From Aquabacterium humicola (GTDB taxonomy: Bacteria; Pseudomonadota; Gammaproteobacteria; Burkholderiales; Burkholderiaceae_C), in contig NZ_JARGNB010000002.1 of the NCBI RefSeq assembly GCF_030167915.1, forward strand, positions 620,001 to 684,000: a stretch of 64,000 nucleotides of DNA, read 5' to 3'. The position numbers and the translations under genes are program-made. This document shows, one piece after another, positions 1-64,000 of this stretch. Numbering within the stretch: position 1 is the stretch's first letter; every line of letters starts with the position of its first letter. The notes below the pieces were generated by a model. It was not told the DNA's origin and did not search any database. It saw only the letters and a program-made list of their open reading frames with translations.

Positions 1-486
1 ACGCTGGCCAGCGCCGGCAACAAGGAGAACGTGCTGCCCGGCCGCGCCGAAGCCACCGTCAACTTCCGCCTGCTGCCCGGCGATACGAAGGACGACGTGG
101 TGCGCCACGTCAACCGCGTGATAGACGATCCGGCGATCGAGGTCTCGGTGCTGCCGGGCGACTTCCCGCCGTCGCGCGTGTCCTCGTCCGATTCGCGCTC
201 GTACCAGGCGATCAACCGCACGGTGCGCGAGCTGTTCCCCGGCACGCTGGTCGCGCCGGGCCTGATGCTCGGCGCCACCGATGCGCGGCATTTCGAACCC
301 TTCACCGAGCAGGTGTTCCGCTTCTCGCCGATCCGCGCGAAGCCCGAGGACCTGGCCCGCTTCCACGGCACCAACGAACGCATCTCGCTGGCCAACCTGG
401 CCGAGCTGGTGCGCTTCTACCACCGACTGATCCAGCAGACCGCCGGTCCGGCAGCGAGCGGCAACGCACGCGCTGCGAGCCAGTGA
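1..486 (+). CDS. M20 family metallopeptidase, C-terminal part
   Basis: The reading frame is open from the first base, so the gene begins upstream and only its last 161 codons are here. The fragment covers the end of the lid (dimerisation) domain, with a VNFRLLPGD strand typical of carboxypeptidase S-like M20 enzymes, and then the end of the catalytic domain. The GATDARHF segment carries the histidine that usually binds the second zinc, and FHGTNERIS is the conserved closing motif. Family members hydrolyse peptides or N-acyl amino acids; the substrate cannot be told from this piece. The thiolase gene follows after a short gap containing AAGGAG. Confidence 0.85.
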
Positions 487-520
487 CCCCCCATTCCCGA
501 TCCACCGAAGGAGCCTCTCC

Positions 521-1696
<1,176 letters not shown>

Positions 1697-1718
1697 CGAT
1701 CGGGCAGGGGCGTACGAC

Positions 1719-2618
1719 GTGACCGCCGCGCTGCGCACGCCGGACGAACGCTTCGCCGCGTTGCCGGATTTCCCCTATGCGCCGCGCTACCGCGACGACC
1801 TGCCGGCGCTGGAGGGTCTGCGCCTGCACTACATCGACGAAGGTCCGCGCGATGCGAAGGCGACCGCGCTGTGCCTGCACGGCAACCCGAGCTGGAGCTA
1901 CCTCTACCGACGCATGATCCCGGTCTTCACCGCGGCCGGCCTGCGGGTGGTGGCGCCCGACCTGATCGGCTTCGGGCGATCGGACAAGCCGGTCGATGCG
2001 GCCTGGCACCGCTTCGACCACCATCGGCAGATCCTGCTGGAGTTCGTCGACCAGCTCGACCTGCAGGACGTGATGCTGGTGTGCCAGGATTGGGGCGGCC
2101 TGTTCGGCCTGACGCTGCCGCCGTCGCAGCCGATGCGCTTCACCCGGCTCCTGGTGATGAACACCGCGCTGGGCACCGGGCGCGTCACCGAGGGCTTCCG
2201 CCAGTGGCGGGCGTATTCCAACGCCCAGCCGGACCTGGCCGTAGGCCGCCTGCTGGCGCGCGGCAAGCCGGACATGACGCCGGCCGAGATCGCGGCCTAC
2301 GACGCGCCGTTCCCCGACCCCGCCTACAAGGCCGCGCTGCGTGCGTTCCCGAACCTCGTGCCCGACGGCGACGACGCGCCGGGTGCGGCGTCGTCGCGCG
2401 CGGCCGCCCGCTGGTGGCGCGACGAGTGGCGCGGCGCCAGCTTCATGGCCATCGGCATGCAGGATCCGGTGCTCGGTCCGGCGGCGATGCAGGCGCTGCA
2501 CGCCACCATCCGGGACTGCCCGCCCCCGCTGGAAGTCGCTGAAGGTGGCCACTTCGTCCAGGAGTGGGGCGCGCCGATCGCGCGTGCGGCACTGGCGCAC
2601 TTCGAGCTCGACCGATGA
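1719..2618 (+). CDS. Haloalkane dehalogenase, DhlA-type (alpha/beta hydrolase)
   Basis: A 299-residue alpha/beta hydrolase resembling Xanthobacter DhlA along its whole length. The expected catalytic set is visible: nucleophile Asp124 followed by halide-binding Trp125 in CQDWGG (same numbering as DhlA), the oxyanion segment HGNPSW, a cap-domain tryptophan at 163, the acid Asp249 in GMQDPVLGP, and His278 in GGHFVQEWG. Such enzymes replace a terminal halogen by hydroxyl in the cytoplasm. The start is GTG 1719. The stop overlaps the next start (ATGA), so the gene is translationally coupled to a thioesterase. The natural substrate may not be a haloalkane, but nothing catalytic is missing. Confidence 0.85.
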   Translation: MTAALRTPDERFAALPDFPYAPRYRDDLPALEGLRLHYIDEGPRDAKATALCLHGNPSWSYLYRRMIPVFTAAGLRVVAPDLIGFGRSDKPVDAAWHRFDHHRQILLEFVDQLDLQDVMLVCQDWGGLFGLTLPPSQPMRFTRLLVMNTALGTGRVTEGFRQWRAYSNAQPDLAVGRLLARGKPDMTPAEIAAYDAPFPDPAYKAALRAFPNLVPDGDDAPGAASSRAAARWWRDEWRGASFMAIGMQDPVLGPAAMQALHATIRDCPPPLEVAEGGHFVQEWGAPIARAALAHFELDR

Positions 2619-3070
2619 ACCTCGAACGCTGGCAGGCCATCTTCGATCGCGCGCCCTTCGTCAAGCACCTGGGCGTGCGCATCGACGCGGCAAGCCCCGG
2701 CGAGTTGCACACCTCGCTCGTCGTGCAGCCGCACCACCTGCAGCACACCGGCTTCGTGCATGCCGGCGTCATCACCACGCTGGCCGACCACTCGGCCGGC
2801 GCCGCGGCGCAATCCAGCCTCGGCGATCCGCTGGCCGGCACCGATGGCGACGCCGGCAACCCCGGCCGTTCCGGCTACGTCGTCACCGCCGAGCTGAAGG
2901 TGAGCCTGCTGCGCGCGGCCAAGGGCGGCCGGCTGCGCTGCGTCGCGCGCGTGCTGAAGACCGGCCGGCAGATCGTCTTCACCGAATCCGAGGTCTGGTG
3001 CGACGACGGCCAGCGCGAGCAACTGGTGGCCAAGCTGAGTGGCACGATGGCGGTGGTGCCGCCGGCCTAG
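2615..3070 (+). CDS. PaaI-family hotdog thioesterase
   Basis: A 151-residue single hotdog-fold protein of the PaaI/YdiI thioesterase family. HTGFVHAGVITTLADHSAG is the hot-dog helix motif in which a His/Gly pair and an acidic residue normally position the thioester. It probably hydrolyses an acyl-CoA from the surrounding pathway. ATG 2615 was chosen because it overlaps the dehalogenase stop as ATGA; the open frame extends further upstream but has no better start. Confidence 0.87.
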   Translation: MNLERWQAIFDRAPFVKHLGVRIDAASPGELHTSLVVQPHHLQHTGFVHAGVITTLADHSAGAAAQSSLGDPLAGTDGDAGNPGRSGYVVTAELKVSLLRAAKGGRLRCVARVLKTGRQIVFTESEVWCDDGQREQLVAKLSGTMAVVPPA

Positions 3071-3093
3071 ATCCCGTCCTTACCGAGAGCCCC

Positions 3094-4920
3094 ATGCGAC
3101 AGACCATCGATTTCCTGCTCGACGACTGGCTGCAGGTCGGCGAGCTGTTGCAGCGCCCGCGCTTCGCCGAACATTCGCACGAGACCTTCACCCAGGTGCT
3201 CGACACCTGCGAGCGCATCGCGCGCGAGAAGTACGCGCCGTTCAATCGCCTCGTCGACACCGAGGAGCCGAAATTCGACGGCGAGCGGGTGATCCTGCCG
3301 CAGGCCACGCACGACGCGTGGAAGGCCTACGGCGAGTCCGGCATGCTGAGCGCCGCGCAGGACCACGAGATCGGCGGCATGCAGCTGCCCTATACCGTCG
3401 AGTCCGCGGCCAACGGCTTCTTCGGCAAGGCGTCGGTCAGCATCGGCGGCGGCCTGCTGACGGTGGGCAACGCGAACCTGCTGATGGCCCACGGCACCGC
3501 AATGCAGAAGCAGGTGTTCGCGCTCAACGAGTTCAGCGGGCGCTGGTCCGGCACGATGTGCCTGTCCGAGCCGCAGGCCGGCTCCAGCCTGTCCGACGTC
3601 GCGACGCGGGCCGAGCCCGATGGTGCCGACTTCGAGGCCGACCCGCTGGGCCCGCGTTTCCGGCTGACGGGCAACAAGATGTGGATCTCGGCCGGCGAAC
3701 ACGAGCTGACCGAGAACATCATCCACCTCGTGCTGGCGAAGATCCCCGGGCCGGACGGCAAGCCGATCCCGGGCACCAAGGGCATCTCGCTGTTCATCGT
3801 GCCGAAGAAGCTGGTGAACACCGACGGCGAGCTCACGGGCGAGCGCAACGACGTTGCGCTGGCGGGCCTGAACCACAAGTGCGGCTGGCGCGGCACGACG
3901 AACACGCTGCTGAACTTCGGCGAAGGCAAGTTCACGCCGGGCGGCCGGCGCGGCGCGGTCGGCTACCTCGTCGGCCGGCCGGGCGAGGGCCTTCGCTGCA
4001 TGTTCCACATGATGAACGAGGCGCGCATCGGCGTCGGCATGGCGGCGACGATGCTCGGCATGGCTGGCTACGAAGCGTCGCTCGAGTACGCGAAGCAGCG
4101 CCCGCAGGGCCGGCCGATCACCGAGGGCGGCGGCAAGCAGAGTGCGCAGCCGCAGGTGCCGATCATCCAGCACGCCGACGTCAAGCGCATGCTGCTGGCG
4201 CAGAAGTCGTATGCCGAAGGCGCGCTGGCGCTGGAGCTTTACTGCGCGCGCCTCGTCGACGAGCAGCACACCGGCGCGCCCGACGCCTCGCGCGAGGCCG
4301 GGCTGCTGCTGGAGGTGCTGACGCCGATCGCCAAGAGCTGGCCCAGCGAGTGGTGCCTGGAGGCCAACAGCCTCGCGATCCAGGTGCTCGGCGGCTACGG
4401 CTACACCCGCGACTTCCCGGTCGAGCAGTACTGGCGCGACAACCGCCTGAACATGATCCACGAGGGCACGCACGGCATCCAGGCGCTGGACCTGCTCGGC
4501 CGCAAGGTCATCATGGACGGCGGCGCCGGGCTGAAGCTGCTGGCCGGACGCGTCAATCGCACGATAGAACGGGCGCTGCAGGTCGATGCGCTGAGCGAGC
4601 AGGCCAATGCGCTGGCCGGTGCGCTGCAACGCCTGGGCGCTGCCACCAAGTCGGCCTGGGCGAGCGGCGTTCCCGAAGAGGCGCTGGCCAATGCCACGCC
4701 CTACCTGCAGGCCTTCGGGCACGTGGTGCTGGCGTGGATCTGGCTGGACGTTTCGCTGACCGCGCGCGAGCACCTCGCGAAGGAGGAAGCCTTCTTCCGC
4801 GGCAAGCTGCAGGCGGGCCGCTACTTCTTCGACTACGAGCTGCCGAAGGTCGACGCCTGGCTGGCGGTCGTCGCCAGCCGCAACCCGACCTGCCGCGAGA
4901 TGCGCGAGGAGTGGTTCTGA
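3094..4920 (+). CDS. Acyl-CoA dehydrogenase with C-terminal extension (DmdC/FadE-like)
   Basis: A 608-residue flavoprotein of the long acyl-CoA dehydrogenase class, whose members include methylmercaptopropionyl-CoA dehydrogenase. The FAD/acyl-binding segment MCLSEPQAGSSLSD and the GNKMWIS strand lie in the middle domain. LGGYGYTRDFPVEQYWRD and the catalytic glutamate Glu457 in IHEGTHGIQ are in the helical domain, and about 120 further residues form the class-specific extension. It should introduce the alpha,beta double bond into an acyl-CoA and pass electrons to ETF. ATG 3094 lies 23 bases after the thioesterase stop. The next small membrane gene overlaps by ATGA. Confidence 0.92.
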   Translation: MRQTIDFLLDDWLQVGELLQRPRFAEHSHETFTQVLDTCERIAREKYAPFNRLVDTEEPKFDGERVILPQATHDAWKAYGESGMLSAAQDHEIGGMQLPYTVESAANGFFGKASVSIGGGLLTVGNANLLMAHGTAMQKQVFALNEFSGRWSGTMCLSEPQAGSSLSDVATRAEPDGADFEADPLGPRFRLTGNKMWISAGEHELTENIIHLVLAKIPGPDGKPIPGTKGISLFIVPKKLVNTDGELTGERNDVALAGLNHKCGWRGTTNTLLNFGEGKFTPGGRRGAVGYLVGRPGEGLRCMFHMMNEARIGVGMAATMLGMAGYEASLEYAKQRPQGRPITEGGGKQSAQPQVPIIQHADVKRMLLAQKSYAEGALALELYCARLVDEQHTGAPDASREAGLLLEVLTPIAKSWPSEWCLEANSLAIQVLGGYGYTRDFPVEQYWRDNRLNMIHEGTHGIQALDLLGRKVIMDGGAGLKLLAGRVNRTIERALQVDALSEQANALAGALQRLGAATKSAWASGVPEEALANATPYLQAFGHVVLAWIWLDVSLTAREHLAKEEAFFRGKLQAGRYFFDYELPKVDAWLAVVASRNPTCREMREEWF

Positions 4921-5138
4921 TGAGCGCCGCCCCCGATGTCGCACGCACCATCCGCCGGCTCGAGGCGTGGACCTGGATCCTGCTGTACGGCGGCCTGCTG
5001 CTGCTGTGCTTCGGCCTGGCGGTCGAGGCCATCGACTTTCCGCTCGGCTGGACGATGGTGGTCGCCGGCGCGCTGGTCGCCGGCGCCGGCGTGCTGCTGA
5101 TCTACCTGCGCTCGCGCTTGCCGGGCGACACTCCATAA
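4920..5138 (+). CDS. Small two-helix membrane protein
   Basis: A 72-residue protein with two predicted transmembrane helices, roughly residues 18-37 and 43-63, separated by a short polar turn, and an arginine-containing C-terminus. I recognise no family. Its ATG overlaps the acyl-CoA dehydrogenase stop (ATGA), and an SDR gene starts 17 bases downstream, so it is probably a real member of the operon. A role in membrane association of the dehydrogenase is conceivable but unsupported. Confidence 0.65.
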   Translation: MSAAPDVARTIRRLEAWTWILLYGGLLLLCFGLAVEAIDFPLGWTMVVAGALVAGAGVLLIYLRSRLPGDTP

Positions 5139-5155
5139 CCTGCGAAAGACACGTC

Positions 5156-5947
<792 letters not shown>

Positions 5948-5955
5948 TGAAACGA

Positions 5956-6112
5956 AGCGCGCGGGCCGAGCGCCGGGCCGCCCCAAGCCGGCCCGCGATC
6001 CCCTCGGGGGCTGAGCCCGGACGTGGACAGTCCAGTGGACTGTCCACGCCTGGCGAAGGGCCGAGCTGCAAGGCTCGGCGCGGCCTGCAGGGCCGGCCGA
6101 TGTACTCATCGG
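5956..6112. repeat. Intergenic island of consecutive hairpins (REP-like)
   Basis: The 178-base gap between the SDR and the next thioesterase is almost entirely made of inverted repeats. Arms seen are CGGGCC/GGCCCG (5974-5979 with 5990-5995), CCCC/GGGG (6000-6009), a perfect 12-bp arm around AGT (6022-6048), GCCGAGC/GCTCGGC (6060-6079), CGGCC/GGCCG (6081-6095) and CCGATG/CATCGG (6097-6112). The GGGCCGCCCCAAG...CCCCTCGGGGG layout resembles a dispersed intergenic repeat common in Comamonadaceae-type genomes, as I recall it. It could also act as an mRNA processing or attenuation element inside the operon. Confidence 0.7.
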
Positions 6113-6125
6113 ACGAGGGGCCGAC

Positions 6126-6596
6126 ATGAGCAAGAAGCCGCCGCCGCTGCCCTTCCCGGTGCGCATTCCCTTCGTGGAGAAGCTCGGCCTCGAGCTGCAC
6201 GGCTTTCGCGACGGCCATGCCGAGCTGCGCTGTGACCTGCACGAGGCGCTGCTGAACTCGTGGGAGGTCGCGCACGGCGGTGTCGTGATGACGATGCTCG
6301 ACGTCGCGATGGCCCATGCCGCGCGCAGCGCGCACGCCTCGGGCCAGGGCGTCGCGACGATCGAGATGAAGACCAGCTTCATGCGGCCTGCCGAAGGCGA
6401 GCTGCGTGCCATCGGCAAGCTGCTGCACAGGACAACGACGATGGCCTTCTGCGAAGGCTCGCTCTACGACGAGCACGGCGCGCTGTGCGCGCAGGCCACC
6501 GGCACCTTCAAGTACCTGCGTGGGCTGCCGGCCCGCGGCCGCGTGACCACGCAGACCCCGACCCCCCCGAACCCGCCTTCCAAGGACAGCCCATGA
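6126..6596 (+). CDS. PaaI-family hotdog thioesterase
   Basis: A 156-residue single-domain hotdog protein. The motif NSWEVAHGGVVMTMLDVAMA matches the PaaI/YbgC-type active-site helix, and VATIEMKTSFMRPA is the following strand. It is the second such gene in the cluster and only weakly similar to the one at 2615, so the two probably act on different acyl-CoA thioesters. The start ATG 6126 follows GAGGGG at the edge of the hairpin island. The stop overlaps the next gene as ATGA. Confidence 0.87.
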   Translation: MSKKPPPLPFPVRIPFVEKLGLELHGFRDGHAELRCDLHEALLNSWEVAHGGVVMTMLDVAMAHAARSAHASGQGVATIEMKTSFMRPAEGELRAIGKLLHRTTTMAFCEGSLYDEHGALCAQATGTFKYLRGLPARGRVTTQTPTPPNPPSKDSP

Positions 6597-7612
6597 GCCT
6601 CGTCAACCAGCAGATCCTGCTCGCCTCGCGCCCTACGGGCGAGGCCACGGTCGACAACTTCCGGCTGGTGCAGACGCCGGTGCCCGCGCTGCAGGACGGC
6701 CAGGTGCTGGTGCGCAACCACTACCTCAGCCTCGACCCGTACATGCGCGGCCGCATGAACGACAGCAAGAGCTACGCGCAGCCGCAGCCGCTGGACACGG
6801 TGATGATCGGCGGCACCGCCGGCGAGGTGGTGGCGTCGAACAACGAGGCCTTCAAGGTCGGCGACACCGTCGTCGGCATGGGCGGCTGGCAGGACTACGT
6901 GATCGTCGACGCGTCGCAGCGCGGCCTGCTGCGCACGGTCGACACCACGCACATCCCGCTGTCGGCCTACCTCGGCGCGGTCGGCATGCCCGGCGTGACC
7001 GCGTGGTACGGCCTGGTGAAGATCATCGCGCCGAAGGCCGGCGAGACCGTCGTCGTCAGCGCGGCGTCGGGGGCGGTCGGCAGCGCCGTGGGGCAGCTGG
7101 CGAAGGTGCGCGGCTGCCGCGCGGTCGGCATCGCCGGCGGCGCGGACAAGTGCCGCTACGTCGTCGACGAGCTCGGCTTCGACGCCTGCGTCGACTACAA
7201 GGCGCACCGCGATGTGAAGGCGCTGTCCGCTGCGCTGAAGGACGCCTGCCCGGCAGGCATCGACGGCTACTTCGAGAACGTCGGCGGTGTCGTGCTCGAT
7301 GCGGTGATGCAGCGCGCGAACGCGTTCTCGCGCATCGCGCTGTGCGGCATGATCAGCGGCTACGACGGCCAGCCGATCCCGATGGCCGCCCCGCAGCTGC
7401 TGCTGACCAACCGCATGAAGCTCGAAGGCTTCATCGTCAGCGAGCACATGGACGTCTGGCCCGAGGCGCTGAAGGAGCTCGGCACGCTGGTGGCGACGAA
7501 GAAGCTGAAGTACCGCGAGACGGTGGCGCAGGGTCTGGCCGCGGCGCCGGAGGCCTTCCTGGGCCTGCTGAAAGGCCGCAACTTCGGCAAGCAACTGGTG
7601 AAGCTGGTCTGA
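6593..7612 (+). CDS. NADP-dependent oxidoreductase, MDR/CurA-like
   Basis: A 339-residue zinc-free medium-chain dehydrogenase/reductase of the group containing CurA (YncB) and leukotriene B4 dehydrogenase. The signature SLDPYMRGRM lies near residue 45, and the nucleotide-binding run AASGAVGSAVGQLAK near residue 160. These enzymes reduce the double bond of alpha,beta-unsaturated ketones or aldehydes with NADPH. ATG 6593 overlaps the upstream thioesterase stop. Here it may reduce an enoyl-type intermediate or detoxify a reactive enal; the substrate is unknown. Confidence 0.9.
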   Translation: MSLVNQQILLASRPTGEATVDNFRLVQTPVPALQDGQVLVRNHYLSLDPYMRGRMNDSKSYAQPQPLDTVMIGGTAGEVVASNNEAFKVGDTVVGMGGWQDYVIVDASQRGLLRTVDTTHIPLSAYLGAVGMPGVTAWYGLVKIIAPKAGETVVVSAASGAVGSAVGQLAKVRGCRAVGIAGGADKCRYVVDELGFDACVDYKAHRDVKALSAALKDACPAGIDGYFENVGGVVLDAVMQRANAFSRIALCGMISGYDGQPIPMAAPQLLLTNRMKLEGFIVSEHMDVWPEALKELGTLVATKKLKYRETVAQGLAAAPEAFLGLLKGRNFGKQLVKLV

Positions 7613-7634
7613 GGGCGGACCGCGTGGGGGCACG

Positions 7635-8090
7635 ATGACGCTGCGCTGGACCTGGTGCCGCTTCGGCGACCTGGACGCCGACAGCGTCTACGACATGCTC
7701 GCGCTGCGCAACCGCATCTTCGTCGTCGAGCAGAACTGTGCCTACCTCGATCCCGACGGCCTGGACCGCGACAGCTGGCACCTGCTCGGCCGCGACGACG
7801 CCGGCGTGCTGCGCGCCTACCTGCGCGTCGTCGATCCGGGGCTGAAGTTCGCCGAACCGTCGATCGGCCGCGTGGTGCTCGATGCGGCGATGCGCGGCAG
7901 CGGCGCCGCCGACGAGTTGCTGCGCGTGGCACTGCAACGTTGCGACGAGGTCTGGCCCGGCCGCGGCAACCGCATCGGCGCGCAGGCGCACCTGCAGCGC
8001 TTCTATGGCCGGCATGGCTTCGTCACCGCCGGCGATCCGTACGACGAGGACGGCATTGCGCACGTCGACATGTGGAGGGCACCGCGATGA
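7635..8090 (+). CDS. GNAT acetyltransferase, ElaA-like
   Basis: A 151-residue GNAT protein of the ElaA type. The N-terminal LRNRIFVVEQNCAYLDPDGLD stretch is characteristic of this group. The acetyl-CoA binding strand-helix region (GRVVLDAAMRGSGAADELL) follows in the middle, and the protein ends with the FYGRHGFV motif. Substrates of ElaA proteins are not established. The stop overlaps an in-frame ATG (ATGA at 8087-8090) of the next open frame, although the better start of that gene lies slightly downstream. Confidence 0.85.
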   Translation: MTLRWTWCRFGDLDADSVYDMLALRNRIFVVEQNCAYLDPDGLDRDSWHLLGRDDAGVLRAYLRVVDPGLKFAEPSIGRVVLDAAMRGSGAADELLRVALQRCDEVWPGRGNRIGAQAHLQRFYGRHGFVTAGDPYDEDGIAHVDMWRAPR

Positions 8091-8107
8091 TCACTCGAGG
8101 GGCAGAC

Positions 8108-9745
8108 ATGACGCACGAGGTCCTGAACCAGAGCACGCCGCTCGCCGACGTGAACCTCTTCACCGGCAACCGCGCGCTGCAGGATGCGCTGCGCTTCAAC
8201 GCGCCGTCGCTGGACACGGCGCGTCTCGTCGCGCTCGGCGCCGAGATGGGCTCGTCGGCGATGCAGCAGCATGCGCGGCTGGCGAACCTGCATTCGCCGG
8301 TGCTGCATTCGCACGACCGCTTCGGCCGGCGCATCGACCAGGTGGAGTTCCATCCCAGCTACCACGTGCTGCTGGGCGCCGCGCTGCGGCATGGCCTGCA
8401 TGGCACGCCGTGGTCGCTGGGCGCCGGCGGGCACCTGGAGCGCGCCGCCGGCTTCATGCTGTTCACCGAGGGCGAACCGTCGGTGCTGTGCCCGGTATCG
8501 ATGAGCTACGCGGTGACGCCGGCACTGCGCGTCGAGGAAGCGCTCTACGCGGACTGGGGGCCCAAGATCACGTCGACGCAGTACGACCCGCGATTCGCGC
8601 CCTGGCATGCGAAGAGCGCGGTGACGCTGGGCATGGGCATGACCGAGAAGCAGGGCGGTTCGGACGTGCGCGCGAACACCACGCGGGCCGAGCCCGATGG
8701 CAGCGACCGCTGGGGCGCGCGCTACCGCATCACCGGCCACAAGTGGTTCATGTCGGCGCCGATGTGCGATGCCTTCCTGGTGCTGGCGCAGACCGCGGGC
8801 GGCCTCAGCTGCTTCTTCCTGCCGCGTCTTTTGCCCGATGGGTCCGTCAACGCGATCCGGGTCCAGCGCCTGAAGCACAAGCTCGGCAACCACGCCAACG
8901 CCAGCTCGGAGGTCGAGTTCAGCGACGCCACCGCGTGGCGCGTCGGCGAGGAGGGCCGGGGCGTGCCGCAGATCCTGGCGATGGGCGCGCTGACGCGGCT
9001 GGACTGCGCGCTCGGCACCGCCGGACTGATGCGCCAGGCCTTGAGCATCGCGCTGCACCACTGCGAAGAGCGGCGCGCCTTCGGCAAGCGGCTGATCGAG
9101 CAACCGCTGATGAAGAACGTGCTGGCCGACCTGGCGCTCGAGAGCGAAGCCGCCACCGCGCTGGCACTGCGTCTGGCACGGACCATCGACCGCACCGAGA
9201 ACGGCAGCGACGAGCACGAGGCCGTCATGCGCCGCGTGCTGACGCCGATCGCCAAGTTCTGGATCTGCAAGCGCGGCAGCCACTTCGCGCAGGAGGCGAT
9301 GGAATGCCTCGGCGGCAACGGTTACGTCGAGGAGAACGGCGAAGGCGTGATGGCGCGCATCTACCGCGAGATGCCGCTGAACTCGATCTGGGAGGGCGCC
9401 GGCAACATCATGGCGCTGGACCTGCTGCGCGCGCTGCGCGGCGGGCCGGTCGGCGAGGCGCTGCGCGACGAGGTGGCACCGGCGCGCGGTGCGCACCCGG
9501 CCTTCGACGCGATGCTCGACCATGTGCTCGAGGGGCTCGACGGTGTCACCGAGGAGACCGAGGCGCGTCGCCTCGCGCGCGACACTGCGCTGGTGATCCA
9601 GGCGGCGCTGCTGAAGCAGCATGCGCCGTCGGCGGTCTTCGGCGCCTTCTGCGCCGCGCGGCTGCAGCAGGGCTCGGACGTGTTCGGCGCGCTGCCCTCG
9701 GGCTGCGGGCTCGACGCGATCATCAGCCGCGCTCAGCTGCACTGA
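8108..9745 (+). CDS. AidB-type acyl-CoA dehydrogenase
   Basis: A 545-residue flavoprotein closely matching E. coli AidB in length and layout. The N-terminal domain contains RLANLHSPVLHSHDRFGRR and VEFHPSYHVLL, then MGMTEKQGGSDVRANTT in the flavin domain, and ECLGGNGYVEENG in the helical domain. AidB binds DNA and is induced by alkylation, while close relatives act as isovaleryl-CoA-type dehydrogenases; context here favours metabolism. ATG 8108 is preferred to ATG 8087 because AGGGG lies seven bases before it. The 8087 codon overlaps the GNAT stop and would add seven residues. Confidence 0.88.
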   Translation: MTHEVLNQSTPLADVNLFTGNRALQDALRFNAPSLDTARLVALGAEMGSSAMQQHARLANLHSPVLHSHDRFGRRIDQVEFHPSYHVLLGAALRHGLHGTPWSLGAGGHLERAAGFMLFTEGEPSVLCPVSMSYAVTPALRVEEALYADWGPKITSTQYDPRFAPWHAKSAVTLGMGMTEKQGGSDVRANTTRAEPDGSDRWGARYRITGHKWFMSAPMCDAFLVLAQTAGGLSCFFLPRLLPDGSVNAIRVQRLKHKLGNHANASSEVEFSDATAWRVGEEGRGVPQILAMGALTRLDCALGTAGLMRQALSIALHHCEERRAFGKRLIEQPLMKNVLADLALESEAATALALRLARTIDRTENGSDEHEAVMRRVLTPIAKFWICKRGSHFAQEAMECLGGNGYVEENGEGVMARIYREMPLNSIWEGAGNIMALDLLRALRGGPVGEALRDEVAPARGAHPAFDAMLDHVLEGLDGVTEETEARRLARDTALVIQAALLKQHAPSAVFGAFCAARLQQGSDVFGALPSGCGLDAIISRAQLH

Positions 9746-9769
9746 GGCACCGGACAACGAGACACGAGC

Positions 9770-10705
9770 ATGGCCACCAGCGACCTGATCCTGCACCACT
9801 ACCCGAACTCGCCGTTCTCCGAGAAGGTGCGCCTGATCCTTGGCGCCAAGGGCCTGGCCTGGCGCTCGGTGCACATCCCGGTCGTGATGCCCAAGCCCGA
9901 TGTCGTTGCGCTGACCGGCGGCTACCGCAAGACGCCGTTCCTGCAGGTTGGTGCCGACATCTACTGCGACTCCGCGCTGATCGCGCGCCTGCTCGAGCAG
10001 CGCCAGCCGTCGCCGACGCTCTATCCCGCGTCGCTGCCGCTGGCGCCGCAGTTCGCGCAATGGGCCGACTTCCACCTGTTCTGGTGCGCGGCGGCCTGGG
10101 CGATGCAGCCGGCAGGCGCCGTCGCGATGCTGGGCGACGCCGGCCCCGAGCTGCTGCAGCACTTCGCCGCCGACCGCGCGGCGATGACCTCGGGCATGAA
10201 GCGCATGACGCTGGCTGATGCAGCCGTGCAGCTGAAGACGCACCTGGCGGCGCTCGACGCGCAGCTGGCGCAGGGCGGGCCGTACCTCTTCGGCGCTGCG
10301 CTGTCGATCGCCGACTTCGCGGTCGCCCACTGCGTGTGGTTCATCCGCAAGGCGGCGCCGGTCGCGCACGTCCTGAATCCCCATCCGGCCTTGCTCGCCT
10401 GGTCGGACCGCATGCAGGCCTTCGGCCATGCGACGCACGACGACCTGACCAGCACCGAGGCGATCGCCATCGCGGCCAGCGCGCCGGGTCATGCAGCGAC
10501 GACGGTCGAGCCGTCGCTCGGCTTCGAAGCCGGGCAGCCCGTGAACGTCTACGCCACCGACTACGGCTGCGACCCGATCGCCGGCACGCTGGTCGGCCTG
10601 TCGGCCGGCGAGGTGGTCATCCGCCGCACCGACGAACGCGCCGGCACCGTGCACGTGCACTTCCCGCGCGCCGGCTTCCAGATCAAGAAGGAAAAGCTCT
10701 CATGA
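9770..10705 (+). CDS. Glutathione S-transferase family protein
   Basis: A 311-residue cytosolic GST-like protein. The thioredoxin-fold half (residues about 5-80) shows the glutathione-site pattern PFSEKVRLIL, a cis-proline region GYRKTPFLQ and the SNAIL-like CDSALIARLLE. An all-helical half follows, with ADFAVAHCVWF. About 80 residues beyond a standard GST form an extra C-terminal domain seen in a subset of proteobacterial GSTs. It may conjugate or reduce an electrophile made by the pathway. The stop overlaps the next ATG. Confidence 0.85.
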   Translation: MATSDLILHHYPNSPFSEKVRLILGAKGLAWRSVHIPVVMPKPDVVALTGGYRKTPFLQVGADIYCDSALIARLLEQRQPSPTLYPASLPLAPQFAQWADFHLFWCAAAWAMQPAGAVAMLGDAGPELLQHFAADRAAMTSGMKRMTLADAAVQLKTHLAALDAQLAQGGPYLFGAALSIADFAVAHCVWFIRKAAPVAHVLNPHPALLAWSDRMQAFGHATHDDLTSTEAIAIAASAPGHAATTVEPSLGFEAGQPVNVYATDYGCDPIAGTLVGLSAGEVVIRRTDERAGTVHVHFPRAGFQIKKEKLS

Positions 10706-11613
10706 AGGATTTCAAGGGCCGCACCGCCGTCATCACCGGCGCCGCGTCCGGCTTCGGCCTCGAGGCCTCGCGCATCGCCGCGCGGCGCGGCATGAACGTC
10801 GTGATGGCCGACGTGATGGCCGAGCCGTTGGCACAGGCCGCGGCCGAGATCGAGGCGCTGGGCGCCGCGGTGCTGCCGTTCCGCGTCGACGTCTCGAAGG
10901 CCGCAGAAGTCGAGGCGCTCGGCGCGGCGGCGAAGGCGCGCTTCGGCGCGCCGCACATCGTCTTCAACAACGCCGGCATCTCCTGCGGCGGGCTGATCTG
11001 GGAACACTCGCTGAAGGACTGGGAGTGGACCGTCGGCGTCAACCTGATGGGCGTCGCGCACGGCGTGCGCGTATTCACGCCGATGATGCTCGAAGCGGCC
11101 GCGTCCGATCCGGGTTATCAAGGCCATGTGATCAACACCGCGTCGATGGCCGGCATGGTCAACATGCCGAACATGGGCGCCTACAACGTCACCAAGCACG
11201 CGGTGGTGTCGATCAGCGAGACGCTGTACCAGGACCTGTCGCTGGTCACGGAGCAGGTGCACGCGCACGTGCTGTGCCCGTACTTCGTGCCCACCGGCAT
11301 CGCCCGCAGCGACCGCGCGCGGCCGGCCGAGCTGCAGGATGCCGGCGCGACGCTGACCCCCAGCCAGCGCGCGGCCAAGCTGCTGGGTGAGAAGGCGGTG
11401 TCCAGCGGCCGCGTCTCTGCCGCCGACGTCGCGCAGTTCGTGTTCGACGCGATCGAGGCGAACCGCTTCTACGTCTTCAGCCATCCGAACGCGAAGGCGC
11501 TGCTGCCGATCCAGGCCCGCCTGGACGACATCGTGGCCCTGCGCAACCCGAGCGATCCGTTCAAGGACCGGCCGGAGCTGCGGCAGCTGCTGAAGGATGC
11601 CCTGAAGGGCTGA
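10702..11613 (+). CDS. SDR-family oxidoreductase
   Basis: A 303-residue short-chain dehydrogenase with TGAASGFG as the dinucleotide loop (residues about 11-18), NNAG, and the catalytic YNVTKHAV in the middle. The longer C-terminus (ANRFYVFSHPNAKALL, then a DIVALRNPSDPF tail) is shared by a subgroup often found with acyl-CoA enzymes. It is ATGA-coupled to the GST-like gene and is the last gene of the first catabolic block. It converges on the minus-strand HDOD gene with only 13 bases between them. Confidence 0.87.
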   Translation: MKDFKGRTAVITGAASGFGLEASRIAARRGMNVVMADVMAEPLAQAAAEIEALGAAVLPFRVDVSKAAEVEALGAAAKARFGAPHIVFNNAGISCGGLIWEHSLKDWEWTVGVNLMGVAHGVRVFTPMMLEAAASDPGYQGHVINTASMAGMVNMPNMGAYNVTKHAVVSISETLYQDLSLVTEQVHAHVLCPYFVPTGIARSDRARPAELQDAGATLTPSQRAAKLLGEKAVSSGRVSAADVAQFVFDAIEANRFYVFSHPNAKALLPIQARLDDIVALRNPSDPFKDRPELRQLLKDALKG

Positions 11614-11626
11614 CGCGGCCGGCCGG

Positions 11627-12958
11627 CTACGCCTTGGTTGCCTGGCTCGCGAACAGCCAGGCCTTCGCCGACAGCGACAGCACCTGCGGCAGGCCGCCGA
11701 AAGCCTCGGCGAGCGCGGCGCCTTCGACGAGGTCGCCTTCGTCCAGCACCTCGGCGAGGGTCAGGTACGCGGTCCACGGGCCCTCGCGGTCCAGCAGTGC
11801 GGCGGCAGCCTGCGGATGCAGCTGCAGCGACGCGAGCGCATCGTCCAGCCGCGCCTGCAGCAGCTGCGGCAGCATCGAGGCCAGCCCCATCGTGAACAGC
11901 GCGCCGGCGGCCGCCTCGCCACGCGCTTCGGCCAGCAGCTCGAAGAAGCGCGCGCGCGCCAGCGCCATCGATTGCAGCGCCGACGACGCGGGTCGCGCCG
12001 GCGCCTGCCGCACCAGCAGCACCGACACCCAGCGGTAGAGCTCGTTGCGGCCGAGCAGCGCAACCGCCTGCTCGATCGAGCCGAGCTCGTCGCCGTTCGG
12101 ATTCAGCGCCGCGCTGTTGAGCTGGCGCAGCAGCCGGTAGCTCAGGCCGACGTCGGCCTTGATGGCCGCGACGACCTCGGCGGTGTCCGCATCCCGCGCC
12201 AGCCGGCTCATCAGCCGCAGCAGTTGTTGCACCTGCGCCGGCAGCGCGCGGGCTTCCTTCGGCTCGAGGCTCCCGTCCAGGCTGCAGGCGGCGAGGTTCA
12301 CGCCGACGAAGAGCGCGGCCTCCAGCGCGTCGATGCCCGGCAGGTCCAGCACGACCAGCGGCAGCGCCGGGTCCGCCGTGCGCTGCGAGCGCAGCACGTC
12401 GATCAGCGCGGCGATCGCCCCGTCGATCGCGTGGAACAGCAGGAAGTCGGGACGCGCCTCCGGCGGCAGGCCGTCCGGCGTGGCCCCGGGACGCCAGCCG
12501 ATCGATGCACCGGCACCGCGCCAGGCGGCGAGCAGCCCCGGCAGCTCGGCCGCGGGCGGATCGTCGGTGCCACGGGCCGCCAGCGCGATGTGCATGCCCG
12601 GCTGCAAGGCCTCGTGGCCGGCGCGCGCCAGCCAGCCGGCGGGCAGCTCGCTGAACGCCACCTGGCCGCGCTGCGCGGTCAGCCGCATCGCGGCCAGCAC
12701 CGCCGTCGTGCCGGCCGCCGCGGCGGCCGGATCGGCGCGCTCGCGCAGGCGCTGCAGCGCCGCATCGGCGATGCGGAACTCGAAGCCGACGATCGCGCCC
12801 TTCGTCGACACCAGCGGCCGGTGTGCGCCGACCGCGACCGGCAACACCGCCGGCGGCAGCGACGGGGCACCGGGTTCGCGCCGCTGGCCCCGGGGCGGTG
12901 AGGGCGGCGGGGGCGCCGGTGGACGCCCAAGCAGGCGATGGAACAGCCTTCGCAACAT
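11627..12958 (-). CDS. EAL-like/HDOD domain signalling protein
   Basis: A 443-residue protein with a degenerate N-terminal EAL-like half (ALQPGMHIALAARG, FLLFHAIDGAIAALI) and a C-terminal HDOD domain (LSYRLLRQLNSAALN, SIEQAVALLGRNELYRWVSVLLV). Proteins of this YuxH-type layout are thought to be signalling scaffolds, usually without phosphodiesterase activity; the E-A-L signature residues are not visible here. ATG 12958 begins a basic amphipathic helix followed by a proline-rich linker. An alternative in-frame ATG at 13027 has AGGGG upstream and would add 23 residues. Nothing ties it functionally to its neighbours. Confidence 0.82.
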   Translation of the reverse strand: MLRRLFHRLLGRPPAPPPPSPPRGQRREPGAPSLPPAVLPVAVGAHRPLVSTKGAIVGFEFRIADAALQRLRERADPAAAAAGTTAVLAAMRLTAQRGQVAFSELPAGWLARAGHEALQPGMHIALAARGTDDPPAAELPGLLAAWRGAGASIGWRPGATPDGLPPEARPDFLLFHAIDGAIAALIDVLRSQRTADPALPLVVLDLPGIDALEAALFVGVNLAACSLDGSLEPKEARALPAQVQQLLRLMSRLARDADTAEVVAAIKADVGLSYRLLRQLNSAALNPNGDELGSIEQAVALLGRNELYRWVSVLLVRQAPARPASSALQSMALARARFFELLAEARGEAAAGALFTMGLASMLPQLLQARLDDALASLQLHPQAAAALLDREGPWTAYLTLAEVLDEGDLVEGAALAEAFGGLPQVLSLSAKAWLFASQATKA

Positions 12959-13071
12959 GGCCGGCAGGCTAGCGCATCGCCTTGCCGCGGGAACTGGGCA
13001 TTGACCCCCGGTCGCCGGCTTCGGCATCGGCCTGACCCCTTGCTGGCGGGTGCTGGACCTGCAGGGCGCGT

Positions 13072-14118
13072 TCAAGCGGACTGGCGAAGCTGCAGCCGGG
13101 GCTCGGCCAGGTAGGTCTGGCGCTTGGTCGCCGGGTCGCCGATGCGGGCCATCAGCAGCGTGGCGGCTTGCTCGCCGAGTTCGCCGGGACGGATGTCCAT
13201 CGTGCTCAGCGGCGGGTTGGAGTGCGCGGCATCCAGCACGTTGTCGAAGCCGATCAGCGCGAAGTCGGTGCCCGCGCGCAGCCCGCGCTCTCCGAGCGCG
13301 GCCATCGCGCCGAAGGCGGTGATGTCGTTGTAGCAGACGGCCGCCGTGCTGCGCGGCGAGCGGTCCAGCAGCGCCATCATCGCTTCATGGCCGCCGGCGC
13401 GCGTGGCGGGCGCGGGCGCGAGCAGCGCGTCGTCGTGCTCGAGTCCGGCCGCGCTCAATGCACTGCGGTAGCCGGCCAGTCGCTGCTCGTAGACGATGCC
13501 CGATTGGCCGCCCAGGAATGCGATGCGCCGGTGGCCCGCGGCGATCAGGTGGCGCGTGGCGGCGGCCATGCCCGCCTCGTTCTGCGGGCCGACGAAGTCG
13601 TAGGCGCCGGGGCCGAGCGAACGCACCATGATGACCAGCGGCAGCCCCCATTGCTGGATCTCCTTGGGCAGCGACTTCGGCGTGCCGAGCGCCGGGCACA
13701 GCGCGATGCCGGCGACGTTCTGCTCGCGCATCGACAGCAGCACCCGGCGCTGGCGGTCGACCTGGTCGTGCGTGTGCGCCATGAAGACGATGTAGCCGGC
13801 ATCCACCAGTCGCCGCTCGATGCCCACCAGCACCTCGGCGAAGAACGGGTTCATCAGGTCGTTGATGACGACGCCGATCACGTTGGTGGACTTGCTGCGC
13901 AGCTCCGCGGCGCGACGGTTGTAGACATAGCCGATGCGCTGCGCCTCGGCGCGCACCCGATCGGCGGTCTCCTCGCGGATCAGCGGGCTGCCCTGCAGCA
14001 CGAGCGAGACCGTCGACTTGGACACGCCGGCGGCTTGCGCGACGTCGATGATCGTCGGCGGTCGGGTGGTGGACTCTGGTTTGCGCATGGGATTCGGGGT
14101 TTTCCCGCGTTGGTTCAT
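13072..14118 (-). CDS. LacI-family transcriptional regulator
   Basis: A 348-residue repressor with a helix-turn-helix and hinge (IIDVAQAAGVSKSTVSLVLQG) followed by a periplasmic-binding-like effector domain (VIGVVINDLMNPFFAEVL through NPPLSTMDIRPGELG). It should bind a palindromic operator and release it on binding a sugar-like ligand. It is divergent from the catabolic operon that starts at 14199. ATG 14118 is supported by AAGG seven bases upstream; a second ATG at 14088 is possible. Two operator-like sites overlap its own predicted promoter, so autoregulation is likely. Confidence 0.92.
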   Translation of the reverse strand: MNQRGKTPNPMRKPESTTRPPTIIDVAQAAGVSKSTVSLVLQGSPLIREETADRVRAEAQRIGYVYNRRAAELRSKSTNVIGVVINDLMNPFFAEVLVGIERRLVDAGYIVFMAHTHDQVDRQRRVLLSMREQNVAGIALCPALGTPKSLPKEIQQWGLPLVIMVRSLGPGAYDFVGPQNEAGMAAATRHLIAAGHRRIAFLGGQSGIVYEQRLAGYRSALSAAGLEHDDALLAPAPATRAGGHEAMMALLDRSPRSTAAVCYNDITAFGAMAALGERGLRAGTDFALIGFDNVLDAAHSNPPLSTMDIRPGELGEQAATLLMARIGDPATKRQTYLAEPRLQLRQSA

Positions 14119-14125
14119 GTGGCCC

Positions 14126-16826
<2,701 letters not shown>

Positions 16827-16834
<8 letters not shown>

Positions 16835-17606
16835 GCCGATGGTGCGCATCGAACGCGACGGCACGCTGGCGACGGTGACGCTCGCGCGCGCCGCGAAACT
16901 GCATGCGCTGACGCCGTCGATGCTCGACGAGCTGGAATCCGCGGCGCGGGCGATCGACGCCGATGCGGCGATCCGCGTCGTGATCCTCGGCGCCGACGGC
17001 GACAAGGCCTTCTGCGTCGGCGCCGACATCGGCGAGTGGTCCGCGCTCGCGCCGCTGGACATGTGGCGCCGCTGGACGCGGCGCGGCCACCAGGTCTTCG
17101 ACCAGTGGGCGCGGCTGCGCCAACCGGTGATCGCCGCGCTCAACGGCCATGCCTTCGGCGGCGGTCTCGAACTGGCGATCACCGCGGACATCCGGCTGGC
17201 CGCCGAGACCGCGCAGTTCGCGCTGCCCGAGGCCTCGATCGGCACCTGCCCCGGCTGGTCCGGCTCGCAGCGGCTGGTCGGCCTGGTCGGCCCGGCGCAG
17301 GCCAAGTACCTGGCGCTCGCCGGGCGGCGCATCGACGCTGTCGCGGCGCGCTCGATCGGCCTGGTGCACGAGGTGCATGCGGCCGCCGACCTGGGCGCCG
17401 CGGCCCGCGCGCTGGCCGAAACGATGGCGGCGCAGGCGCCGGTGTCGCTGCAGCTGACCAAGCAGCTGATCAATGCCGCGGCCGGCGAAGGCGCGGCCGC
17501 CGTGCTGGAAGGACTGGCCGGCGCGCTGTCGGCCACCACGGCGGACGCGGCCGAAGGCCTCGCGAGCTTCAAGGAGCGGCGGCCGCCGCGGTATTCCGGC
17601 CGATGA
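16827..17606 (+). CDS. Enoyl-CoA hydratase/isomerase family protein
   Basis: A 259-residue crotonase-fold protein. FCVGADIGEW near residue 60 forms the first oxyanion segment and NGHAFGGGLELAI near residue 105 the second. LPEASIGTCPGWSGSQRL provides the usual region for a catalytic glutamate. It should hydrate or isomerise an enoyl-CoA. ATG 16827 is supported by AAGGAGG seven bases upstream within the preceding gene. It probably acts on the thioester made by the adjacent CoA transferase. Confidence 0.9.
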
Positions 17607-17629
17607 GTGCCGGCCAATGAGTGCCGGCC
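17603..17629. repeat. 14-bp tandem duplication at the hydratase stop
   Basis: ATGAGTGCCGGCC occurs at 17603-17615 and again at 17617-17629, giving a 14-base period. The first copy contains the hydratase stop codon, so the second copy looks like a recent slippage duplication that lengthened the spacer. Confidence 0.7.
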
Positions 17630-17690
17630 GCTGACCGCCGAACCGCCGGCCGCCGAGATCCGATCCACCTCTGACTTCTCAAACGACCCG

Positions 17691-19205
17691 ATGTCTGCCC
17701 TGTCTGCCACCGCCGCCCCGCAAGAGATCCTGGCCCGCCCGCCGTTCGAGGGCCGGCTGCTGATCGACGGCCGCTGGACCGATGCCCGCGACGGTGCCCG
17801 TCTCGAGCGCCGTTCTCCCGCGCATGACGCGCTTGTTGCCTGTTATGCCCAGGCCGGCGCGGCCGACGCGCGGGACGCGATCGCCGCCGCGCGCCGCGCC
17901 TTCGACAGCGGCCCGTGGCCGCGGATGAAGGGCGCCGAGCGCGCTGCGATCCTGCGCCGCGTGGCCGACGGCATCGCCGCGCGCCGCGAGTCCCTGGCGC
18001 TGCTGGAAACGCTGGAGAACGGCAAGCCGCTGGCGCAGGCGCGCCAGGAGATCGATGCCGCCGCCGAGCTCTGGCACTACGCCGCGGCGCTCGCGCGCCA
18101 GCTGCATGGCGACAGCTACGACACGCTCGGCGAGGCCACGCTCGGCGTCGTGCTGCGCGAGCCGATCGGCGTCGTCAGCGTGATCACGCCGTGGAACTTC
18201 CCGTTCCTGATCGTCAGCCAGAAACTGCCGTTCGCGCTGGCCGCCGGCTGTACCACGGTGGTCAAGCCGGCCGAGGTGACCTCGGGCACGACGGTGATGC
18301 TGGGCGAGATCCTGCTCGACGCCGGCATGCCGCCGGGGGTCGTCAACATCCTCGTCGGGCCGGGCAGTGTCGTCGGCGAGGAGCTGGTCACCGATCCGCG
18401 GATCGACATGGTGTCCTTCACCGGCTCCACGACGATCGGCAAGGGAGCGGTCGCGAAAGCCGCGCGCACCTTGAAGAAGGTGTCGATGGAGCTCGGCGGC
18501 AAGAACCCGCAGATCGTCTTCCCGGACGCGGACCTCGATGCCGCCCTCGATGCCGCGGTCTTCGGTGTCTATTTCAACGCCGGACAGTGCTGCAACAGCG
18601 GCAGCCGCCTGCTGGTGCACGAAGCCATCGCCGCGGACTTCGGCCGCGCGCTGATCGAGCGTTCGCGCCAGGTGCGCGTCGGCGATCCGCTGCTGCCCGA
18701 TACGCAGGTCGGCGCCATCACCACCGAGCGCCAGCTGCAGACGATCGATGCCCACGTGCGCGCCGCGCGCGAAGCCGGCGCGCGCGTCGAGCTGGGCGGC
18801 TCGACGCTCGCCGGCCCCGGCATGTTCTTCGAGCCGACGGTGGTCAGCGGCGTCTCGCGCGAGATGGCGATCGCGCACGAGGAGGTCTTCGGCCCCGTGC
18901 TCGCGGTGCTGCCGTTCCGCGACCTGGACGACGCGGTGGCGCTCGCCAACGGCACCTTGTACGGGCTGTCGGCCGCGGTGTGGAGCAAGGACTTCGACAC
19001 CTGCGTGACGGCCGCGCGCCGCATCAAGGCCGGCACCGTGTGGGTCAACACCTTCCTCGAAGGCCACGCCGAGCTGCCGTTCGGCGGCTACCGCGAAAGC
19101 GGCCTCGGCCGCGAGCTCGGCCGCCAGGCCGCCGAGGACTACACCGAGACCAAGACCCTGCACCTTCACCTGGGCCGGCGCACCGACTGGTGGCTGCCGC
19201 GCTGA
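17691..19205 (+). CDS. Aldehyde dehydrogenase (NAD(P)+)
   Basis: A 504-residue member of the ALDH superfamily. The cofactor segment is TPWNFPF, the nucleotide loop FTGSTTIG, the general base Glu267 in MELGGKNP, and the nucleophile Cys301 in NAGQCCNSG. It oxidises an aldehyde to the acid in the cytoplasm. ATG 17691 gives a standard N-terminus; the frame is open 84 bases further upstream without a convincing start. It probably acts after one of the two GMC alcohol oxidoreductases in the same operon, and the product acid could feed the CoA transferase. Confidence 0.93.
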   Translation: MSALSATAAPQEILARPPFEGRLLIDGRWTDARDGARLERRSPAHDALVACYAQAGAADARDAIAAARRAFDSGPWPRMKGAERAAILRRVADGIAARRESLALLETLENGKPLAQARQEIDAAAELWHYAAALARQLHGDSYDTLGEATLGVVLREPIGVVSVITPWNFPFLIVSQKLPFALAAGCTTVVKPAEVTSGTTVMLGEILLDAGMPPGVVNILVGPGSVVGEELVTDPRIDMVSFTGSTTIGKGAVAKAARTLKKVSMELGGKNPQIVFPDADLDAALDAAVFGVYFNAGQCCNSGSRLLVHEAIAADFGRALIERSRQVRVGDPLLPDTQVGAITTERQLQTIDAHVRAAREAGARVELGGSTLAGPGMFFEPTVVSGVSREMAIAHEEVFGPVLAVLPFRDLDDAVALANGTLYGLSAAVWSKDFDTCVTAARRIKAGTVWVNTFLEGHAELPFGGYRESGLGRELGRQAAEDYTETKTLHLHLGRRTDWWLPR

Positions 19206-19245
19206 CCGTTCGTTCCCCCCAAGCATGAGGATGGAGACCGTTTCG

Positions 19246-20502
19246 ATGAGCAAGAAGATTCCCGTGACCGTGGCGCTGGGCCTGGTGGCCGGGCTGGCCG
19301 CCGGCAGCGCGCGTGCACAGCAGCCGCAGCAGATCGAGGTGCTGCACTTCTGGACCTCCGGCGGCGAGGCCGCCGCGCTGAAGGTGCTGAAGGACCGTGT
19401 CGAAGCCTCCGGCTTCGCCTGGAAGGACATGCCGGTGGCCGGCGGCGGTGGCGAGCAGGCGATGACCACGCTGCGCACCCGCCTCAGCGCCGGCGTGCCG
19501 CCGACCGCGGTGCTGCTGATGGGCCATGACCTCACCGACTGGGCCAGGCAGGGCGTGCTCGCCGACCTCAATGCGCAGGCCAAGGCCGAAGGCTGGGACA
19601 AGTCGGTCCCGCCGGCGGTGCAGAAGTTTTCGAAGTTCAACGGCACCTGGGTCGCGGCGCCGATCAACGTGCACGCGATCAACTGGGTCTGGGCCAACAA
19701 GGACGTGCTCGCCAAGGCCGGTGTCACCGCCGAGCCGAAGAGCTGGGACGAGTTCATCGCCGCGGCCGAGAAGGTGCAGAAGGCGGGCTTCGTCGCGCTC
19801 GCCCATGGCGGCCAGCCGTGGCAGGAAGCGACGATCTTCGACGGCGTGGTGCTCGCCACCGGCGGCGTCGACTACTACCGCAAGGCCTTCATCGAGCTCG
19901 ATGCGAAGGCGCTCGGCTCGGCGACGACGGAGCAGGTGTTCCATCGCATGGGCCAGTTGCGCAAGCTGGTCGACAAGGACTTCTCGGGCCGCGACTGGAA
20001 CATCGCGTCGAGCATGGTCATCAGCGGCAAGGCCGGCTTCCAGATCATGGGCGACTGGGCCAAGGGCGAGTTCGTCAACGCCAACAAGGTGCCGGGCAAG
20101 GACTTCCTGTGCTTCCCGCTGCCGGGCACCGCGGGCATGGTGTCCTACCTCTCGAACCAGTTCGCGATGTTCAAGGTCAAGGGCGACAAGGCCGCCGCGC
20201 AGGCCCGGCTGGCCGCCGAGATCATGAATCCCGAGGTGCAGTCGGCCTTCAACGTGCTCAAGGGCTCGGTGCCCGCACGCAGCGACGTGGCCGACAAGGC
20301 CTTCGACGCCTGCGGCAAGCGCGACATGAAGGAGCTGGCCGCGGCGACGAAGAACGACACGCTGGTCGGCTCGATCGCCCACGGCCACGCGGTGCCGGCC
20401 TCGATCAAGAACGCGTTCTACGACGTGATCACGCGCCACTTCAACGGCCAGCTCGACGACAAGAAGGCCGTCGCGGCGCTGCTTTCCGCTGCGAAGCAGT
20501 AA
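19246..20502 (+). CDS. Sugar ABC transporter substrate-binding protein (family 1), copy 1
   Basis: A 418-residue periplasmic binding protein with a Sec signal peptide of about 24 residues ending in SARA-Q. The mature chain opens [19 protein letters not shown]. It resembles glucose/mannose-binding proteins of the GtsA type: [28 protein letters not shown] and GDWAKGEF line the expected ligand cleft. ATG 19246 was preferred over ATG 19225 because GGAG precedes it and the signal peptide then has normal length. The next gene encodes a close paralogue. Confidence 0.93.
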
Positions 20503-20530
20503 CCCCCCGGATACAGGACAGGAGACGACG

Positions 20531-21778
20531 ATGTTGCGGAATTCGATGACCCTCGCGATCGCCGCGGTGCTGGCGGCACCGGCCCTCGCGCAGACCGCGC
20601 AGCAGGTGGAAGTGCTGCACTGGTGGACCTCCGGCGGCGAGGCCGCGGCACTGAAGGTGCTCAAGAGCAACCTCGAGAAGGACGGCGTGGGCTGGAAGGA
20701 CAGCCCGATCGCCGGCGGCGGCGGCGAGCAGGCGATGACCGCGCTGCGCGCGCGCGTCAGCGCCGGCATCCCGCCCACGGCCGTGCAGATGCTCGGCTTC
20801 GACATCCACGACTGGGCCAAGGACGGCCGCCTGGCGAACCTCAACGACCTGGCGGCCAAGGAAGGCTGGGACACCAGCGTGCCGCCCGCGCTGCAGAAGT
20901 TCTCCAAGTTCAACGGCAAGTGGGTGTCGGTGCCGGTGAACATCCATTCGACCAACTGGGTGTGGGCCAACAAGGAGGTGCTCGCCAAGGCCGGCGTCAC
21001 CGCCGAGCCCAAGACCTGGGACGAGTTCATCGCCGCGGCCGAGAAGGTGCAGGCGGCCGGCTTCGTCGCCATCGCGCACGGCGGCCAGCCGTGGCAGGAG
21101 GCAACCGTGTTCGACGGCGTCGTGCTCGCCACCGGCGGCACCGACTTCTACCGCAAGGCCTTCGTCGACCTCGACAGCGCGGCGCTCGGCTCGGCGACGA
21201 TGGACAAGGTGTTCCAGCGCATGAGCCAGCTGCGCAAGCTGGTCGACAAGGACTTCTCGGGCCGCGACTGGAACGTCGCCTCCGGCATGGTCATCAGCGG
21301 CAAGGCCGGCTTCCAGATCATGGGCGACTGGGCCAAGGGCGAGTTCGTCAACGCGAAGAAGGTGCCGGGCAAGGACTTCCTGTGCTTCCGCGTGCCGGGC
21401 AGCCAGGGCACCGTGTCCTTCAACTCCGACCAGTTCGCGATGTTCCTGGTCAAGGGCGCCGACAAGGTGGCGGCGCAGCAGAAGCTCGCCGCGGCGATCA
21501 TGGACAAGGGCTTCCAGTCCGCGTTCAACGTCGTCAAGGGCTCGGTGCCCGCGCGCACCGACGTGTCCGACAAGGACTTCGACGACTGCGGCAAGAGGGG
21601 CATCAAGGACCTGGCCGAGGCGGCGAAGAAGAACACGCTCGTCGGCTCGATCGCCCATGGCCACGCGGTGCCCGCGTCGATCAAGAATGCGTTCTACGAC
21701 GTGATCACGCGCCACTTCAACGGCCAGATCGACGACAAGAAGGCCGTAGCGGGCATGGTCGCGGCGGCGAAGCAGTGA
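20531..21778 (+). CDS. Sugar ABC transporter substrate-binding protein (family 1), copy 2
   Basis: A 415-residue protein with a signal peptide cleaved after ALA near residue 20. It is a tandem paralogue of the preceding gene; long stretches are identical in the cleft and C-terminal lobe, for example [12 protein letters not shown] and [20 protein letters not shown]. Differences cluster in the N-terminal lobe, such as [10 protein letters not shown] versus [10 protein letters not shown] and [10 protein letters not shown] versus [10 protein letters not shown]. Two binding proteins for one permease pair suggest the importer accepts two related ligands. The start has GGAGA upstream. Confidence 0.93.
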
Positions 21779-21872
21779 CAGCAGCGACGTAAGGGCCCGC
21801 CAGCGGCCCCACGTGTCTCAAACCGCCGGCTCACCCGAAGGGAGGGGGCGCCGGCCAAGGCGGAGCCTTGCC

Positions 21873-22739
21873 ATGCGCGCAGGCCTATTGCCGCGGCTGC
21901 TCATCAGCCCCAGCGTGCTGCTGGTGCTGGTGTGCGTCTACGGCTACATCATGTTCACGCTGTACCTGTCGTTCACGTCGTCGACGCTGATGCCGGTGTA
22001 CGACCTCGCCGGTGCCGGCAGCTACCGGCGCCTGTTCGGACTGGAGAACTGGTCGGTGTCGGTCGGCAACCTCGGCCTCTTCGCCGGGCTGTACATCGGC
22101 GTGGCGATCGTCATGGGCCTGGGCCTGGCGATCCTGATCGACCAGCGCCTGAAGGCCGAAGGACTGTTCCGGTCGATCTTCCTGTACCCGATGGCGCTGA
22201 GCTTCATCGTCACCGGCACCGCCTGGAAGTGGCTGCTCGATCCGGGCGTCGGCATCGAGCGCACGGTGCGGTCCTGGGGCTGGCAGGACTTCTCGTTCAA
22301 CTGGATCAAGGACAGCGACATGGCGATCTACTGCATCGTCATCGCCGCGGTGTGGCAGACGGCGGGCTTCGTGATGGCGCTGTTCCTCGCCGGCCTGCGC
22401 GGCGTCGACGCCGAGGTGGTCAACGCGGCGCGCGTGGACGGCGCGCGCACCTGGCAGATCTACCTGCGGATCATCATCCCGCAGCTGGGCCCGGTGTTCC
22501 TGTCGGCCTTCGTGATCCTGGCGCACATGGCGATCAAGTCCTACGACCTCGTCATCGCGCTGACCAACGGCGGCCCCGGCCGCTCGACCTGGCTGCCCTC
22601 GGTCTTCATGTACCAGTACACCTTCACCCGCAACGAGATGGCCGTCGGCGCCGCCAGCGCGATGCTGATGCTGCTGGCCATCGGCATCGTCGTGCTGCCC
22701 TACCTGGTGGGCGAGTACAGGAAGGTGCGCCGTGGCTGA
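21873..22739 (+). CDS. Sugar ABC transporter permease (MalF-type)
   Basis: A 288-residue inner-membrane permease with about six transmembrane helices. The EAA-type cytoplasmic loop is GLRGVDAEVVNAARVDGARTW, which contacts the ATPase. TNGGPGRSTWLP is a typical MalF/UgpA signature before the last helix. ATG 21873 was chosen for the GGAG seven bases upstream. A GTG at 21813 would add 20 arginine-rich residues and cannot be excluded. It pairs with the permease encoded next, which it overlaps by eight bases. Confidence 0.9.
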   Translation: MRAGLLPRLLISPSVLLVLVCVYGYIMFTLYLSFTSSTLMPVYDLAGAGSYRRLFGLENWSVSVGNLGLFAGLYIGVAIVMGLGLAILIDQRLKAEGLFRSIFLYPMALSFIVTGTAWKWLLDPGVGIERTVRSWGWQDFSFNWIKDSDMAIYCIVIAAVWQTAGFVMALFLAGLRGVDAEVVNAARVDGARTWQIYLRIIIPQLGPVFLSAFVILAHMAIKSYDLVIALTNGGPGRSTWLPSVFMYQYTFTRNEMAVGAASAMLMLLAIGIVVLPYLVGEYRKVRRG

Positions 22740-23601
22740 CTCCGATCGCAAGCCCCTGTCGCTGCAGCGCTTCGCGCTGTACGCCGTGCTGTGCCTGCTG
22801 GCCGCGCTGTTCCTGCTGCCGGTGTACGTGATGGTCGTCAACTCGCTGAAGCCGCTGGACGAGATCCGCGGCGGCAACCTGCTGGCACTGCCGATCGCGT
22901 GGACCGCCGAGCCCTGGTTCACCGCCTGGAGCACGGCCCAGATCGGCGTGCAGCCGGTGGGCCTGAAGCCGTACTTCGTCAACTCGTTCCTGATCGTCGT
23001 GCCGGCGGTGGTGATCTCGGCGCTGATCGGCGCGCTCAACGGCTACATCCTCACGCAGTTCCGTTTCCGCGGCGCCAACCTGCTGTTCGCGGCGATGCTG
23101 TTCTCGGTCTTCATCCCCTACCAGGTGGTGCTGATCCCGATGGCCAAGACGCTGGGCACGCTGGGCCTGGCCGGCACGATCGCCGGGCTGGTGCTGGTCA
23201 ACGTGGTGTACGGCATCGGCTTCACGACGCTGTTCTTCCGCAACTACTACGCGGCCTTCCCGCCCGAGCTGGTGCGCTCGGCGCGCATGGACGGCGCCGG
23301 CTTCTTCGGCGTGCTGTGGCACATCCTGCTGCCCAGCAGCGGGCCGATGATCGTCGTCACCGTCATCTGGCAGTTCACCAACATCTGGAACGAGTTCCTC
23401 TTCGGCGCGAGCTTCAGCGACTACGCCTCCTACCCGCTGACGGTGGCGCTGAACAACCTGGTCAACAGTTCCACCGGGGTCAAGGAATACAACGTCCATT
23501 TCGCCGGTGCGTTCATCGCGGCCATACCTACGCTCGTGGTGTACCTGGTCTCCGGCAAGTACTTCGTCCGCGGCCTGATGGCCGGGTCGGTCAAGGGATA
23601 A
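22732..23601 (+). CDS. Sugar ABC transporter permease (MalG-type)
   Basis: A 289-residue inner-membrane permease with about six helices. It has the EAA loop AAFPPELVRSARMDGAGFF and the MalG-type C-terminal end VSGKYFVRGLMAGSVKG. It starts with GTG 22732 inside the end of the other permease gene. Together they should form the channel of the importer served by the two binding proteins upstream and the ATPase downstream. Confidence 0.92.
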   Translation: MADSDRKPLSLQRFALYAVLCLLAALFLLPVYVMVVNSLKPLDEIRGGNLLALPIAWTAEPWFTAWSTAQIGVQPVGLKPYFVNSFLIVVPAVVISALIGALNGYILTQFRFRGANLLFAAMLFSVFIPYQVVLIPMAKTLGTLGLAGTIAGLVLVNVVYGIGFTTLFFRNYYAAFPPELVRSARMDGAGFFGVLWHILLPSSGPMIVVTVIWQFTNIWNEFLFGASFSDYASYPLTVALNNLVNSSTGVKEYNVHFAGAFIAAIPTLVVYLVSGKYFVRGLMAGSVKG

Positions 23602-23605
23602 AGCG

Positions 23606-24721
23606 ATGGCATCGCTCGACCTCATCAACATCCACAAGAGCTTCGGCGGCACGCACGTGCTGCACGACATTTCCATCGGCCTGGCCGACGGCGAGTTCCT
23701 GGTGCTCGTCGGCCCGTCCGGCTGCGGCAAGAGCACGCTGATGAACATCATCGCCGGCCTCGAGGAGCCCTCCGGCGGCCTGGTGCGCCTGGGCGGGCGC
23801 GACATCACGCAGGCCGGTCCCGCCGACCGCAACATCTCGATGGTGTTCCAGAGCTACGCGCTCTACCCGAACATGACGGTGGCCAAGAACATCGAGTTCC
23901 CGCTGCAGATGCGCAAGGTGCCGCGTAACGTCCGTTCGGAGCGTGTCAACAGCGTCGCGAAGCTGCTGCAGATCGAGCACCTGCTCGAGCGCAAGCCTCG
24001 CCAGCTGTCCGGCGGGCAGCGCCAGCGCGTGGCGATCGGCCGTGCGCTGGCGCGCGATCCGCAGCTGTACCTGTTCGACGAACCGCTGTCGAACCTGGAC
24101 GCCCAGCTGCGCCTGGACATGCGCACCGAGATCAAGAAGCTGCACCAGCGCCTGAACGCGAGCATCGTCTACGTCACGCACGACCAGATCGAGGCGATGA
24201 CGCTGGCCACGCGCATCGCGGTGATGAAGGGCGGGGTGTTGCAGCAGCTGGGCACACCGCACGAGGTCTACAACCGGCCGGCCAATACCTTCGTCGCCGG
24301 CTTCATGGGCTCGCCGCGCATGAACCTGGCCCGCGCGCGGCTGCAGGCGGCCGACGGCGCGCTGGCGCTGGACATCCAGATCGGCGACCGGCCGCGCGCA
24401 CTGATCCCGCTGCCCGCCTCGGTGCCCCAGGCCCTGCACGCATTCGCCGGCCGCGAGGTCGTCGCCGGCATCCGGGCCGAGGCGATCAGCGTGGCCAACG
24501 GCGCCGAGGTGGGCCCGAACACGCGATTCGTCGATGCGCAGGTCGAGGTCATCGAGCCGACCGGCGCCGACACGCTGGTGGTGCTGAACCTCGGCGGCCA
24601 CGAGTTCACGGCCCGGCTCGACCCCGACGTTCAGCTCGCGCCGGGGCAGTCGGCGCGCTTCGCGGTCGACCTCACCAAGCTGGTCTGCTTCGACCCGCAG
24701 ACCGAAGCGCTGATCGCCTGA
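23606..24721 (+). CDS. Sugar ABC transporter ATP-binding protein (UgpC/MsmK-type)
   Basis: A 371-residue ATPase that energises the importer. Walker A GPSGCGKST is at residues 36-44, the signature LSGGQ at 134-138 and Walker B LFDEP at 156-160, with the switch histidine in VTHDQIEAM. After residue about 240 comes the MalK-type OB-fold regulatory domain, ending near LDPDVQLAPGQSARFAVD. It starts four bases after the permease stop. Such ATPases can serve several sugar permeases, so other importers might share it. Confidence 0.94.
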   Translation: MASLDLINIHKSFGGTHVLHDISIGLADGEFLVLVGPSGCGKSTLMNIIAGLEEPSGGLVRLGGRDITQAGPADRNISMVFQSYALYPNMTVAKNIEFPLQMRKVPRNVRSERVNSVAKLLQIEHLLERKPRQLSGGQRQRVAIGRALARDPQLYLFDEPLSNLDAQLRLDMRTEIKKLHQRLNASIVYVTHDQIEAMTLATRIAVMKGGVLQQLGTPHEVYNRPANTFVAGFMGSPRMNLARARLQAADGALALDIQIGDRPRALIPLPASVPQALHAFAGREVVAGIRAEAISVANGAEVGPNTRFVDAQVEVIEPTGADTLVVLNLGGHEFTARLDPDVQLAPGQSARFAVDLTKLVCFDPQTEALIA

Positions 24722-24728
24722 ACGCGCG

Positions 24729-26246
24729 ATGGCCAGCGAGGAGTACGACGTGGTCATCATCGGCTCGGGCGTGGGCGGTGGCGCGGTCGCGCACCAGCTC
24801 GCCGGCAGCGCCGCGCGCGTGCTGGTGCTCGAGCGCGGCACCGAGCTGCCGCACGAGCCGCAGAACCGCGATGCGGAGGCGGTGTTCTGCGAGCACCGCT
24901 ACCGGACGACCGAGACCTGGACCAGCGGCGCGCGGCGCTTCCGGCCCGGCCAGTTCTATTTCGTCGGCGGCCACACCAGCTTCTACGGCGCGGCGATGTT
25001 CCGCCTGCGCGAGCGCGACTTCGAGGCCACCGAGCACGAGGACGGCCTGTCGCCCGCCTGGCCGATCGACTATGCGGCGCTCGAGCCCTGGTATGCGGTC
25101 GCCGAGCGCCTGTTCGGCGTGCATGGGGCTGCCGGCCTCGATCCGTGCGAGCCCTGGCGTTCGGCGCCGTATCCGCACGGCCCGGTGCCGCATGAGCCGG
25201 TGATCGCCGAGATCGAGCAGCGCCTGCGTCGTCGCGGCCTGCAGCCGTTCCCGATGCCCATCGCCATCGACCTGCACGAGGGCGGCCGCTGCGAGCGCTG
25301 CAGCACCTGCGATGCGTTTCCGTGCCTGGTCGATGCCAAGGGCGATGCGCGCACGCGCCTGCTGGCGCCGGCGCTGCGCCAAGCCAACGTGACGCTGCGT
25401 ACGCAGGCGCTGGTCACGCGGCTGGTCACCGACAGCAGCGGCCGGCGCATCGTCGCCGCCGAAGTGGTGCGCCACGGCGAGCGGCAGAAAGTGCGCGGGC
25501 GCCACTTCGTGCTGGCCGCCGGCGCGATCAACTCCGCGGCGCTGCTGCTGCGCTCGGCCACCGGCGCATTTCCGCAGGGGCTGGCCAATCGCAGCGGCAC
25601 GGTCGGGCGCCACTTCATGAACCACAACTGCACTGCGCTGATGGCGATCGATCCGGCGCGGCGCAACGAGACGCGGCTGCCGAAGACCCTGGCGCTGAAC
25701 GACTGGTACTTCGGCGATGCGGCGCGCGGCGAGCCGCCGCTGGGCCACCTGCAGTTGCTGGGCAAGGTCGGCGAGCCGATGCTGCGCGGCGCGATGCCGC
25801 GCTGGGTGCCGCGCGCCGCGCGCGAATGGCTGGCGGCGCACAGCGTCGACTGGTACGCGATGTCCGAGGACCTGCCGCATGCCGACAGCCGGGTCGGCCT
25901 GAACAGCGACGGCAGCATCGACCTGCAGTGGCGGCGCACCAACCAGCGCACGCACCGGCGCCTGGTCGCGAAGGCCTGCGGCCTGATGCGCCGCATCGGC
26001 TACCCGCTGGTCTTCGGCAAGCCCTTCGGCCTGGAGAGCCCGTCGCACCAGTGCGGCACGGTGCGCTTCGGCAACGATCCGGCGCAGTCCGCGCTCGACC
26101 CCTGGTGCCGGGCCTGGGACCACGACAACCTGCACGTGGTCGACGCCAGCTTCTTCCCGTCCTCGGGTGCCGTGAATCCCGCGCTGACGGTGGCCGCGCA
26201 GGCGCTGCGCGTCGGGCATCACCTGCGCGGCGAGGAGCTGCAATGA
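24729..26246 (+). CDS. GMC oxidoreductase with cysteine-rich insert (gluconate dehydrogenase/glycoside oxidase-like)
   Basis: A 505-residue FAD protein. The FAD-binding GSGVGGGAVAHQL is at the N-terminus, GHTSFYGAAMFRLRERDF is the flavin attachment region, and SSGAVNPALTVAAQALR closes the FAD site. A segment with four closely spaced cysteines (CERCSTCDAFPC, near residue 190) is typical of the gluconate 2-dehydrogenase large subunit and pyranose/glycoside oxidoreductase branch. The histidine pair region is SPSHQCGTVRFG. It probably oxidises a sugar or glycoside hydroxyl. No signal peptide is seen, so it should be cytoplasmic. It is ATGA-coupled to an SDR gene. Confidence 0.85.
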   Translation: MASEEYDVVIIGSGVGGGAVAHQLAGSAARVLVLERGTELPHEPQNRDAEAVFCEHRYRTTETWTSGARRFRPGQFYFVGGHTSFYGAAMFRLRERDFEATEHEDGLSPAWPIDYAALEPWYAVAERLFGVHGAAGLDPCEPWRSAPYPHGPVPHEPVIAEIEQRLRRRGLQPFPMPIAIDLHEGGRCERCSTCDAFPCLVDAKGDARTRLLAPALRQANVTLRTQALVTRLVTDSSGRRIVAAEVVRHGERQKVRGRHFVLAAGAINSAALLLRSATGAFPQGLANRSGTVGRHFMNHNCTALMAIDPARRNETRLPKTLALNDWYFGDAARGEPPLGHLQLLGKVGEPMLRGAMPRWVPRAAREWLAAHSVDWYAMSEDLPHADSRVGLNSDGSIDLQWRRTNQRTHRRLVAKACGLMRRIGYPLVFGKPFGLESPSHQCGTVRFGNDPAQSALDPWCRAWDHDNLHVVDASFFPSSGAVNPALTVAAQALRVGHHLRGEELQ

Positions 26247-27001
26247 GGCCCGTGGCGCTGGTCACCGGCGCGTGCCGCGGCATCGGCGCGGCGATCGCGG
26301 TGGAGCTCGCCGCGCGCGGCTTCGACCTCGCGCTGGCCGATCGCGACACCGGCAACGGCGACGCGGTGCTGGCAAAAGTGCAGGCCCACGGCGCGCGCGG
26401 CCGGCTGTTCGCCTTCGACCTGGCCGAGATCGAGGCCCACGAGGCGACGCTGGACGCGATCGACGCGTGGGGCGGCAAGCCCGCCTGCCTGGTCAACAAC
26501 GCCGGCATCGGCTCGCCGCGGCGCGGCGACCTGCTCGACGTGGCGCCCGAGGCCTTCGACGTGGTGCTGGACGTCAACCTGCGCGGCACCTTCTTCCTGA
26601 CGCAGGCGGTCGCACGGCGCATGCTGCGCCTGCCGGCCTCGGCACGCGCCACCATCGTGACGATCTCGTCGGTCAGCGCCGAGCTGGCCTCGGTCGAGCG
26701 CGGCGAGTACTGCCTGTCCAAGGCCGGTCTCGGCATGCTGACGCGGCTGTTCGCGCTGCGGCTGGCGGCGCACGGCATCGGCGTCTTCGAGGTGCGGCCC
26801 GGGATCATCCGCACGCCGATGACCGAGGGCGTGGCCGCGCGCTACGACGAGCGCATCGCGCAGGGGCTGGTGCCGGCCGGCCGCTGGGGCCAGCCGGAGG
26901 ACGTGGCGCGCGCGGTCGCGGCGTTGGCGACCCAGGACCTCGCATTCGCCACCGGATCGGTGGTGCACGTGGACGGGGCGCTGTCCCTGCCCAGGCTATG
27001 A
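26243..27001 (+). CDS. SDR-family oxidoreductase (FabG-like)
   Basis: A 252-residue short-chain dehydrogenase: TGACRGIG at residues 8-15, VNNAGIGSP near residue 85, and the catalytic YCLSK near residue 155. The end VVHVDGALSLPRL is FabG-like. The ATG overlaps the GMC stop and the TGA overlaps the next GMC start, placing it tightly between two sugar/alcohol oxidoreductases. It likely oxidises or reduces an intermediate between them; the direction is unknown. Confidence 0.88.
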   Translation: MRPVALVTGACRGIGAAIAVELAARGFDLALADRDTGNGDAVLAKVQAHGARGRLFAFDLAEIEAHEATLDAIDAWGGKPACLVNNAGIGSPRRGDLLDVAPEAFDVVLDVNLRGTFFLTQAVARRMLRLPASARATIVTISSVSAELASVERGEYCLSKAGLGMLTRLFALRLAAHGIGVFEVRPGIIRTPMTEGVAARYDERIAQGLVPAGRWGQPEDVARAVAALATQDLAFATGSVVHVDGALSLPRL

Positions 27002-28656
27002 ATCACAAGACCTACGACTACATCATCGTCGGCGGCGGCTCGGCCGGCTGCGTGCTGGCCCATCGGCTCAGCGCCGACCCGGCCGCGAGCGTGCTGCTGC
27101 TGGAGGCCGGCGCCGGCGACCGGCATCCGTTCTTCCACTGGCCCGCGGGTTTCGCGAAGATGACCAAGGGCATCGGCTCCTGGGGCTGGAGCACCGTGCC
27201 GCAGCGCCACCTCGGGGGCCGCGCGCTGCGCTTCACGCAGGCCAAGGTGATCGGCGGCGGCTCCTCGATCAACGCGCAGATCTATACGCGCGGCCATCCG
27301 AGCGACTACGACACCTGGGCGGACGAGGACGGCGCGCGCGGCTGGGGCTACGAGGACGTGCTGCCTTACTTCCGCCGTGCCGAGGACAACGAGCGTTATG
27401 CCAACCGTTACCACGGCGAAGGCGGACCGCTCGGCGTGTCCAACCCGATCAGCCCGCTGCCGATCTGCGAAGCCTTCTTCCGCGCCGGCCAGGTCATGGG
27501 CATCCCGTTCAACCCGGACTTCAACGGCGAACGGCAGGCCGGGCTCGGCTACTACCAGCTCACGCAGCGGCAGGCGCGCCGGTCGTCGACCGCCACCGCC
27601 TACCTGCATCCGGTGCGCGCGCGCGCCAACCTGGCGGTGACGCTGCAGGCGCAGGCCACGCGCGTGCTGGTCGAGCGCGGCCGTGCTGTCGGCGTCGAGT
27701 TCGCCGACCGCGGCTCGCAGCTGCAGCAGGTGCGCGCCCGGCGCGAGGTGATCGTCGCGTCCGGTGCGATCGGTTCGCCGCGGCTGCTGATGCTGTCGGG
27801 CATCGGGCCTGCGGACCACCTGCGCACCGTGGGCATCGATGTCGTGCACGCGCTGCCCGGCGTCGGCGGCAACCTGCAGGACCACCTCGACCTCTTCGTC
27901 ATCGCCGAGTGCACCGGCGACCACACCTACGACAAGTACAACAAGCCGCACCACGCCGCCTGGGCGGGCCTGCAGTACCTGCTGTGGCGCAAGGGGCCGG
28001 TGGCGTCGAGCCTGTTCGAGACCGGCGGCTTCTGGCATGCCGACGGCCAGGCGGGCGCGCCGGGCGCGGCGCCGGACATCCAGTTCCACCTCGGCCTGGG
28101 CTCGGGCATCGAGGCCGGCGTCGCGAAGATGCGCCACGCCGGCGTGACGCTGAACTCCGCCTACCTGCGCCCGCGTTCGCGCGGCACCGTGCGCCTGGCC
28201 AGCGCCGACCCGAAGGCCGCGCCGCTGATCGATCCGAACTACTGGGCGGTGCCGGAGGACCGGGTGCAGGCGCTCAAGGGGCTGAAGCTCGCGCGCGAGC
28301 TGCTGCGCCAGGCGCCGCTGGCGCGCTACGTGCGCAGCGAGCTGCTGCCCGGGCCGGGCATGATCACGGACGAGGATCTGTTCCGTTATGCCTGTGCGCA
28401 CGCCAAGACCGACCACCATCCTGTGGGCACCTGCCGCATCGGCGCGGAGCACGACCCCGCCGCCGTCGTGACGCCGGCGTTGAAGGTCCTCGGCATGGAC
28501 GGGCTGCGGGTGGTCGACGCGTCGGTGATGCCGCGCGTGCCCTCGTGCAATACCAACGCGCCGACGATCATGGTGGCCGAGCGGGCCGCCGACCTGATCC
28601 TCGGCCGCATCCCAGACGTTGTCGCGGAAGTTGCCGCAGAAGGTTCCCCCACATGA
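26998..28656 (+). CDS. GMC oxidoreductase (choline/alcohol dehydrogenase-like)
   Basis: A 552-residue FAD-dependent alcohol dehydrogenase. The N-terminal dinucleotide fold is IIVGGGSAGCVLAHRL, GMC signature 1 is near AKVIGGGSSINAQIYTRG, and signature 2 is near SGAIGSPRLLMLSGIGP. The catalytic histidine region is HHPVGTCRIG and the closing motif is PSCNTNAPTIMVAERAADLI. It resembles choline dehydrogenase and AlkJ more than the other GMC protein in this operon. It likely yields an aldehyde for the aldehyde dehydrogenase at 17691. Confidence 0.9.
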   Translation: MNHKTYDYIIVGGGSAGCVLAHRLSADPAASVLLLEAGAGDRHPFFHWPAGFAKMTKGIGSWGWSTVPQRHLGGRALRFTQAKVIGGGSSINAQIYTRGHPSDYDTWADEDGARGWGYEDVLPYFRRAEDNERYANRYHGEGGPLGVSNPISPLPICEAFFRAGQVMGIPFNPDFNGERQAGLGYYQLTQRQARRSSTATAYLHPVRARANLAVTLQAQATRVLVERGRAVGVEFADRGSQLQQVRARREVIVASGAIGSPRLLMLSGIGPADHLRTVGIDVVHALPGVGGNLQDHLDLFVIAECTGDHTYDKYNKPHHAAWAGLQYLLWRKGPVASSLFETGGFWHADGQAGAPGAAPDIQFHLGLGSGIEAGVAKMRHAGVTLNSAYLRPRSRGTVRLASADPKAAPLIDPNYWAVPEDRVQALKGLKLARELLRQAPLARYVRSELLPGPGMITDEDLFRYACAHAKTDHHPVGTCRIGAEHDPAAVVTPALKVLGMDGLRVVDASVMPRVPSCNTNAPTIMVAERAADLILGRIPDVVAEVAAEGSPT

Positions 28657-29819
28657 AGATCCTGCTTCCGCAGGCCGACGGCAGCCTGGCCACGCACGTG
28701 ATGAAGGCCGCGCCGGTCGCCGTGCCGGCGCAGCGGCCGCCGTTCAACCGCATCGCCTACGCGGCGGCGCACGTGGTGATCGACCCGGTCGCCACCGCCG
28801 ATCCCTGGGACGCCGAGGCAGCGATCGACTGGGAGGCGACGCTCGCCTTCCGCGACCACCTGCACGGGCTGGGTTTCCGCATCGCCGAGGCGATGGACAC
28901 CGCGCAGCGCGGCATGGGCCTGGGCTGGCCGACCGCGCGCGAGCTGATCCGCCGCTCGCTGCGCCATGCGCGCAGCTCGGGTGCCGAGCTGGCCTGCGGC
29001 GTCGGCACCGACCAGCTGGCGCCGGCCGCCGCGCGCACGATCGGCGATGTCGAACGTGCGTACCACGAGCAGCTCGACGTCGTCGAGGGCGAGGGCGGCC
29101 GAGTGATCCTGATGTGCAGCCGCGCGCTCGCCGCGGTTGCGCGAAGCGCGTCGGACTACACCGAGCTGTACGGACGATTGTTGCGGCGGGTGAAGCAGCC
29201 GGTGATCCTGCACTGGCTGGGCGAGATGTTCGACCCGGCGCTGGCCGGCTACTGGGGCTCGGGCGACATCGCGCAGGCGCTGGACACCGTGGCCGACCTG
29301 ATCGCGCGGCATGCCGACAAGATCGACGGCATCAAGGTCTCGCTGCTCGACGCGCGCTGGGAGCTGGCGCTGCGCCGGCGTCTGCCGCCGGGCGTGCGCA
29401 TGTACACCGGCGACGACTTCAACTACGCCGAGCTGATCGAGGGCGATGCCACGGGCTTCTCGCACGCGCTGCTGGGCATCTTCGACCCGATCGCGCCCGC
29501 GGCGTCGGCGGCGCTGTCGGCGCTGGCCGTCGGCGATGCGGCACGGTTTCGGGCGCTGCTCGATCCCACCGTGGCGCTGTCGCGCGAGATCTTCCGCGCG
29601 CCGACGCGGCACTACAAGGTCGGCGTGGTGCTGCTCGCGTGGCTGAACGGCCACCAGCGCCACTTCTCGATGGCCGGCGGCGTGCAATCCGCGCGCGGCA
29701 TCGTGCATTGCGCGCGCGTGTTCGAGCTTGCCGATGCCTGCGGCGTGCTGCGCGATCCGGCGCTCGCCTGCCATCGCATGCGCCAGCTGCTGGCGGTCGG
29801 CGCGGGCATCGAGGCCTGA
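28653..29819 (+). CDS. DUF993 family protein (dihydrodipicolinate synthase-like)
   Basis: A 388-residue protein of the DUF993 group, distantly related to the DHDPS/N-acetylneuraminate lyase barrel. Supporting stretches are RIAYAAAHVVIDP, MDTAQRGMGLGW, IDGIKVSLLDARWE (with the lysine expected to be the Schiff-base residue) and MYTGDDFNYAELI. Family members are usually encoded beside Gfo/Idh oxidoreductases and sugar isomerases and have no settled reaction. Here an aldolase-type cleavage of an oxidised sugar is the natural guess. It is ATGA-coupled to the upstream GMC gene. Confidence 0.8.
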   Translation: MKILLPQADGSLATHVMKAAPVAVPAQRPPFNRIAYAAAHVVIDPVATADPWDAEAAIDWEATLAFRDHLHGLGFRIAEAMDTAQRGMGLGWPTARELIRRSLRHARSSGAELACGVGTDQLAPAAARTIGDVERAYHEQLDVVEGEGGRVILMCSRALAAVARSASDYTELYGRLLRRVKQPVILHWLGEMFDPALAGYWGSGDIAQALDTVADLIARHADKIDGIKVSLLDARWELALRRRLPPGVRMYTGDDFNYAELIEGDATGFSHALLGIFDPIAPAASAALSALAVGDAARFRALLDPTVALSREIFRAPTRHYKVGVVLLAWLNGHQRHFSMAGGVQSARGIVHCARVFELADACGVLRDPALACHRMRQLLAVGAGIEA

Positions 29820-29830
29820 AGGTGCCGCTC

Positions 29831-30142
29831 ATGGACCTGCGCCACGTCGTGCTGCTGCGCTTCGCCGACGGCACCGATGCCGACGCGGTGGCCCGCCTGC
29901 AGGCGCACTTCGTCGGGTTGAGGCGGGAGATCGAGGGCATCAGCGCGGCCGAAGCGGGGCGCAACGTCAGCCCCGAGGGCCTCGACCGCGGATTCACGCA
30001 TGCCTTCGTGATGCACTTTCGCGACGACGCGGCGCGCGACGCCTACCTGCCGCATCCGGCGCACCAGGCCTTCGTCGACGCGCTGCGGCCGGTGCTGGGC
30101 GACGTGCTGGTGATCGACTACCGGCCGGACACGCTGCCATGA
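29831..30142 (+). CDS. Dabb (stress-responsive alpha/beta barrel) family protein
   Basis: A 103-residue ferredoxin-like dimeric barrel protein. LRHVVLLRFADGTDADAV at the start and FTHAFVMHFRDDAARDAYLPHPAHQAF in the middle define the Dabb family, ending with VIDYRP. Relatives include small enzymes that act on labile sugar or polyketide intermediates and others of unknown function. The start ATG lies 11 bases after the DUF993 stop, and the stop overlaps the glycerate kinase start, so it belongs to the operon. Confidence 0.85.
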   Translation: MDLRHVVLLRFADGTDADAVARLQAHFVGLRREIEGISAAEAGRNVSPEGLDRGFTHAFVMHFRDDAARDAYLPHPAHQAFVDALRPVLGDVLVIDYRPDTLP

Positions 30143-31449
30143 ACCCGAAGCCGCTCGACATGCCGCCGGCCGTGCAGTGCCTGATCGACCTGTACCGCGC
30201 GATGGTGGACGAGGCCGATCCGGCGCGGGTTGTGCCGGCGCACCTGCCGCCGCCGCCGGCTGCCGGACGCACCGTGGTCGTCGGCCTGGGCAAAGCCGCC
30301 GCATCGATGGCGCGGGCGCTCGAAGCGCACTGGCCCGCACCGCTCGAAGGGGTCGTCGCGGTGCCCACCGGCTGCGCCGTGCCGCTGCGTCGATTGCGCG
30401 TCATCGAGGGCAGCCATCCGGTGCCCGATGAACGCAGCGTGGTCGCGGCGCAGGCCCTGCTCGATGCCGTGAGCGGGCTCGGGCCCGACGACCTGGTCAT
30501 CGCGTTGATTTCCGGCGGCGGGTCGGCGGTGTGCGCATTGCCCGCGGCCGGCCTCACGCTGCAACATAAGCAGCGCATCACGCGCGAGCTGCTGGCCTGC
30601 GGCGCCACGATCGACGAGATCAACACGGTGCGCCGGCACCTCTCGGCCTTCAAGGGCGGGCGGCTGGCGCTGCAGGCCTGGCCGGCGACAGTCGTCTCGC
30701 TCGTCATCTCGGACATTCCGGGCGACGACGCGACGCTGGTGGCGTCCGGCCCGACGGCCGCCGACGACACGACCTGCGCCGACGCGCTGGCGCTGCTGCG
30801 GCGCTACCGCATCGAGATCCCGGCCGCGGTGCACGAGGGCCTGCAGCGGGGACGGTGGGAGACGCCGAAGACGGGTGATCCGCGGCTGCAGAAGACGCGC
30901 ATGACCCTGGTGGCCGATGCCTGGCGTGGCCTGCAGGCGGCGGCCGAGCTCGCGCGCCGCCGCGGCGTGCGCGCGCACGTGCTGTCGGACGCGATGGAGG
31001 GCGAAGCGAAGGACCTGGCGCGGGCCCACGCCGCGCTGGCGCTGTCGGTGGCCACGCGCGGCGAGCCGTTCCAGGCCCCCTGCGTGCTGTTGTCCGGCGG
31101 CGAAGCGACGGTGACGCTGCGCGATGCCGAGGCGGCCGGAAGCGGTGGCCGCAACACGGAGTTCGCGCTGGCGCTGGCGATGGCGCTCGATCGCCGGCCC
31201 GGCACGGCGCGCATCCACGCGCTGTCGGCCGGCACCGATGGCATCGATGGCCGGGCCGGCGCCGCGGGGGCCTGGATCGTGCCGGGCTTGCTGGATGCGG
31301 CGCGGCGGGCGGGCCTGGATGCCCGCGCGAGCCTCGACCGCAACGACAGCGCCACGCTGCTGGGAGCGATGGGGTGTCTGCTGTCGACCGGTCCGACGTT
31401 GACGAACGTGAACGACTTCCGGGCCGTGTTCATCGAGGCGCCGAGATGA
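30139..31449 (+). CDS. Glycerate kinase, type 2 (MOFRL family)
   Basis: A 436-residue protein with the N-terminal DUF4147/GckA domain (VVVGLGKAAASMARALE, LISGGGSAVCALP, INTVRRHLSAFKGGRL) and the C-terminal MOFRL domain (GGRNTEFALALA, SAGTDGIDG). Enzymes of this family phosphorylate D-glycerate, mostly to 2-phosphoglycerate, and so feed lower glycolysis. Its presence suggests that the pathway cleaves its sugar to a glycerate-level C3 fragment. It overlaps the next gene by ATGA. Confidence 0.9.
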   Translation: MNPKPLDMPPAVQCLIDLYRAMVDEADPARVVPAHLPPPPAAGRTVVVGLGKAAASMARALEAHWPAPLEGVVAVPTGCAVPLRRLRVIEGSHPVPDERSVVAAQALLDAVSGLGPDDLVIALISGGGSAVCALPAAGLTLQHKQRITRELLACGATIDEINTVRRHLSAFKGGRLALQAWPATVVSLVISDIPGDDATLVASGPTAADDTTCADALALLRRYRIEIPAAVHEGLQRGRWETPKTGDPRLQKTRMTLVADAWRGLQAAAELARRRGVRAHVLSDAMEGEAKDLARAHAALALSVATRGEPFQAPCVLLSGGEATVTLRDAEAAGSGGRNTEFALALAMALDRRPGTARIHALSAGTDGIDGRAGAAGAWIVPGLLDAARRAGLDARASLDRNDSATLLGAMGCLLSTGPTLTNVNDFRAVFIEAPR

Positions 31450-32567
31450 GCGCGCCGGCCGACCTGGGCGCGCCGGCCCGTCGATCGGCAGGCCATCCGT
31501 GGCGCCTGCAGCATGCCTGGCACGGCGCCGCCGACCGGGGCGCGCTGGCCCTGTCGCGGGCACGGCTGCAGGCCTGCGGCATCGATCTCGTCGACGCGCA
31601 GCTGGCGGCGACCGCCGATGCGACGAAGCTGCATGGCGCCGCGTTGCTCGAGGCGGTGCAGGGGACCGGACGCCGGCCGCTCGAACTGGACGAGGTCGCG
31701 TGCACCGGGGACTGGGCCTCTCGGCTGCCGGCCTGCGTGCAGCGCTTCATGGTCTCGCCCGCGGGTCGGTGGCACGGGATTCCGCTGGGCATTCACCGCA
31801 GCAATGCCGTGTGGGTGTCGTCGCGCATCGCCGGCGGCATCGGCGCTGAACCGCCGGAGGACTTCGAGGCCCTGCTGCGCTGGCTGGGCGCGGCCCGCGC
31901 GTGGACGACGGCAGCACCGCTGGCGGTCGGGCGCGAACCGTGGCAGGTCGGCCTCCTGTTCGAATCCGTCCTGCTGGCAGTGAGCGGCCCGCTGGCCTAT
32001 TTCCAGGCCCTGTGTCGGCTCGATGCGGCGGCCTGGCAGGGGCCGGCGATCACCCGCGCGTTGGACGCCATGAGCGCGCTGCGCGACTTCACAGCCGACG
32101 AGGCGCTCGACGGTCCCTGGCAGGAGCAGCGCGCGCGCGTGGTCCGCGGCGAGTGTGCCCTGCAGGTGATGGGCGACTGGAGCAGCGCGCTGTCCGACGA
32201 GCCGCTCCTCGAGTGGCCCATGCCCGGCCGCGCCGGCGACTTCGTCGCGGTGGTGGACTTCATCGTGCCGTGGTACGGCAGCGATCCGCAGCTCGCCGCC
32301 GCGGCGGCGCGTGCGCTCAGCGCGCCGCTGCAGCAGCGCCGCTTCGCGCAGGCCAAAGGGTGCCTGCCGGCCTTCGTCGACGGCACGACCGGCGTGGCCG
32401 GCCTGCCCGGCCAGGCGCAGGTGCTGCCATCGCTGGCGCTCGAGCAGTGCCAGCCCGCGGCCAAGGCCGCTGCGTTGCTCGCCGTGCTGGCCGAGCACTT
32501 CGTCGATCGCCGCGCGTCGCGCGACACCGCCGCCGCCCTGGCGGCGGTAGCCCGTCACCTGTCCTGA
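31446..32567 (+). CDS. Sugar-binding-protein-like protein without signal peptide
   Basis: A 373-residue protein that lines up with the mature part of the family 1 sugar-binding proteins in this operon but has no signal peptide. LQHAWHGAADRGALALSRARL corresponds to the mature N-terminus. GIPLGIHRSNAVWV, GREPWQVGLLFE, VMGDWSS and AQAKGCLPAF match cleft and hinge motifs of the true binding proteins. The start overlaps the glycerate kinase stop, and no hydrophobic leader can be built from any upstream start. It should therefore be cytoplasmic, perhaps a ligand sensor or storage protein; its function is unknown. A second protein of this kind lies at 36188. Confidence 0.8.
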   Translation: MSAPADLGAPARRSAGHPWRLQHAWHGAADRGALALSRARLQACGIDLVDAQLAATADATKLHGAALLEAVQGTGRRPLELDEVACTGDWASRLPACVQRFMVSPAGRWHGIPLGIHRSNAVWVSSRIAGGIGAEPPEDFEALLRWLGAARAWTTAAPLAVGREPWQVGLLFESVLLAVSGPLAYFQALCRLDAAAWQGPAITRALDAMSALRDFTADEALDGPWQEQRARVVRGECALQVMGDWSSALSDEPLLEWPMPGRAGDFVAVVDFIVPWYGSDPQLAAAAARALSAPLQQRRFAQAKGCLPAFVDGTTGVAGLPGQAQVLPSLALEQCQPAAKAAALLAVLAEHFVDRRASRDTAAALAAVARHLS

Positions 32568-32602
32568 AACCCATGCGCCAAGCGTGCAGCGCCTGCGACT
32601 TG

Positions 32603-32632
32603 TTCGCGAATTGGAACGTTCCATCGTAGAAC
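32603..32632 (+). promoter_or_regulatory. Porin promoter with LacI-type operator
   Basis: TGGAACGTTCCA at 32612-32623 is a perfect 12-base palindrome, and AATTGGAACGTTC (32609-32621) is identical to the site in front of the LacI-regulated operon at 14138. It sits between a weak -35 (TTCGCG, 32603-32608) and a -10 (TAGAAC, 32627-32632), where a repressor would block RNA polymerase. It lies in a 141-base gap before the porin gene, so the porin and the genes after it probably have their own repressed promoter. Confidence 0.62.
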
Positions 32633-32708
32633 CCGTTCCCCCGTCGGTGCAGGAGGCACCGCCATCCACCCCGGCCGCGAGGCCACGACCCACCCGAGAG
32701 GAGAAGAG

Positions 32709-33908
32709 ATGAAGAACCGCAACCGAGCCCTGGCAGCACGAACGGCCGCAGCGGCAGCGTTGGGATTGATCGGCGCCGGCGCGGCGCATGCGCTGGACTA
32801 CAGCGGCTACTTCCGCGCCGGTCCCGGCCTCGCGTCGCAGGACGCGTCACGGGCCTGTTATGGATTGAACGGCGGCAGCAGCGGCATGAAGTACCGGCTC
32901 GGCAACGAGTGCGACTTCTACGGCGAGTTCGTGCTGAGCCAGCCGTTCTCCAAGGACGGCATCGAATACCGCGCGACGCTGATGGTCAACCACTGGACGC
33001 CGGCGACCGAGCCGGCCGGCGGCAAGGGCTTCGACCAGAACCTGCACGTCGAGCAGATGTTCGCCGAGGCCAAGGGCTTCGACATCGCGCCGCAGGCGAC
33101 CTTCTGGATCGGCAAGGAACGCGGCCGGCGCGTGGACGTGCACATCGTCGACACCTTCTTCACCGAGATGACCGGCGTCGGCGCCGGCTTCAAGGGCCAG
33201 CCGCTGGGCGCGGGCAAGTTCGGCGTCGCCTACTACCGCACCGACAGCGACGCGGCCAGGCCGGGCAACCGCGTCAACCTGGAGTACGTCGGCCTGCCGG
33301 CCAATGCCGATGGCCAGCTGAACTTCTTCGTCACCGCCACCAAGGGCGATTTCGCCGACGGCAAGAGCGGCTTCGGGCTGACGCTGCGGCACGACCAGGG
33401 CAAGCTCTTCGGCACCGGCCTGTCGAACACGCTGTGGCTGCAGTTCGCGCAGGGCTCGGCCGGGCTCAACTCCAACTTCGGCGATCTCACGGCGGGTTCG
33501 GCGGCGAAGAGCTGGCGCATCGTCGAGTCCTTCAACGGCCAGAGCGGCGCGCTCGGCGGCCAGGCGATGCTGCTGCTGGCGAGCGAGAAGGACCGCAGCG
33601 GCAAGAAGACCGACTCCAGCAGCCTCGGCGGCCGCGTGTCGTATGCCTTGTCGCGCAACTTCAAGATGGTGGCCGAGCTCGGGTACTCGCAGTTCAAGCC
33701 GCAGGGTGGGCAGACGGCGAAGCTGACCAAGCTGACGATCGCGCCGACGCTGTCGATCGGCCCGGACTTCTGGAGCCGCCCGGAGTTCCGGCTCTACGCG
33801 ACCAGCGCGAAGTGGAACCGCGCGGCCGGCAACGTGACCGGGCAGGACGCGTTTGCCAACCGCACGTCCGGCACCAGCTACGGCGCGCAGGTGGAGTGGT
33901 GGTTCTGA
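32709..33908 (+). CDS. LamB-type carbohydrate porin
   Basis: A 399-residue outer-membrane protein with a signal peptide ending near AAHA. A maltoporin-like barrel follows: FDYSGYFRAG-like first strand (LDYSGYFRAGPGL), CYGLNGG, KYRLGNECDFYGEF, FWIGKERGRRVDVHIVDTFF, and a terminal aromatic strand QVEWWF ending in phenylalanine, as required for BAM recognition. It should pass sugars or glycosides into the periplasm for the ABC importer. GAGAGGAG lies upstream of ATG 32709, and a LacI-type operator overlaps the promoter. Confidence 0.9.
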   Translation: MKNRNRALAARTAAAAALGLIGAGAAHALDYSGYFRAGPGLASQDASRACYGLNGGSSGMKYRLGNECDFYGEFVLSQPFSKDGIEYRATLMVNHWTPATEPAGGKGFDQNLHVEQMFAEAKGFDIAPQATFWIGKERGRRVDVHIVDTFFTEMTGVGAGFKGQPLGAGKFGVAYYRTDSDAARPGNRVNLEYVGLPANADGQLNFFVTATKGDFADGKSGFGLTLRHDQGKLFGTGLSNTLWLQFAQGSAGLNSNFGDLTAGSAAKSWRIVESFNGQSGALGGQAMLLLASEKDRSGKKTDSSSLGGRVSYALSRNFKMVAELGYSQFKPQGGQTAKLTKLTIAPTLSIGPDFWSRPEFRLYATSAKWNRAAGNVTGQDAFANRTSGTSYGAQVEWWF

Positions 33909-34020
33909 TCGCTTGAACCCCGGCGAGCCAGGGCAGGCCGTCGTCCGACGGCGTTCCGCACGGGTCGCTGCCCTCGCAGCGGCCGCGGCCCGTGCTCCCT
34001 TTTCGAACGAAAGGCGTGCG

Positions 34021-35262
34021 ATGCGTTCGATGTTGGCGTTCGCGGCGGCTGCAGCCCTGGCGGCTGTGCCGCACGCATCGGCGGGCGAGGTCGAGGTCCT
34101 GCACTGGTGGACCTCCGGCGGCGAGGCCCGCTCGGTCCAGTCCCTGAAGGACATGCTGGCCGGGCAGGGGCACCAGTGGCGCGACTTCGCGGTGGCCGGC
34201 GGTGCCGGCGGCGAGGCGATGGCCGCGCTGCGCTCGCGCGTGCTCGCCGGCCGGGCGCCCGCGGCCGCGCAGATCAACGGCACGGCACTGCAGGAGTGGG
34301 GCCGCATGAAGGTGCTGGCCAATCTGGATGACGTGGCGCGCGAGCAGCAGTGGGACGTGCGGCTGGTGCCGCTGATCGCGCAGGCGATGAAGGTCGACGG
34401 CCACTATGTCGCCGCACCGGTCAACGTGCATCGCATCAACTGGCTGTGGATCAACCGCGCGCTGCTCGATCGCGTCGGCGGCCGCACGCCGCAGACCTGG
34501 GACCAGTTCTTCGCGCTGGCCGACAGGCTGCAGAAGGCCGGCTTCATCGCGCTGGCGCACGGCGGCCAGCCGTGGCAGGACTTCACCACCTTCGAGACGG
34601 TGGCGCTGGGCGTGGGCGGGGCAGAGTTCTACCGCCGCGCGCTGGTGCGGCTGGAGCCCGCGGCGCTGAAGAGCGACACGATGGCCCGCGTGCTGGCCAC
34701 CTTCCGCCGGCTCAAGGCCTACACCGACGCCAAGGCGCCGGGCCGCGACTGGAGCGCCGCCACCGGCATGGTCGTGCGCGGCGAGGCCGGCATGCAGCTG
34801 ATGGGCGACTGGGCCAAGGGCGAGTTCATCGCGGCGGGCAAGCAGCCGGTACGCGACTTCATCTGCGCCTCCGCGCCCGGCAGCGATCGAGCCTACAGTT
34901 TCACGGTGGACAGCTTCGCGATGTTCAGGCTGAACGACGCCGTCGCGGTGCAGGCGCAGACGGCGCTGGCGCGAACGATCATGGATCCGCGCTTCCAGGA
35001 GACCTTCAACCTCAACAAGGGGTCGATCCCCGCCGGCCTGGGCGTGGAGATGGGGCGCTTCGACCACTGCGCGCAGGAGTCGAGCGCCTATTTCGTCGCC
35101 TCTTCGATGATCGGCACGCTCGTGCCGTCGGTGGCGCACAAGATGGCGCTGCCCGAACGCACGGCCGCCCGGCTGCGCGACGTGGTGTCGCGGTTCTGGA
35201 ACCACGATGCGACGAGCGTGGACGACACGATGGCGGCACTGCTGCACGCGGCGCGGGAGTAG
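34021..35262 (+). CDS. Sugar ABC transporter substrate-binding protein (family 1), copy 3
   Basis: A 413-residue periplasmic protein with a signal peptide cleaved near SAG-E. The mature chain starts [19 protein letters not shown]. It shares the cleft motifs of the tandem pair at 19-22 kb ([45 protein letters not shown]) but is more divergent. ATG 34021 is in frame with a longer open frame whose extra N-terminus has no signal character. No permease is encoded nearby, so it may deliver ligand to the importer at 21.9-24.7 kb or act in sensing. Confidence 0.9.
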   Translation: MRSMLAFAAAAALAAVPHASAGEVEVLHWWTSGGEARSVQSLKDMLAGQGHQWRDFAVAGGAGGEAMAALRSRVLAGRAPAAAQINGTALQEWGRMKVLANLDDVAREQQWDVRLVPLIAQAMKVDGHYVAAPVNVHRINWLWINRALLDRVGGRTPQTWDQFFALADRLQKAGFIALAHGGQPWQDFTTFETVALGVGGAEFYRRALVRLEPAALKSDTMARVLATFRRLKAYTDAKAPGRDWSAATGMVVRGEAGMQLMGDWAKGEFIAAGKQPVRDFICASAPGSDRAYSFTVDSFAMFRLNDAVAVQAQTALARTIMDPRFQETFNLNKGSIPAGLGVEMGRFDHCAQESSAYFVASSMIGTLVPSVAHKMALPERTAARLRDVVSRFWNHDATSVDDTMAALLHAARE

Positions 35263-35282
35263 TTCGAACCGGAGGAACTCCG

Positions 35283-36191
35283 ATGTCGGCAAAGAAGCTG
35301 GTGCTGTTGTGCTGGTGGGCGCTGGTGCTGCCGGTGCTCGCGGCCGAACCGCTCGACGTGGTGTATCCGCAGGTCGAGGAACGCCCGCCCGGCGACTACG
35401 GCTACGCGCTGCTCGAGCTGGCGTTGATCAAATCGGGGGTGCCCTACCGGCTGCGGATGTCGGACGCGCCGATGAACCAGGAGCGCGCGCGCACCGAGCT
35501 GGCCGGCGGGCGGGTGTCGGTCATCGACTTCGGCGCCGCGCCCGAATTCGAGCAGCGCTTCAAGGCGGTGTACTTTCCGATCGACCGCGGCCTCAGCGGC
35601 TATCGGCTGCCGATCATCCATCGTGCGCAGGCGCCGCAGTTCGCGCGCATCCGCAGCCTCGACGATCTGCGGCAGCGGGTGGCGGGCCAGGGACCGGGCT
35701 GGGCCGACGCCCGCGTGCTGGAGGCCGCGGGCATCCGCGTCGTGTCGGCCGAGTTCCGCCAGCTGTTCCGCATGGTCGATGCGCAGCGCTTCGATTTCTA
35801 CCCGCTCGGGCTGGAGGAGGCGCACGGCCTGCTCGAACGGCATCGGTCCGAGGCGCCCAACTCGATCGTCGAGGGCACGCTGGCGCTGCACTATCCGTTC
35901 GCGCGGCTGTTCTTCGTGAACAGCGCCGACGATCGCCTGCACGACGCGCTGGCCGCCGGGCTGCAGAAGGCATTCGCCGACGGCAGCTTCCAGTCCATGC
36001 TGGAGAACAACGCGCTGGTGAAGGCGAGCCTCGCGCGCGCCGCCATGGCCCGCCGCACGATCATCGACATCGACAACCCGCTGCAGACCCCGGCGTTCCG
36101 GGCGATTCCGCGCGAGTACTTCATCCGCTTCGTCGCCGAGCCGGCAGCGCGCGCGCCGGTGAACCCGGAGCGCCGTTCGGGCCGGCCATGA
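35283..36191 (+). CDS. Periplasmic substrate-binding-domain protein (type 2 fold, SBP_bac_3-like)
   Basis: A 302-residue protein with a signal peptide (LVLLCWWALVLPVLAAE). The body looks like a small type 2 periplasmic binding protein: LDVVYPQVEERPPGDYGYALLEL, a lobe with ARTELAGGRVSVIDFGAAPEF, and IRSLDDLRQRVAGQGPGWADARVLEAAGIRV. It is unrelated to the family 1 sugar-binding proteins around it. GGAGGA precedes ATG 35283. No matching permease is present, so a sensing or scavenging role is possible. It is ATGA-coupled to the next gene. Confidence 0.75.
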   Translation: MSAKKLVLLCWWALVLPVLAAEPLDVVYPQVEERPPGDYGYALLELALIKSGVPYRLRMSDAPMNQERARTELAGGRVSVIDFGAAPEFEQRFKAVYFPIDRGLSGYRLPIIHRAQAPQFARIRSLDDLRQRVAGQGPGWADARVLEAAGIRVVSAEFRQLFRMVDAQRFDFYPLGLEEAHGLLERHRSEAPNSIVEGTLALHYPFARLFFVNSADDRLHDALAAGLQKAFADGSFQSMLENNALVKASLARAAMARRTIIDIDNPLQTPAFRAIPREYFIRFVAEPAARAPVNPERRSGRP

Positions 36192-37321
36192 GCCGCGTGT
36201 TCCTGCGCCACCACTGGACATCGCCTTCGGAGCGAGCGGGGGTTCGGGTCGTGCGCGGGGCGCTGGAGTCCGCGGGCTTGCGCTGGGTCGACACGGTCCA
36301 CGCCGCCTCGGTCGTGCTGGCCAAGCTGCCGGCCCAGGGCGTGTGGGCCGGCGTCACCGGCAGGGGCCCGCGTCCGGTCGACCTCGGTCGATTCCTGACG
36401 CCCTACGACATCGAGTCCCGCGTTTTCCCGCACTTCATGGCGGTGATGGCGCCGTCGCAGCTGTCGCTGTACGGCGTGCCGATCGGCGTGTTCCGCAGCA
36501 ACTGCGTGTGGGTGCATGCCGGGCTGGCGCAGCGCCTGGGCGCGCGGCCCGAGAGCATCGTCGAGTGGATCGACTGGCTCGACCGCGCGAGCGCGCTGGT
36601 GCCGCATCCGCTCGGACTGGGGCGCGAACCGTGGCAGGTGTGCCTGCTGTTCGAAGCGCTGGTGCTCGGACTGTGCGGCGTGGACTTCCATCGCCAGGCC
36701 TTCGGCATGGGCGTCGCGGAAGCGCTGTCGGCACCGTGCATGCGGCAGGCGCTGGTCGTGCTCGGCAGCCTGCGTCGATTCGTCGCGGACGACTGCGTGA
36801 ACCACTCGTGGCACGTGCTCGCGCGCGACGTGCAGGCCGGCCGCTGCGCCGCGGTGGTCATGGGCGACTGGCTGCGCAACGAGTTCGACGGCGACCCGCC
36901 GAAGTCCGAGTCGACAGCGGCCAAGTGGCTCATGCCCGGCACCGAGAACTGCTACCTGTACAACGTCGACTACCTGACACCGATCGTGGTGCCCGGGCAG
37001 ACCCTGGACCGCGGCGGCCTGGCGATGGTCGCGCGCGCGCTGCTCGACGCCGACGTGCAAGGACAGTTCGGCCGCGCCAAGGGTGCGCTGCCGGCGGTGC
37101 GGGACGCCACCGGCCTGCCGGTCGACATCGAAGGCTGGCGCCTGCTGCACCTGTCCTCGCTGAACCCGGATCTGCTGGTGCCGTCGATGACCTTCGAGCA
37201 GGCGACGCCGCGCGGCATGCGCGACGCGATCGCGATGGCCGTGAAGCGCTTCTTCTTCCACCGGGCCGGCCTGGCGGACACGCTGGAGGCGATCGCGCGT
37301 GCCGGGTCCCTGGCCCACTGA
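36188..37321 (+). CDS. Sugar-binding-protein-like protein without signal peptide
   Basis: A 377-residue relative of family 1 sugar-binding proteins that starts where the mature chains start: LRHHWTSPSERAGVRVVRGAL lines up with the [20 protein letters not shown]-type N-terminus of the exported copies. GVPIGVFRSNCVWV, GREPWQVCLLFE, VVMGDWLRNEF and RAKGALPAV complete the resemblance. It shares the RSN-x-VWV and GREPWQV variants with the signal-less protein at 31446, so the two form one subfamily. No leader peptide is present, and the start overlaps the upstream stop (ATGA). A cytoplasmic sensor or binding role is an inference. Confidence 0.8.
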   Translation: MSRVFLRHHWTSPSERAGVRVVRGALESAGLRWVDTVHAASVVLAKLPAQGVWAGVTGRGPRPVDLGRFLTPYDIESRVFPHFMAVMAPSQLSLYGVPIGVFRSNCVWVHAGLAQRLGARPESIVEWIDWLDRASALVPHPLGLGREPWQVCLLFEALVLGLCGVDFHRQAFGMGVAEALSAPCMRQALVVLGSLRRFVADDCVNHSWHVLARDVQAGRCAAVVMGDWLRNEFDGDPPKSESTAAKWLMPGTENCYLYNVDYLTPIVVPGQTLDRGGLAMVARALLDADVQGQFGRAKGALPAVRDATGLPVDIEGWRLLHLSSLNPDLLVPSMTFEQATPRGMRDAIAMAVKRFFFHRAGLADTLEAIARAGSLAH

Positions 37322-37340
37322 GCGGCCTGGACCCCGCCGC

Positions 37341-37346
37341 TACAAT
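37341..37346 (+). promoter_or_regulatory. -10 box of the pigment-cluster promoter
   Basis: TACAAT at 37341-37346, directly after the end of the sugar-regulon genes and 39 bases before the ACP start, followed by CGCCGG as in many Burkholderiales promoters. No good -35 hexamer is visible at 16-18 bases. It marks the likely start of a new operon. Confidence 0.5.
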
Positions 37347-37384
37347 CGCCGGCTTCCCTCGCAGTCCCGCTCGCGTCCTCCACC

Positions 37385-37681
37385 ATGTCCGCACCCGTCT
37401 CGTCCAACCCGTCGATGTCCGCGCCGAACGCGCTCGAAGCGGAGCTGGCGGCGCTGCTGGTCGAAGCGCTGAACCTCGAGGTCCAGCCGGCCGACATCGA
37501 TCCCACCGCGCCGCTGTACGGCGACGGGCTGGGCCTGGATTCGATCGACATCCTCGAGCTCGCGCTCGAGGTGTCGCGCCGCTACGGCTTCCAGCTGCGC
37601 TCGGACGACCAGAACAACCACCTGATCTTCCAGTCGCTGCGCAGCCTGGCCGGCCACGTCGCCACGCACCGCACGGTCTAG
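37385..37681 (+). CDS. Acyl carrier protein of the aryl-polyene cluster
   Basis: A 98-residue carrier protein. Ser53 in GLGLDSIDILELAL is the phosphopantetheine attachment site, and the four-helix pattern is normal. It should hold the growing polyene as a thioester while ketosynthase, reductase and dehydratases act. An in-frame ATG at 37415 would give 88 residues; neither start has a clear Shine-Dalgarno sequence. It is the only carrier protein in the window, whereas characterised aryl-polyene clusters often encode two. Confidence 0.88.
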   Translation: MSAPVSSNPSMSAPNALEAELAALLVEALNLEVQPADIDPTAPLYGDGLGLDSIDILELALEVSRRYGFQLRSDDQNNHLIFQSLRSLAGHVATHRTV

Positions 37682-37706
37682 AGAGGGCCGAGCTGCGGAG
37701 TGCGCC

Positions 37707-38327
37707 GTGACGCTGCGCCTGCTGCTGGGCTTCGGCGCGCTGCTGGCCTATGCCGCGCTGTCGCACTGGTCGATGCTGCACGCGGCCGATGCGCCGTGGG
37801 CGGTGGCCGCGATCTTCGGTCCGCTGCTGCTGCCGTGCCTGGCCTTCGCCTGGCGGCGCGGCAACGTGCTGGTCGCCGGGCTGACTCTCGCCGCGCTGAC
37901 GGCGCTGGTCTTCATCGTCGCGGCCGGCGGCCTGGGCGACGTCAAGCGCCTGTACCTCGCGCAGCATGCGGGCGTGCATGCGGCGCTGGGCCTGGGCTTC
38001 GCGGCCAGCCTGCGCGGACCCGGGCTGCCGCTGATCAGCCAGGTCGCGCGGCGCGTGCACGGCGGCCGCATGGGGCCCGAACTGCTGGCCTACACGACGG
38101 CCGTGACCCGGCTGTGGACCGGCTACTTCTTCGGCATGGCGGGTCTGTCGGCGATCGTCTTCGTTTGGGGATCGTGGGATGCCTGGTCGCTGCTGGCGAA
38201 CCTGCTGACGCCGGCGACGATCGCGCTGCTGTTCGTCGGCGAGCACTGGCTGCGCTACCGCCTGCACCCGGAGTTCGAGCGCGTCTCGATCGCCGACGCG
38301 GTGCGGGCATTCCGGCAGCAGCCGTGA
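37707..38327 (+). CDS. COG4648-type integral membrane protein
   Basis: A 206-residue inner-membrane protein with five to six hydrophobic helices and a polar middle loop (SQVARRVHGGRMGPELLAYTTAVTRLWTGYF). This resembles the COG4648 proteins that accompany ACP and AMP-ligase genes in aryl-polyene clusters. The C-terminal segment LRYRLHPEFERVSIADAVRAFRQQ is cytoplasmic. Its biochemical role is not known to me; it is likely part of a membrane-bound assembly. The start is GTG 37707 with GCGGAG upstream. Confidence 0.75.
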   Translation: MTLRLLLGFGALLAYAALSHWSMLHAADAPWAVAAIFGPLLLPCLAFAWRRGNVLVAGLTLAALTALVFIVAAGGLGDVKRLYLAQHAGVHAALGLGFAASLRGPGLPLISQVARRVHGGRMGPELLAYTTAVTRLWTGYFFGMAGLSAIVFVWGSWDAWSLLANLLTPATIALLFVGEHWLRYRLHPEFERVSIADAVRAFRQQP

Positions 38328-38331
38328 CCGC

Positions 38332-39714
38332 ATGATGTCGACGAACCTGCTGCCCTTGCTGGCCGGCCACGATGCCGGTTCGGTGGTCGCCTGGCGCGAC
38401 GGCCGCGCGATCAGCGCCGCGCAGTACCTGGCCGACGTGCGGGCCTTCGCCGCGCGGCTGCCGGCCGCCGGTGCGGCCGTCAACCTGTGCACTGACCGTT
38501 ATGCCTTCGCGGTGGCCTTCGGGGCCGCGCTGCTGCGCGGACGGACCAGCCTGCTGCCGCCGAACGCGCGGCCCGAGACGCTGGCCTCGCTGCACGCGGC
38601 GCAGGGTGCGCTGTTCGTCGCCAGCGACGATCCCGGGCAGCGGGTGCCCGGCTGCGACACGCTGGTGCCGACGCTCGGCACCGACCCGGCCGGCGGCTTC
38701 GAGCCGGTGAACGCCGAGGGCGACCTGAGCGCGGCCTGCCTGCTGACGTCCGGCTCCACCGGCGTGCCGCAGCCGCACGCCAAGACCTGGGCCCAGCTGC
38801 ATGCCAACTCCGCCGGTGCGCGCGAGCGCCTGGCCGAACTGCTGCAGCGGCCCTCGATGGCCGGCCTGGGCATCGTCTCGACGGTGCCGACCCAGCACAG
38901 CTACGGCTTCGAGTCGGCGCTGCTGCTGGCGCTGCACGGCGGCGCGGCCTTCCACTCGGGGCGTCCGTTCTACCCGGCCGACATCGTGCAGGCGCTGGCC
39001 GAGGTGCCGCGGCCGCGCGCGCTGGTGACGACGCCCTTCCACCTGAAGGCGCTGCTCGGGGCCGGGATCGAACTGCCCGCCATCGACGTGCTGCTCAGCG
39101 CCACCGCCCCGCTGTCGCCGCAGCTCGCGCGCGAGGCCGAGGCGCGCTCCGGCGGCGCGTTGATCGAGATCTACGGCTGCACCGAGGCCGGCCAGGTCGC
39201 GACGCGCCGCACCGCGGCCAGCGAGCACTGGACCACCTTCGGCGAGCTGCGGCTGACGCACGAGCCGGCGACGGGCGATGCCGACGAGCGCTTCGTCGTG
39301 CGCGGCGGCCATGTGCTCGAGCCGACGCCGCTGGCCGACGTGCTGAAGCTCGACGATGCGCGCCGCTTCCTGCTGCTCGGCCGCGCCAACGACCTGATCC
39401 ACGTCGCGGGTCGGCGCAGCTCGCTGGGCCACCTGAACTTCCACCTCAACAGCATCGAAGGCGTGCAGGACGGCGCGTTCTGGCTGCCCGACGACGTGCC
39501 CGACGGTGTCGTGCGGCCGGTGGCCTTCGTCGTCGCGCCGGAGCTGACGGCCGCCGCGATCATGGCCGGCCTGCGGGCGCGGCTCGAAGCGGTGTTCGTG
39601 CCGCGGCGCATCGTGCATGTGGATGCGCTGCCGCGCGAGGCGACCGGCAAGCTGACGCAGCGCGCGCTGCGCGAATTCGCGCTGGCGCAGCTTCCGCGCG
39701 ATGGCCGGCACTGA
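38332..39714 (+). CDS. AMP-dependent ligase (aryl/acyl activation, ApeH/XanA2-like)
   Basis: A 460-residue adenylate-forming enzyme. The phosphate loop LTSGSTG is at residues 138-144, IYGCTEAGQVA is the A5 motif, and Lys440 in REATGKLTQ is the C-terminal catalytic lysine. In this pathway it should activate a hydroxybenzoate starter and load it on the carrier protein. The chorismatase that would make such a starter is encoded at 51429-52439. Either ATG 38332 or ATG 38335 could be used. It overlaps the next gene by 14 bases. Confidence 0.88.
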   Translation: MMSTNLLPLLAGHDAGSVVAWRDGRAISAAQYLADVRAFAARLPAAGAAVNLCTDRYAFAVAFGAALLRGRTSLLPPNARPETLASLHAAQGALFVASDDPGQRVPGCDTLVPTLGTDPAGGFEPVNAEGDLSAACLLTSGSTGVPQPHAKTWAQLHANSAGARERLAELLQRPSMAGLGIVSTVPTQHSYGFESALLLALHGGAAFHSGRPFYPADIVQALAEVPRPRALVTTPFHLKALLGAGIELPAIDVLLSATAPLSPQLAREAEARSGGALIEIYGCTEAGQVATRRTAASEHWTTFGELRLTHEPATGDADERFVVRGGHVLEPTPLADVLKLDDARRFLLLGRANDLIHVAGRRSSLGHLNFHLNSIEGVQDGAFWLPDDVPDGVVRPVAFVVAPELTAAAIMAGLRARLEAVFVPRRIVHVDALPREATGKLTQRALREFALAQLPRDGRH

Positions 39715-40033
39715 GGCGCTGCGGCGGCAGCTGCGCGTGCCGCCCGACCATCCGGCCTTCGCCGGCCACTTTCCGGGCCGGCCGATCCTGCCGGGCGTCG
39801 CGCTGCTGGCCGAGGTGATCGAGACGCTGCGCGCGCACGGGGCCGGCGGCGAGGGGGCGGTCACGGTGCAGGCCGCGAAGTTTCTCGCGCCGGTCGGACC
39901 GGGCGCCGAGCTGACGATCACTTTGCACGTCAGCGCACGCGGCGGCTGGCGCTTCGAGGTGCAGGCCGACGGCGTGCTCGCCGCCAGCGGCAGCGTCGGG
40001 CCCGGCAGCGCCGACCCGGCAGGCGGCGCATGA
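39701..40033 (+). CDS. FabA/FabZ-like hotdog protein (ApeI-like dehydratase)
   Basis: A 110-residue hotdog protein with the FabZ-type segment HPAFAGHFPGRPILPGVALL containing the usual catalytic histidine. It resembles ApeI, which dehydrates beta-hydroxyacyl-ACP intermediates in polyene synthesis. The last residues (PGSADPAGGA) are unstructured-looking. It overlaps both neighbours, by 14 bases upstream and by ATGA downstream. Confidence 0.82.
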   Translation: MAGTEALRRQLRVPPDHPAFAGHFPGRPILPGVALLAEVIETLRAHGAGGEGAVTVQAAKFLAPVGPGAELTITLHVSARGGWRFEVQADGVLAASGSVGPGSADPAGGA

Positions 40034-40953
40034 AGGCCGGCTGGGCGGCCGAGCGCGAGCGCAGCAATGCGCTGGCGCTGCGGGTGATGACATGGATCGC
40101 GCTGAGGCTCGGCCGGCGGATCGCGCGCGGCGTGCTGCACGGCATCGCCGCGTACTTCGTGCTGTTCGCGCCACGCGCGCGCCGCGCCAGCGCGGCCTAC
40201 CTGCAGCGTGTCTTCGGCCGGCCGGCGCGCTGGCGCGAGCTCTACGCCCATGTGTACTGCTTCGCCGCGACCATCCTCGACCGCGTCTACCTGCTGCGCC
40301 GCCAGACCCGCTGGCTGCGGCTCGAGGTGCGCGGGCACGAGGTGATCGCGGACGTGCTGGCCGAAGGCCACGGCGCCTTCCTGATCGGCGCGCACCTCGG
40401 CAGCTTCGAGGTGCTGCGCGCCACGGCGGCGACCGAGCGGCCGGACCTGCGCCTCGCGATGGTCATGTACCCCGACAACGCGCGCCTGATCAACGCCGCG
40501 CTGGCGGCGATCGCGCCCGATGCGGTGCCGGACATCATCGCGCTCGGCCGGCCCGAGGCCATGCTGCAGATCCGGGACCGCCTGGCCGAGGGCACGCTGG
40601 TCGGCATGCTCGGCGACCGCGTGCTGCACGACGACGCCTCGGCGCGTGCGCAGACGCGCCGCATCGCCTTCCTCGGCCGCGAGGCCGAATGGTCCGACGG
40701 TCCGTTCCGCCTCGCCGACCTGCTGCGCCAGCGCATCGTGACGATGGTGGGCCTCTACCTCGGCGGCGACCGCTACGAGGTGCGCTTCGCGCCGCTGGCC
40801 GATTTCCGCGCGCGGCCGGCGAACGCCGCCGAGCGCGAAGCCCGCATCGCCGCGGCGCAGGCCGCCTACGTCGCCCACCTAGAATCGCTGTGCCGCGAAC
40901 AGCCCTACAACTGGTTCAATTTCCATGACTTCTGGCGTGAAGATCCGCGCTGA
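40030..40953 (+). CDS. LpxL/HtrB-like acyltransferase
   Basis: A 307-residue membrane-associated acyltransferase of the lipid A biosynthesis acyltransferase family. His122 and Glu127 in GAHLGSFE form the HX4E catalytic pair, and the LGDRVLHDDASARAQTRRIAFLGR segment follows the family layout. In aryl-polyene clusters this enzyme probably transfers the polyene chain to a lipid carrier. It ends PYNWFNFHDFWRED, typical of the family. It overlaps the LolA-like gene by 29 bases. Confidence 0.87.
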   Translation: MKAGWAAERERSNALALRVMTWIALRLGRRIARGVLHGIAAYFVLFAPRARRASAAYLQRVFGRPARWRELYAHVYCFAATILDRVYLLRRQTRWLRLEVRGHEVIADVLAEGHGAFLIGAHLGSFEVLRATAATERPDLRLAMVMYPDNARLINAALAAIAPDAVPDIIALGRPEAMLQIRDRLAEGTLVGMLGDRVLHDDASARAQTRRIAFLGREAEWSDGPFRLADLLRQRIVTMVGLYLGGDRYEVRFAPLADFRARPANAAEREARIAAAQAAYVAHLESLCREQPYNWFNFHDFWREDPR

Positions 40954-41512
40954 ACTGCTGCTGGCGGCGCTGCTGACGGCCGCTCCGGCCGCGTTTGCGC
41001 TGGACGCGCCCGAGCTGATGACCCTGCTGGCGGCCAAGCGCAGCGGCGAAGCGCGCTTCACCGAACAGCGCGAGGTCAAAGGCCTCGATGCACCGCTGAA
41101 GAGCAGCGGCACCTTGAGCTTCGCGGCACCCGACCGCTTCAGCCGCAGGACGCTGGCGCCGCGCGCCGAAAGCATGGAGGTGGTCGGCAACATCGTCACG
41201 CTGACCCGCAACGGCCGGTCGCGCAGCATGGCGCTGGATGCCGCGCCGGAGACCGAGGCCATCGTCGAATCGGTGCGCGGCACGCTCACCGGCAACCTCG
41301 CCAGCCTGCAGCAGCACTTCCAGGTCGCGGTGCAGGGCAGCGCCGAGCAGTGGACGATGGAGCTGAAGCCGCTGACGCCGCGCCTGCAGGTGATGCTCGC
41401 GGCCGTGCGCATCGCCGGCCAGCGCGGCGAGCTGCGCAGCATCGAGATGCGCATGGCCGACGGTGACCGCTCGGTGATGCAGATCGAGCCCGTCGCGGCC
41501 GCGAAGCAGTGA
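40925..41512 (+). CDS. LolA-like outer-membrane lipoprotein carrier domain protein
   Basis: A 195-residue periplasmic protein with a signal peptide (LLLAALLTAAPAAFA). The LolA-like fold is indicated by ARFTEQREVKGLDAPLKSSGTLSFAAPDRFSRRTLAP. LolA relatives bind acyl chains in a half-barrel; in pigment clusters the protein may shuttle the lipidated aryl polyene across the periplasm. Translation starts inside the acyltransferase gene, and the stop overlaps the exporter start (GTGA). Confidence 0.87.
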   Translation: MTSGVKIRAELLLAALLTAAPAAFALDAPELMTLLAAKRSGEARFTEQREVKGLDAPLKSSGTLSFAAPDRFSRRTLAPRAESMEVVGNIVTLTRNGRSRSMALDAAPETEAIVESVRGTLTGNLASLQQHFQVAVQGSAEQWTMELKPLTPRLQVMLAAVRIAGQRGELRSIEMRMADGDRSVMQIEPVAAAKQ

Positions 41513-43908
41513 GTGCCGCGGACGCGCGGCCGTTGCGCCGCGCCACGGTGCTCGCCGTCTGGGCGCTGGCGATGGCCGCCGCGCTGTGGCTGATCGCCCG
41601 CACGCCGTTCAGCGCCGACCTGTCGGCCTTCCTGCCGCGGTCGCCCGAACCGGCGCAGCGTGTGCTGCTCGAGCAGCTGCACAGCGGCGTCGCGGCACGC
41701 ACGCTGCTGCTGGGCATCGAAGGCGGCACCGCGCCCCAGCGCGCCGAGGCCTCGCGGCGCCTCGCCGCGACGCTGCGCGCCAGCGGCCGCTTCGAGCAGG
41801 TGCACAACGGCGAGCAGCAGGCCTGGGCGGCGGCCGGCGAATGGGTCTTCCGCCACCGCTACCACCTGAGCCCCGCGGTGACGGCCGAGCACTTCAGCGT
41901 CGAGGGCCTGCGCGCCGCGATCGACGACACGCTGTCGCTGCTCGGCACGCCGGCCGGCGCGCCGTTCAAGCCCCTGCTCGAGCGCGACCCGACCGGCGAG
42001 GCGCAGCGCATCGCCGAGGCGCTGCTGCCGGCGCAGGCGCCGCGCAGCGACGACGGCGTGTGGGCCTCGCGCCGGGCGCCCCGCGCGGTGCTGCTGCTGC
42101 AGGGCCGCGCCTCCGGCGGCGACCTCAACGCGCAGGCGGCGCTGATCCGGTTCGTGCGCGACAGCTTCGCCGCGGTGCAGCGCGAGCCGGGTCTCGCACC
42201 GCTGCAGCTGAAGCTCACCGGCGCACCGCTGTTCGCCGTCGACAGCCGCGAACGCATCGAGGGCGAGGTGGTCGAGCTCGCGCTGGTCGGCACGCTGGTG
42301 ATCGGCCTGCTGCTGCTGCTGGCCTTCGGCTCGCTGCCGGCGGTGGCCATCGCCTTCGTGCCGGTGGCCACCGGCGTGGTGGCCGGCATCGCGGCGGTGG
42401 CGCTGGGCTTCGGCTCGGTGCACGGCATGACGCTGGGCTTCGGCAGCACGCTGATCGGCGAGTCCGTGGACTATGCGATCTATTACCTGATCCAGGCGCG
42501 TGCCGCGGCCGGGCCTGCGCTGGCCGGCGCGGGCTGGCGCAGCTGGCTCGCGCAGCAGTGGCCGACGGTGCGGCTCGGGCTGCTGACCTCGATCTGCGGT
42601 TTCGCGGCGTTGCTGATGTCGGGCTTTCCGGGGCTCGCGCAGCTGGGGCTGTTCTCGATCGCCGGCCTTTGCGGCGCGGCGGCGGCGACGCGCTGGCTGC
42701 TGCCGGCGCTGCGGCCCGACGGGGCGGCGGGGCAGGGGCTGCGGCGTCGGCTCGGCGCGGTCGCGGCCGTCGGCATCGTCCGGCTGCAGCGCCTGCGCCG
42801 GGCCGCGTGGCTGCTCGCCGCGCTCGCCATCGCCGTGCTGGCCTGGCCGCGCGGTCCGCTGTGGCACGGCGACCTCTCGTCGCTGAGCCCGGTGCCCAAG
42901 GCGGCGCTGGCGCTGGATGCCGAGCTGCGCGCGGACCTGTCGGCCAGCGATGCCGGCACGCTGGTCGTCGTGCAGGCCGACAGCGCCGAGGCCGCGCTGC
43001 AGGCGGCCGAGGCGGCCGGCGCGCGGCTGGATGCGCTGGTCGCCGACGGTCGCCTCGGCGGCTACGACAGCGCCGCGCGCTGGTTGCCGAGCCTGGCGAC
43101 GCAGCGCGCGCGCATCGACAGCCTGCCCGACGCGCAGACCCTGTCCACGCGCCTGGCCGAGGCCACGGCCGGCGGCCCGCTGAAGGCCGAGCGCCTGCAG
43201 CCCTTCATCGCCGAGGTGCAGGCCGCGCGCGGGCTGCCGCTGGTCAACCCTGCGGCCTTCGCGACGACGCCGCTGGCGCCGCTGCTGGACGCGCTGCTGT
43301 TCCAGCGCAGCGGCACGGCGGCCGAGCGCGGCTGGGTCGCGCTGCTGCCGCTGCAGCCGGGCCCGCAGCCGCTGGATGCCGCGGCGGTGCAAGGCGCGCT
43401 GCAGGCGCTGCCGGCGGTGCAGGTGGTCGACATCGGCCAGGCGCTCGGCGACCTGTACCAGCGCTACCTGCGCGAGGCGCTGTGGCAGTCGCTGCTCGGC
43501 GCCGCGGCGCTGGTGGTGCTGCTGGCGGTGGCGCTGCGGTCGGCGCGGCGGCTCGTCGGGCTGTGCGTGCCGCTGGCGCTGGCGGTGCTGCTGACGCTGG
43601 CCGGCCTGGCGGCCGCCGGCGTGCCGCTGGGCATCCTGCACCTCGTCGGCCTGCTGCTGGTGATCGCGGTCGGTTCCAACTACGCGCTGTTCTTCGACCA
43701 GCTCACGCAGGGCGGCCCGGCCGATGCCGACACGCTGGCCTCGCTGCTGCTGGCGAATGCGACGACGGTGATCTCCTTCGGGCTGATTGCCATGTCGAAG
43801 ATCCCCGCGCTGGCCGCGATCGGGCAGGTGGTGGCGCCGGGCGCGCTGCTGGCGCTGCTGCTGTCGGCGGCGTGCATTCGGTCACGAACGGATACCGGCT
43901 CGCGCTGA
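41509..43908 (+). CDS. MMPL-family RND exporter
   Basis: A 799-residue inner-membrane protein with the two-fold MMPL plan: a helix at about 12-30, a large periplasmic domain, and a helix bundle from about 250 to 400. A second helix near 420-440, a second periplasmic domain and a final bundle from about 650 follow. GFGSTLIGESVDYAIYYL and VGSNYALFFDQ are the twin helix-4-type motifs. It probably moves the lipid-linked pigment out of the inner membrane to the LolA-like carrier. The start is GTG 41509. It ends at a hairpin region before the deacetylase gene. Confidence 0.9.
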   Translation: MSAADARPLRRATVLAVWALAMAAALWLIARTPFSADLSAFLPRSPEPAQRVLLEQLHSGVAARTLLLGIEGGTAPQRAEASRRLAATLRASGRFEQVHNGEQQAWAAAGEWVFRHRYHLSPAVTAEHFSVEGLRAAIDDTLSLLGTPAGAPFKPLLERDPTGEAQRIAEALLPAQAPRSDDGVWASRRAPRAVLLLQGRASGGDLNAQAALIRFVRDSFAAVQREPGLAPLQLKLTGAPLFAVDSRERIEGEVVELALVGTLVIGLLLLLAFGSLPAVAIAFVPVATGVVAGIAAVALGFGSVHGMTLGFGSTLIGESVDYAIYYLIQARAAAGPALAGAGWRSWLAQQWPTVRLGLLTSICGFAALLMSGFPGLAQLGLFSIAGLCGAAAATRWLLPALRPDGAAGQGLRRRLGAVAAVGIVRLQRLRRAAWLLAALAIAVLAWPRGPLWHGDLSSLSPVPKAALALDAELRADLSASDAGTLVVVQADSAEAALQAAEAAGARLDALVADGRLGGYDSAARWLPSLATQRARIDSLPDAQTLSTRLAEATAGGPLKAERLQPFIAEVQAARGLPLVNPAAFATTPLAPLLDALLFQRSGTAAERGWVALLPLQPGPQPLDAAAVQGALQALPAVQVVDIGQALGDLYQRYLREALWQSLLGAAALVVLLAVALRSARRLVGLCVPLALAVLLTLAGLAAAGVPLGILHLVGLLLVIAVGSNYALFFDQLTQGGPADADTLASLLLANATTVISFGLIAMSKIPALAAIGQVVAPGALLALLLSAACIRSRTDTGSR

Positions 43909-43922
43909 CCCAGCGTCCCCCG

Positions 43923-43941
43923 CCTCGGGGATGTCCCGAGG
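43923..43941. terminator. Hairpin after the exporter gene
   Basis: CCTCGGG and CCCGAGG pair as a 7-bp stem around GATGT, 15 bases after the exporter stop. There is no T run, so it is more likely an mRNA-stability element or a weak or factor-dependent stop than an intrinsic terminator. An AAAAT-type -10 (43975-43980 region) follows it. Confidence 0.4.
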
Positions 43942-44004
43942 GCCGGCGTGGGCCGGGCGCCACAGGCGGAATGGGAAAATCCGCGGCTCATTCCCCCGGT
44001 CCCC

Positions 44005-44856
44005 GTGCGTACCACCCTGACCCCTGCCGCCACCCTGGCGCCCCCCACCGACGAGCCGCGCTTCAGCCCGCTGCTGCAGGCCAGCTTCGGGCTGCATGCG
44101 GCCGCGCTGGTGCTGCCCTGGTTCGTCGCCGGCGCCTGGCCGTGGGCGGTCGGTGCGCTGGTGGCCAACCATGCGGTGCTGACGGCCGCCGGCCTGTGGC
44201 CGCGCTCGTCGCTGCTGGGACCCAACATCACGCGGCTGCCGGCGGCATCGGCCGCCCGCGGCGAGGTGGCGCTGACGATCGACGACGGCCCCGATCCCGA
44301 GGTGACGCCGCAGGTGCTGGACCTGCTCGACCGCTTCGGCGCGCGCGCCAGCTTCTTCGTCATCGGCGAACGTGCCGCGCAGCATCCGGCGCTGGTGGCG
44401 CAGATGCTCGCGCGGGGCCACAGCGTGCAGAACCATAGCCAGCGCCATCGCCATCACTTCTCGCTGCTGGGCCCCGCCGGTTTCCGCCGCGAGCTCGAAG
44501 CCGCGCAGGCGCAGCTGCAGGCCCTGACCGACGAGCGCCCGCGCTTCTTCCGTGCGCCGGCCGGCCTGCGCAATCCCTTCCTGCAGCCGGTGCTGCAGCG
44601 CCTGGGCCTGCGGCTGACCAGTTGGACGCGGCGCGGCTTCGACACCCGTGAAACCGATGCGCAGCGCGTGCTGGCGCGGCTCGTCGACGGCCTCGCCGCC
44701 GGCGACATCCTGCTGCTGCACGACGGCCATGCCGCCCGCGGCGCGAGCGGCACGCCGGTGGTGCTCGAGGTGCTGCCGGCGCTGCTGGAGCGGCTGCGCG
44801 CGGCGGGCCTGAAGCCGGTGACGCTGCCGGCGGCCTTCGCGGCCGACGCGGCATGA
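44005..44856 (+). CDS. Polysaccharide deacetylase (NodB domain) protein
   Basis: About 283 residues. An N-terminal pair of hydrophobic helices (LHAAALVLPWFVAG, AVGALVANHAVLTAAGLWP) anchors a NodB homology domain: LTIDDGPDPEVTP holds the catalytic and metal aspartates, and HSQRHRHH the metal histidines. FFRAPAGLRNPFL and ILLLHDGHA complete the site. Members remove N-acetyl groups from glycans; in pigment clusters it may modify a glycosyl carrier. GTG 44005 is preferred for its fit to the family N-terminus and a nearby AAAAT-type -10. GTG 43948, with GAGGG upstream, would add 19 residues. Confidence 0.85.
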   Translation: MRTTLTPAATLAPPTDEPRFSPLLQASFGLHAAALVLPWFVAGAWPWAVGALVANHAVLTAAGLWPRSSLLGPNITRLPAASAARGEVALTIDDGPDPEVTPQVLDLLDRFGARASFFVIGERAAQHPALVAQMLARGHSVQNHSQRHRHHFSLLGPAGFRRELEAAQAQLQALTDERPRFFRAPAGLRNPFLQPVLQRLGLRLTSWTRRGFDTRETDAQRVLARLVDGLAAGDILLLHDGHAARGASGTPVVLEVLPALLERLRAAGLKPVTLPAAFAADAA

Positions 44857-44880
44857 AGCGGCATGACGCGGCATGACGCG
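44851..44880. repeat. Three 10-bp tandem repeats between deacetylase and methyltransferase
   Basis: GCATGAAGCG, GCATGACGCG and GCATGACGCG follow each other without spacer. The first copy contains the deacetylase stop. Each copy carries an ATG, two of which could serve as weak alternative starts for downstream frames, so copy-number change would alter gene spacing. Confidence 0.75.
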
Positions 44881-44901
44881 GCCCCAACCTTCGAAAGACG
44901 C

Positions 44902-45681
44902 ATGAGTTCCGTTGCCCTGACTTCCACCGCCGAGCCGCCGCGCACCCCGGCGACCGACGCGGCCTGGCGCGCGCTGCACGAGGCGGCCTGTGCGCCGTAC
45001 CGCCGTGCCGGCCGCTTCGCCTGGCACTTCGCGCGCGGCAAGCTCGGCCGCGACCCGGTGTTCCGCGGCCTGCTCGAGCGCGGCGACCTGCGTGCGAATG
45101 CCCGCGTGATCGACATCGGCTGCGGGCAGGGGCTGCTGGCCAGCCTGTTCGCGGCGATCGACGAGATGGCGCGCCGCGGCGCGTGGCCCGCGGGCTGGCC
45201 GGCGGCGCCGACCGGCTGCACCTACACCGGTATCGAGCTGATGCCGCGCGACGTCGAACGCGCCCAGGCCGCGGTCGGCGACCTGCCGAACCGCCCGGGC
45301 TTCGTCTGCGGCGACATGCGCGAGGTGGCGCTGCACGACTGCGAGCTGGTGGTGATCCTCGACGTGCTGCACTACGTCGACCATGCGGCGCAGGCCGCGC
45401 TGCTGGGCCGCATCTTCGCCGCGGTGCAGCCCGGCGGCCGGCTGCTGCTGCGCGTCGGCGACGCGGCCAGCACCCGCGGCTTCGTGATCAGCCAGTGGGT
45501 CGACCGCCTCGTGACCTGGGTGCGCGGCCACCGTGTGCCGCCGACCTGGGGCCGCACGCTCGTGGCCTGGGTCGAGGTGCTGCGAGCGCAGGGCTTCGTC
45601 GTGCAGCCGGTGCCGATGAGCCGCGGCACGCCGTTCGCCAACGTGCTGCTGGTGGCGGACAAGCCGGGAGCAGGGGCATGA
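44902..45681 (+). CDS. SAM-dependent methyltransferase
   Basis: A 259-residue class I methyltransferase. The SAM motif I VIDIGCGQGLLASL lies at residues 69-82, ELMPRDVERAQ gives motif II, and VVILDVLHYVDHAAQAALL the motif IV region. In aryl-polyene clusters a methyltransferase modifies the aryl head group, for example by O-methylation. ATG 44902 with AAAGACG upstream is preferred; ATG 44863, lying within the tandem repeats, would add 13 residues. It overlaps the ketosynthase gene by ATGA. Confidence 0.85.
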   Translation: MSSVALTSTAEPPRTPATDAAWRALHEAACAPYRRAGRFAWHFARGKLGRDPVFRGLLERGDLRANARVIDIGCGQGLLASLFAAIDEMARRGAWPAGWPAAPTGCTYTGIELMPRDVERAQAAVGDLPNRPGFVCGDMREVALHDCELVVILDVLHYVDHAAQAALLGRIFAAVQPGGRLLLRVGDAASTRGFVISQWVDRLVTWVRGHRVPPTWGRTLVAWVEVLRAQGFVVQPVPMSRGTPFANVLLVADKPGAGA

Positions 45682-46871
45682 CCGTCATGCGTGCAGTTCC
45701 CGTGACCGCGTTCACCGCCAGCAGCGCGCTGGGCATCGGCCAGTCCGAAACGCTGGTTGCGCTGCGCGCGCAGCGCAGCGGCCTCGCGCACCGCGCCTTC
45801 GAGACGGTGGAGCAGCCGATGTGGATCGGCGAGGCGCCGGGCGTCGACGAAGAACGGCTGCCCGCCGCGCTGGCGGCCTACGACTGCCGCAACAACCGCC
45901 TGGCCTGGCAGGGCCTGCAGGCCGACGGCTTCGCGCAGCGTGTCGCGGCGGCCCGCGCGCGGCACGGCGCGCACCGCGTCGCGGTGCTGCTGGGCACCAG
46001 CACCTCGGGCATCCTGCAGACCGAACAAGCCTATCGCCGACGTGACGCGGCCAGCGGCGCGCTGCCGCCGGACTTCCACTACCGCCAGACCCACAACACC
46101 AACTCGCTGGCCGAGTTCGTCCGCGCGGCGCTCGAGCTGCAGGGGCCGGCGATGGTGGTGTCCACCGCCTGCTCGTCCAGCGCCAAGGTCTTCGCGCAGG
46201 CCTCGCGCTGGCTGGCGCTGGGGCTGGTCGATGCGGCCGTCGTCGGCGGCGTCGACAGCCTGTGCCTGACCACGCTCTACGGCTTCGGTTCGCTGGAGCT
46301 GCAGTCGCCCGAGATCTGCCGGCCCTGGGATGCCAACCGGCGTGGCCTGTCGCTCGGCGAAGCCGCGGCCTTCGCGCTGCTGGAACGCGACGGCGACGCC
46401 GCCGCGTGGCTGCTGGGCTGCGGCGAGAGCAGCGACGGCCACCACATGAGCAGCCCGCACCCCGAAGGCGCGGGCGCCGCGGCCGCGATGCGCGGTGCAC
46501 TGGCCAGTGCCGGGCTGACGCCGGCGCAGATCGACTACATCAACCTGCACGGCACCGCGACGCCGAACAACGACAGCGTCGAGGACCTCGCGGTGCGCAC
46601 CGTCTTCGGTGCGCAACTGCCGTGCAGCTCGACCAAGGGCGCGACCGGCCACACGCTGGGTGCCGCCGGCGGGCTGGAGGCGGTGATCTCGATGCTGGCG
46701 CTGCAGCACGGGCTGCTGCCGGGCGGGCTGAACCTGCAGACGCCCGACCCGGCGCTGCGCTGCAACTACCTGAGCGAGAACCGCAGCACGGCATTGCAGC
46801 GCATCGCCAGCAATTCCTTCGGCTTCGGCGGCAGCAACGCCTGCCTCATCTTCGGCAAGGAGGCGGCGTGA
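45678..46871 (+). CDS. Beta-ketoacyl-ACP synthase (FabF-like, ApeO-type)
   Basis: A 397-residue ketosynthase with a complete active site: nucleophile Cys165 in STACSSSAK, His291 in LHGTATPNND, Lys320 and His325 in STKGATGHT. It should extend the polyene chain by decarboxylative condensation of malonyl-ACP. The following gene encodes a partner resembling a chain-length factor, so the pair probably works as a heterodimer. It is the only intact ketosynthase in the window. Confidence 0.92.
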   Translation: MTVMRAVPVTAFTASSALGIGQSETLVALRAQRSGLAHRAFETVEQPMWIGEAPGVDEERLPAALAAYDCRNNRLAWQGLQADGFAQRVAAARARHGAHRVAVLLGTSTSGILQTEQAYRRRDAASGALPPDFHYRQTHNTNSLAEFVRAALELQGPAMVVSTACSSSAKVFAQASRWLALGLVDAAVVGGVDSLCLTTLYGFGSLELQSPEICRPWDANRRGLSLGEAAAFALLERDGDAAAWLLGCGESSDGHHMSSPHPEGAGAAAAMRGALASAGLTPAQIDYINLHGTATPNNDSVEDLAVRTVFGAQLPCSSTKGATGHTLGAAGGLEAVISMLALQHGLLPGGLNLQTPDPALRCNYLSENRSTALQRIASNSFGFGGSNACLIFGKEAA

Positions 46872-47677
46872 TGGACGGCCTGTTGCCCGAAGTGAGCGTG
46901 CGAGGCATCGGTCTGTGCGGCCCGGGCTTCACCGACTGGACGCAGGGCCAGGTTCTGCTGAGCCAGCCGCCGGGCTGGACCTCGGCGCCGACGGTGCTGG
47001 CCGCACCGGCGCGTCTGGCGCCGACCGAACGGCGCCGCGCGGGCGCCGTCGTCAAGCTGTCGTTCGCGGTGGCCGACCAGGCCTGCGCGCAGGCCGGTGC
47101 CGACGTGCACACGCTGGCCACCGTGTTCAGCTCGACCGGCGCCGACTCCGCCAACTGCCACGCGATGTGCGAGGCGCTGGCCCAGGCCGAGCGCCTGGTG
47201 TCGCCGACACGCTTCACGAACTCGGTGCACAACGCGGCGGCCGGCTACTGGCACATCGCGACGCAGTCGCGCGCGCCGTCGACCAGCCTGTGCGCCTACG
47301 ACGGCAGCTTCGCCGCCGGCCTGCTCGAAGCGGTGGCGCAGGTGCAGTCGCTGAAGCGGCCGGTGCTGCTGGTGGCGGCCGATGTGCCCTATCCGGAGCC
47401 GCTGAACGGCAAGCGGCCGTTGCCGGACGCCTTCGGCATCGCGCTGCTGCTGGACCCGGATGCGTCGGCCGGGATCGCGAGCCTGCGCATCGGCCTGCAA
47501 GCCGACGGCGCCTCGCCGACCGCCTGCGCGCACGAGGGCCTCGAGTCGTTGCGCCGCTCGATTCCGGCGGCGCGCGGGCTGCCGCTGCTGGCGTGCCTGG
47601 CCGGCGGTGCCGGCGGCTGCGTCGACATCGACTACCTCGACGGCCTGGCCTTGCGCGTGCAGATCGGCCGGCGATGA
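46871..47677 (+). CDS. Ketosynthase-like chain-length factor (ApeC-type)
   Basis: A 268-residue protein of the short ketoacyl-synthase-like family found in aryl-polyene clusters. VFSSTGADSANCHAMCEAL and SPTRFTNSVHNAAAGYWHIATQ correspond to the N-terminal half of a thiolase fold. A cysteine in STSLCAYDGSFAAGLLEA sits at the usual nucleophile place, but the second half with the histidine motifs is missing. It probably pairs with the upstream ketosynthase and sets chain length. ATG 46871 overlaps the ketosynthase stop by one base; a GTG three bases earlier is possible. Confidence 0.83.
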   Translation: MDGLLPEVSVRGIGLCGPGFTDWTQGQVLLSQPPGWTSAPTVLAAPARLAPTERRRAGAVVKLSFAVADQACAQAGADVHTLATVFSSTGADSANCHAMCEALAQAERLVSPTRFTNSVHNAAAGYWHIATQSRAPSTSLCAYDGSFAAGLLEAVAQVQSLKRPVLLVAADVPYPEPLNGKRPLPDAFGIALLLDPDASAGIASLRIGLQADGASPTACAHEGLESLRRSIPAARGLPLLACLAGGAGGCVDIDYLDGLALRVQIGRR

Positions 47678-48129
47678 ACGGACCGCAGACGCTGGACCAT
47701 GCGGGCATCGCCGCGCGCATCCCGCACGCGGGCCGCATGTGCCTGCTCGACGCGCTGCTCGGCTGGTCGCCCGAACGCATCCGCTGCCGTGCGGACAGCC
47801 ATCGCGCCACCGATCACCCGCTGCGCAGCGCGAGCGGCCTGCTGGCGCCGGCGGCGATCGAATACGCGGCGCAGGCGATGGCGCTGCATGGGGCGCTGAT
47901 CGCGCCGGTCGGCAGCCCGCCGACGCCGGGCTACCTGGCCAGCGTGCGCGACGTGCAGCTGGCGGTGCCGGCGCTCGATGCGGTGCCCGGCGCGCTGATC
48001 GTCGACGCCGAACGCCTGGCCGGCGACGAGCGTCAGATCCTCTACCGCTTCGACGTGCGCGACGAGGCCGGCGCTGCCGTCGCGTCCGGCCGTGCGACCG
48101 TCGTGCTCAACGCGCTGCCCGCTGCATGA
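47674..48129 (+). CDS. ApeP-like hotdog dehydratase
   Basis: A 151-residue hotdog protein. RIPHAGRMCLLDALLGW near the start carries the conserved histidine, and SASGLLAPAAIEYAAQAMALHGAL the long central helix. It matches ApeP, which partners ApeI-type dehydratases in removing water from hydroxyacyl-ACP to build conjugated double bonds. It is ATGA-coupled on both sides. Confidence 0.85.
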   Translation: MNGPQTLDHAGIAARIPHAGRMCLLDALLGWSPERIRCRADSHRATDHPLRSASGLLAPAAIEYAAQAMALHGALIAPVGSPPTPGYLASVRDVQLAVPALDAVPGALIVDAERLAGDERQILYRFDVRDEAGAAVASGRATVVLNALPAA

Positions 48130-48881
48130 ACGACGCCGTGTGCAACACCCCCCGCCTGGCCGCCAAGCGCGCGCTGGTCACCGGCGCCAGCGGCGCGCTG
48201 GGCGGCGCGATCGCCCGCCGCCTCGCCGCCGACGGCGCCACGCTGCTGCTGCATGCGAACACCAACGCCGCGGCGATCGAGGCCCTGGCCGACGACCTGC
48301 GCGCCGCCGGCGGCAACGCGAGCTGCCATGTCTTCGACGTCGCCGACGCGGCGGCCGCGCAGGCGGCCACCGCTGCGATGCTGGAGACCGGCCCGGTGCA
48401 GGTGATCGTCAACAACGCCGGCGTGCACGACGACGCGGTGTTCCCCGGCATGCGGGCCGAACAATGGCACCGCGTGATCGACGTGTCGCTGAACGGCTTC
48501 TTCCACGTCACGCAGCCGCTGCTGCTGCCGATGCTGCGCACACGCTGGGGCCGCATCGTCAATGTCTCGTCGATCGCCGCCTTGCGCGGCAACCGCGGGC
48601 AGGTGAACTACGCGGCGGCCAAGGGCGGCCTGAACAGCGCGACCAAGGCGCTGTCGCTGGAGGTCGCGAGCCGCGGTGTCACCGTCAACGCGGTGGCGCC
48701 GGGCATCATCGCCTCGCCGATGGCCGACGCGGTGTTCGACACCGCGTTGATCGCGCAGCTGGTGCCGGCGAAGCGGGCCGGCACGCCGGAGGAGGTCGCC
48801 GAGCTGGTGGCGTTCCTCGCCAGCCCGATGGCCGCGTACATCAGCGGCCAGGTGATCTCGATCGACGGCGGCATGAGCTGA
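48126..48881 (+). CDS. 3-ketoacyl-ACP reductase (FabG/ApeQ-like)
   Basis: A 251-residue SDR with TGASGALG at residues 19-26, VNNAG at 94-98, the catalytic serines at 147-148 in VNVSSIA, and Tyr161/Lys165 in NYAAAKGG. It should reduce 3-ketoacyl-ACP with NADPH between condensation and dehydration. It is the last gene of the plus-strand pigment operon and converges on the glycosyltransferase gene with 63 bases between. Confidence 0.92.
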   Translation: MNDAVCNTPRLAAKRALVTGASGALGGAIARRLAADGATLLLHANTNAAAIEALADDLRAAGGNASCHVFDVADAAAAQAATAAMLETGPVQVIVNNAGVHDDAVFPGMRAEQWHRVIDVSLNGFFHVTQPLLLPMLRTRWGRIVNVSSIAALRGNRGQVNYAAAKGGLNSATKALSLEVASRGVTVNAVAPGIIASPMADAVFDTALIAQLVPAKRAGTPEEVAELVAFLASPMAAYISGQVISIDGGMS

Positions 48882-48899
48882 TGCGCCATCCGCTCCGCA

Positions 48900-48936
48900 C
48901 TTCGGCGAACCGAAGAAGGGCCGGGTGAATCCGGCC
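48900..48936. terminator. Two hairpins between convergent pigment operons
   Basis: CTTCGG-CGAA-CCGAAG (48900-48915) and GGCCGG-GTGAAT-CCGGCC (48919-48936) fill the gap between the reductase and glycosyltransferase stops. Neither has a T run on either strand. Their position suggests a bidirectional transcription end or 3' mRNA protection. Confidence 0.5.
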
Positions 48937-48944
48937 GCGCGGGG

Positions 48945-49763
48945 CTAGCGCTGGAAGGGCGGCTGCCTCAGCAGCCGCCTGACCAGCAGGAACGGCAGGC
49001 GCAGCACGAACTCCAGCATCAGCCGCGCGTGCATCCACGTCAATAGCGCGTTATCACGGCCGTACTTGAAGTGCGAGACGCCGCCGTCCTCGGGCCGCGG
49101 GTACTTCACCGGCGCATCCAGGTTGACCGGCTTGATGCCGCGCCAGGCCAGGCGCACGACGGCTTCGGTGTCGAAGTCGAAGCGCCGCATCCAGGGCTGG
49201 CGGCGCATCACCGCCGCGAGGTCCGCCGCCGGGTAGACGCGGAAGCCGAACAGCGAATCGCCGATGCCCGCACCCAGGGTCTCGAGGTCGGTCCAGCCGT
49301 TCGACACCCGCCGGCCGCGCACGCGCAGCAGCGGCGCGCTGGCATCGAACACCGGCTTGCCGAGCACCATGGTCTCGGGCCGGGCGATCGAGGCCTGCAT
49401 GAAGCGCGGGATCAGCGCGGCAGGGTGCTGACCGTCGGCATCCATCGTCAGTACGTGGGTGAAGCCGGACTTCAGCGCCAGCTCCAGGCCGTGCAGCACG
49501 GCGCTGCCCTTGCCGCGGTTGCGCGGCAGCACGAAGACCTGCAGGCCGGGGTCGGCCGCGGCCTTGGCGATCAGCGGCAGCTCGGAGCCGTCGGTGCTGC
49601 CGTCGATCACCACCCACACCGGGTTCCACTGCGCGCGCGCCGCGGCCACCGTCTCCAGCAGCAGCCGGCCGGTGTTGTAGCTCGGGATCAACACGAGGTG
49701 GCTGCCGCTGCGGGCCGCTGGCGCGGTGGCGGCCGGTGGACGGACAGTGGCAGGCGCGCTCAG
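48945..49763 (-). CDS. Glycosyltransferase family 2
   Basis: A 272-residue GT2 enzyme. LVLIPSYNTGRLLLETV opens the nucleotide-sugar fold, VIDGSTDGS follows, and the metal-binding DAD at 108-110 lies in LTMDADGQHPAALI. The C-terminal part is VKYPRPEDGGVSHFKYGRDNALLTW and a basic amphipathic helix. There is no ATG, GTG or TTG at a sensible place. CTG 49763 has GGAGG six bases upstream and overlaps the acyltransferase stop as CTGA, mirroring the ATGA joints of the same operon, so it is taken as start. GTG 49694 is the fallback. It probably glycosylates the aryl polyene or its carrier. Confidence 0.8.
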   Translation of the reverse strand: MSAPATVRPPAATAPAARSGSHLVLIPSYNTGRLLLETVAAARAQWNPVWVVIDGSTDGSELPLIAKAAADPGLQVFVLPRNRGKGSAVLHGLELALKSGFTHVLTMDADGQHPAALIPRFMQASIARPETMVLGKPVFDASAPLLRVRGRRVSNGWTDLETLGAGIGDSLFGFRVYPAADLAAVMRRQPWMRRFDFDTEAVVRLAWRGIKPVNLDAPVKYPRPEDGGVSHFKYGRDNALLTWMHARLMLEFVLRLPFLLVRRLLRQPPFQR

Positions 49764-50590
49764 TTGCTGCCTCCGGCGGGCGGGTTCTTCGGCATCGACC
49801 GGTTGGGCTTCACGCCGGATGCGAAGTAGGCCTCGAGCTCGCGCAGCAGCGCGTCGGCATCGCGCTGAGGCTCGAAGCGCTCGCCCATGCGCACGCTGAA
49901 GACGATCGGCAAAGGCGGCAGCCGCCACAACGGCCAGCCCTTGCCGAGGTAGGGCGAATCGGTGTCGATGAAGACGGTCTGGATCGGCGCCTTGGCGAGC
50001 TTGGCGATCAGCGTGATGCCCGGCATGAACGGATTCAGCGGCGGCTGCGTCGTGCGCGTGCCCTCCGGGAACATCACCAGCTGGCCGCCCTGCTTCAGCG
50101 CATCGACCGCCTGGCGCACCATCGACAGCGGCGACTCGTTGCTGACGTAGCGCGCCAGCCGCGCGCCGGCGCTGAGGAAGACGTTGCGCAGCAGGCTGGC
50201 CTTCATGATGCAGGTGGCACGAGGCAGGCGTGCGACCAGCATCAGGGCATCGAGCATGCTGGGATGGTTGGCGGCGATGATCAGGCCCCGCTCGTCGCGC
50301 AGCGCGTCCAGCACGCCGGCCTCCAGGCGCAGCATGCCGGTGGCCGCGGCGATGGCCCAGTACATCCGGTAGACGTAGGCGATGGCGCCGCGGCCGAGGG
50401 CCCGGCCGGTGCGCAGCGGCAGCACCGGGTACAGCAGCATCGCGATCAGGTTCCAGCCCAGCGACAGCAGGCCCAGCAGCAGCAGCAGCAGGTACAGCAG
50501 CAAGGTCATCGGCAGCGCCACCGGCCACGCCATGCGGCGCGGCGGCGGCGACGAGCCGGCCAGCGTGGGCGTGCTGGGGGTCGGCTTCAT
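49760..50590 (-). CDS. PlsC-type 1-acyl-glycerol-phosphate acyltransferase family protein
   Basis: A 276-residue membrane acyltransferase. A hydrophobic region at about 23-58 precedes the HX4D motif, with His109 and Asp114 in ANHPSMLDAL, and the acceptor-binding FPEGTR lies at 174-179. In characterised aryl-polyene clusters a glycosyltransferase and an acyltransferase are often fused; here they are separate, adjacent and translationally coupled. It may attach the polyene to a glycerolipid. The ATG overlaps the stop of the MipA-like gene. Confidence 0.87.
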   Translation of the reverse strand: MKPTPSTPTLAGSSPPPRRMAWPVALPMTLLLYLLLLLLGLLSLGWNLIAMLLYPVLPLRTGRALGRGAIAYVYRMYWAIAAATGMLRLEAGVLDALRDERGLIIAANHPSMLDALMLVARLPRATCIMKASLLRNVFLSAGARLARYVSNESPLSMVRQAVDALKQGGQLVMFPEGTRTTQPPLNPFMPGITLIAKLAKAPIQTVFIDTDSPYLGKGWPLWRLPPLPIVFSVRMGERFEPQRDADALLRELEAYFASGVKPNRSMPKNPPAGGSN

Positions 50591-51432
50591 TCCTCGACGT
50601 CCACCGTGCGCGACGAGCCGGACAGCACCCACGACATCGCGATGCCGGCCGACCAGTGCGAGCGCTGCCGCACCAGCGGGCTGGCCTCGAAGCGCGCGCC
50701 GGCGAGGCTGTCGGCCTTGATGAAGAAGCCGAGCCAGCGCGCGCCGTCGCGGCGGGACACGCCGGCCAGCGCCGTGGCGCCCGCGTAGCCGGCACGGGCC
50801 GCGTAGGCGGGGCGCCATGCGGTCGCGTAGGCCGGTGCCACCTCGTAGAAGTAGCTGTGCAGCTTGCGGTCGCCGAACACCGGCCCGGCCTGCAGGCCGA
50901 CGTTCCAGCCGCCGGCGGTGCGCAGATCGAGGTTCAGGTTCGGGGTCGCGATCAGGCCGACGACGCGGGGATCGGAGCCGACGCTGATCGCCGCGCGCAC
51001 CGGCAGCCGCAGGTCGAGCTTCCACTCGGCGACGGCAGCACCCCGACCGCGGCCGCGGCCCAGCGTCCAGTTGACGTTCGGGCCCACCTCGACCGTCGGC
51101 TTCAGGTCCGGCATGCCTTCGCGGGCGCGGTTGTCGCGGCTGCGCGTGGGCGCGCTGGCCGATGCGCTGACGTCGACATCGAAGCTCTGGGAATCGAACA
51201 GCACCGCGCGGGCGCCGTCGCGGTCGGCCTTGAAGATCTCGCCGCGGTAGGCGACGTACGGCACCGGCAGCAGCCACGTGGTGGACTGGTCCGATCCGCG
51301 GTAGTGCGGCAGGCTCAAGGCCCCGACCCCGAGGCCCAGCTCCCACAGCGGGCGCTGCACGGCGGCCGCCGGCAGCGCGAGAGTGGCGCCGAGCGCGGCC
51401 AGCGCGATGGCGGGAACGCAACGCCAGGTCAT
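50587..51432 (-). CDS. MipA/OmpV family outer-membrane protein
   Basis: A 281-residue protein with a signal peptide ending near AAA-VQ and a MipA/OmpV-type beta barrel. GVGALSLPHYRGSDQSTTWLLPVPYVAYRGEIF and DVSASASAPTRSRDNRAREGMPDL are family stretches, followed by alternating strands to the C-terminus. It should sit in the outer membrane. It is ATGA-coupled between the chorismatase and the acyltransferase, so it may assist pigment placement or use of an outer-membrane scaffold. The last residues are polar rather than the usual aromatic. Confidence 0.85.
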   Translation of the reverse strand: MTWRCVPAIALAALGATLALPAAAVQRPLWELGLGVGALSLPHYRGSDQSTTWLLPVPYVAYRGEIFKADRDGARAVLFDSQSFDVDVSASASAPTRSRDNRAREGMPDLKPTVEVGPNVNWTLGRGRGRGAAVAEWKLDLRLPVRAAISVGSDPRVVGLIATPNLNLDLRTAGGWNVGLQAGPVFGDRKLHSYFYEVAPAYATAWRPAYAARAGYAGATALAGVSRRDGARWLGFFIKADSLAGARFEASPLVRQRSHWSAGIAMSWVLSGSSRTVDVEE

Positions 51433-52439
51433 GTCAACACCTCGCCGCGGGCCTCGGCCTGCGCCTCGATCTCGACCAGCAGGTCGCGGCGGCAGATGTC
51501 CGCGCGCAGCAGCACCGCGTCGCGAACGGCGGGCGCATCGGCGCCGAGCGCGTCGACCAGCAGCGCGCGCACGGTGGCCGCGTCTTCCGCGTGGCGCACG
51601 TAGACGGTGAACTGCAGGTCGCGCAGGCTGAAGCGCGCGCCGGTGTGGCGGTGCGAGGCGCCGATCACCGCCTCGAGGTTGGCCAGCGTCTCGCGCACCT
51701 GGCCGGCCAGGTCGCCGACGTGCATCGTCTGGTGGCCGACGATGCTCGCGGTGCCGGAAATCAGCAGCATCACGCGTCCGCCGCCGGCATCCACCAGCGC
51801 GGCGCGCGAGAAGGTGGGCGAGCGCGGGCCGTACTGGTTCGGGTAGTGGTAGGCCGAGACCTGGCGCGGGTTCTCGATCGGCAGCGCGGGCCGGCGGCCG
51901 GCGAGCACGCGGATCACCAGCGGTCCGTCGTGCGGCCCGAGCGCGCACGCGGCCGGCGAACCTTCGAACGCCGCCTGGCCCGCCGCGATGAACGCCTGCT
52001 GGCGACCGAGGTTGAAGTGGCGGTAGCGCTCGAGTCCACCTTCGTCGGCATTGATGCGCGGCACGTAGTTCCACAGCCGCAGCGGGTGCACGAAGCCGGT
52101 CGCACGCAGCGCTTCGAAGAGATCGAGGTAGCCGCGTTCGACGGCGGGAGCCAGCTCGCCGACTGGTGCATCGAAGGCCAGCGAACCGTAGAGCCAGTGG
52201 GCGTCGTGGCGCCAGTGCACCAGGCCGTGGCGGCCTTCGCTCATCGGGCCGGTGCCGGACCAGCCGTCGGCCACCGCGCGGCTGCCATCGAGCGGCAGCA
52301 GCAGCGGGGCGGCGCGGTCGTCGGCGGGGGCCGGGCCGAAATGCAGTTCGCCGAGCAAGGTGCCGGCGTCGGCCGGTTCGCCGGCATCGCGACGGCGCGC
52401 GTGCAGCATCGGCGGTTCGGAGGTCGATGACCGGTTCAT
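51429..52439 (-). CDS. Chorismatase (XanB2/FkbO/Hyg5 family), hydroxybenzoate synthase
   Basis: A 336-residue chorismatase, often labelled pteridine-dependent deoxygenase. RLWNYVPRINADEGGLERYRHFN and SAYHYPNQYGPRSPTFSRAAL are strong family signatures, and the C-terminal YjgF-like half (VMLLISGTASIVGHQTMHVGDLAGQ) completes it. XanB2 of Xanthomonas converts chorismate to 3- and 4-hydroxybenzoate, the starter of xanthomonadin. Here it would supply the AMP ligase at 38332. Whether it is a 3-hydroxybenzoate or a dihydroxycyclohexadiene type cannot be decided by eye. It is the first gene of the minus-strand operon. Confidence 0.88.
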   Translation of the reverse strand: MNRSSTSEPPMLHARRRDAGEPADAGTLLGELHFGPAPADDRAAPLLLPLDGSRAVADGWSGTGPMSEGRHGLVHWRHDAHWLYGSLAFDAPVGELAPAVERGYLDLFEALRATGFVHPLRLWNYVPRINADEGGLERYRHFNLGRQQAFIAAGQAAFEGSPAACALGPHDGPLVIRVLAGRRPALPIENPRQVSAYHYPNQYGPRSPTFSRAALVDAGGGRVMLLISGTASIVGHQTMHVGDLAGQVRETLANLEAVIGASHRHTGARFSLRDLQFTVYVRHAEDAATVRALLVDALGADAPAVRDAVLLRADICRRDLLVEIEAQAEARGEVLT

Positions 52440-52743
52440 CGGTCTTGGATCGCCCGTCGACCGGGCGCAGGCAACAGCTCGACCAGCGGGCCCCGTGACG
52501 GGCCCAGCAGCGTGATGTCCATCGGATCTCTTTGAAGCTTGGTGCGGCGCGGGCCTCCCCAGCCCCGGGCCGGATCGAAAGCCGCGCTGCCGATCCGCCG
52601 GGATTATGCCGAATCGACCTCTGCGGCCGGCTTGGCGGCGCCCCCTAGGAAGTAACCCCTGTCAAGGGTTTCACGAAGATCAAATACGCTATGGCACACT
52701 CGCGCGCTTTGTCGTTTTGTGGCCGCATCCGGGCCTCGTTTCA
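52440..52743. other. Divergent intergenic region, chorismatase/tex
   Basis: About 300 bases without a convincing gene. On the minus strand CATAAT (52603-52608 reversed) is a possible -10 for the chorismatase operon but lacks a -35. TTGACA on the same strand (52660-52665) is too far away. On the plus strand an AT-richer stretch, 52660-52695, could hold the tex promoter but no clear hexamer pair is seen. The tex frame is open upstream to 52606 but shows no protein-like sequence there. Confidence 0.5.
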
Positions 52744-55086
<2,343 letters not shown>

Positions 55087-55107
55087 CGTCCAAAGACGGC
55101 GGCCACG

Positions 55108-56178
55108 ATGCAGGCACTGCATATCCACGCCGGCGCCCGCGCCCGCGCGGTGCTGCGCGAGCGCGGGCTGAAGCCGGCCGACGTGCGGGTGATCGCCGGT
55201 GCGGCCGGCGGGCCGAAGGGCCTGGTGCTGAATCCGCTCGACCAGGTGCTGTTCGACCGCTGGCTGCCGGCCAGCAGCCACACCGTGCACCTCGTCGGCG
55301 CGTCGATCGGCGCCTGGCGCCTGGCCGCCGCGACGCTCGACGAGCCGGCGCGCTCGCTGCAGCGCCTGGCCGACGACTACATCGCGCAGGAGTACCCGGT
55401 TCGCCCCGACGCGGGCAGGGTTGCGCAGCAGATGTCGGACGTGTTCGGCGCGCGCCTGCGCGAGCACTTCGAGGGCCGCGAGGCCGAAGCGCTGAACCAT
55501 GCGCGCTACCGGCTGCATGTCTTCACCAGTCTCGGCCGCGGGCTGCTGCGCCGCGAGGGCCGCGTGCGCACGCCGCTGGGTTACCTGGGCGCGTTCGCGA
55601 CCAACCTCGTCAACCGGCGCGCGATGGGCGGCTGGCTGCAGCGCGTGATCTTCTCGGACCCGCGCGAAGCGCTGCCCTTCCACCTGCACGACTACCGCAC
55701 GCAACAGGTGGCGCTGTCGGCGCAGAACCTGAGCGCGTCGGTGCTGGCGAGCTGCTCGATCCCCTTCGTGCTGGCCGCCGTGCACGACATTCCGGGGGGT
55801 CCCGCCGGCGCATACTGGGACGGCGGCATCACCGACTACCACCTGCACCTCGACTACGCGTCGATGCACGAGGGCCTCGTGCTCTATCCGCACTTCCAGC
55901 GCCAGCTGGTGCCGGGCTGGCTCGACAAGGGCCTGCGCCACCGCCACCGGGCGAGCGAGCGCCTGGCCAACGTGGTCGTGCTGTCGCCGAACCCCGAGTG
56001 GGTGAAGACGCTGCCGAACGCCAAGCTGCCCGACCGCAGCGACTTCAAGGCCTATGGCCTCGATCATGCCGGCCGTGCCGCCGCGTGGCGGCAGGCGCTG
56101 GCGATGAGCCGGCAGCTGGCCGACGAGTTCGAGCAGCTCGCCGCGCGATCGTCGATCGACGCCTTGCCGCTGACTTGA
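55108..56178 (+). CDS. Patatin-like phospholipase
   Basis: A 356-residue cytoplasmic protein of the patatin-like lipase family. The glycine-rich oxyanion loop is GAAGGPKG (31-38), the nucleophile Ser66 lies in GASIG, and Asp238 in the WDGG motif completes the dyad. No signal peptide is visible. It likely hydrolyses a membrane lipid ester. It starts 21 bases after tex but is probably unrelated to it in function. Confidence 0.87.
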   Translation: MQALHIHAGARARAVLRERGLKPADVRVIAGAAGGPKGLVLNPLDQVLFDRWLPASSHTVHLVGASIGAWRLAAATLDEPARSLQRLADDYIAQEYPVRPDAGRVAQQMSDVFGARLREHFEGREAEALNHARYRLHVFTSLGRGLLRREGRVRTPLGYLGAFATNLVNRRAMGGWLQRVIFSDPREALPFHLHDYRTQQVALSAQNLSASVLASCSIPFVLAAVHDIPGGPAGAYWDGGITDYHLHLDYASMHEGLVLYPHFQRQLVPGWLDKGLRHRHRASERLANVVVLSPNPEWVKTLPNAKLPDRSDFKAYGLDHAGRAAAWRQALAMSRQLADEFEQLAARSSIDALPLT

Positions 56179-56362
56179 AGTCCGCGTCGCCACGACGCGT
56201 TTCGCGGCCTGCATCCGGCCGCCGCATCCGTTTTCGAGCCCGCCGCGTATCAGCCCGGCAGACACCCGCTGGCGCAACAACACAAGCCGGAGGTGTCCAG
56301 CGCCTTCGGCCGCATTCGATGCGCCGACGGCATGGACTTTCATGCGCTCGAGGACCCCCATC

Positions 56363-57889
56363 ATGACGCTCTCATTGCCCCCGGTGCAGCGCCTGCTGCC
56401 CGTCGCCGCGGCCGCGCTGGCCACGATCGCTGCCGCGCTGCCGGCCGCGCACGCCTCCAGCCACCGCGAGGCGCCGTTCATCACGACGGCGCCGAAGGTC
56501 GACGGCACCGACTTCTACATGTTCTCCAGCTACGAACCCGGCCGCACCGGCTTCGTGACGCTGATCGCCAACTACCAGCCGCTGCAGGCGCCGTACGGCG
56601 GCCCGAACTACTTCTCGATGGATCCGAACGCGCTGTACGAGATCCACGTCGACAACAACGGCGACGCGAAGGAAGACATCAGCTTCCAGTTCCGCTTCAA
56701 GAACGCGCTGAAGGGCATCACGCTGCCGATCGGCGGCAAGAACGTCGCGATCCCGCTGATCCAGGCCGGCGGCGTCACCGAGCCGAACGCCGCGGCGCTG
56801 AATGTCAACGAAACCTTCACCGTCGACGTCGTGCGCGGCGACCGGCGCGGCGGCATGAAGTCGGCGATCACCAATGCCACCGGCGGCAGCGCCACCTTCA
56901 ACAAGCCGGTCGACAACATCGGCATGAAGACGATCCCCGACTACGCGGCCTATGCGGCCAAGCATGTCTACAGCGTCAACATCCCGGGGTGCAGCCAGCC
57001 GGCGAAGCTGTTCGTCGGCCAGCGCAAGGAAGCCTTCGCGGTCAACCTCGGCACGATCTTCGACCTGGTGAATGCACCCGTCGCGGTGATCACCGATCCG
57101 GCGCTGATCAACGCGGTGCCGAACACCATCGACGATGCCAACATCACCTCGCTGGCGATGGAGGTGCACCGCAGCTGCCTGACGCAGGGCAGCGAGACGG
57201 TGATCGGCGGCTGGACCACCGCCAGCCTGCGCCAGGGCAGCCTGCTGAACCCGACGCCCGCGAAGGGCCACCAGACCACCGGCGTACCGGGCGGCGCCTG
57301 GGTGCAGGTGTCGCGCCTGGGCATGCCGCTGGTCAACGAGGTGGTGATCGGCCTGCCCGACAAGGACCGCTTCAATTCGAGCAAGCCGAAGGACGACGGC
57401 CAGTTCGCCGACTACGTCACCAACCCGACGCTGCCGGCGCTGCTGGAGATCGCGCTGAACCTCCCGGGCACCGCCCCGAAGAACCTGCCGCGCACGGACC
57501 TCGTGACGACCTTCCTCACCGGCATCAAGAACGTCAACCAGCCGGCGAACGTCGTCGCGTCGGAGATGCTGCGGCTGAACACCGCGACGGCACCGACGGC
57601 GGAAGCCGCGCAGCATCGCCTGGGTCTCGCCGGCGGTGATGCCGCCGGCTTCCCGAACGGCCGCCGGCCGAAGGACGACGTCGTCGACATCTCGCTGGTC
57701 GCGGTGATGGGCGGGCTGTGCATGCTCAACGGCACGACGAATGCGCTCAACCTGGGCACCGAGTGCAAGCCGTCGAACGTGCCGCTGGGCATGACCTCGC
57801 TGAAGCTGCACGATGCGGTCGACCAGGCCGTCGTGCCGCTGCTGCCGGGCTTCCCGTACCTGTCGACGCCGATGCCGGGTTCGCGCTGA
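56363..57889 (+). CDS. DUF4331 domain protein, exported
   Basis: A 508-residue secreted protein with a signal peptide (LLPVAAAALATIAAALPAAHA-S). The DUF4331 start ASSHREAPFITTAPKVDGTDFYMF is unmistakable, with further family blocks NALYEIHVDNNGDAKEDISFQF and RLGMPLVNEVVIGLPDKDRF. Function is not known; proteins of this family travel with TPR and HupE/UreJ genes, as here. ATG 56363 is preferred for the GAGG nine bases upstream; ATG 56342 would add seven residues. It heads a four-gene operon. Confidence 0.9.
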   Translation: MTLSLPPVQRLLPVAAAALATIAAALPAAHASSHREAPFITTAPKVDGTDFYMFSSYEPGRTGFVTLIANYQPLQAPYGGPNYFSMDPNALYEIHVDNNGDAKEDISFQFRFKNALKGITLPIGGKNVAIPLIQAGGVTEPNAAALNVNETFTVDVVRGDRRGGMKSAITNATGGSATFNKPVDNIGMKTIPDYAAYAAKHVYSVNIPGCSQPAKLFVGQRKEAFAVNLGTIFDLVNAPVAVITDPALINAVPNTIDDANITSLAMEVHRSCLTQGSETVIGGWTTASLRQGSLLNPTPAKGHQTTGVPGGAWVQVSRLGMPLVNEVVIGLPDKDRFNSSKPKDDGQFADYVTNPTLPALLEIALNLPGTAPKNLPRTDLVTTFLTGIKNVNQPANVVASEMLRLNTATAPTAEAAQHRLGLAGGDAAGFPNGRRPKDDVVDISLVAVMGGLCMLNGTTNALNLGTECKPSNVPLGMTSLKLHDAVDQAVVPLLPGFPYLSTPMPGSR

Positions 57890-57899
57890 GGAGCACGCC

Positions 57900-58187
57900 A
57901 TGACGAATGCACATCGCCCGCTGGCGCTGCTGTTCACCGCCGTGGCCCTGCTCGCCGGCTGCGGCGGCGGGGACGACTACAGCGCGCCGCCGCCACCCCC
58001 GCCGACCCCCGCGCCGCCGCCACCGGATCCGCTGGCCGCGGTGCCCGACGCGGCGAAGCAGTCGATCGAGGGGCTCGCGAGCTACCTGAAGGCGCTGACA
58101 CTCAATGTGAGCGACACCCGCGAACCGGTCGCGATCGACGGCGTGACCCTGCCCGCCAGCGACACCGCCGAGCCGAGCGCGATCTGA
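57900..58187 (+). CDS. Small proline-rich lipoprotein
   Basis: A 95-residue predicted lipoprotein. The leader ends LLAGC with the lipidated cysteine at position 21, followed by GGGDD, a proline-rich run (PPPPPPTPAPPPP) likely spanning from the membrane, and a short helix AAKQSIEGLASYLKAL. I recognise no family. GAGGAGC precedes ATG 57900 and it lies 10 bases after the DUF4331 gene, so co-expression is likely. Confidence 0.82.
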   Translation: MTNAHRPLALLFTAVALLAGCGGGDDYSAPPPPPPTPAPPPPDPLAAVPDAAKQSIEGLASYLKALTLNVSDTREPVAIDGVTLPASDTAEPSAI

Positions 58188-58243
58188 AGCCGACCGTGCC
58201 GCGCGACCCCATGCGCGGCACACCCATCGTTTGGAGGGAACGC

Positions 58244-59353
58244 ATGCGCAAGCTCCTGCTGGCCGCCTCGCTGGTCGCTTCGACGGTCGCTTCGTTGATC
58301 GTGCAGGCGGCACCGATCGTGCCGCAGGCCGATGACGAGGTGATCGAGCGCCTGCCTGCCGTGGCACGGGCGGGCACCAGTGCCGATCCGGCGCTCGCGC
58401 TGAACGAAGCGCGCAGCCTGCTCGAGGCCGGCCGCGAGCAAGGCGATCCGCGCCTCGCCGGGCGGGCGCTCGCGCGGCTCGCGCGCTGGCAGTCCGATGC
58501 GCGCGCGCCGGCCGACATCGTGCTGCTGCTGGCCGACACCGAGCAGTACCTGCACCGCTTCGAGCCGGCGAACCGCCGCCTCGAGGCACTGGTGCGGCGA
58601 GATGCTCGTCAGCCTCAGGCCTGGTTGATGCTGGCGACGCTGCACCGCGTGCAGGGCCGCTACGACGCCTCTGACAGGGCCTGCGATGCGCTGCGTGGCC
58701 TGCGCGCGCAGCCGTACGCGGACGCGTGCGTCGCCGAGAACCGCGCGTTGCGCGGCGAGCATGAGCCGGCGCGGCGCCAGCTGCAGGCGCTGATCGCGCT
58801 GTCGACCGACGCCGGCACGCGCGCGTGGTTGACGACTTCGCTGGCCGAGCTCGAGCAGCGCGCCGGCCGCGCGGCCGCGTCGGATGCCGCTTGGCGACAG
58901 TCCCTGGCCAGTGGACGCGATGCCTACGCGGCGATCGCCTACGCCGATTTCCTGCTCGACCAGCAGCGTCCTCGCGACGCCTGGCGTGTGCTGCAGGCCG
59001 AGCAACGCAGCGATGCGGCGCTGCTGCGGCTGGCGATCGCGGCGCAGCGTGCCAGGCTGCCCGAGGCCAGCGCGCTGCGCGACGAGCTGCGCGAGCGCTT
59101 CGCGCAGGCCGACCAGCGCAGCGGCCCCAGCGGCCACGAGCGCGAGCGTGCGCTGATGGCGCTCGAGATCGAGCGTGATCCGGCAGCGGCCTTGCGCGCT
59201 GCGCGCCAGAACGTCGAGCAGCAGCGGGAGCCGCTCGATCTGCTGTTGCTGGCGCGCTGCGCCACGGCGGCCGGCGATGCCGCCGCGCTGGCCGAGGCGA
59301 AGGCGCTGGCCGAACGCATCGGGCTGCGCGACGTGCGGCTGGCCGCGCTGTGA
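58244..59353 (+). CDS. TPR-like repeat protein, exported
   Basis: A 369-residue protein with a signal peptide (KLLLAASLVASTVASLIVQAA) and an all-helical body made of repeated Ala/Leu/Arg-rich helix pairs. Examples are EALVRRDARQPQAWLMLATLHRVQGRYDAS and AYADFLLDQQRPRDAWRVL, consistent with tetratricopeptide repeats. ATG 58244 follows a strong GGAGGGAA. It probably forms a periplasmic scaffold for the DUF4331 protein or the HupE-like membrane protein encoded next. Confidence 0.83.
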   Translation: MRKLLLAASLVASTVASLIVQAAPIVPQADDEVIERLPAVARAGTSADPALALNEARSLLEAGREQGDPRLAGRALARLARWQSDARAPADIVLLLADTEQYLHRFEPANRRLEALVRRDARQPQAWLMLATLHRVQGRYDASDRACDALRGLRAQPYADACVAENRALRGEHEPARRQLQALIALSTDAGTRAWLTTSLAELEQRAGRAAASDAAWRQSLASGRDAYAAIAYADFLLDQQRPRDAWRVLQAEQRSDAALLRLAIAAQRARLPEASALRDELRERFAQADQRSGPSGHERERALMALEIERDPAAALRAARQNVEQQREPLDLLLLARCATAAGDAAALAEAKALAERIGLRDVRLAAL

Positions 59354-59370
59354 GCAGGGGAGGACGCGCC

Positions 59371-60507
59371 ATGCTTCGATCGATGTTTATGCTGTTCGCT
59401 GCGCTGCTGCTCGGCCTGCCGGCCGCGGCGCACAAGGCAAGCGATGCCTACCTGGTCATCGAGTCGCGCGACGGCGCGACCCAGCTGCGCTGGGACATCG
59501 CGCTGCGCGACCTCGATGCGGCGCTGCCGATCGATGCGGACGGCGACCGGCAACTGACCTGGGGCGAGGTCAAGGCCGCCTGGCCGGCGATCGACGCATT
59601 GGCGCTGGCCGCCTGGTCGGTGCCCGGTTGCCGGTTCGAGTTGTTGGGCCATGCCCTCGAACGCCGCAGCGATGGCACCTACGCGGTTCTGCAACTGCGC
59701 GCGCCCTGCGTGGTCGACGAGCGCACGCCGCTGCGCTACACGTTGTTCGCCGAGGTCGACCCGACGCACCGCGGCATCGCCAAGATCGTGCGCGCCGACG
59801 GCAGCTCGGTCGCGCGCCTGCTCGATCCGCAGCAGCCGGCGGCCGTGGCGGCGACGGGCCCTGCGCCCGCGACGTCCGGCGAGGCTTCCGCCGCGCCGAC
59901 CGCCGGCGCCTTCCTGCGCGAAGGCGTGCACCACATCGTCACCGGCTACGACCACCTTTTGTTCCTGCTGTGCCTGCTGCTGCCGGCGGTGCTGCGGCGC
60001 GACGGCGGCCGCTGGCAGGCCGTTCAGGGCTGGCAGGCCGCGTTGTGGCCGGTGGCCAAGGTCGTCACGCTGTTCACGCTGGCGCACTCGGTGACGCTGG
60101 CACTCGCGACGCTCGGGTGGGTGCGGCTGCCACCGTCCATCGTCGAACCGGCGATCGCTGCGACCATCATCGTCGCCGCGCTCGACAACCTGAAGCCGCT
60201 GATCGGCCGCCATCGTGGTGCGATCACCTTCGCCTTCGGCCTGGTCCACGGCTTCGGCTTCGCCGGCGTGCTCGGCGAGCTGCAGCTGCCGCCGGCCGCC
60301 TTCGGGTGGGCGCTGTTCCAGTTCAACCTGGGGCTCGAGCTGGGCCAGCTGGCGATGGTGCTGGCGGTGGTGCCGCTGCTGTATGTGCTGCGCCAACGGC
60401 GGCTGTACGTGCCGGGGGTGATGGGCGCGGGTTCCGTCGCGGCGATGATGCTGGCGGCAGTCTGGCTGGTCGAGCGCACGGCCGACGTCAGCCTCTTGCC
60501 CTTCTGA
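59371..60507 (+). CDS. HupE/UreJ family membrane protein
   Basis: A 378-residue protein. A signal peptide precedes an extracytoplasmic domain (HKASDAYLVIESRDG to about residue 170). About six helices then carry the HupE/UreJ_2 signatures GVHHIVTGYDHLLFLL, TLFTLAHSVTLALATLG and FAFGLVHGFGFAGVLGEL. Several histidines in the membrane part suggest metal (nickel or cobalt) transport, as inferred for HupE. ATG 59371 has GGGGAGGA upstream; GTG 59350 overlaps the TPR gene stop and is less likely. Confidence 0.87.
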   Translation: MLRSMFMLFAALLLGLPAAAHKASDAYLVIESRDGATQLRWDIALRDLDAALPIDADGDRQLTWGEVKAAWPAIDALALAAWSVPGCRFELLGHALERRSDGTYAVLQLRAPCVVDERTPLRYTLFAEVDPTHRGIAKIVRADGSSVARLLDPQQPAAVAATGPAPATSGEASAAPTAGAFLREGVHHIVTGYDHLLFLLCLLLPAVLRRDGGRWQAVQGWQAALWPVAKVVTLFTLAHSVTLALATLGWVRLPPSIVEPAIAATIIVAALDNLKPLIGRHRGAITFAFGLVHGFGFAGVLGELQLPPAAFGWALFQFNLGLELGQLAMVLAVVPLLYVLRQRRLYVPGVMGAGSVAAMMLAAVWLVERTADVSLLPF

Positions 60508-60526
60508 GGTGCTCGTGAACTAGAAT
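60496..60526 (+). promoter_or_regulatory. thrS operon promoter
   Basis: TAGAAT at 60521-60526 is a good -10, with TTGCCC at 60496-60501 as a possible -35 at a long 19-base spacing. The -35 lies within the last codons of the HupE-like gene. Transcription would begin about 30 bases before the leader peptide start. Confidence 0.5.
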
Positions 60527-60564
60527 CGGCGCCTTCATCGATCAACAAGGGCGAGAAAGGCATC

Positions 60565-60609
60565 ATGGTTGTGACACCGCGAACTACGTCGTTCGCCACC
60601 GCTGACTGA
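60565..60609 (+). CDS. Threonine-rich leader peptide of thrS
   Basis: A 14-codon open frame, [14 protein letters not shown], preceded by AGAAAGG. Four of the 14 residues are threonine, encoded by four different codons, with two in tandem at codons 7-8. Its position between the promoter and an intrinsic terminator, just before the threonyl-tRNA synthetase gene, is that of an attenuation leader. A hairpin with arms GCGAAC/GTTCGC (60579-60596) covers the tandem threonine codons. Confidence 0.7.
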
Positions 60610-60614
60610 CCGTC

Positions 60615-60686
60615 GGCCGCGCCGTCACGCCTGTTCGCACACCTTTCCCCGAACACCTGAAAGCGCGGTCCTCACCGCGCTTTTTT
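60615..60686 (+). promoter_or_regulatory. Attenuator: antiterminator and intrinsic terminator before thrS
   Basis: The terminator is a perfect 10-bp stem, AAAGCGCGGT/ACCGCGCTTT, around CCTC at 60660-60683, continuing into six T residues (60681-60686). GGCCGCGC at 60615-60622 can pair with GCGCGGTC at 60663-60670 (eight pairs, one G-U), which would destroy the terminator. The upstream arm lies six bases after the leader-peptide stop. A ribosome that finishes the peptide would cover it and allow termination; one stalled at the threonine codons would leave it free. Confidence 0.68.
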
Positions 60687-60733
60687 GTTGCCCGTTTTTG
60701 TTGCCCGTTTCCTGCCGGGCGAGAGGGATTCCC

Positions 60734-62653
60734 ATGATCAAGATCACGTTGCCCGATGGTTCCCAACGCGAGTACCCGCAGCCGGTGACGGTGGCCGAAG
60801 TGGCCGCGTCGATCGGCGCCGGACTGGCGAAGGCCGCGCTCGGCGGCCGGGTCGGCGAAGGGGCCGGCGCCAGGCTCGTCGATACGAGCCACCGCATCGA
60901 TGCCGATGCGAAGCTGGCGATCGTCACGGAGAAGGACGCGGCCGGCCTCGAGATGATCCGCCACTCGACGGCGCACCTGCTGGCCTACGCCGTCAAGGAG
61001 CTGTTCCCCGAGGCCCAGGTGACGATCGGCCCGGTCATCGACAACGGCTTCTACTACGACTTCTCGTACACGCGGCCCTTCACGCCCGACGACCTGGCGG
61101 CGATCGAGGCCCGCATGCTGGAGCTGTCCAAGAAGGACGAGCCGGTGGTGCGCCGCGTTCTGCCGCGCGACGAGGCAGTGGCCTACTTCAAGGGTCTCGG
61201 CGAGCACTACAAGGCGGAGATCATCGCCAGCATCCCGAGCAACGAGGACGTCTCGCTCTACCGCGAAGGCGGCTTCGAGGACCTGTGCCGCGGCCCGCAC
61301 GTGCCGAGCACGGGCAAGCTGAAGCACTTCAAGCTGATGAAGGTGGCCGGCGCCTACTGGCGCGGCGACCACCGCAACGAGATGCTGCAGCGCATCTACG
61401 GCACGGCCTGGGCGACGAAGGACGATCTGCAGAACTACCTGCGCATGCTCGAGGAAGCCGAGAAGCGCGACCATCGCAAGCTCGGCCGCGAACTCGACCT
61501 GTTCCACATGGACGAGCACTCGCCGGGCACGGTGTTCTGGCATCCCAAGGGCTGGGCGGTGTGGCAGGAGGTCGAGCAGTACATGCGCCGCGTGTACCGC
61601 GAGAACGGCTACCAGGAGGTCAAGGGCCCGCAGATCCTCGACCAGGGGCTGTGGGAGAAGACGGGGCACTGGCAGAAGTACCGCGAGAACATGTTCACGA
61701 CGGAGTCGGAGAAGCGCGAGTACGCGCTGAAGCCGATGAACTGCCCCGGCCACATCCTGATCTTCAAGCAGGGCATCAAGAGCTACCGCGACCTGCCGCT
61801 GCGCTTCGGCGAGTTCGGCCAGTGCCACCGCAACGAACCGACGGGCGGCCTGCACGGCATCATGCGCGTGCGCGCCTTCACGCAGGACGACGGCCACATC
61901 TTCTGCACGGAGGACATGATCCTGCAGGAGTGCGTCGAGTACACGGCGCTGCTGCAGCGGGTCTACGCCGACTTCGGCTTCACGAACATCCTCTACAAGG
62001 TGGCGACGCGGCCCGAGGCCCGCATCGGCTCCGACGACAGCTGGGACAAGGCCGAGCACGCGCTGATGGAGTCGCTGCGTCGCTCGGGCTGCGAGTTCGT
62101 GATCTCGCCCGGCGACGGCGCGTTCTACGGCCCGAAGATCGAGTACACGCTGAAGGACGCGCTCGGCCGCGAGTGGCAATGCGGCACGATGCAGGTGGAC
62201 TTCTTCATGGCCGAGCGGCTGGGCGCCGAGTACGTCGCCGAGTCCGGCGAGCGCAAGACGCCGGTGATGCTGCACCGGGCGATCGTCGGCAGCCTCGAGC
62301 GTTTCATCGGCATCCTGATCGAGCAGCACGCCGGCGCGCTGCCCGCCTGGCTGGCGCCGGTGCAGGCGGTGATCTGCTGCATCACGGAGGCGCAGGCCGA
62401 ATACGTTGCTGAAATCGCGAAAACGCTGCAAAAACAAGGAGTTAGAGTGGCGGCCGATTTGCGGAACGAAAAGATCACGTATAAAATCCGCGAGCATTCA
62501 TTGCAGAAGGTCCCGTACATCCTCGTCGCTGGCGACAAGGAGAAGGCAAGTGGGGCCGTTGCCGTGCGCGCTCGAGGCAACCAGGACCTCGGTGTGATGC
62601 CCCTCGACGACTTCGCTCGCAAGCTCGCCGACGACATCAACCGCAAGGTCTGA
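60734..62653 (+). CDS. thrS: Threonyl-tRNA synthetase
   Basis: A 639-residue class II synthetase that charges tRNA-Thr. Domains in order: TGS ([19 protein letters not shown]), the editing/SAD domain ([19 protein letters not shown]), the catalytic core and the anticodon-binding domain. The zinc ligands Cys337 (MNCPGH), His388 (DDGH) and His514 (LHRAIVG) are each three positions after those of the E. coli enzyme. ATG 60734 has GAGAGGGA upstream. Expression is probably controlled by the upstream leader peptide and terminator. Confidence 0.97.
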
Positions 62654-62727
62654 CGCGGATCTCCGGCGCGCGCATTCGCTTTTTCTGAGCCCGTTGCTTG
62701 CCTTGGGGCTGTGTAGGGGTTAGCACC

Positions 62728-63279
62728 ATCGCTACTTTTCTCGATCGCCGGATGCCCAATGTCGAGCGCAAGCATCGACTGAACCGCGAAATCATGGCGC
62801 CCATGGTTCGCTTGAACGGGGTGAACAACGAGCCCTTGGGCATCGTGAGCATCCAGGAAGCGCTGCGGCTGTCCGGCGAAGCGGATGTCGATCTGGTCGA
62901 GATCGCGGCCACGGCCGATCCGCCGGTCTGCCGGCTGATGGACTACGGCAAGTTCAAGTACCTGGAACAGAAGAAGGCCGCAGAAGCCAAGTCGAAGCAG
63001 AAGGTCATCGAGGTCAAGGAAGTCAAGTTCCGGCCCGGTACCGACGAAGGCGACTACAACATCAAGATGCGCAACCTGCGCCGATTCATCGGCGAGGACG
63101 GCGACAAGGGCAAGGTCACGCTGCGCTTCCGGGGCCGCGAGATCACGCACCAGGACATCGGCATGCGGCTGCTGGAGCGCATCCGCGACGAGCTGGCCGA
63201 TGTGGCGGTCGTCGAGCACATGCCCAAGCTCGAAGGGCGCCAGATGATCATGGTGCTGGCGCCGAAGAAGAAGCAGTGA
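62728..63279 (+). CDS. infC: Translation initiation factor IF-3
   Basis: A 183-residue IF-3. The N-domain begins ATFLDRR, with RKHRLNREI and [15 protein letters not shown], joined by the lysine-rich linker ([11 protein letters not shown]) to the C-domain ending [20 protein letters not shown]. The frame has no ATG at the expected N-terminus. ATC 62728, preceded by AGGGG, is where the homologous proteins start, matching the rare AUU/AUC starts used for IF-3 autoregulation. It prevents premature subunit joining and checks the start codon. Confidence 0.94.
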
Positions 63280-63303
63280 GCGTTTGAAGGTTTGAAGAAT
63301 CCG

Positions 63304-63327
63304 CGCCGCGGTCTGGTCACCGCGGCG
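63304..63327. promoter_or_regulatory. Strong hairpin in the infC-rpmI spacer
   Basis: CGCCGCGGT and ACCGCGGCG form a 9-bp stem around CTGGTC in the 133-base gap before rpmI. There is no T run. In E. coli the same gap carries the L20 autoregulatory structure; whether this hairpin is its counterpart cannot be shown from sequence alone. Confidence 0.45.
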
Positions 63328-63412
63328 ACTGGAAGAAGCCGCTGCAGGCTGTGCAAGTGCAACGACGAAGGCTGTCGGGGCCGCCTGCAGGGGTCACTTA
63401 GAAGGAGCAGTC

Positions 63413-63616
63413 ATGCCCAAGATGAAGACCAAGAAGAGCGCGGCCAAACGTTTCCGCGTCCGTCCGGGGGGTACCGTCAAGCGCGGTCAGGCGTTCAAGC
63501 GCCACATCCTCACGAAGAAGTCCACCACGCGCAAGCGCCACCTCCGTGGTGCCGCCAACGTGCACGAGACCAACATGGGCCACATGGCGCAGATGCTGCC
63601 GTTCGCTGGTCTGTGA
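63413..63616 (+). CDS. rpmI: 50S ribosomal protein L35
   Basis: A 67-residue basic protein with the L35 start [13 protein letters not shown], the [23 protein letters not shown] core, and the usual length. AAGGAG lies upstream of ATG 63413. It is in the conserved infC-rpmI-rplT order and is incorporated into the large ribosomal subunit. Confidence 0.97.
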
Positions 63617-63644
63617 TCTGACGACGGACTGAAAGGAAACCAAC

Positions 63645-64000
63645 ATGCCTCGCGTCAAACGTGGTGTAACCGCACGCGCCCGCCACAAGAAGATCCTGGC
63701 CCTGGCCAAGGGTTACCGTGGCCGCCGCAAGAACGTCTTCCGCGTCGCCAAGCAGGCGGTGATGAAGGCGGGTCAATACGCCTATCGTGACCGCCGCACC
63801 CGCAAGCGGGTGTTCCGTCAGCTGTGGATCGCCCGTATCAACGCGGCGTCCCGCAGCCTGGGGCTGTCCTACAGCAAGTTCATGGCCGGCCTGAAGAAGG
63901 CCTCGATCGACATCGACCGCAAGGTCCTCGCCGATCTGGCCGTCAACGACCCGGCTGCTTTTGGCAGCATCGTCGCGAAGGTGAAGGCCCAGCTCGCTTG
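63645..64000 (+). CDS. rplT: 50S ribosomal protein L20 (cut at the window edge)
   Basis: The first 118 codons of L20, [20 protein letters not shown] through [13 protein letters not shown], essentially the whole protein; the window stops two bases into what is probably the TGA stop. AAAGGAAA precedes ATG 63645. L20 binds 23S rRNA early in assembly and in other bacteria represses its own operon. Confidence 0.96.

Follow-up and report, generated by a model that had tools for sequence, protein, structure and literature searches.

The window, that is the whole stretch of 64,000 nt of Aquabacterium humicola DNA that was analysed, carries thrS, the gene for threonine–tRNA ligase, followed by infC, rpmI and rplT. 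The upstream neighbour of the thrS leader is a hupE/ureJ-like gene that ends at 60507. Between this gene and thrS lie, in this order, a TAGAAT hexamer, a ribosome site, a short leader frame, the arm GGCCGCGC, a small hairpin and a terminator; the gap from the terminator to thrS reads as 47 nt. The features are as follows:

60521..60526, plus strand: TAGAAT, hexamer similar to a −10 element, assigned to a presumed thrS promoter, from sequence reading
60553..60560, plus strand: GAGAAAGG, ribosome site of the leader, resembling a Shine-Dalgarno sequence; in 59 aligned leaders its GAAAGG columns are invariant or conserved to at least 90%
60565..60609, plus strand: longer version of the leader frame, ATG start, 14 codons; open in the window, ATG not conserved
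60571..60609, plus strand: leader frame, GTG start, 12 codons and stop TGA, Thr at codons 2, 5, 6 and 10; supported by the homologous start in relatives and by Thr enrichment
60577..60585, plus strand: region 1, CCGCGAACT, fixed block over codons 3–5; can pair with downstream AGTTCGCG in many relatives
60615..60622, plus strand: region 2, antiterminator 5′ arm GGCCGCGC; supported by pairing, folding and shuffles
60632..60655, plus strand: small hairpin TGTTCG...CGAACA nested within the antiterminator; from the fold, TGTTCG kept in three aligned relatives
60663..60670, plus strand: region 3, antiterminator 3′ arm GCGCGGTC, which is also the terminator 5′ arm; supported by pairing, folding and shuffles
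60659..60686, plus strand: terminator hairpin (3:4) with T run, −16.4 kcal/mol; from the fold, core arms kept in three aligned relatives
60734..62653, plus strand: thrS, threonine–tRNA ligase, the controlled gene; TIGR00418, 711 bits, cut-off 384
62698..63279, plus strand: infC (IF-3), the gene after thrS; TIGR00168, 243 bits
63413..63998, plus strand: rpmI (63413–63616) and rplT (from 63645), after infC; TIGR00001 and TIGR01032

A TAnAAT hexamer is visible by eye 5′ of the leader in many relatives. A simple promoter and terminator scanner flagged neither a sigma-70 promoter nor a terminator in 60450–60760; in our reading the terminator was missed because the scanner's rule wants a T run after the stem, and the first four T of this run are themselves paired with the A/G run. 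No tRNA gene was found in the 64-kb window. Rfam searches yielded no relevant match (T-box, Thr leader or other leader family) at E ≤ 1 in window positions 58000–64000 and none at E ≤ 0.1 in ten loci, eight of them with leaders. A mir-138 match at 60183–60265 on the minus strand, inside the hupE/ureJ-like gene, as well as HPnc0260 and BjrC68 matches in the ten-locus scan, stayed under the gathering scores and were taken as chance. Between the terminator and thrS there is also a near-tandem short repeat, GTTGCCCGTTT, at 60687–60710, which is present as a single copy in two same-genus relatives.

A sequence-only reading of this DNA had proposed trp-style attenuation of thrS in response to threonine, with a 14-codon leader frame containing four Thr codons, two of them in tandem. 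The frame is indeed open from ATG 60565 to TGA 60607–60609 and the tandem Thr codons lie at 60583–60588; however, the start is probably GTG 60571. At the site of this GTG the relatives carry ATG, with GTG in only 2 of 61 leaders (window included). AAAGG at 60556–60560 precedes GTG 60571 by 10 nt, a spacing common to many relatives, and ATG 60565 by 4 nt. Given this spacing and an ATG that is not conserved in relatives, ATG 60565 was ranked second, and the leader peptide of the window is therefore probably 12 codons long, judging from the sequence. With its ribosome site the short frame has a translated appearance; frames of this size usually go unannotated.

The family sample comprised the thrS loci of the best 80 of 586 relatives, all named, plus the window. 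An MTPRT-type leader was found in 60 of the 80 named thrS loci (61 with the window), one of them reading MTLRT. As the search pattern had partly fixed codons 1–5, the search was redone from the ribosome site with the codons left free (GGTT or GGTG before the start preferred): a frame was recovered in 61 of 81 regions, with R-T at codons 4–5 in 60 of these 61. Leader length is nearly constant, 12 or 13 codons in 47 of 61 leaders (window included). A 48-nt leader sequence model matches 120 of 150 family genomes, 119 of them at a single place and one with a second, weak match; in the genome of the window itself the thrS leader scores E = 1.3e-13 and the next place 0.34. Carriers include Rubrivivax, Roseateles, Methylibium, Piscinibacter, Leptothrix, Hydrogenophaga, Acidovorax and Delftia. 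We also looked for loss of the frame or of its Thr codons in close relatives that retain the terminator, and this is not what we found, since both same-genus genomes (L219 and L220) keep the frame. L220 reads MTPRTTFATAD*, and set against the window its frame has three synonymous changes and lacks one whole codon; L219 reads MTPRTTPATTVA*.

In the wider family the same comparison gave a divided answer: the leader is kept in 60 of 80 loci, but 19 of 80 are without it, and in 18 of these 19 a hairpin is found by a loose pattern. The leader pattern as such is absent from 20 of 80 loci, one of which (L027) carries an R-T leader, MAVRTRFAKGLS, with one Thr. Leaderless loci such as L056, L058, L064, L066, L069, L078 and L080 show a terminator-like hairpin directly before thrS, several of them with TAAAAT shortly upstream. 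Several leaderless loci belong to Limnohabitans and carry TAAAAT shortly before the hairpin, so that polymerase would have to get past a constant terminator to reach thrS there. In Rhodoferax antarcticus (L021) the leader is present, and no terminator was recognised. Genomes without a match to the leader model number 30 of 150; among 20 of these that were listed, 16 are 2.3–3.3 Mb in size.

The leaderless loci bear on an alternative in which the hairpin does no more than terminate the upstream hupE/ureJ-like gene, or is the relic of a tRNA-Val terminator, with thrS read by leakage or from a promoter of its own and the Thr frame incidental. A hairpin that persists where the leader is missing is what such an arrangement would leave behind, and a −10-like hexamer occurs within 140 nt before thrS in 11 of 20 loci inspected. 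However, the frame-preserving changes within the genus and the near-constant leader length do not suit an incidental frame, nor does the Thr enrichment described below. Only 47 nt remain between terminator and thrS for a separate promoter, and the scanner flagged none there, though it flagged none upstream either. We consider this alternative unlikely.

The leader has an excess of codons for threonine, the substrate of the enzyme encoded downstream. Beyond codon 5, Thr accounts for 121 of 526 codons in 59 distinct tails, compared with a mean of 35.7 and a maximum of 58 in 2000 shuffles, and the other two frames of the same tails hold 6 and 9 Thr in 467 codons. All four kinds of Thr codon are used in the tails (ACC 61, ACG 37, ACT 13, ACA 10). 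The Thr-richest leader is one from Leptothrix, MTPRTTTTTTSTSTEV; at the other end, 9 of 61 leaders contain only two Thr codons.

The first codons follow a different rule. A fixed block ACA-CCG-CGA-ACT (60574–60585 in the window) shows ACA at codon 2 in 59 of 61 frames, CGA at codon 4 in 52 of 61 and ACT at codon 5 in 53 of 61, yet the thrS genes of these loci seldom use the three, with ACA making up 3.6%, CGA 3.9% and ACT 4.2% of their Thr or Arg codons. The block extends beyond the family: among 77 regions from families other than f1, a CGA/CGG-ACn core with a hairpin was found in 23, with CGA in all of them and CGA-ACT in 20 of 23, where up to seven of the regions, out of a set of 20, had been fetched for their match to the leader model and were kept out of the prevalence counts. 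Near-fixed rare codons would be expected if the ribosome stalled through its nascent peptide (MTPRT) or on the codons as such (ACA-CCG-CGA-ACT), and the element then sensed a cue other than threonine, for example an inhibitor or the supply of Arg or of a rare tRNA. Neither peptide nor Arg sensing explains the Thr-enriched, variable tail with its mixed synonymous codons, however, and pairing in the RNA accounts for part of the block: GTTCG follows the core in 26 of 52 family leaders (those of the 61 with core and terminator), compared with 2.2 expected. A role of this kind for the peptide or the rare codons is in our view very improbable, even if 1:2 pairing would seem to account for only half of the block.

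An intrinsic terminator, as read from the sequence, stands between the leader and thrS. It had been described as a 10-bp stem with six T residues at 60660–60686, and we find it as 11 pairs, 60659–60669 with 60674–60684 (the outermost a G-U), with the loop CCTC and the T run at 60681–60686. The rival pairing named in the same reading was also recovered: GGCCGCGC at 60615–60622 is complementary to GCGCGGTC at 60663–60670 with one G-U, and this arm starts six bases past the leader stop, as had been stated. The 141-nt region folds better than all of 200 dinucleotide shuffles (z −3.4). The 2:3 helix of the window has 8 pairs, and its score was reached by 1 of 100 shuffles of the intervening sequence. 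In the family this helix attains p ≤ 0.05 in 26 of 60 loci (window included; 3 expected) and fails to do so in 34 of 60, with a median z of 1.2. In 47 of 60 loci its best version, the partner of the terminator 5′ arm, starts 2–13 nt past the leader stop, a placement that argues against a hairpin serving as terminator alone. The sequence-only reading had called for covariation of the stems, and for the 2:3 helix it is found in part: 38 of 57 loci keep the variable pair 7, compared with a mean of 27 and a maximum of 37 in 5000 permutations, whereas pairs 8 and 9 were not significant in these 57 loci (p 0.08 and 0.11) and pair 6 was uninformative (p 1.0). This test placed the loci by a 4-nt core only and took in 57 of 69 of them, 12 without CGCG near the stop being left out, and the permutations treat the loci irrespective of relatedness. 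A possible 1:2 protector helix reaches p ≤ 0.05 in 24 of 60 loci, with CGCGAACT:AGTTCGCG as the commonest pairing (10 loci); in the window, GCGAAC can pair with GTTCGC (p 0.065).

We modelled the folding for different positions of the ribosome. When the ribosome stands at Thr codon 6, sequestration of region 3 exceeds one half in 57 of 60 loci; its median over the 60 loci is 0.955 in this stalled state, 0.63 with the ribosome at the stop and 0.42 in untranslated RNA. The mean for the stalled state is 0.90, as against shuffled-set means of 0.73 with a maximum of 0.78, and 33 of 60 loci fall into the top tenth of their own shuffles while 27 of 60 do not. For the window, RNA up to region 3 yields −24.4 kcal/mol, antiterminator included, when the ribosome is stalled (60601 on), and −6.9 without the antiterminator when it is at the stop (60622 on, a shorter RNA); taken alone, the antiterminator has −21.5 and the terminator −16.4 kcal/mol. 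According to these models antiterminator and terminator would be mutually exclusive, and a stalled ribosome would set the antiterminator free. One weak point of the scheme, besides the hairpin kept without a leader in 18 of 80 relatives, is that the ‘stop’ and ‘untranslated’ states do not separate cleanly in the models: sequestration of region 3 stays above one half in 49 of 60 models even when the ribosome has reached the stop, and the stalled value exceeds the stop value by 0.3 in only 29 of 60 loci. The window itself gives 0.65 at the stop and 0.89 in untranslated RNA, so that strong termination in the absence of translation is not predicted there; the 1:2 helix could provide it in 24 of 60 loci. 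The best fold of the complete transcript holds the terminator in both states, the stalled one included (−31.6). The switch must therefore be kinetic and decided while RNA polymerase moves, and in known attenuators the fold is chosen in this way.

In the wider order, taken to be Burkholderiales, we sampled 60 thrS upstream regions, from 59 of 150 genomes and covering 50 of its 51 families. A Thr-rich short frame was present in 17 of the 60 regions (14 families), compared with 1.4 in shuffles, and this is not a full count because the automatic cutting of regions missed the f1 leaders L163 and L166. Thr ranks first of all residues in this short-frame count, followed by Arg with 9. A terminator was recognised after the frame in 14 of the 17 regions (11 families) and in none of L147, L156 and L168. 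Examples of such leaders are MAVRTTTTHP, MFKRTTTTRISR, MQLNRTTTTS and MQRTSTKTITYLG. Many thrS regions of the order show no Thr frame. The strict leader model matches 26 of 200 order genomes (of the 18 compared by coordinates, 15 before thrS and 3 elsewhere), so most sampled families of the order are without the close form. Other orders of the class, which we take to be Gammaproteobacteria in the sense of GTDB, were represented by 40 thrS regions drawn from the higher-scoring part of a list of 93 genomes; a Thr-rich frame was found in none of them (1.5 in shuffles). Second copies of thrS occur in L147 (G032) and L231 (G077), which belong to the same genus of family f33, and carry a different leader with a run of Thr: ...VTTTTTTSTAT* in L147, where no terminator with a T run was recognised, and ...VFTTTTTTSTAT* in L231, the latter seen by eye and not listed by the frame filter.

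The same samples were scanned for the control element known from E. coli. E. coli K-12 carries GTGATCTTTCGTGTGGGTCAC just before thrS, which we take to be part of the ThrRS operator. As a first regular expression for this operator proved too strict (14 of 40), it was replaced by a structural scan, and 21 of 40 other-order leaders then showed a tRNA-mimic-like hairpin of the E. coli type in the final 85 nt ahead of thrS (0.5 in shuffles). The contrast with E. coli drawn in the sequence-only reading thus holds for the hairpin, which is present in E. coli K-12 and these 21 leaders and does not exceed chance in this order. That ThrRS binds the leader and represses, in the manner of E. coli ThrRS acting on its mRNA, is hardly conceivable here even though the gene is the same and the hairpin is common elsewhere in the class, as the hairpin occurs in 1 of 60 order regions (shuffle 0.95) and in 3 of 81 family regions (0.75), where all three are the terminator itself.

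Of the regions given to the tRNA finder, 39 of 50 from the order and 8 of 10 from the class have a tRNA-Val(GAC) gene upstream of thrS; this input was drawn from the 60 and 40 regions and partly picked for a visible tRNA. This neighbourhood is probably very old. In about ten order regions the terminator ends no more than 60 nt from the end of the tRNA. Both findings would be expected if the hairpin were the relic of a tRNA-Val terminator discussed above; they also suggest to us that the tRNA terminator was turned into an attenuator once a Thr leader arose in between. We thus propose that thrS control may have been rebuilt in Burkholderiales: an ancestral arrangement of tRNA-Val(GAC), terminator, ThrRS-binding operator and thrS would have lost the operator, and a Thr-codon leader with the CGA-ACT core would have arisen upstream of the terminator of the tRNA and made it an attenuator. 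Translational feedback by the enzyme would in this way have been exchanged for transcriptional sensing of charged tRNA, with the rare-codon core acting both as region 1 and as a pacing signal for the ribosome. We offer this history tentatively, our doubts slightly outweighing our belief in it.

As to the element itself, the anatomy of the sequence, the conservation of the Thr frame, the alternative helices and an E. coli-type hairpin that stays at chance level are what we observe. Conservation of the frame, Thr enrichment and alternative helices, as read and modelled, support the proposed trp-style attenuation, and we regard it as very probable that the element is a ribosome-mediated transcription attenuator of the classical kind, through which thrS responds to how much charged tRNA-Thr is available. 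From the sequence we infer where transcription starts, that the leader is translated, and how stalling, the threonine response and read-through into the downstream genes would come about. A ribosome would translate the leader from GTG 60571 to TGA 60607–60609, following RNA polymerase closely. With ample Thr-tRNA, the ribosome would reach the stop and cover ∼12 nt beyond, i.e. most of the arm 60615–60622; region 3 (60663–60670) would then pair with region 4, the terminator would form and transcription would end before thrS. When Thr-tRNA is scarce, the ribosome would stall on the early Thr codons, leaving the arm 60615–60622 free to pair with region 3, with the hairpin 60632–60655 inside. The antiterminator so formed would block the terminator, and thrS would be transcribed, perhaps together with infC, rpmI and rplT.

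In a large part of Burkholderiales, common bacteria of soil and water, thrS is probably controlled by tRNA-sensing attenuation. If true, this would be a natural swap of regulatory principle at one gene, from translational to transcriptional control of thrS. The attenuator would offer a compact threonine sensor, and its CGA-ACT core raises the question of how rare codons and RNA pairing combine in one attenuator.

The trp, his, thrABC and pheST attenuators of E. coli work by the 1:2, 2:3 and 3:4 logic with a leader peptide rich in the cognate amino acid. The window would share this logic of regions with them, and its leader too is rich in cognate codons, whereas the genes differ: here Thr would control a synthetase, through a leader of 12–13 codons in most loci and with a CGAACT core. 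E. coli thrS is a textbook case of translational self-control, in which ThrRS binds a tRNA-Thr-mimic operator on its own mRNA; the gene is the same, but control there is translational and exerted by ThrRS, and its hairpin is not above chance in this order. Attenuator surveys in proteobacteria by Vitreschak in 2004 and by Lopatovskaya reportedly exist and may already list such a leader. Among the literature matches listed, a scope that did not extend to these older surveys, none dealt with a leader peptide of thrS, either in Burkholderiales or elsewhere in Betaproteobacteria. The closest published parallels among the matches listed are a thrS leader of Streptomyces lividans (PMC8079986) and a cysS leader of Rhodobacterales (PMC8632094). 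In S. lividans TK24 a Thr leader (thrL) with the peptide MKRVRPFLETTPGFVPAR precedes thrS as a proposed attenuator (PMC8079986). Compared by description, it resembles the leader of the window as a short frame of Thr codons before thrS with a proposed attenuator function, and differs in belonging to an Actinobacterium, in its leaderless start and in an unclear termination (PMC8079986). The uORFC-8-2 motif before cysS in Rhodobacterales is described as a proposed ribosome-mediated attenuator (PMC8632094): it differs from the window in its Cys codons, its gene (cysS) and its place in Alphaproteobacteria, and resembles it in that codons for the cognate amino acid stand in tandem ahead of a tRNA-synthetase gene, again in an order of proteobacteria.
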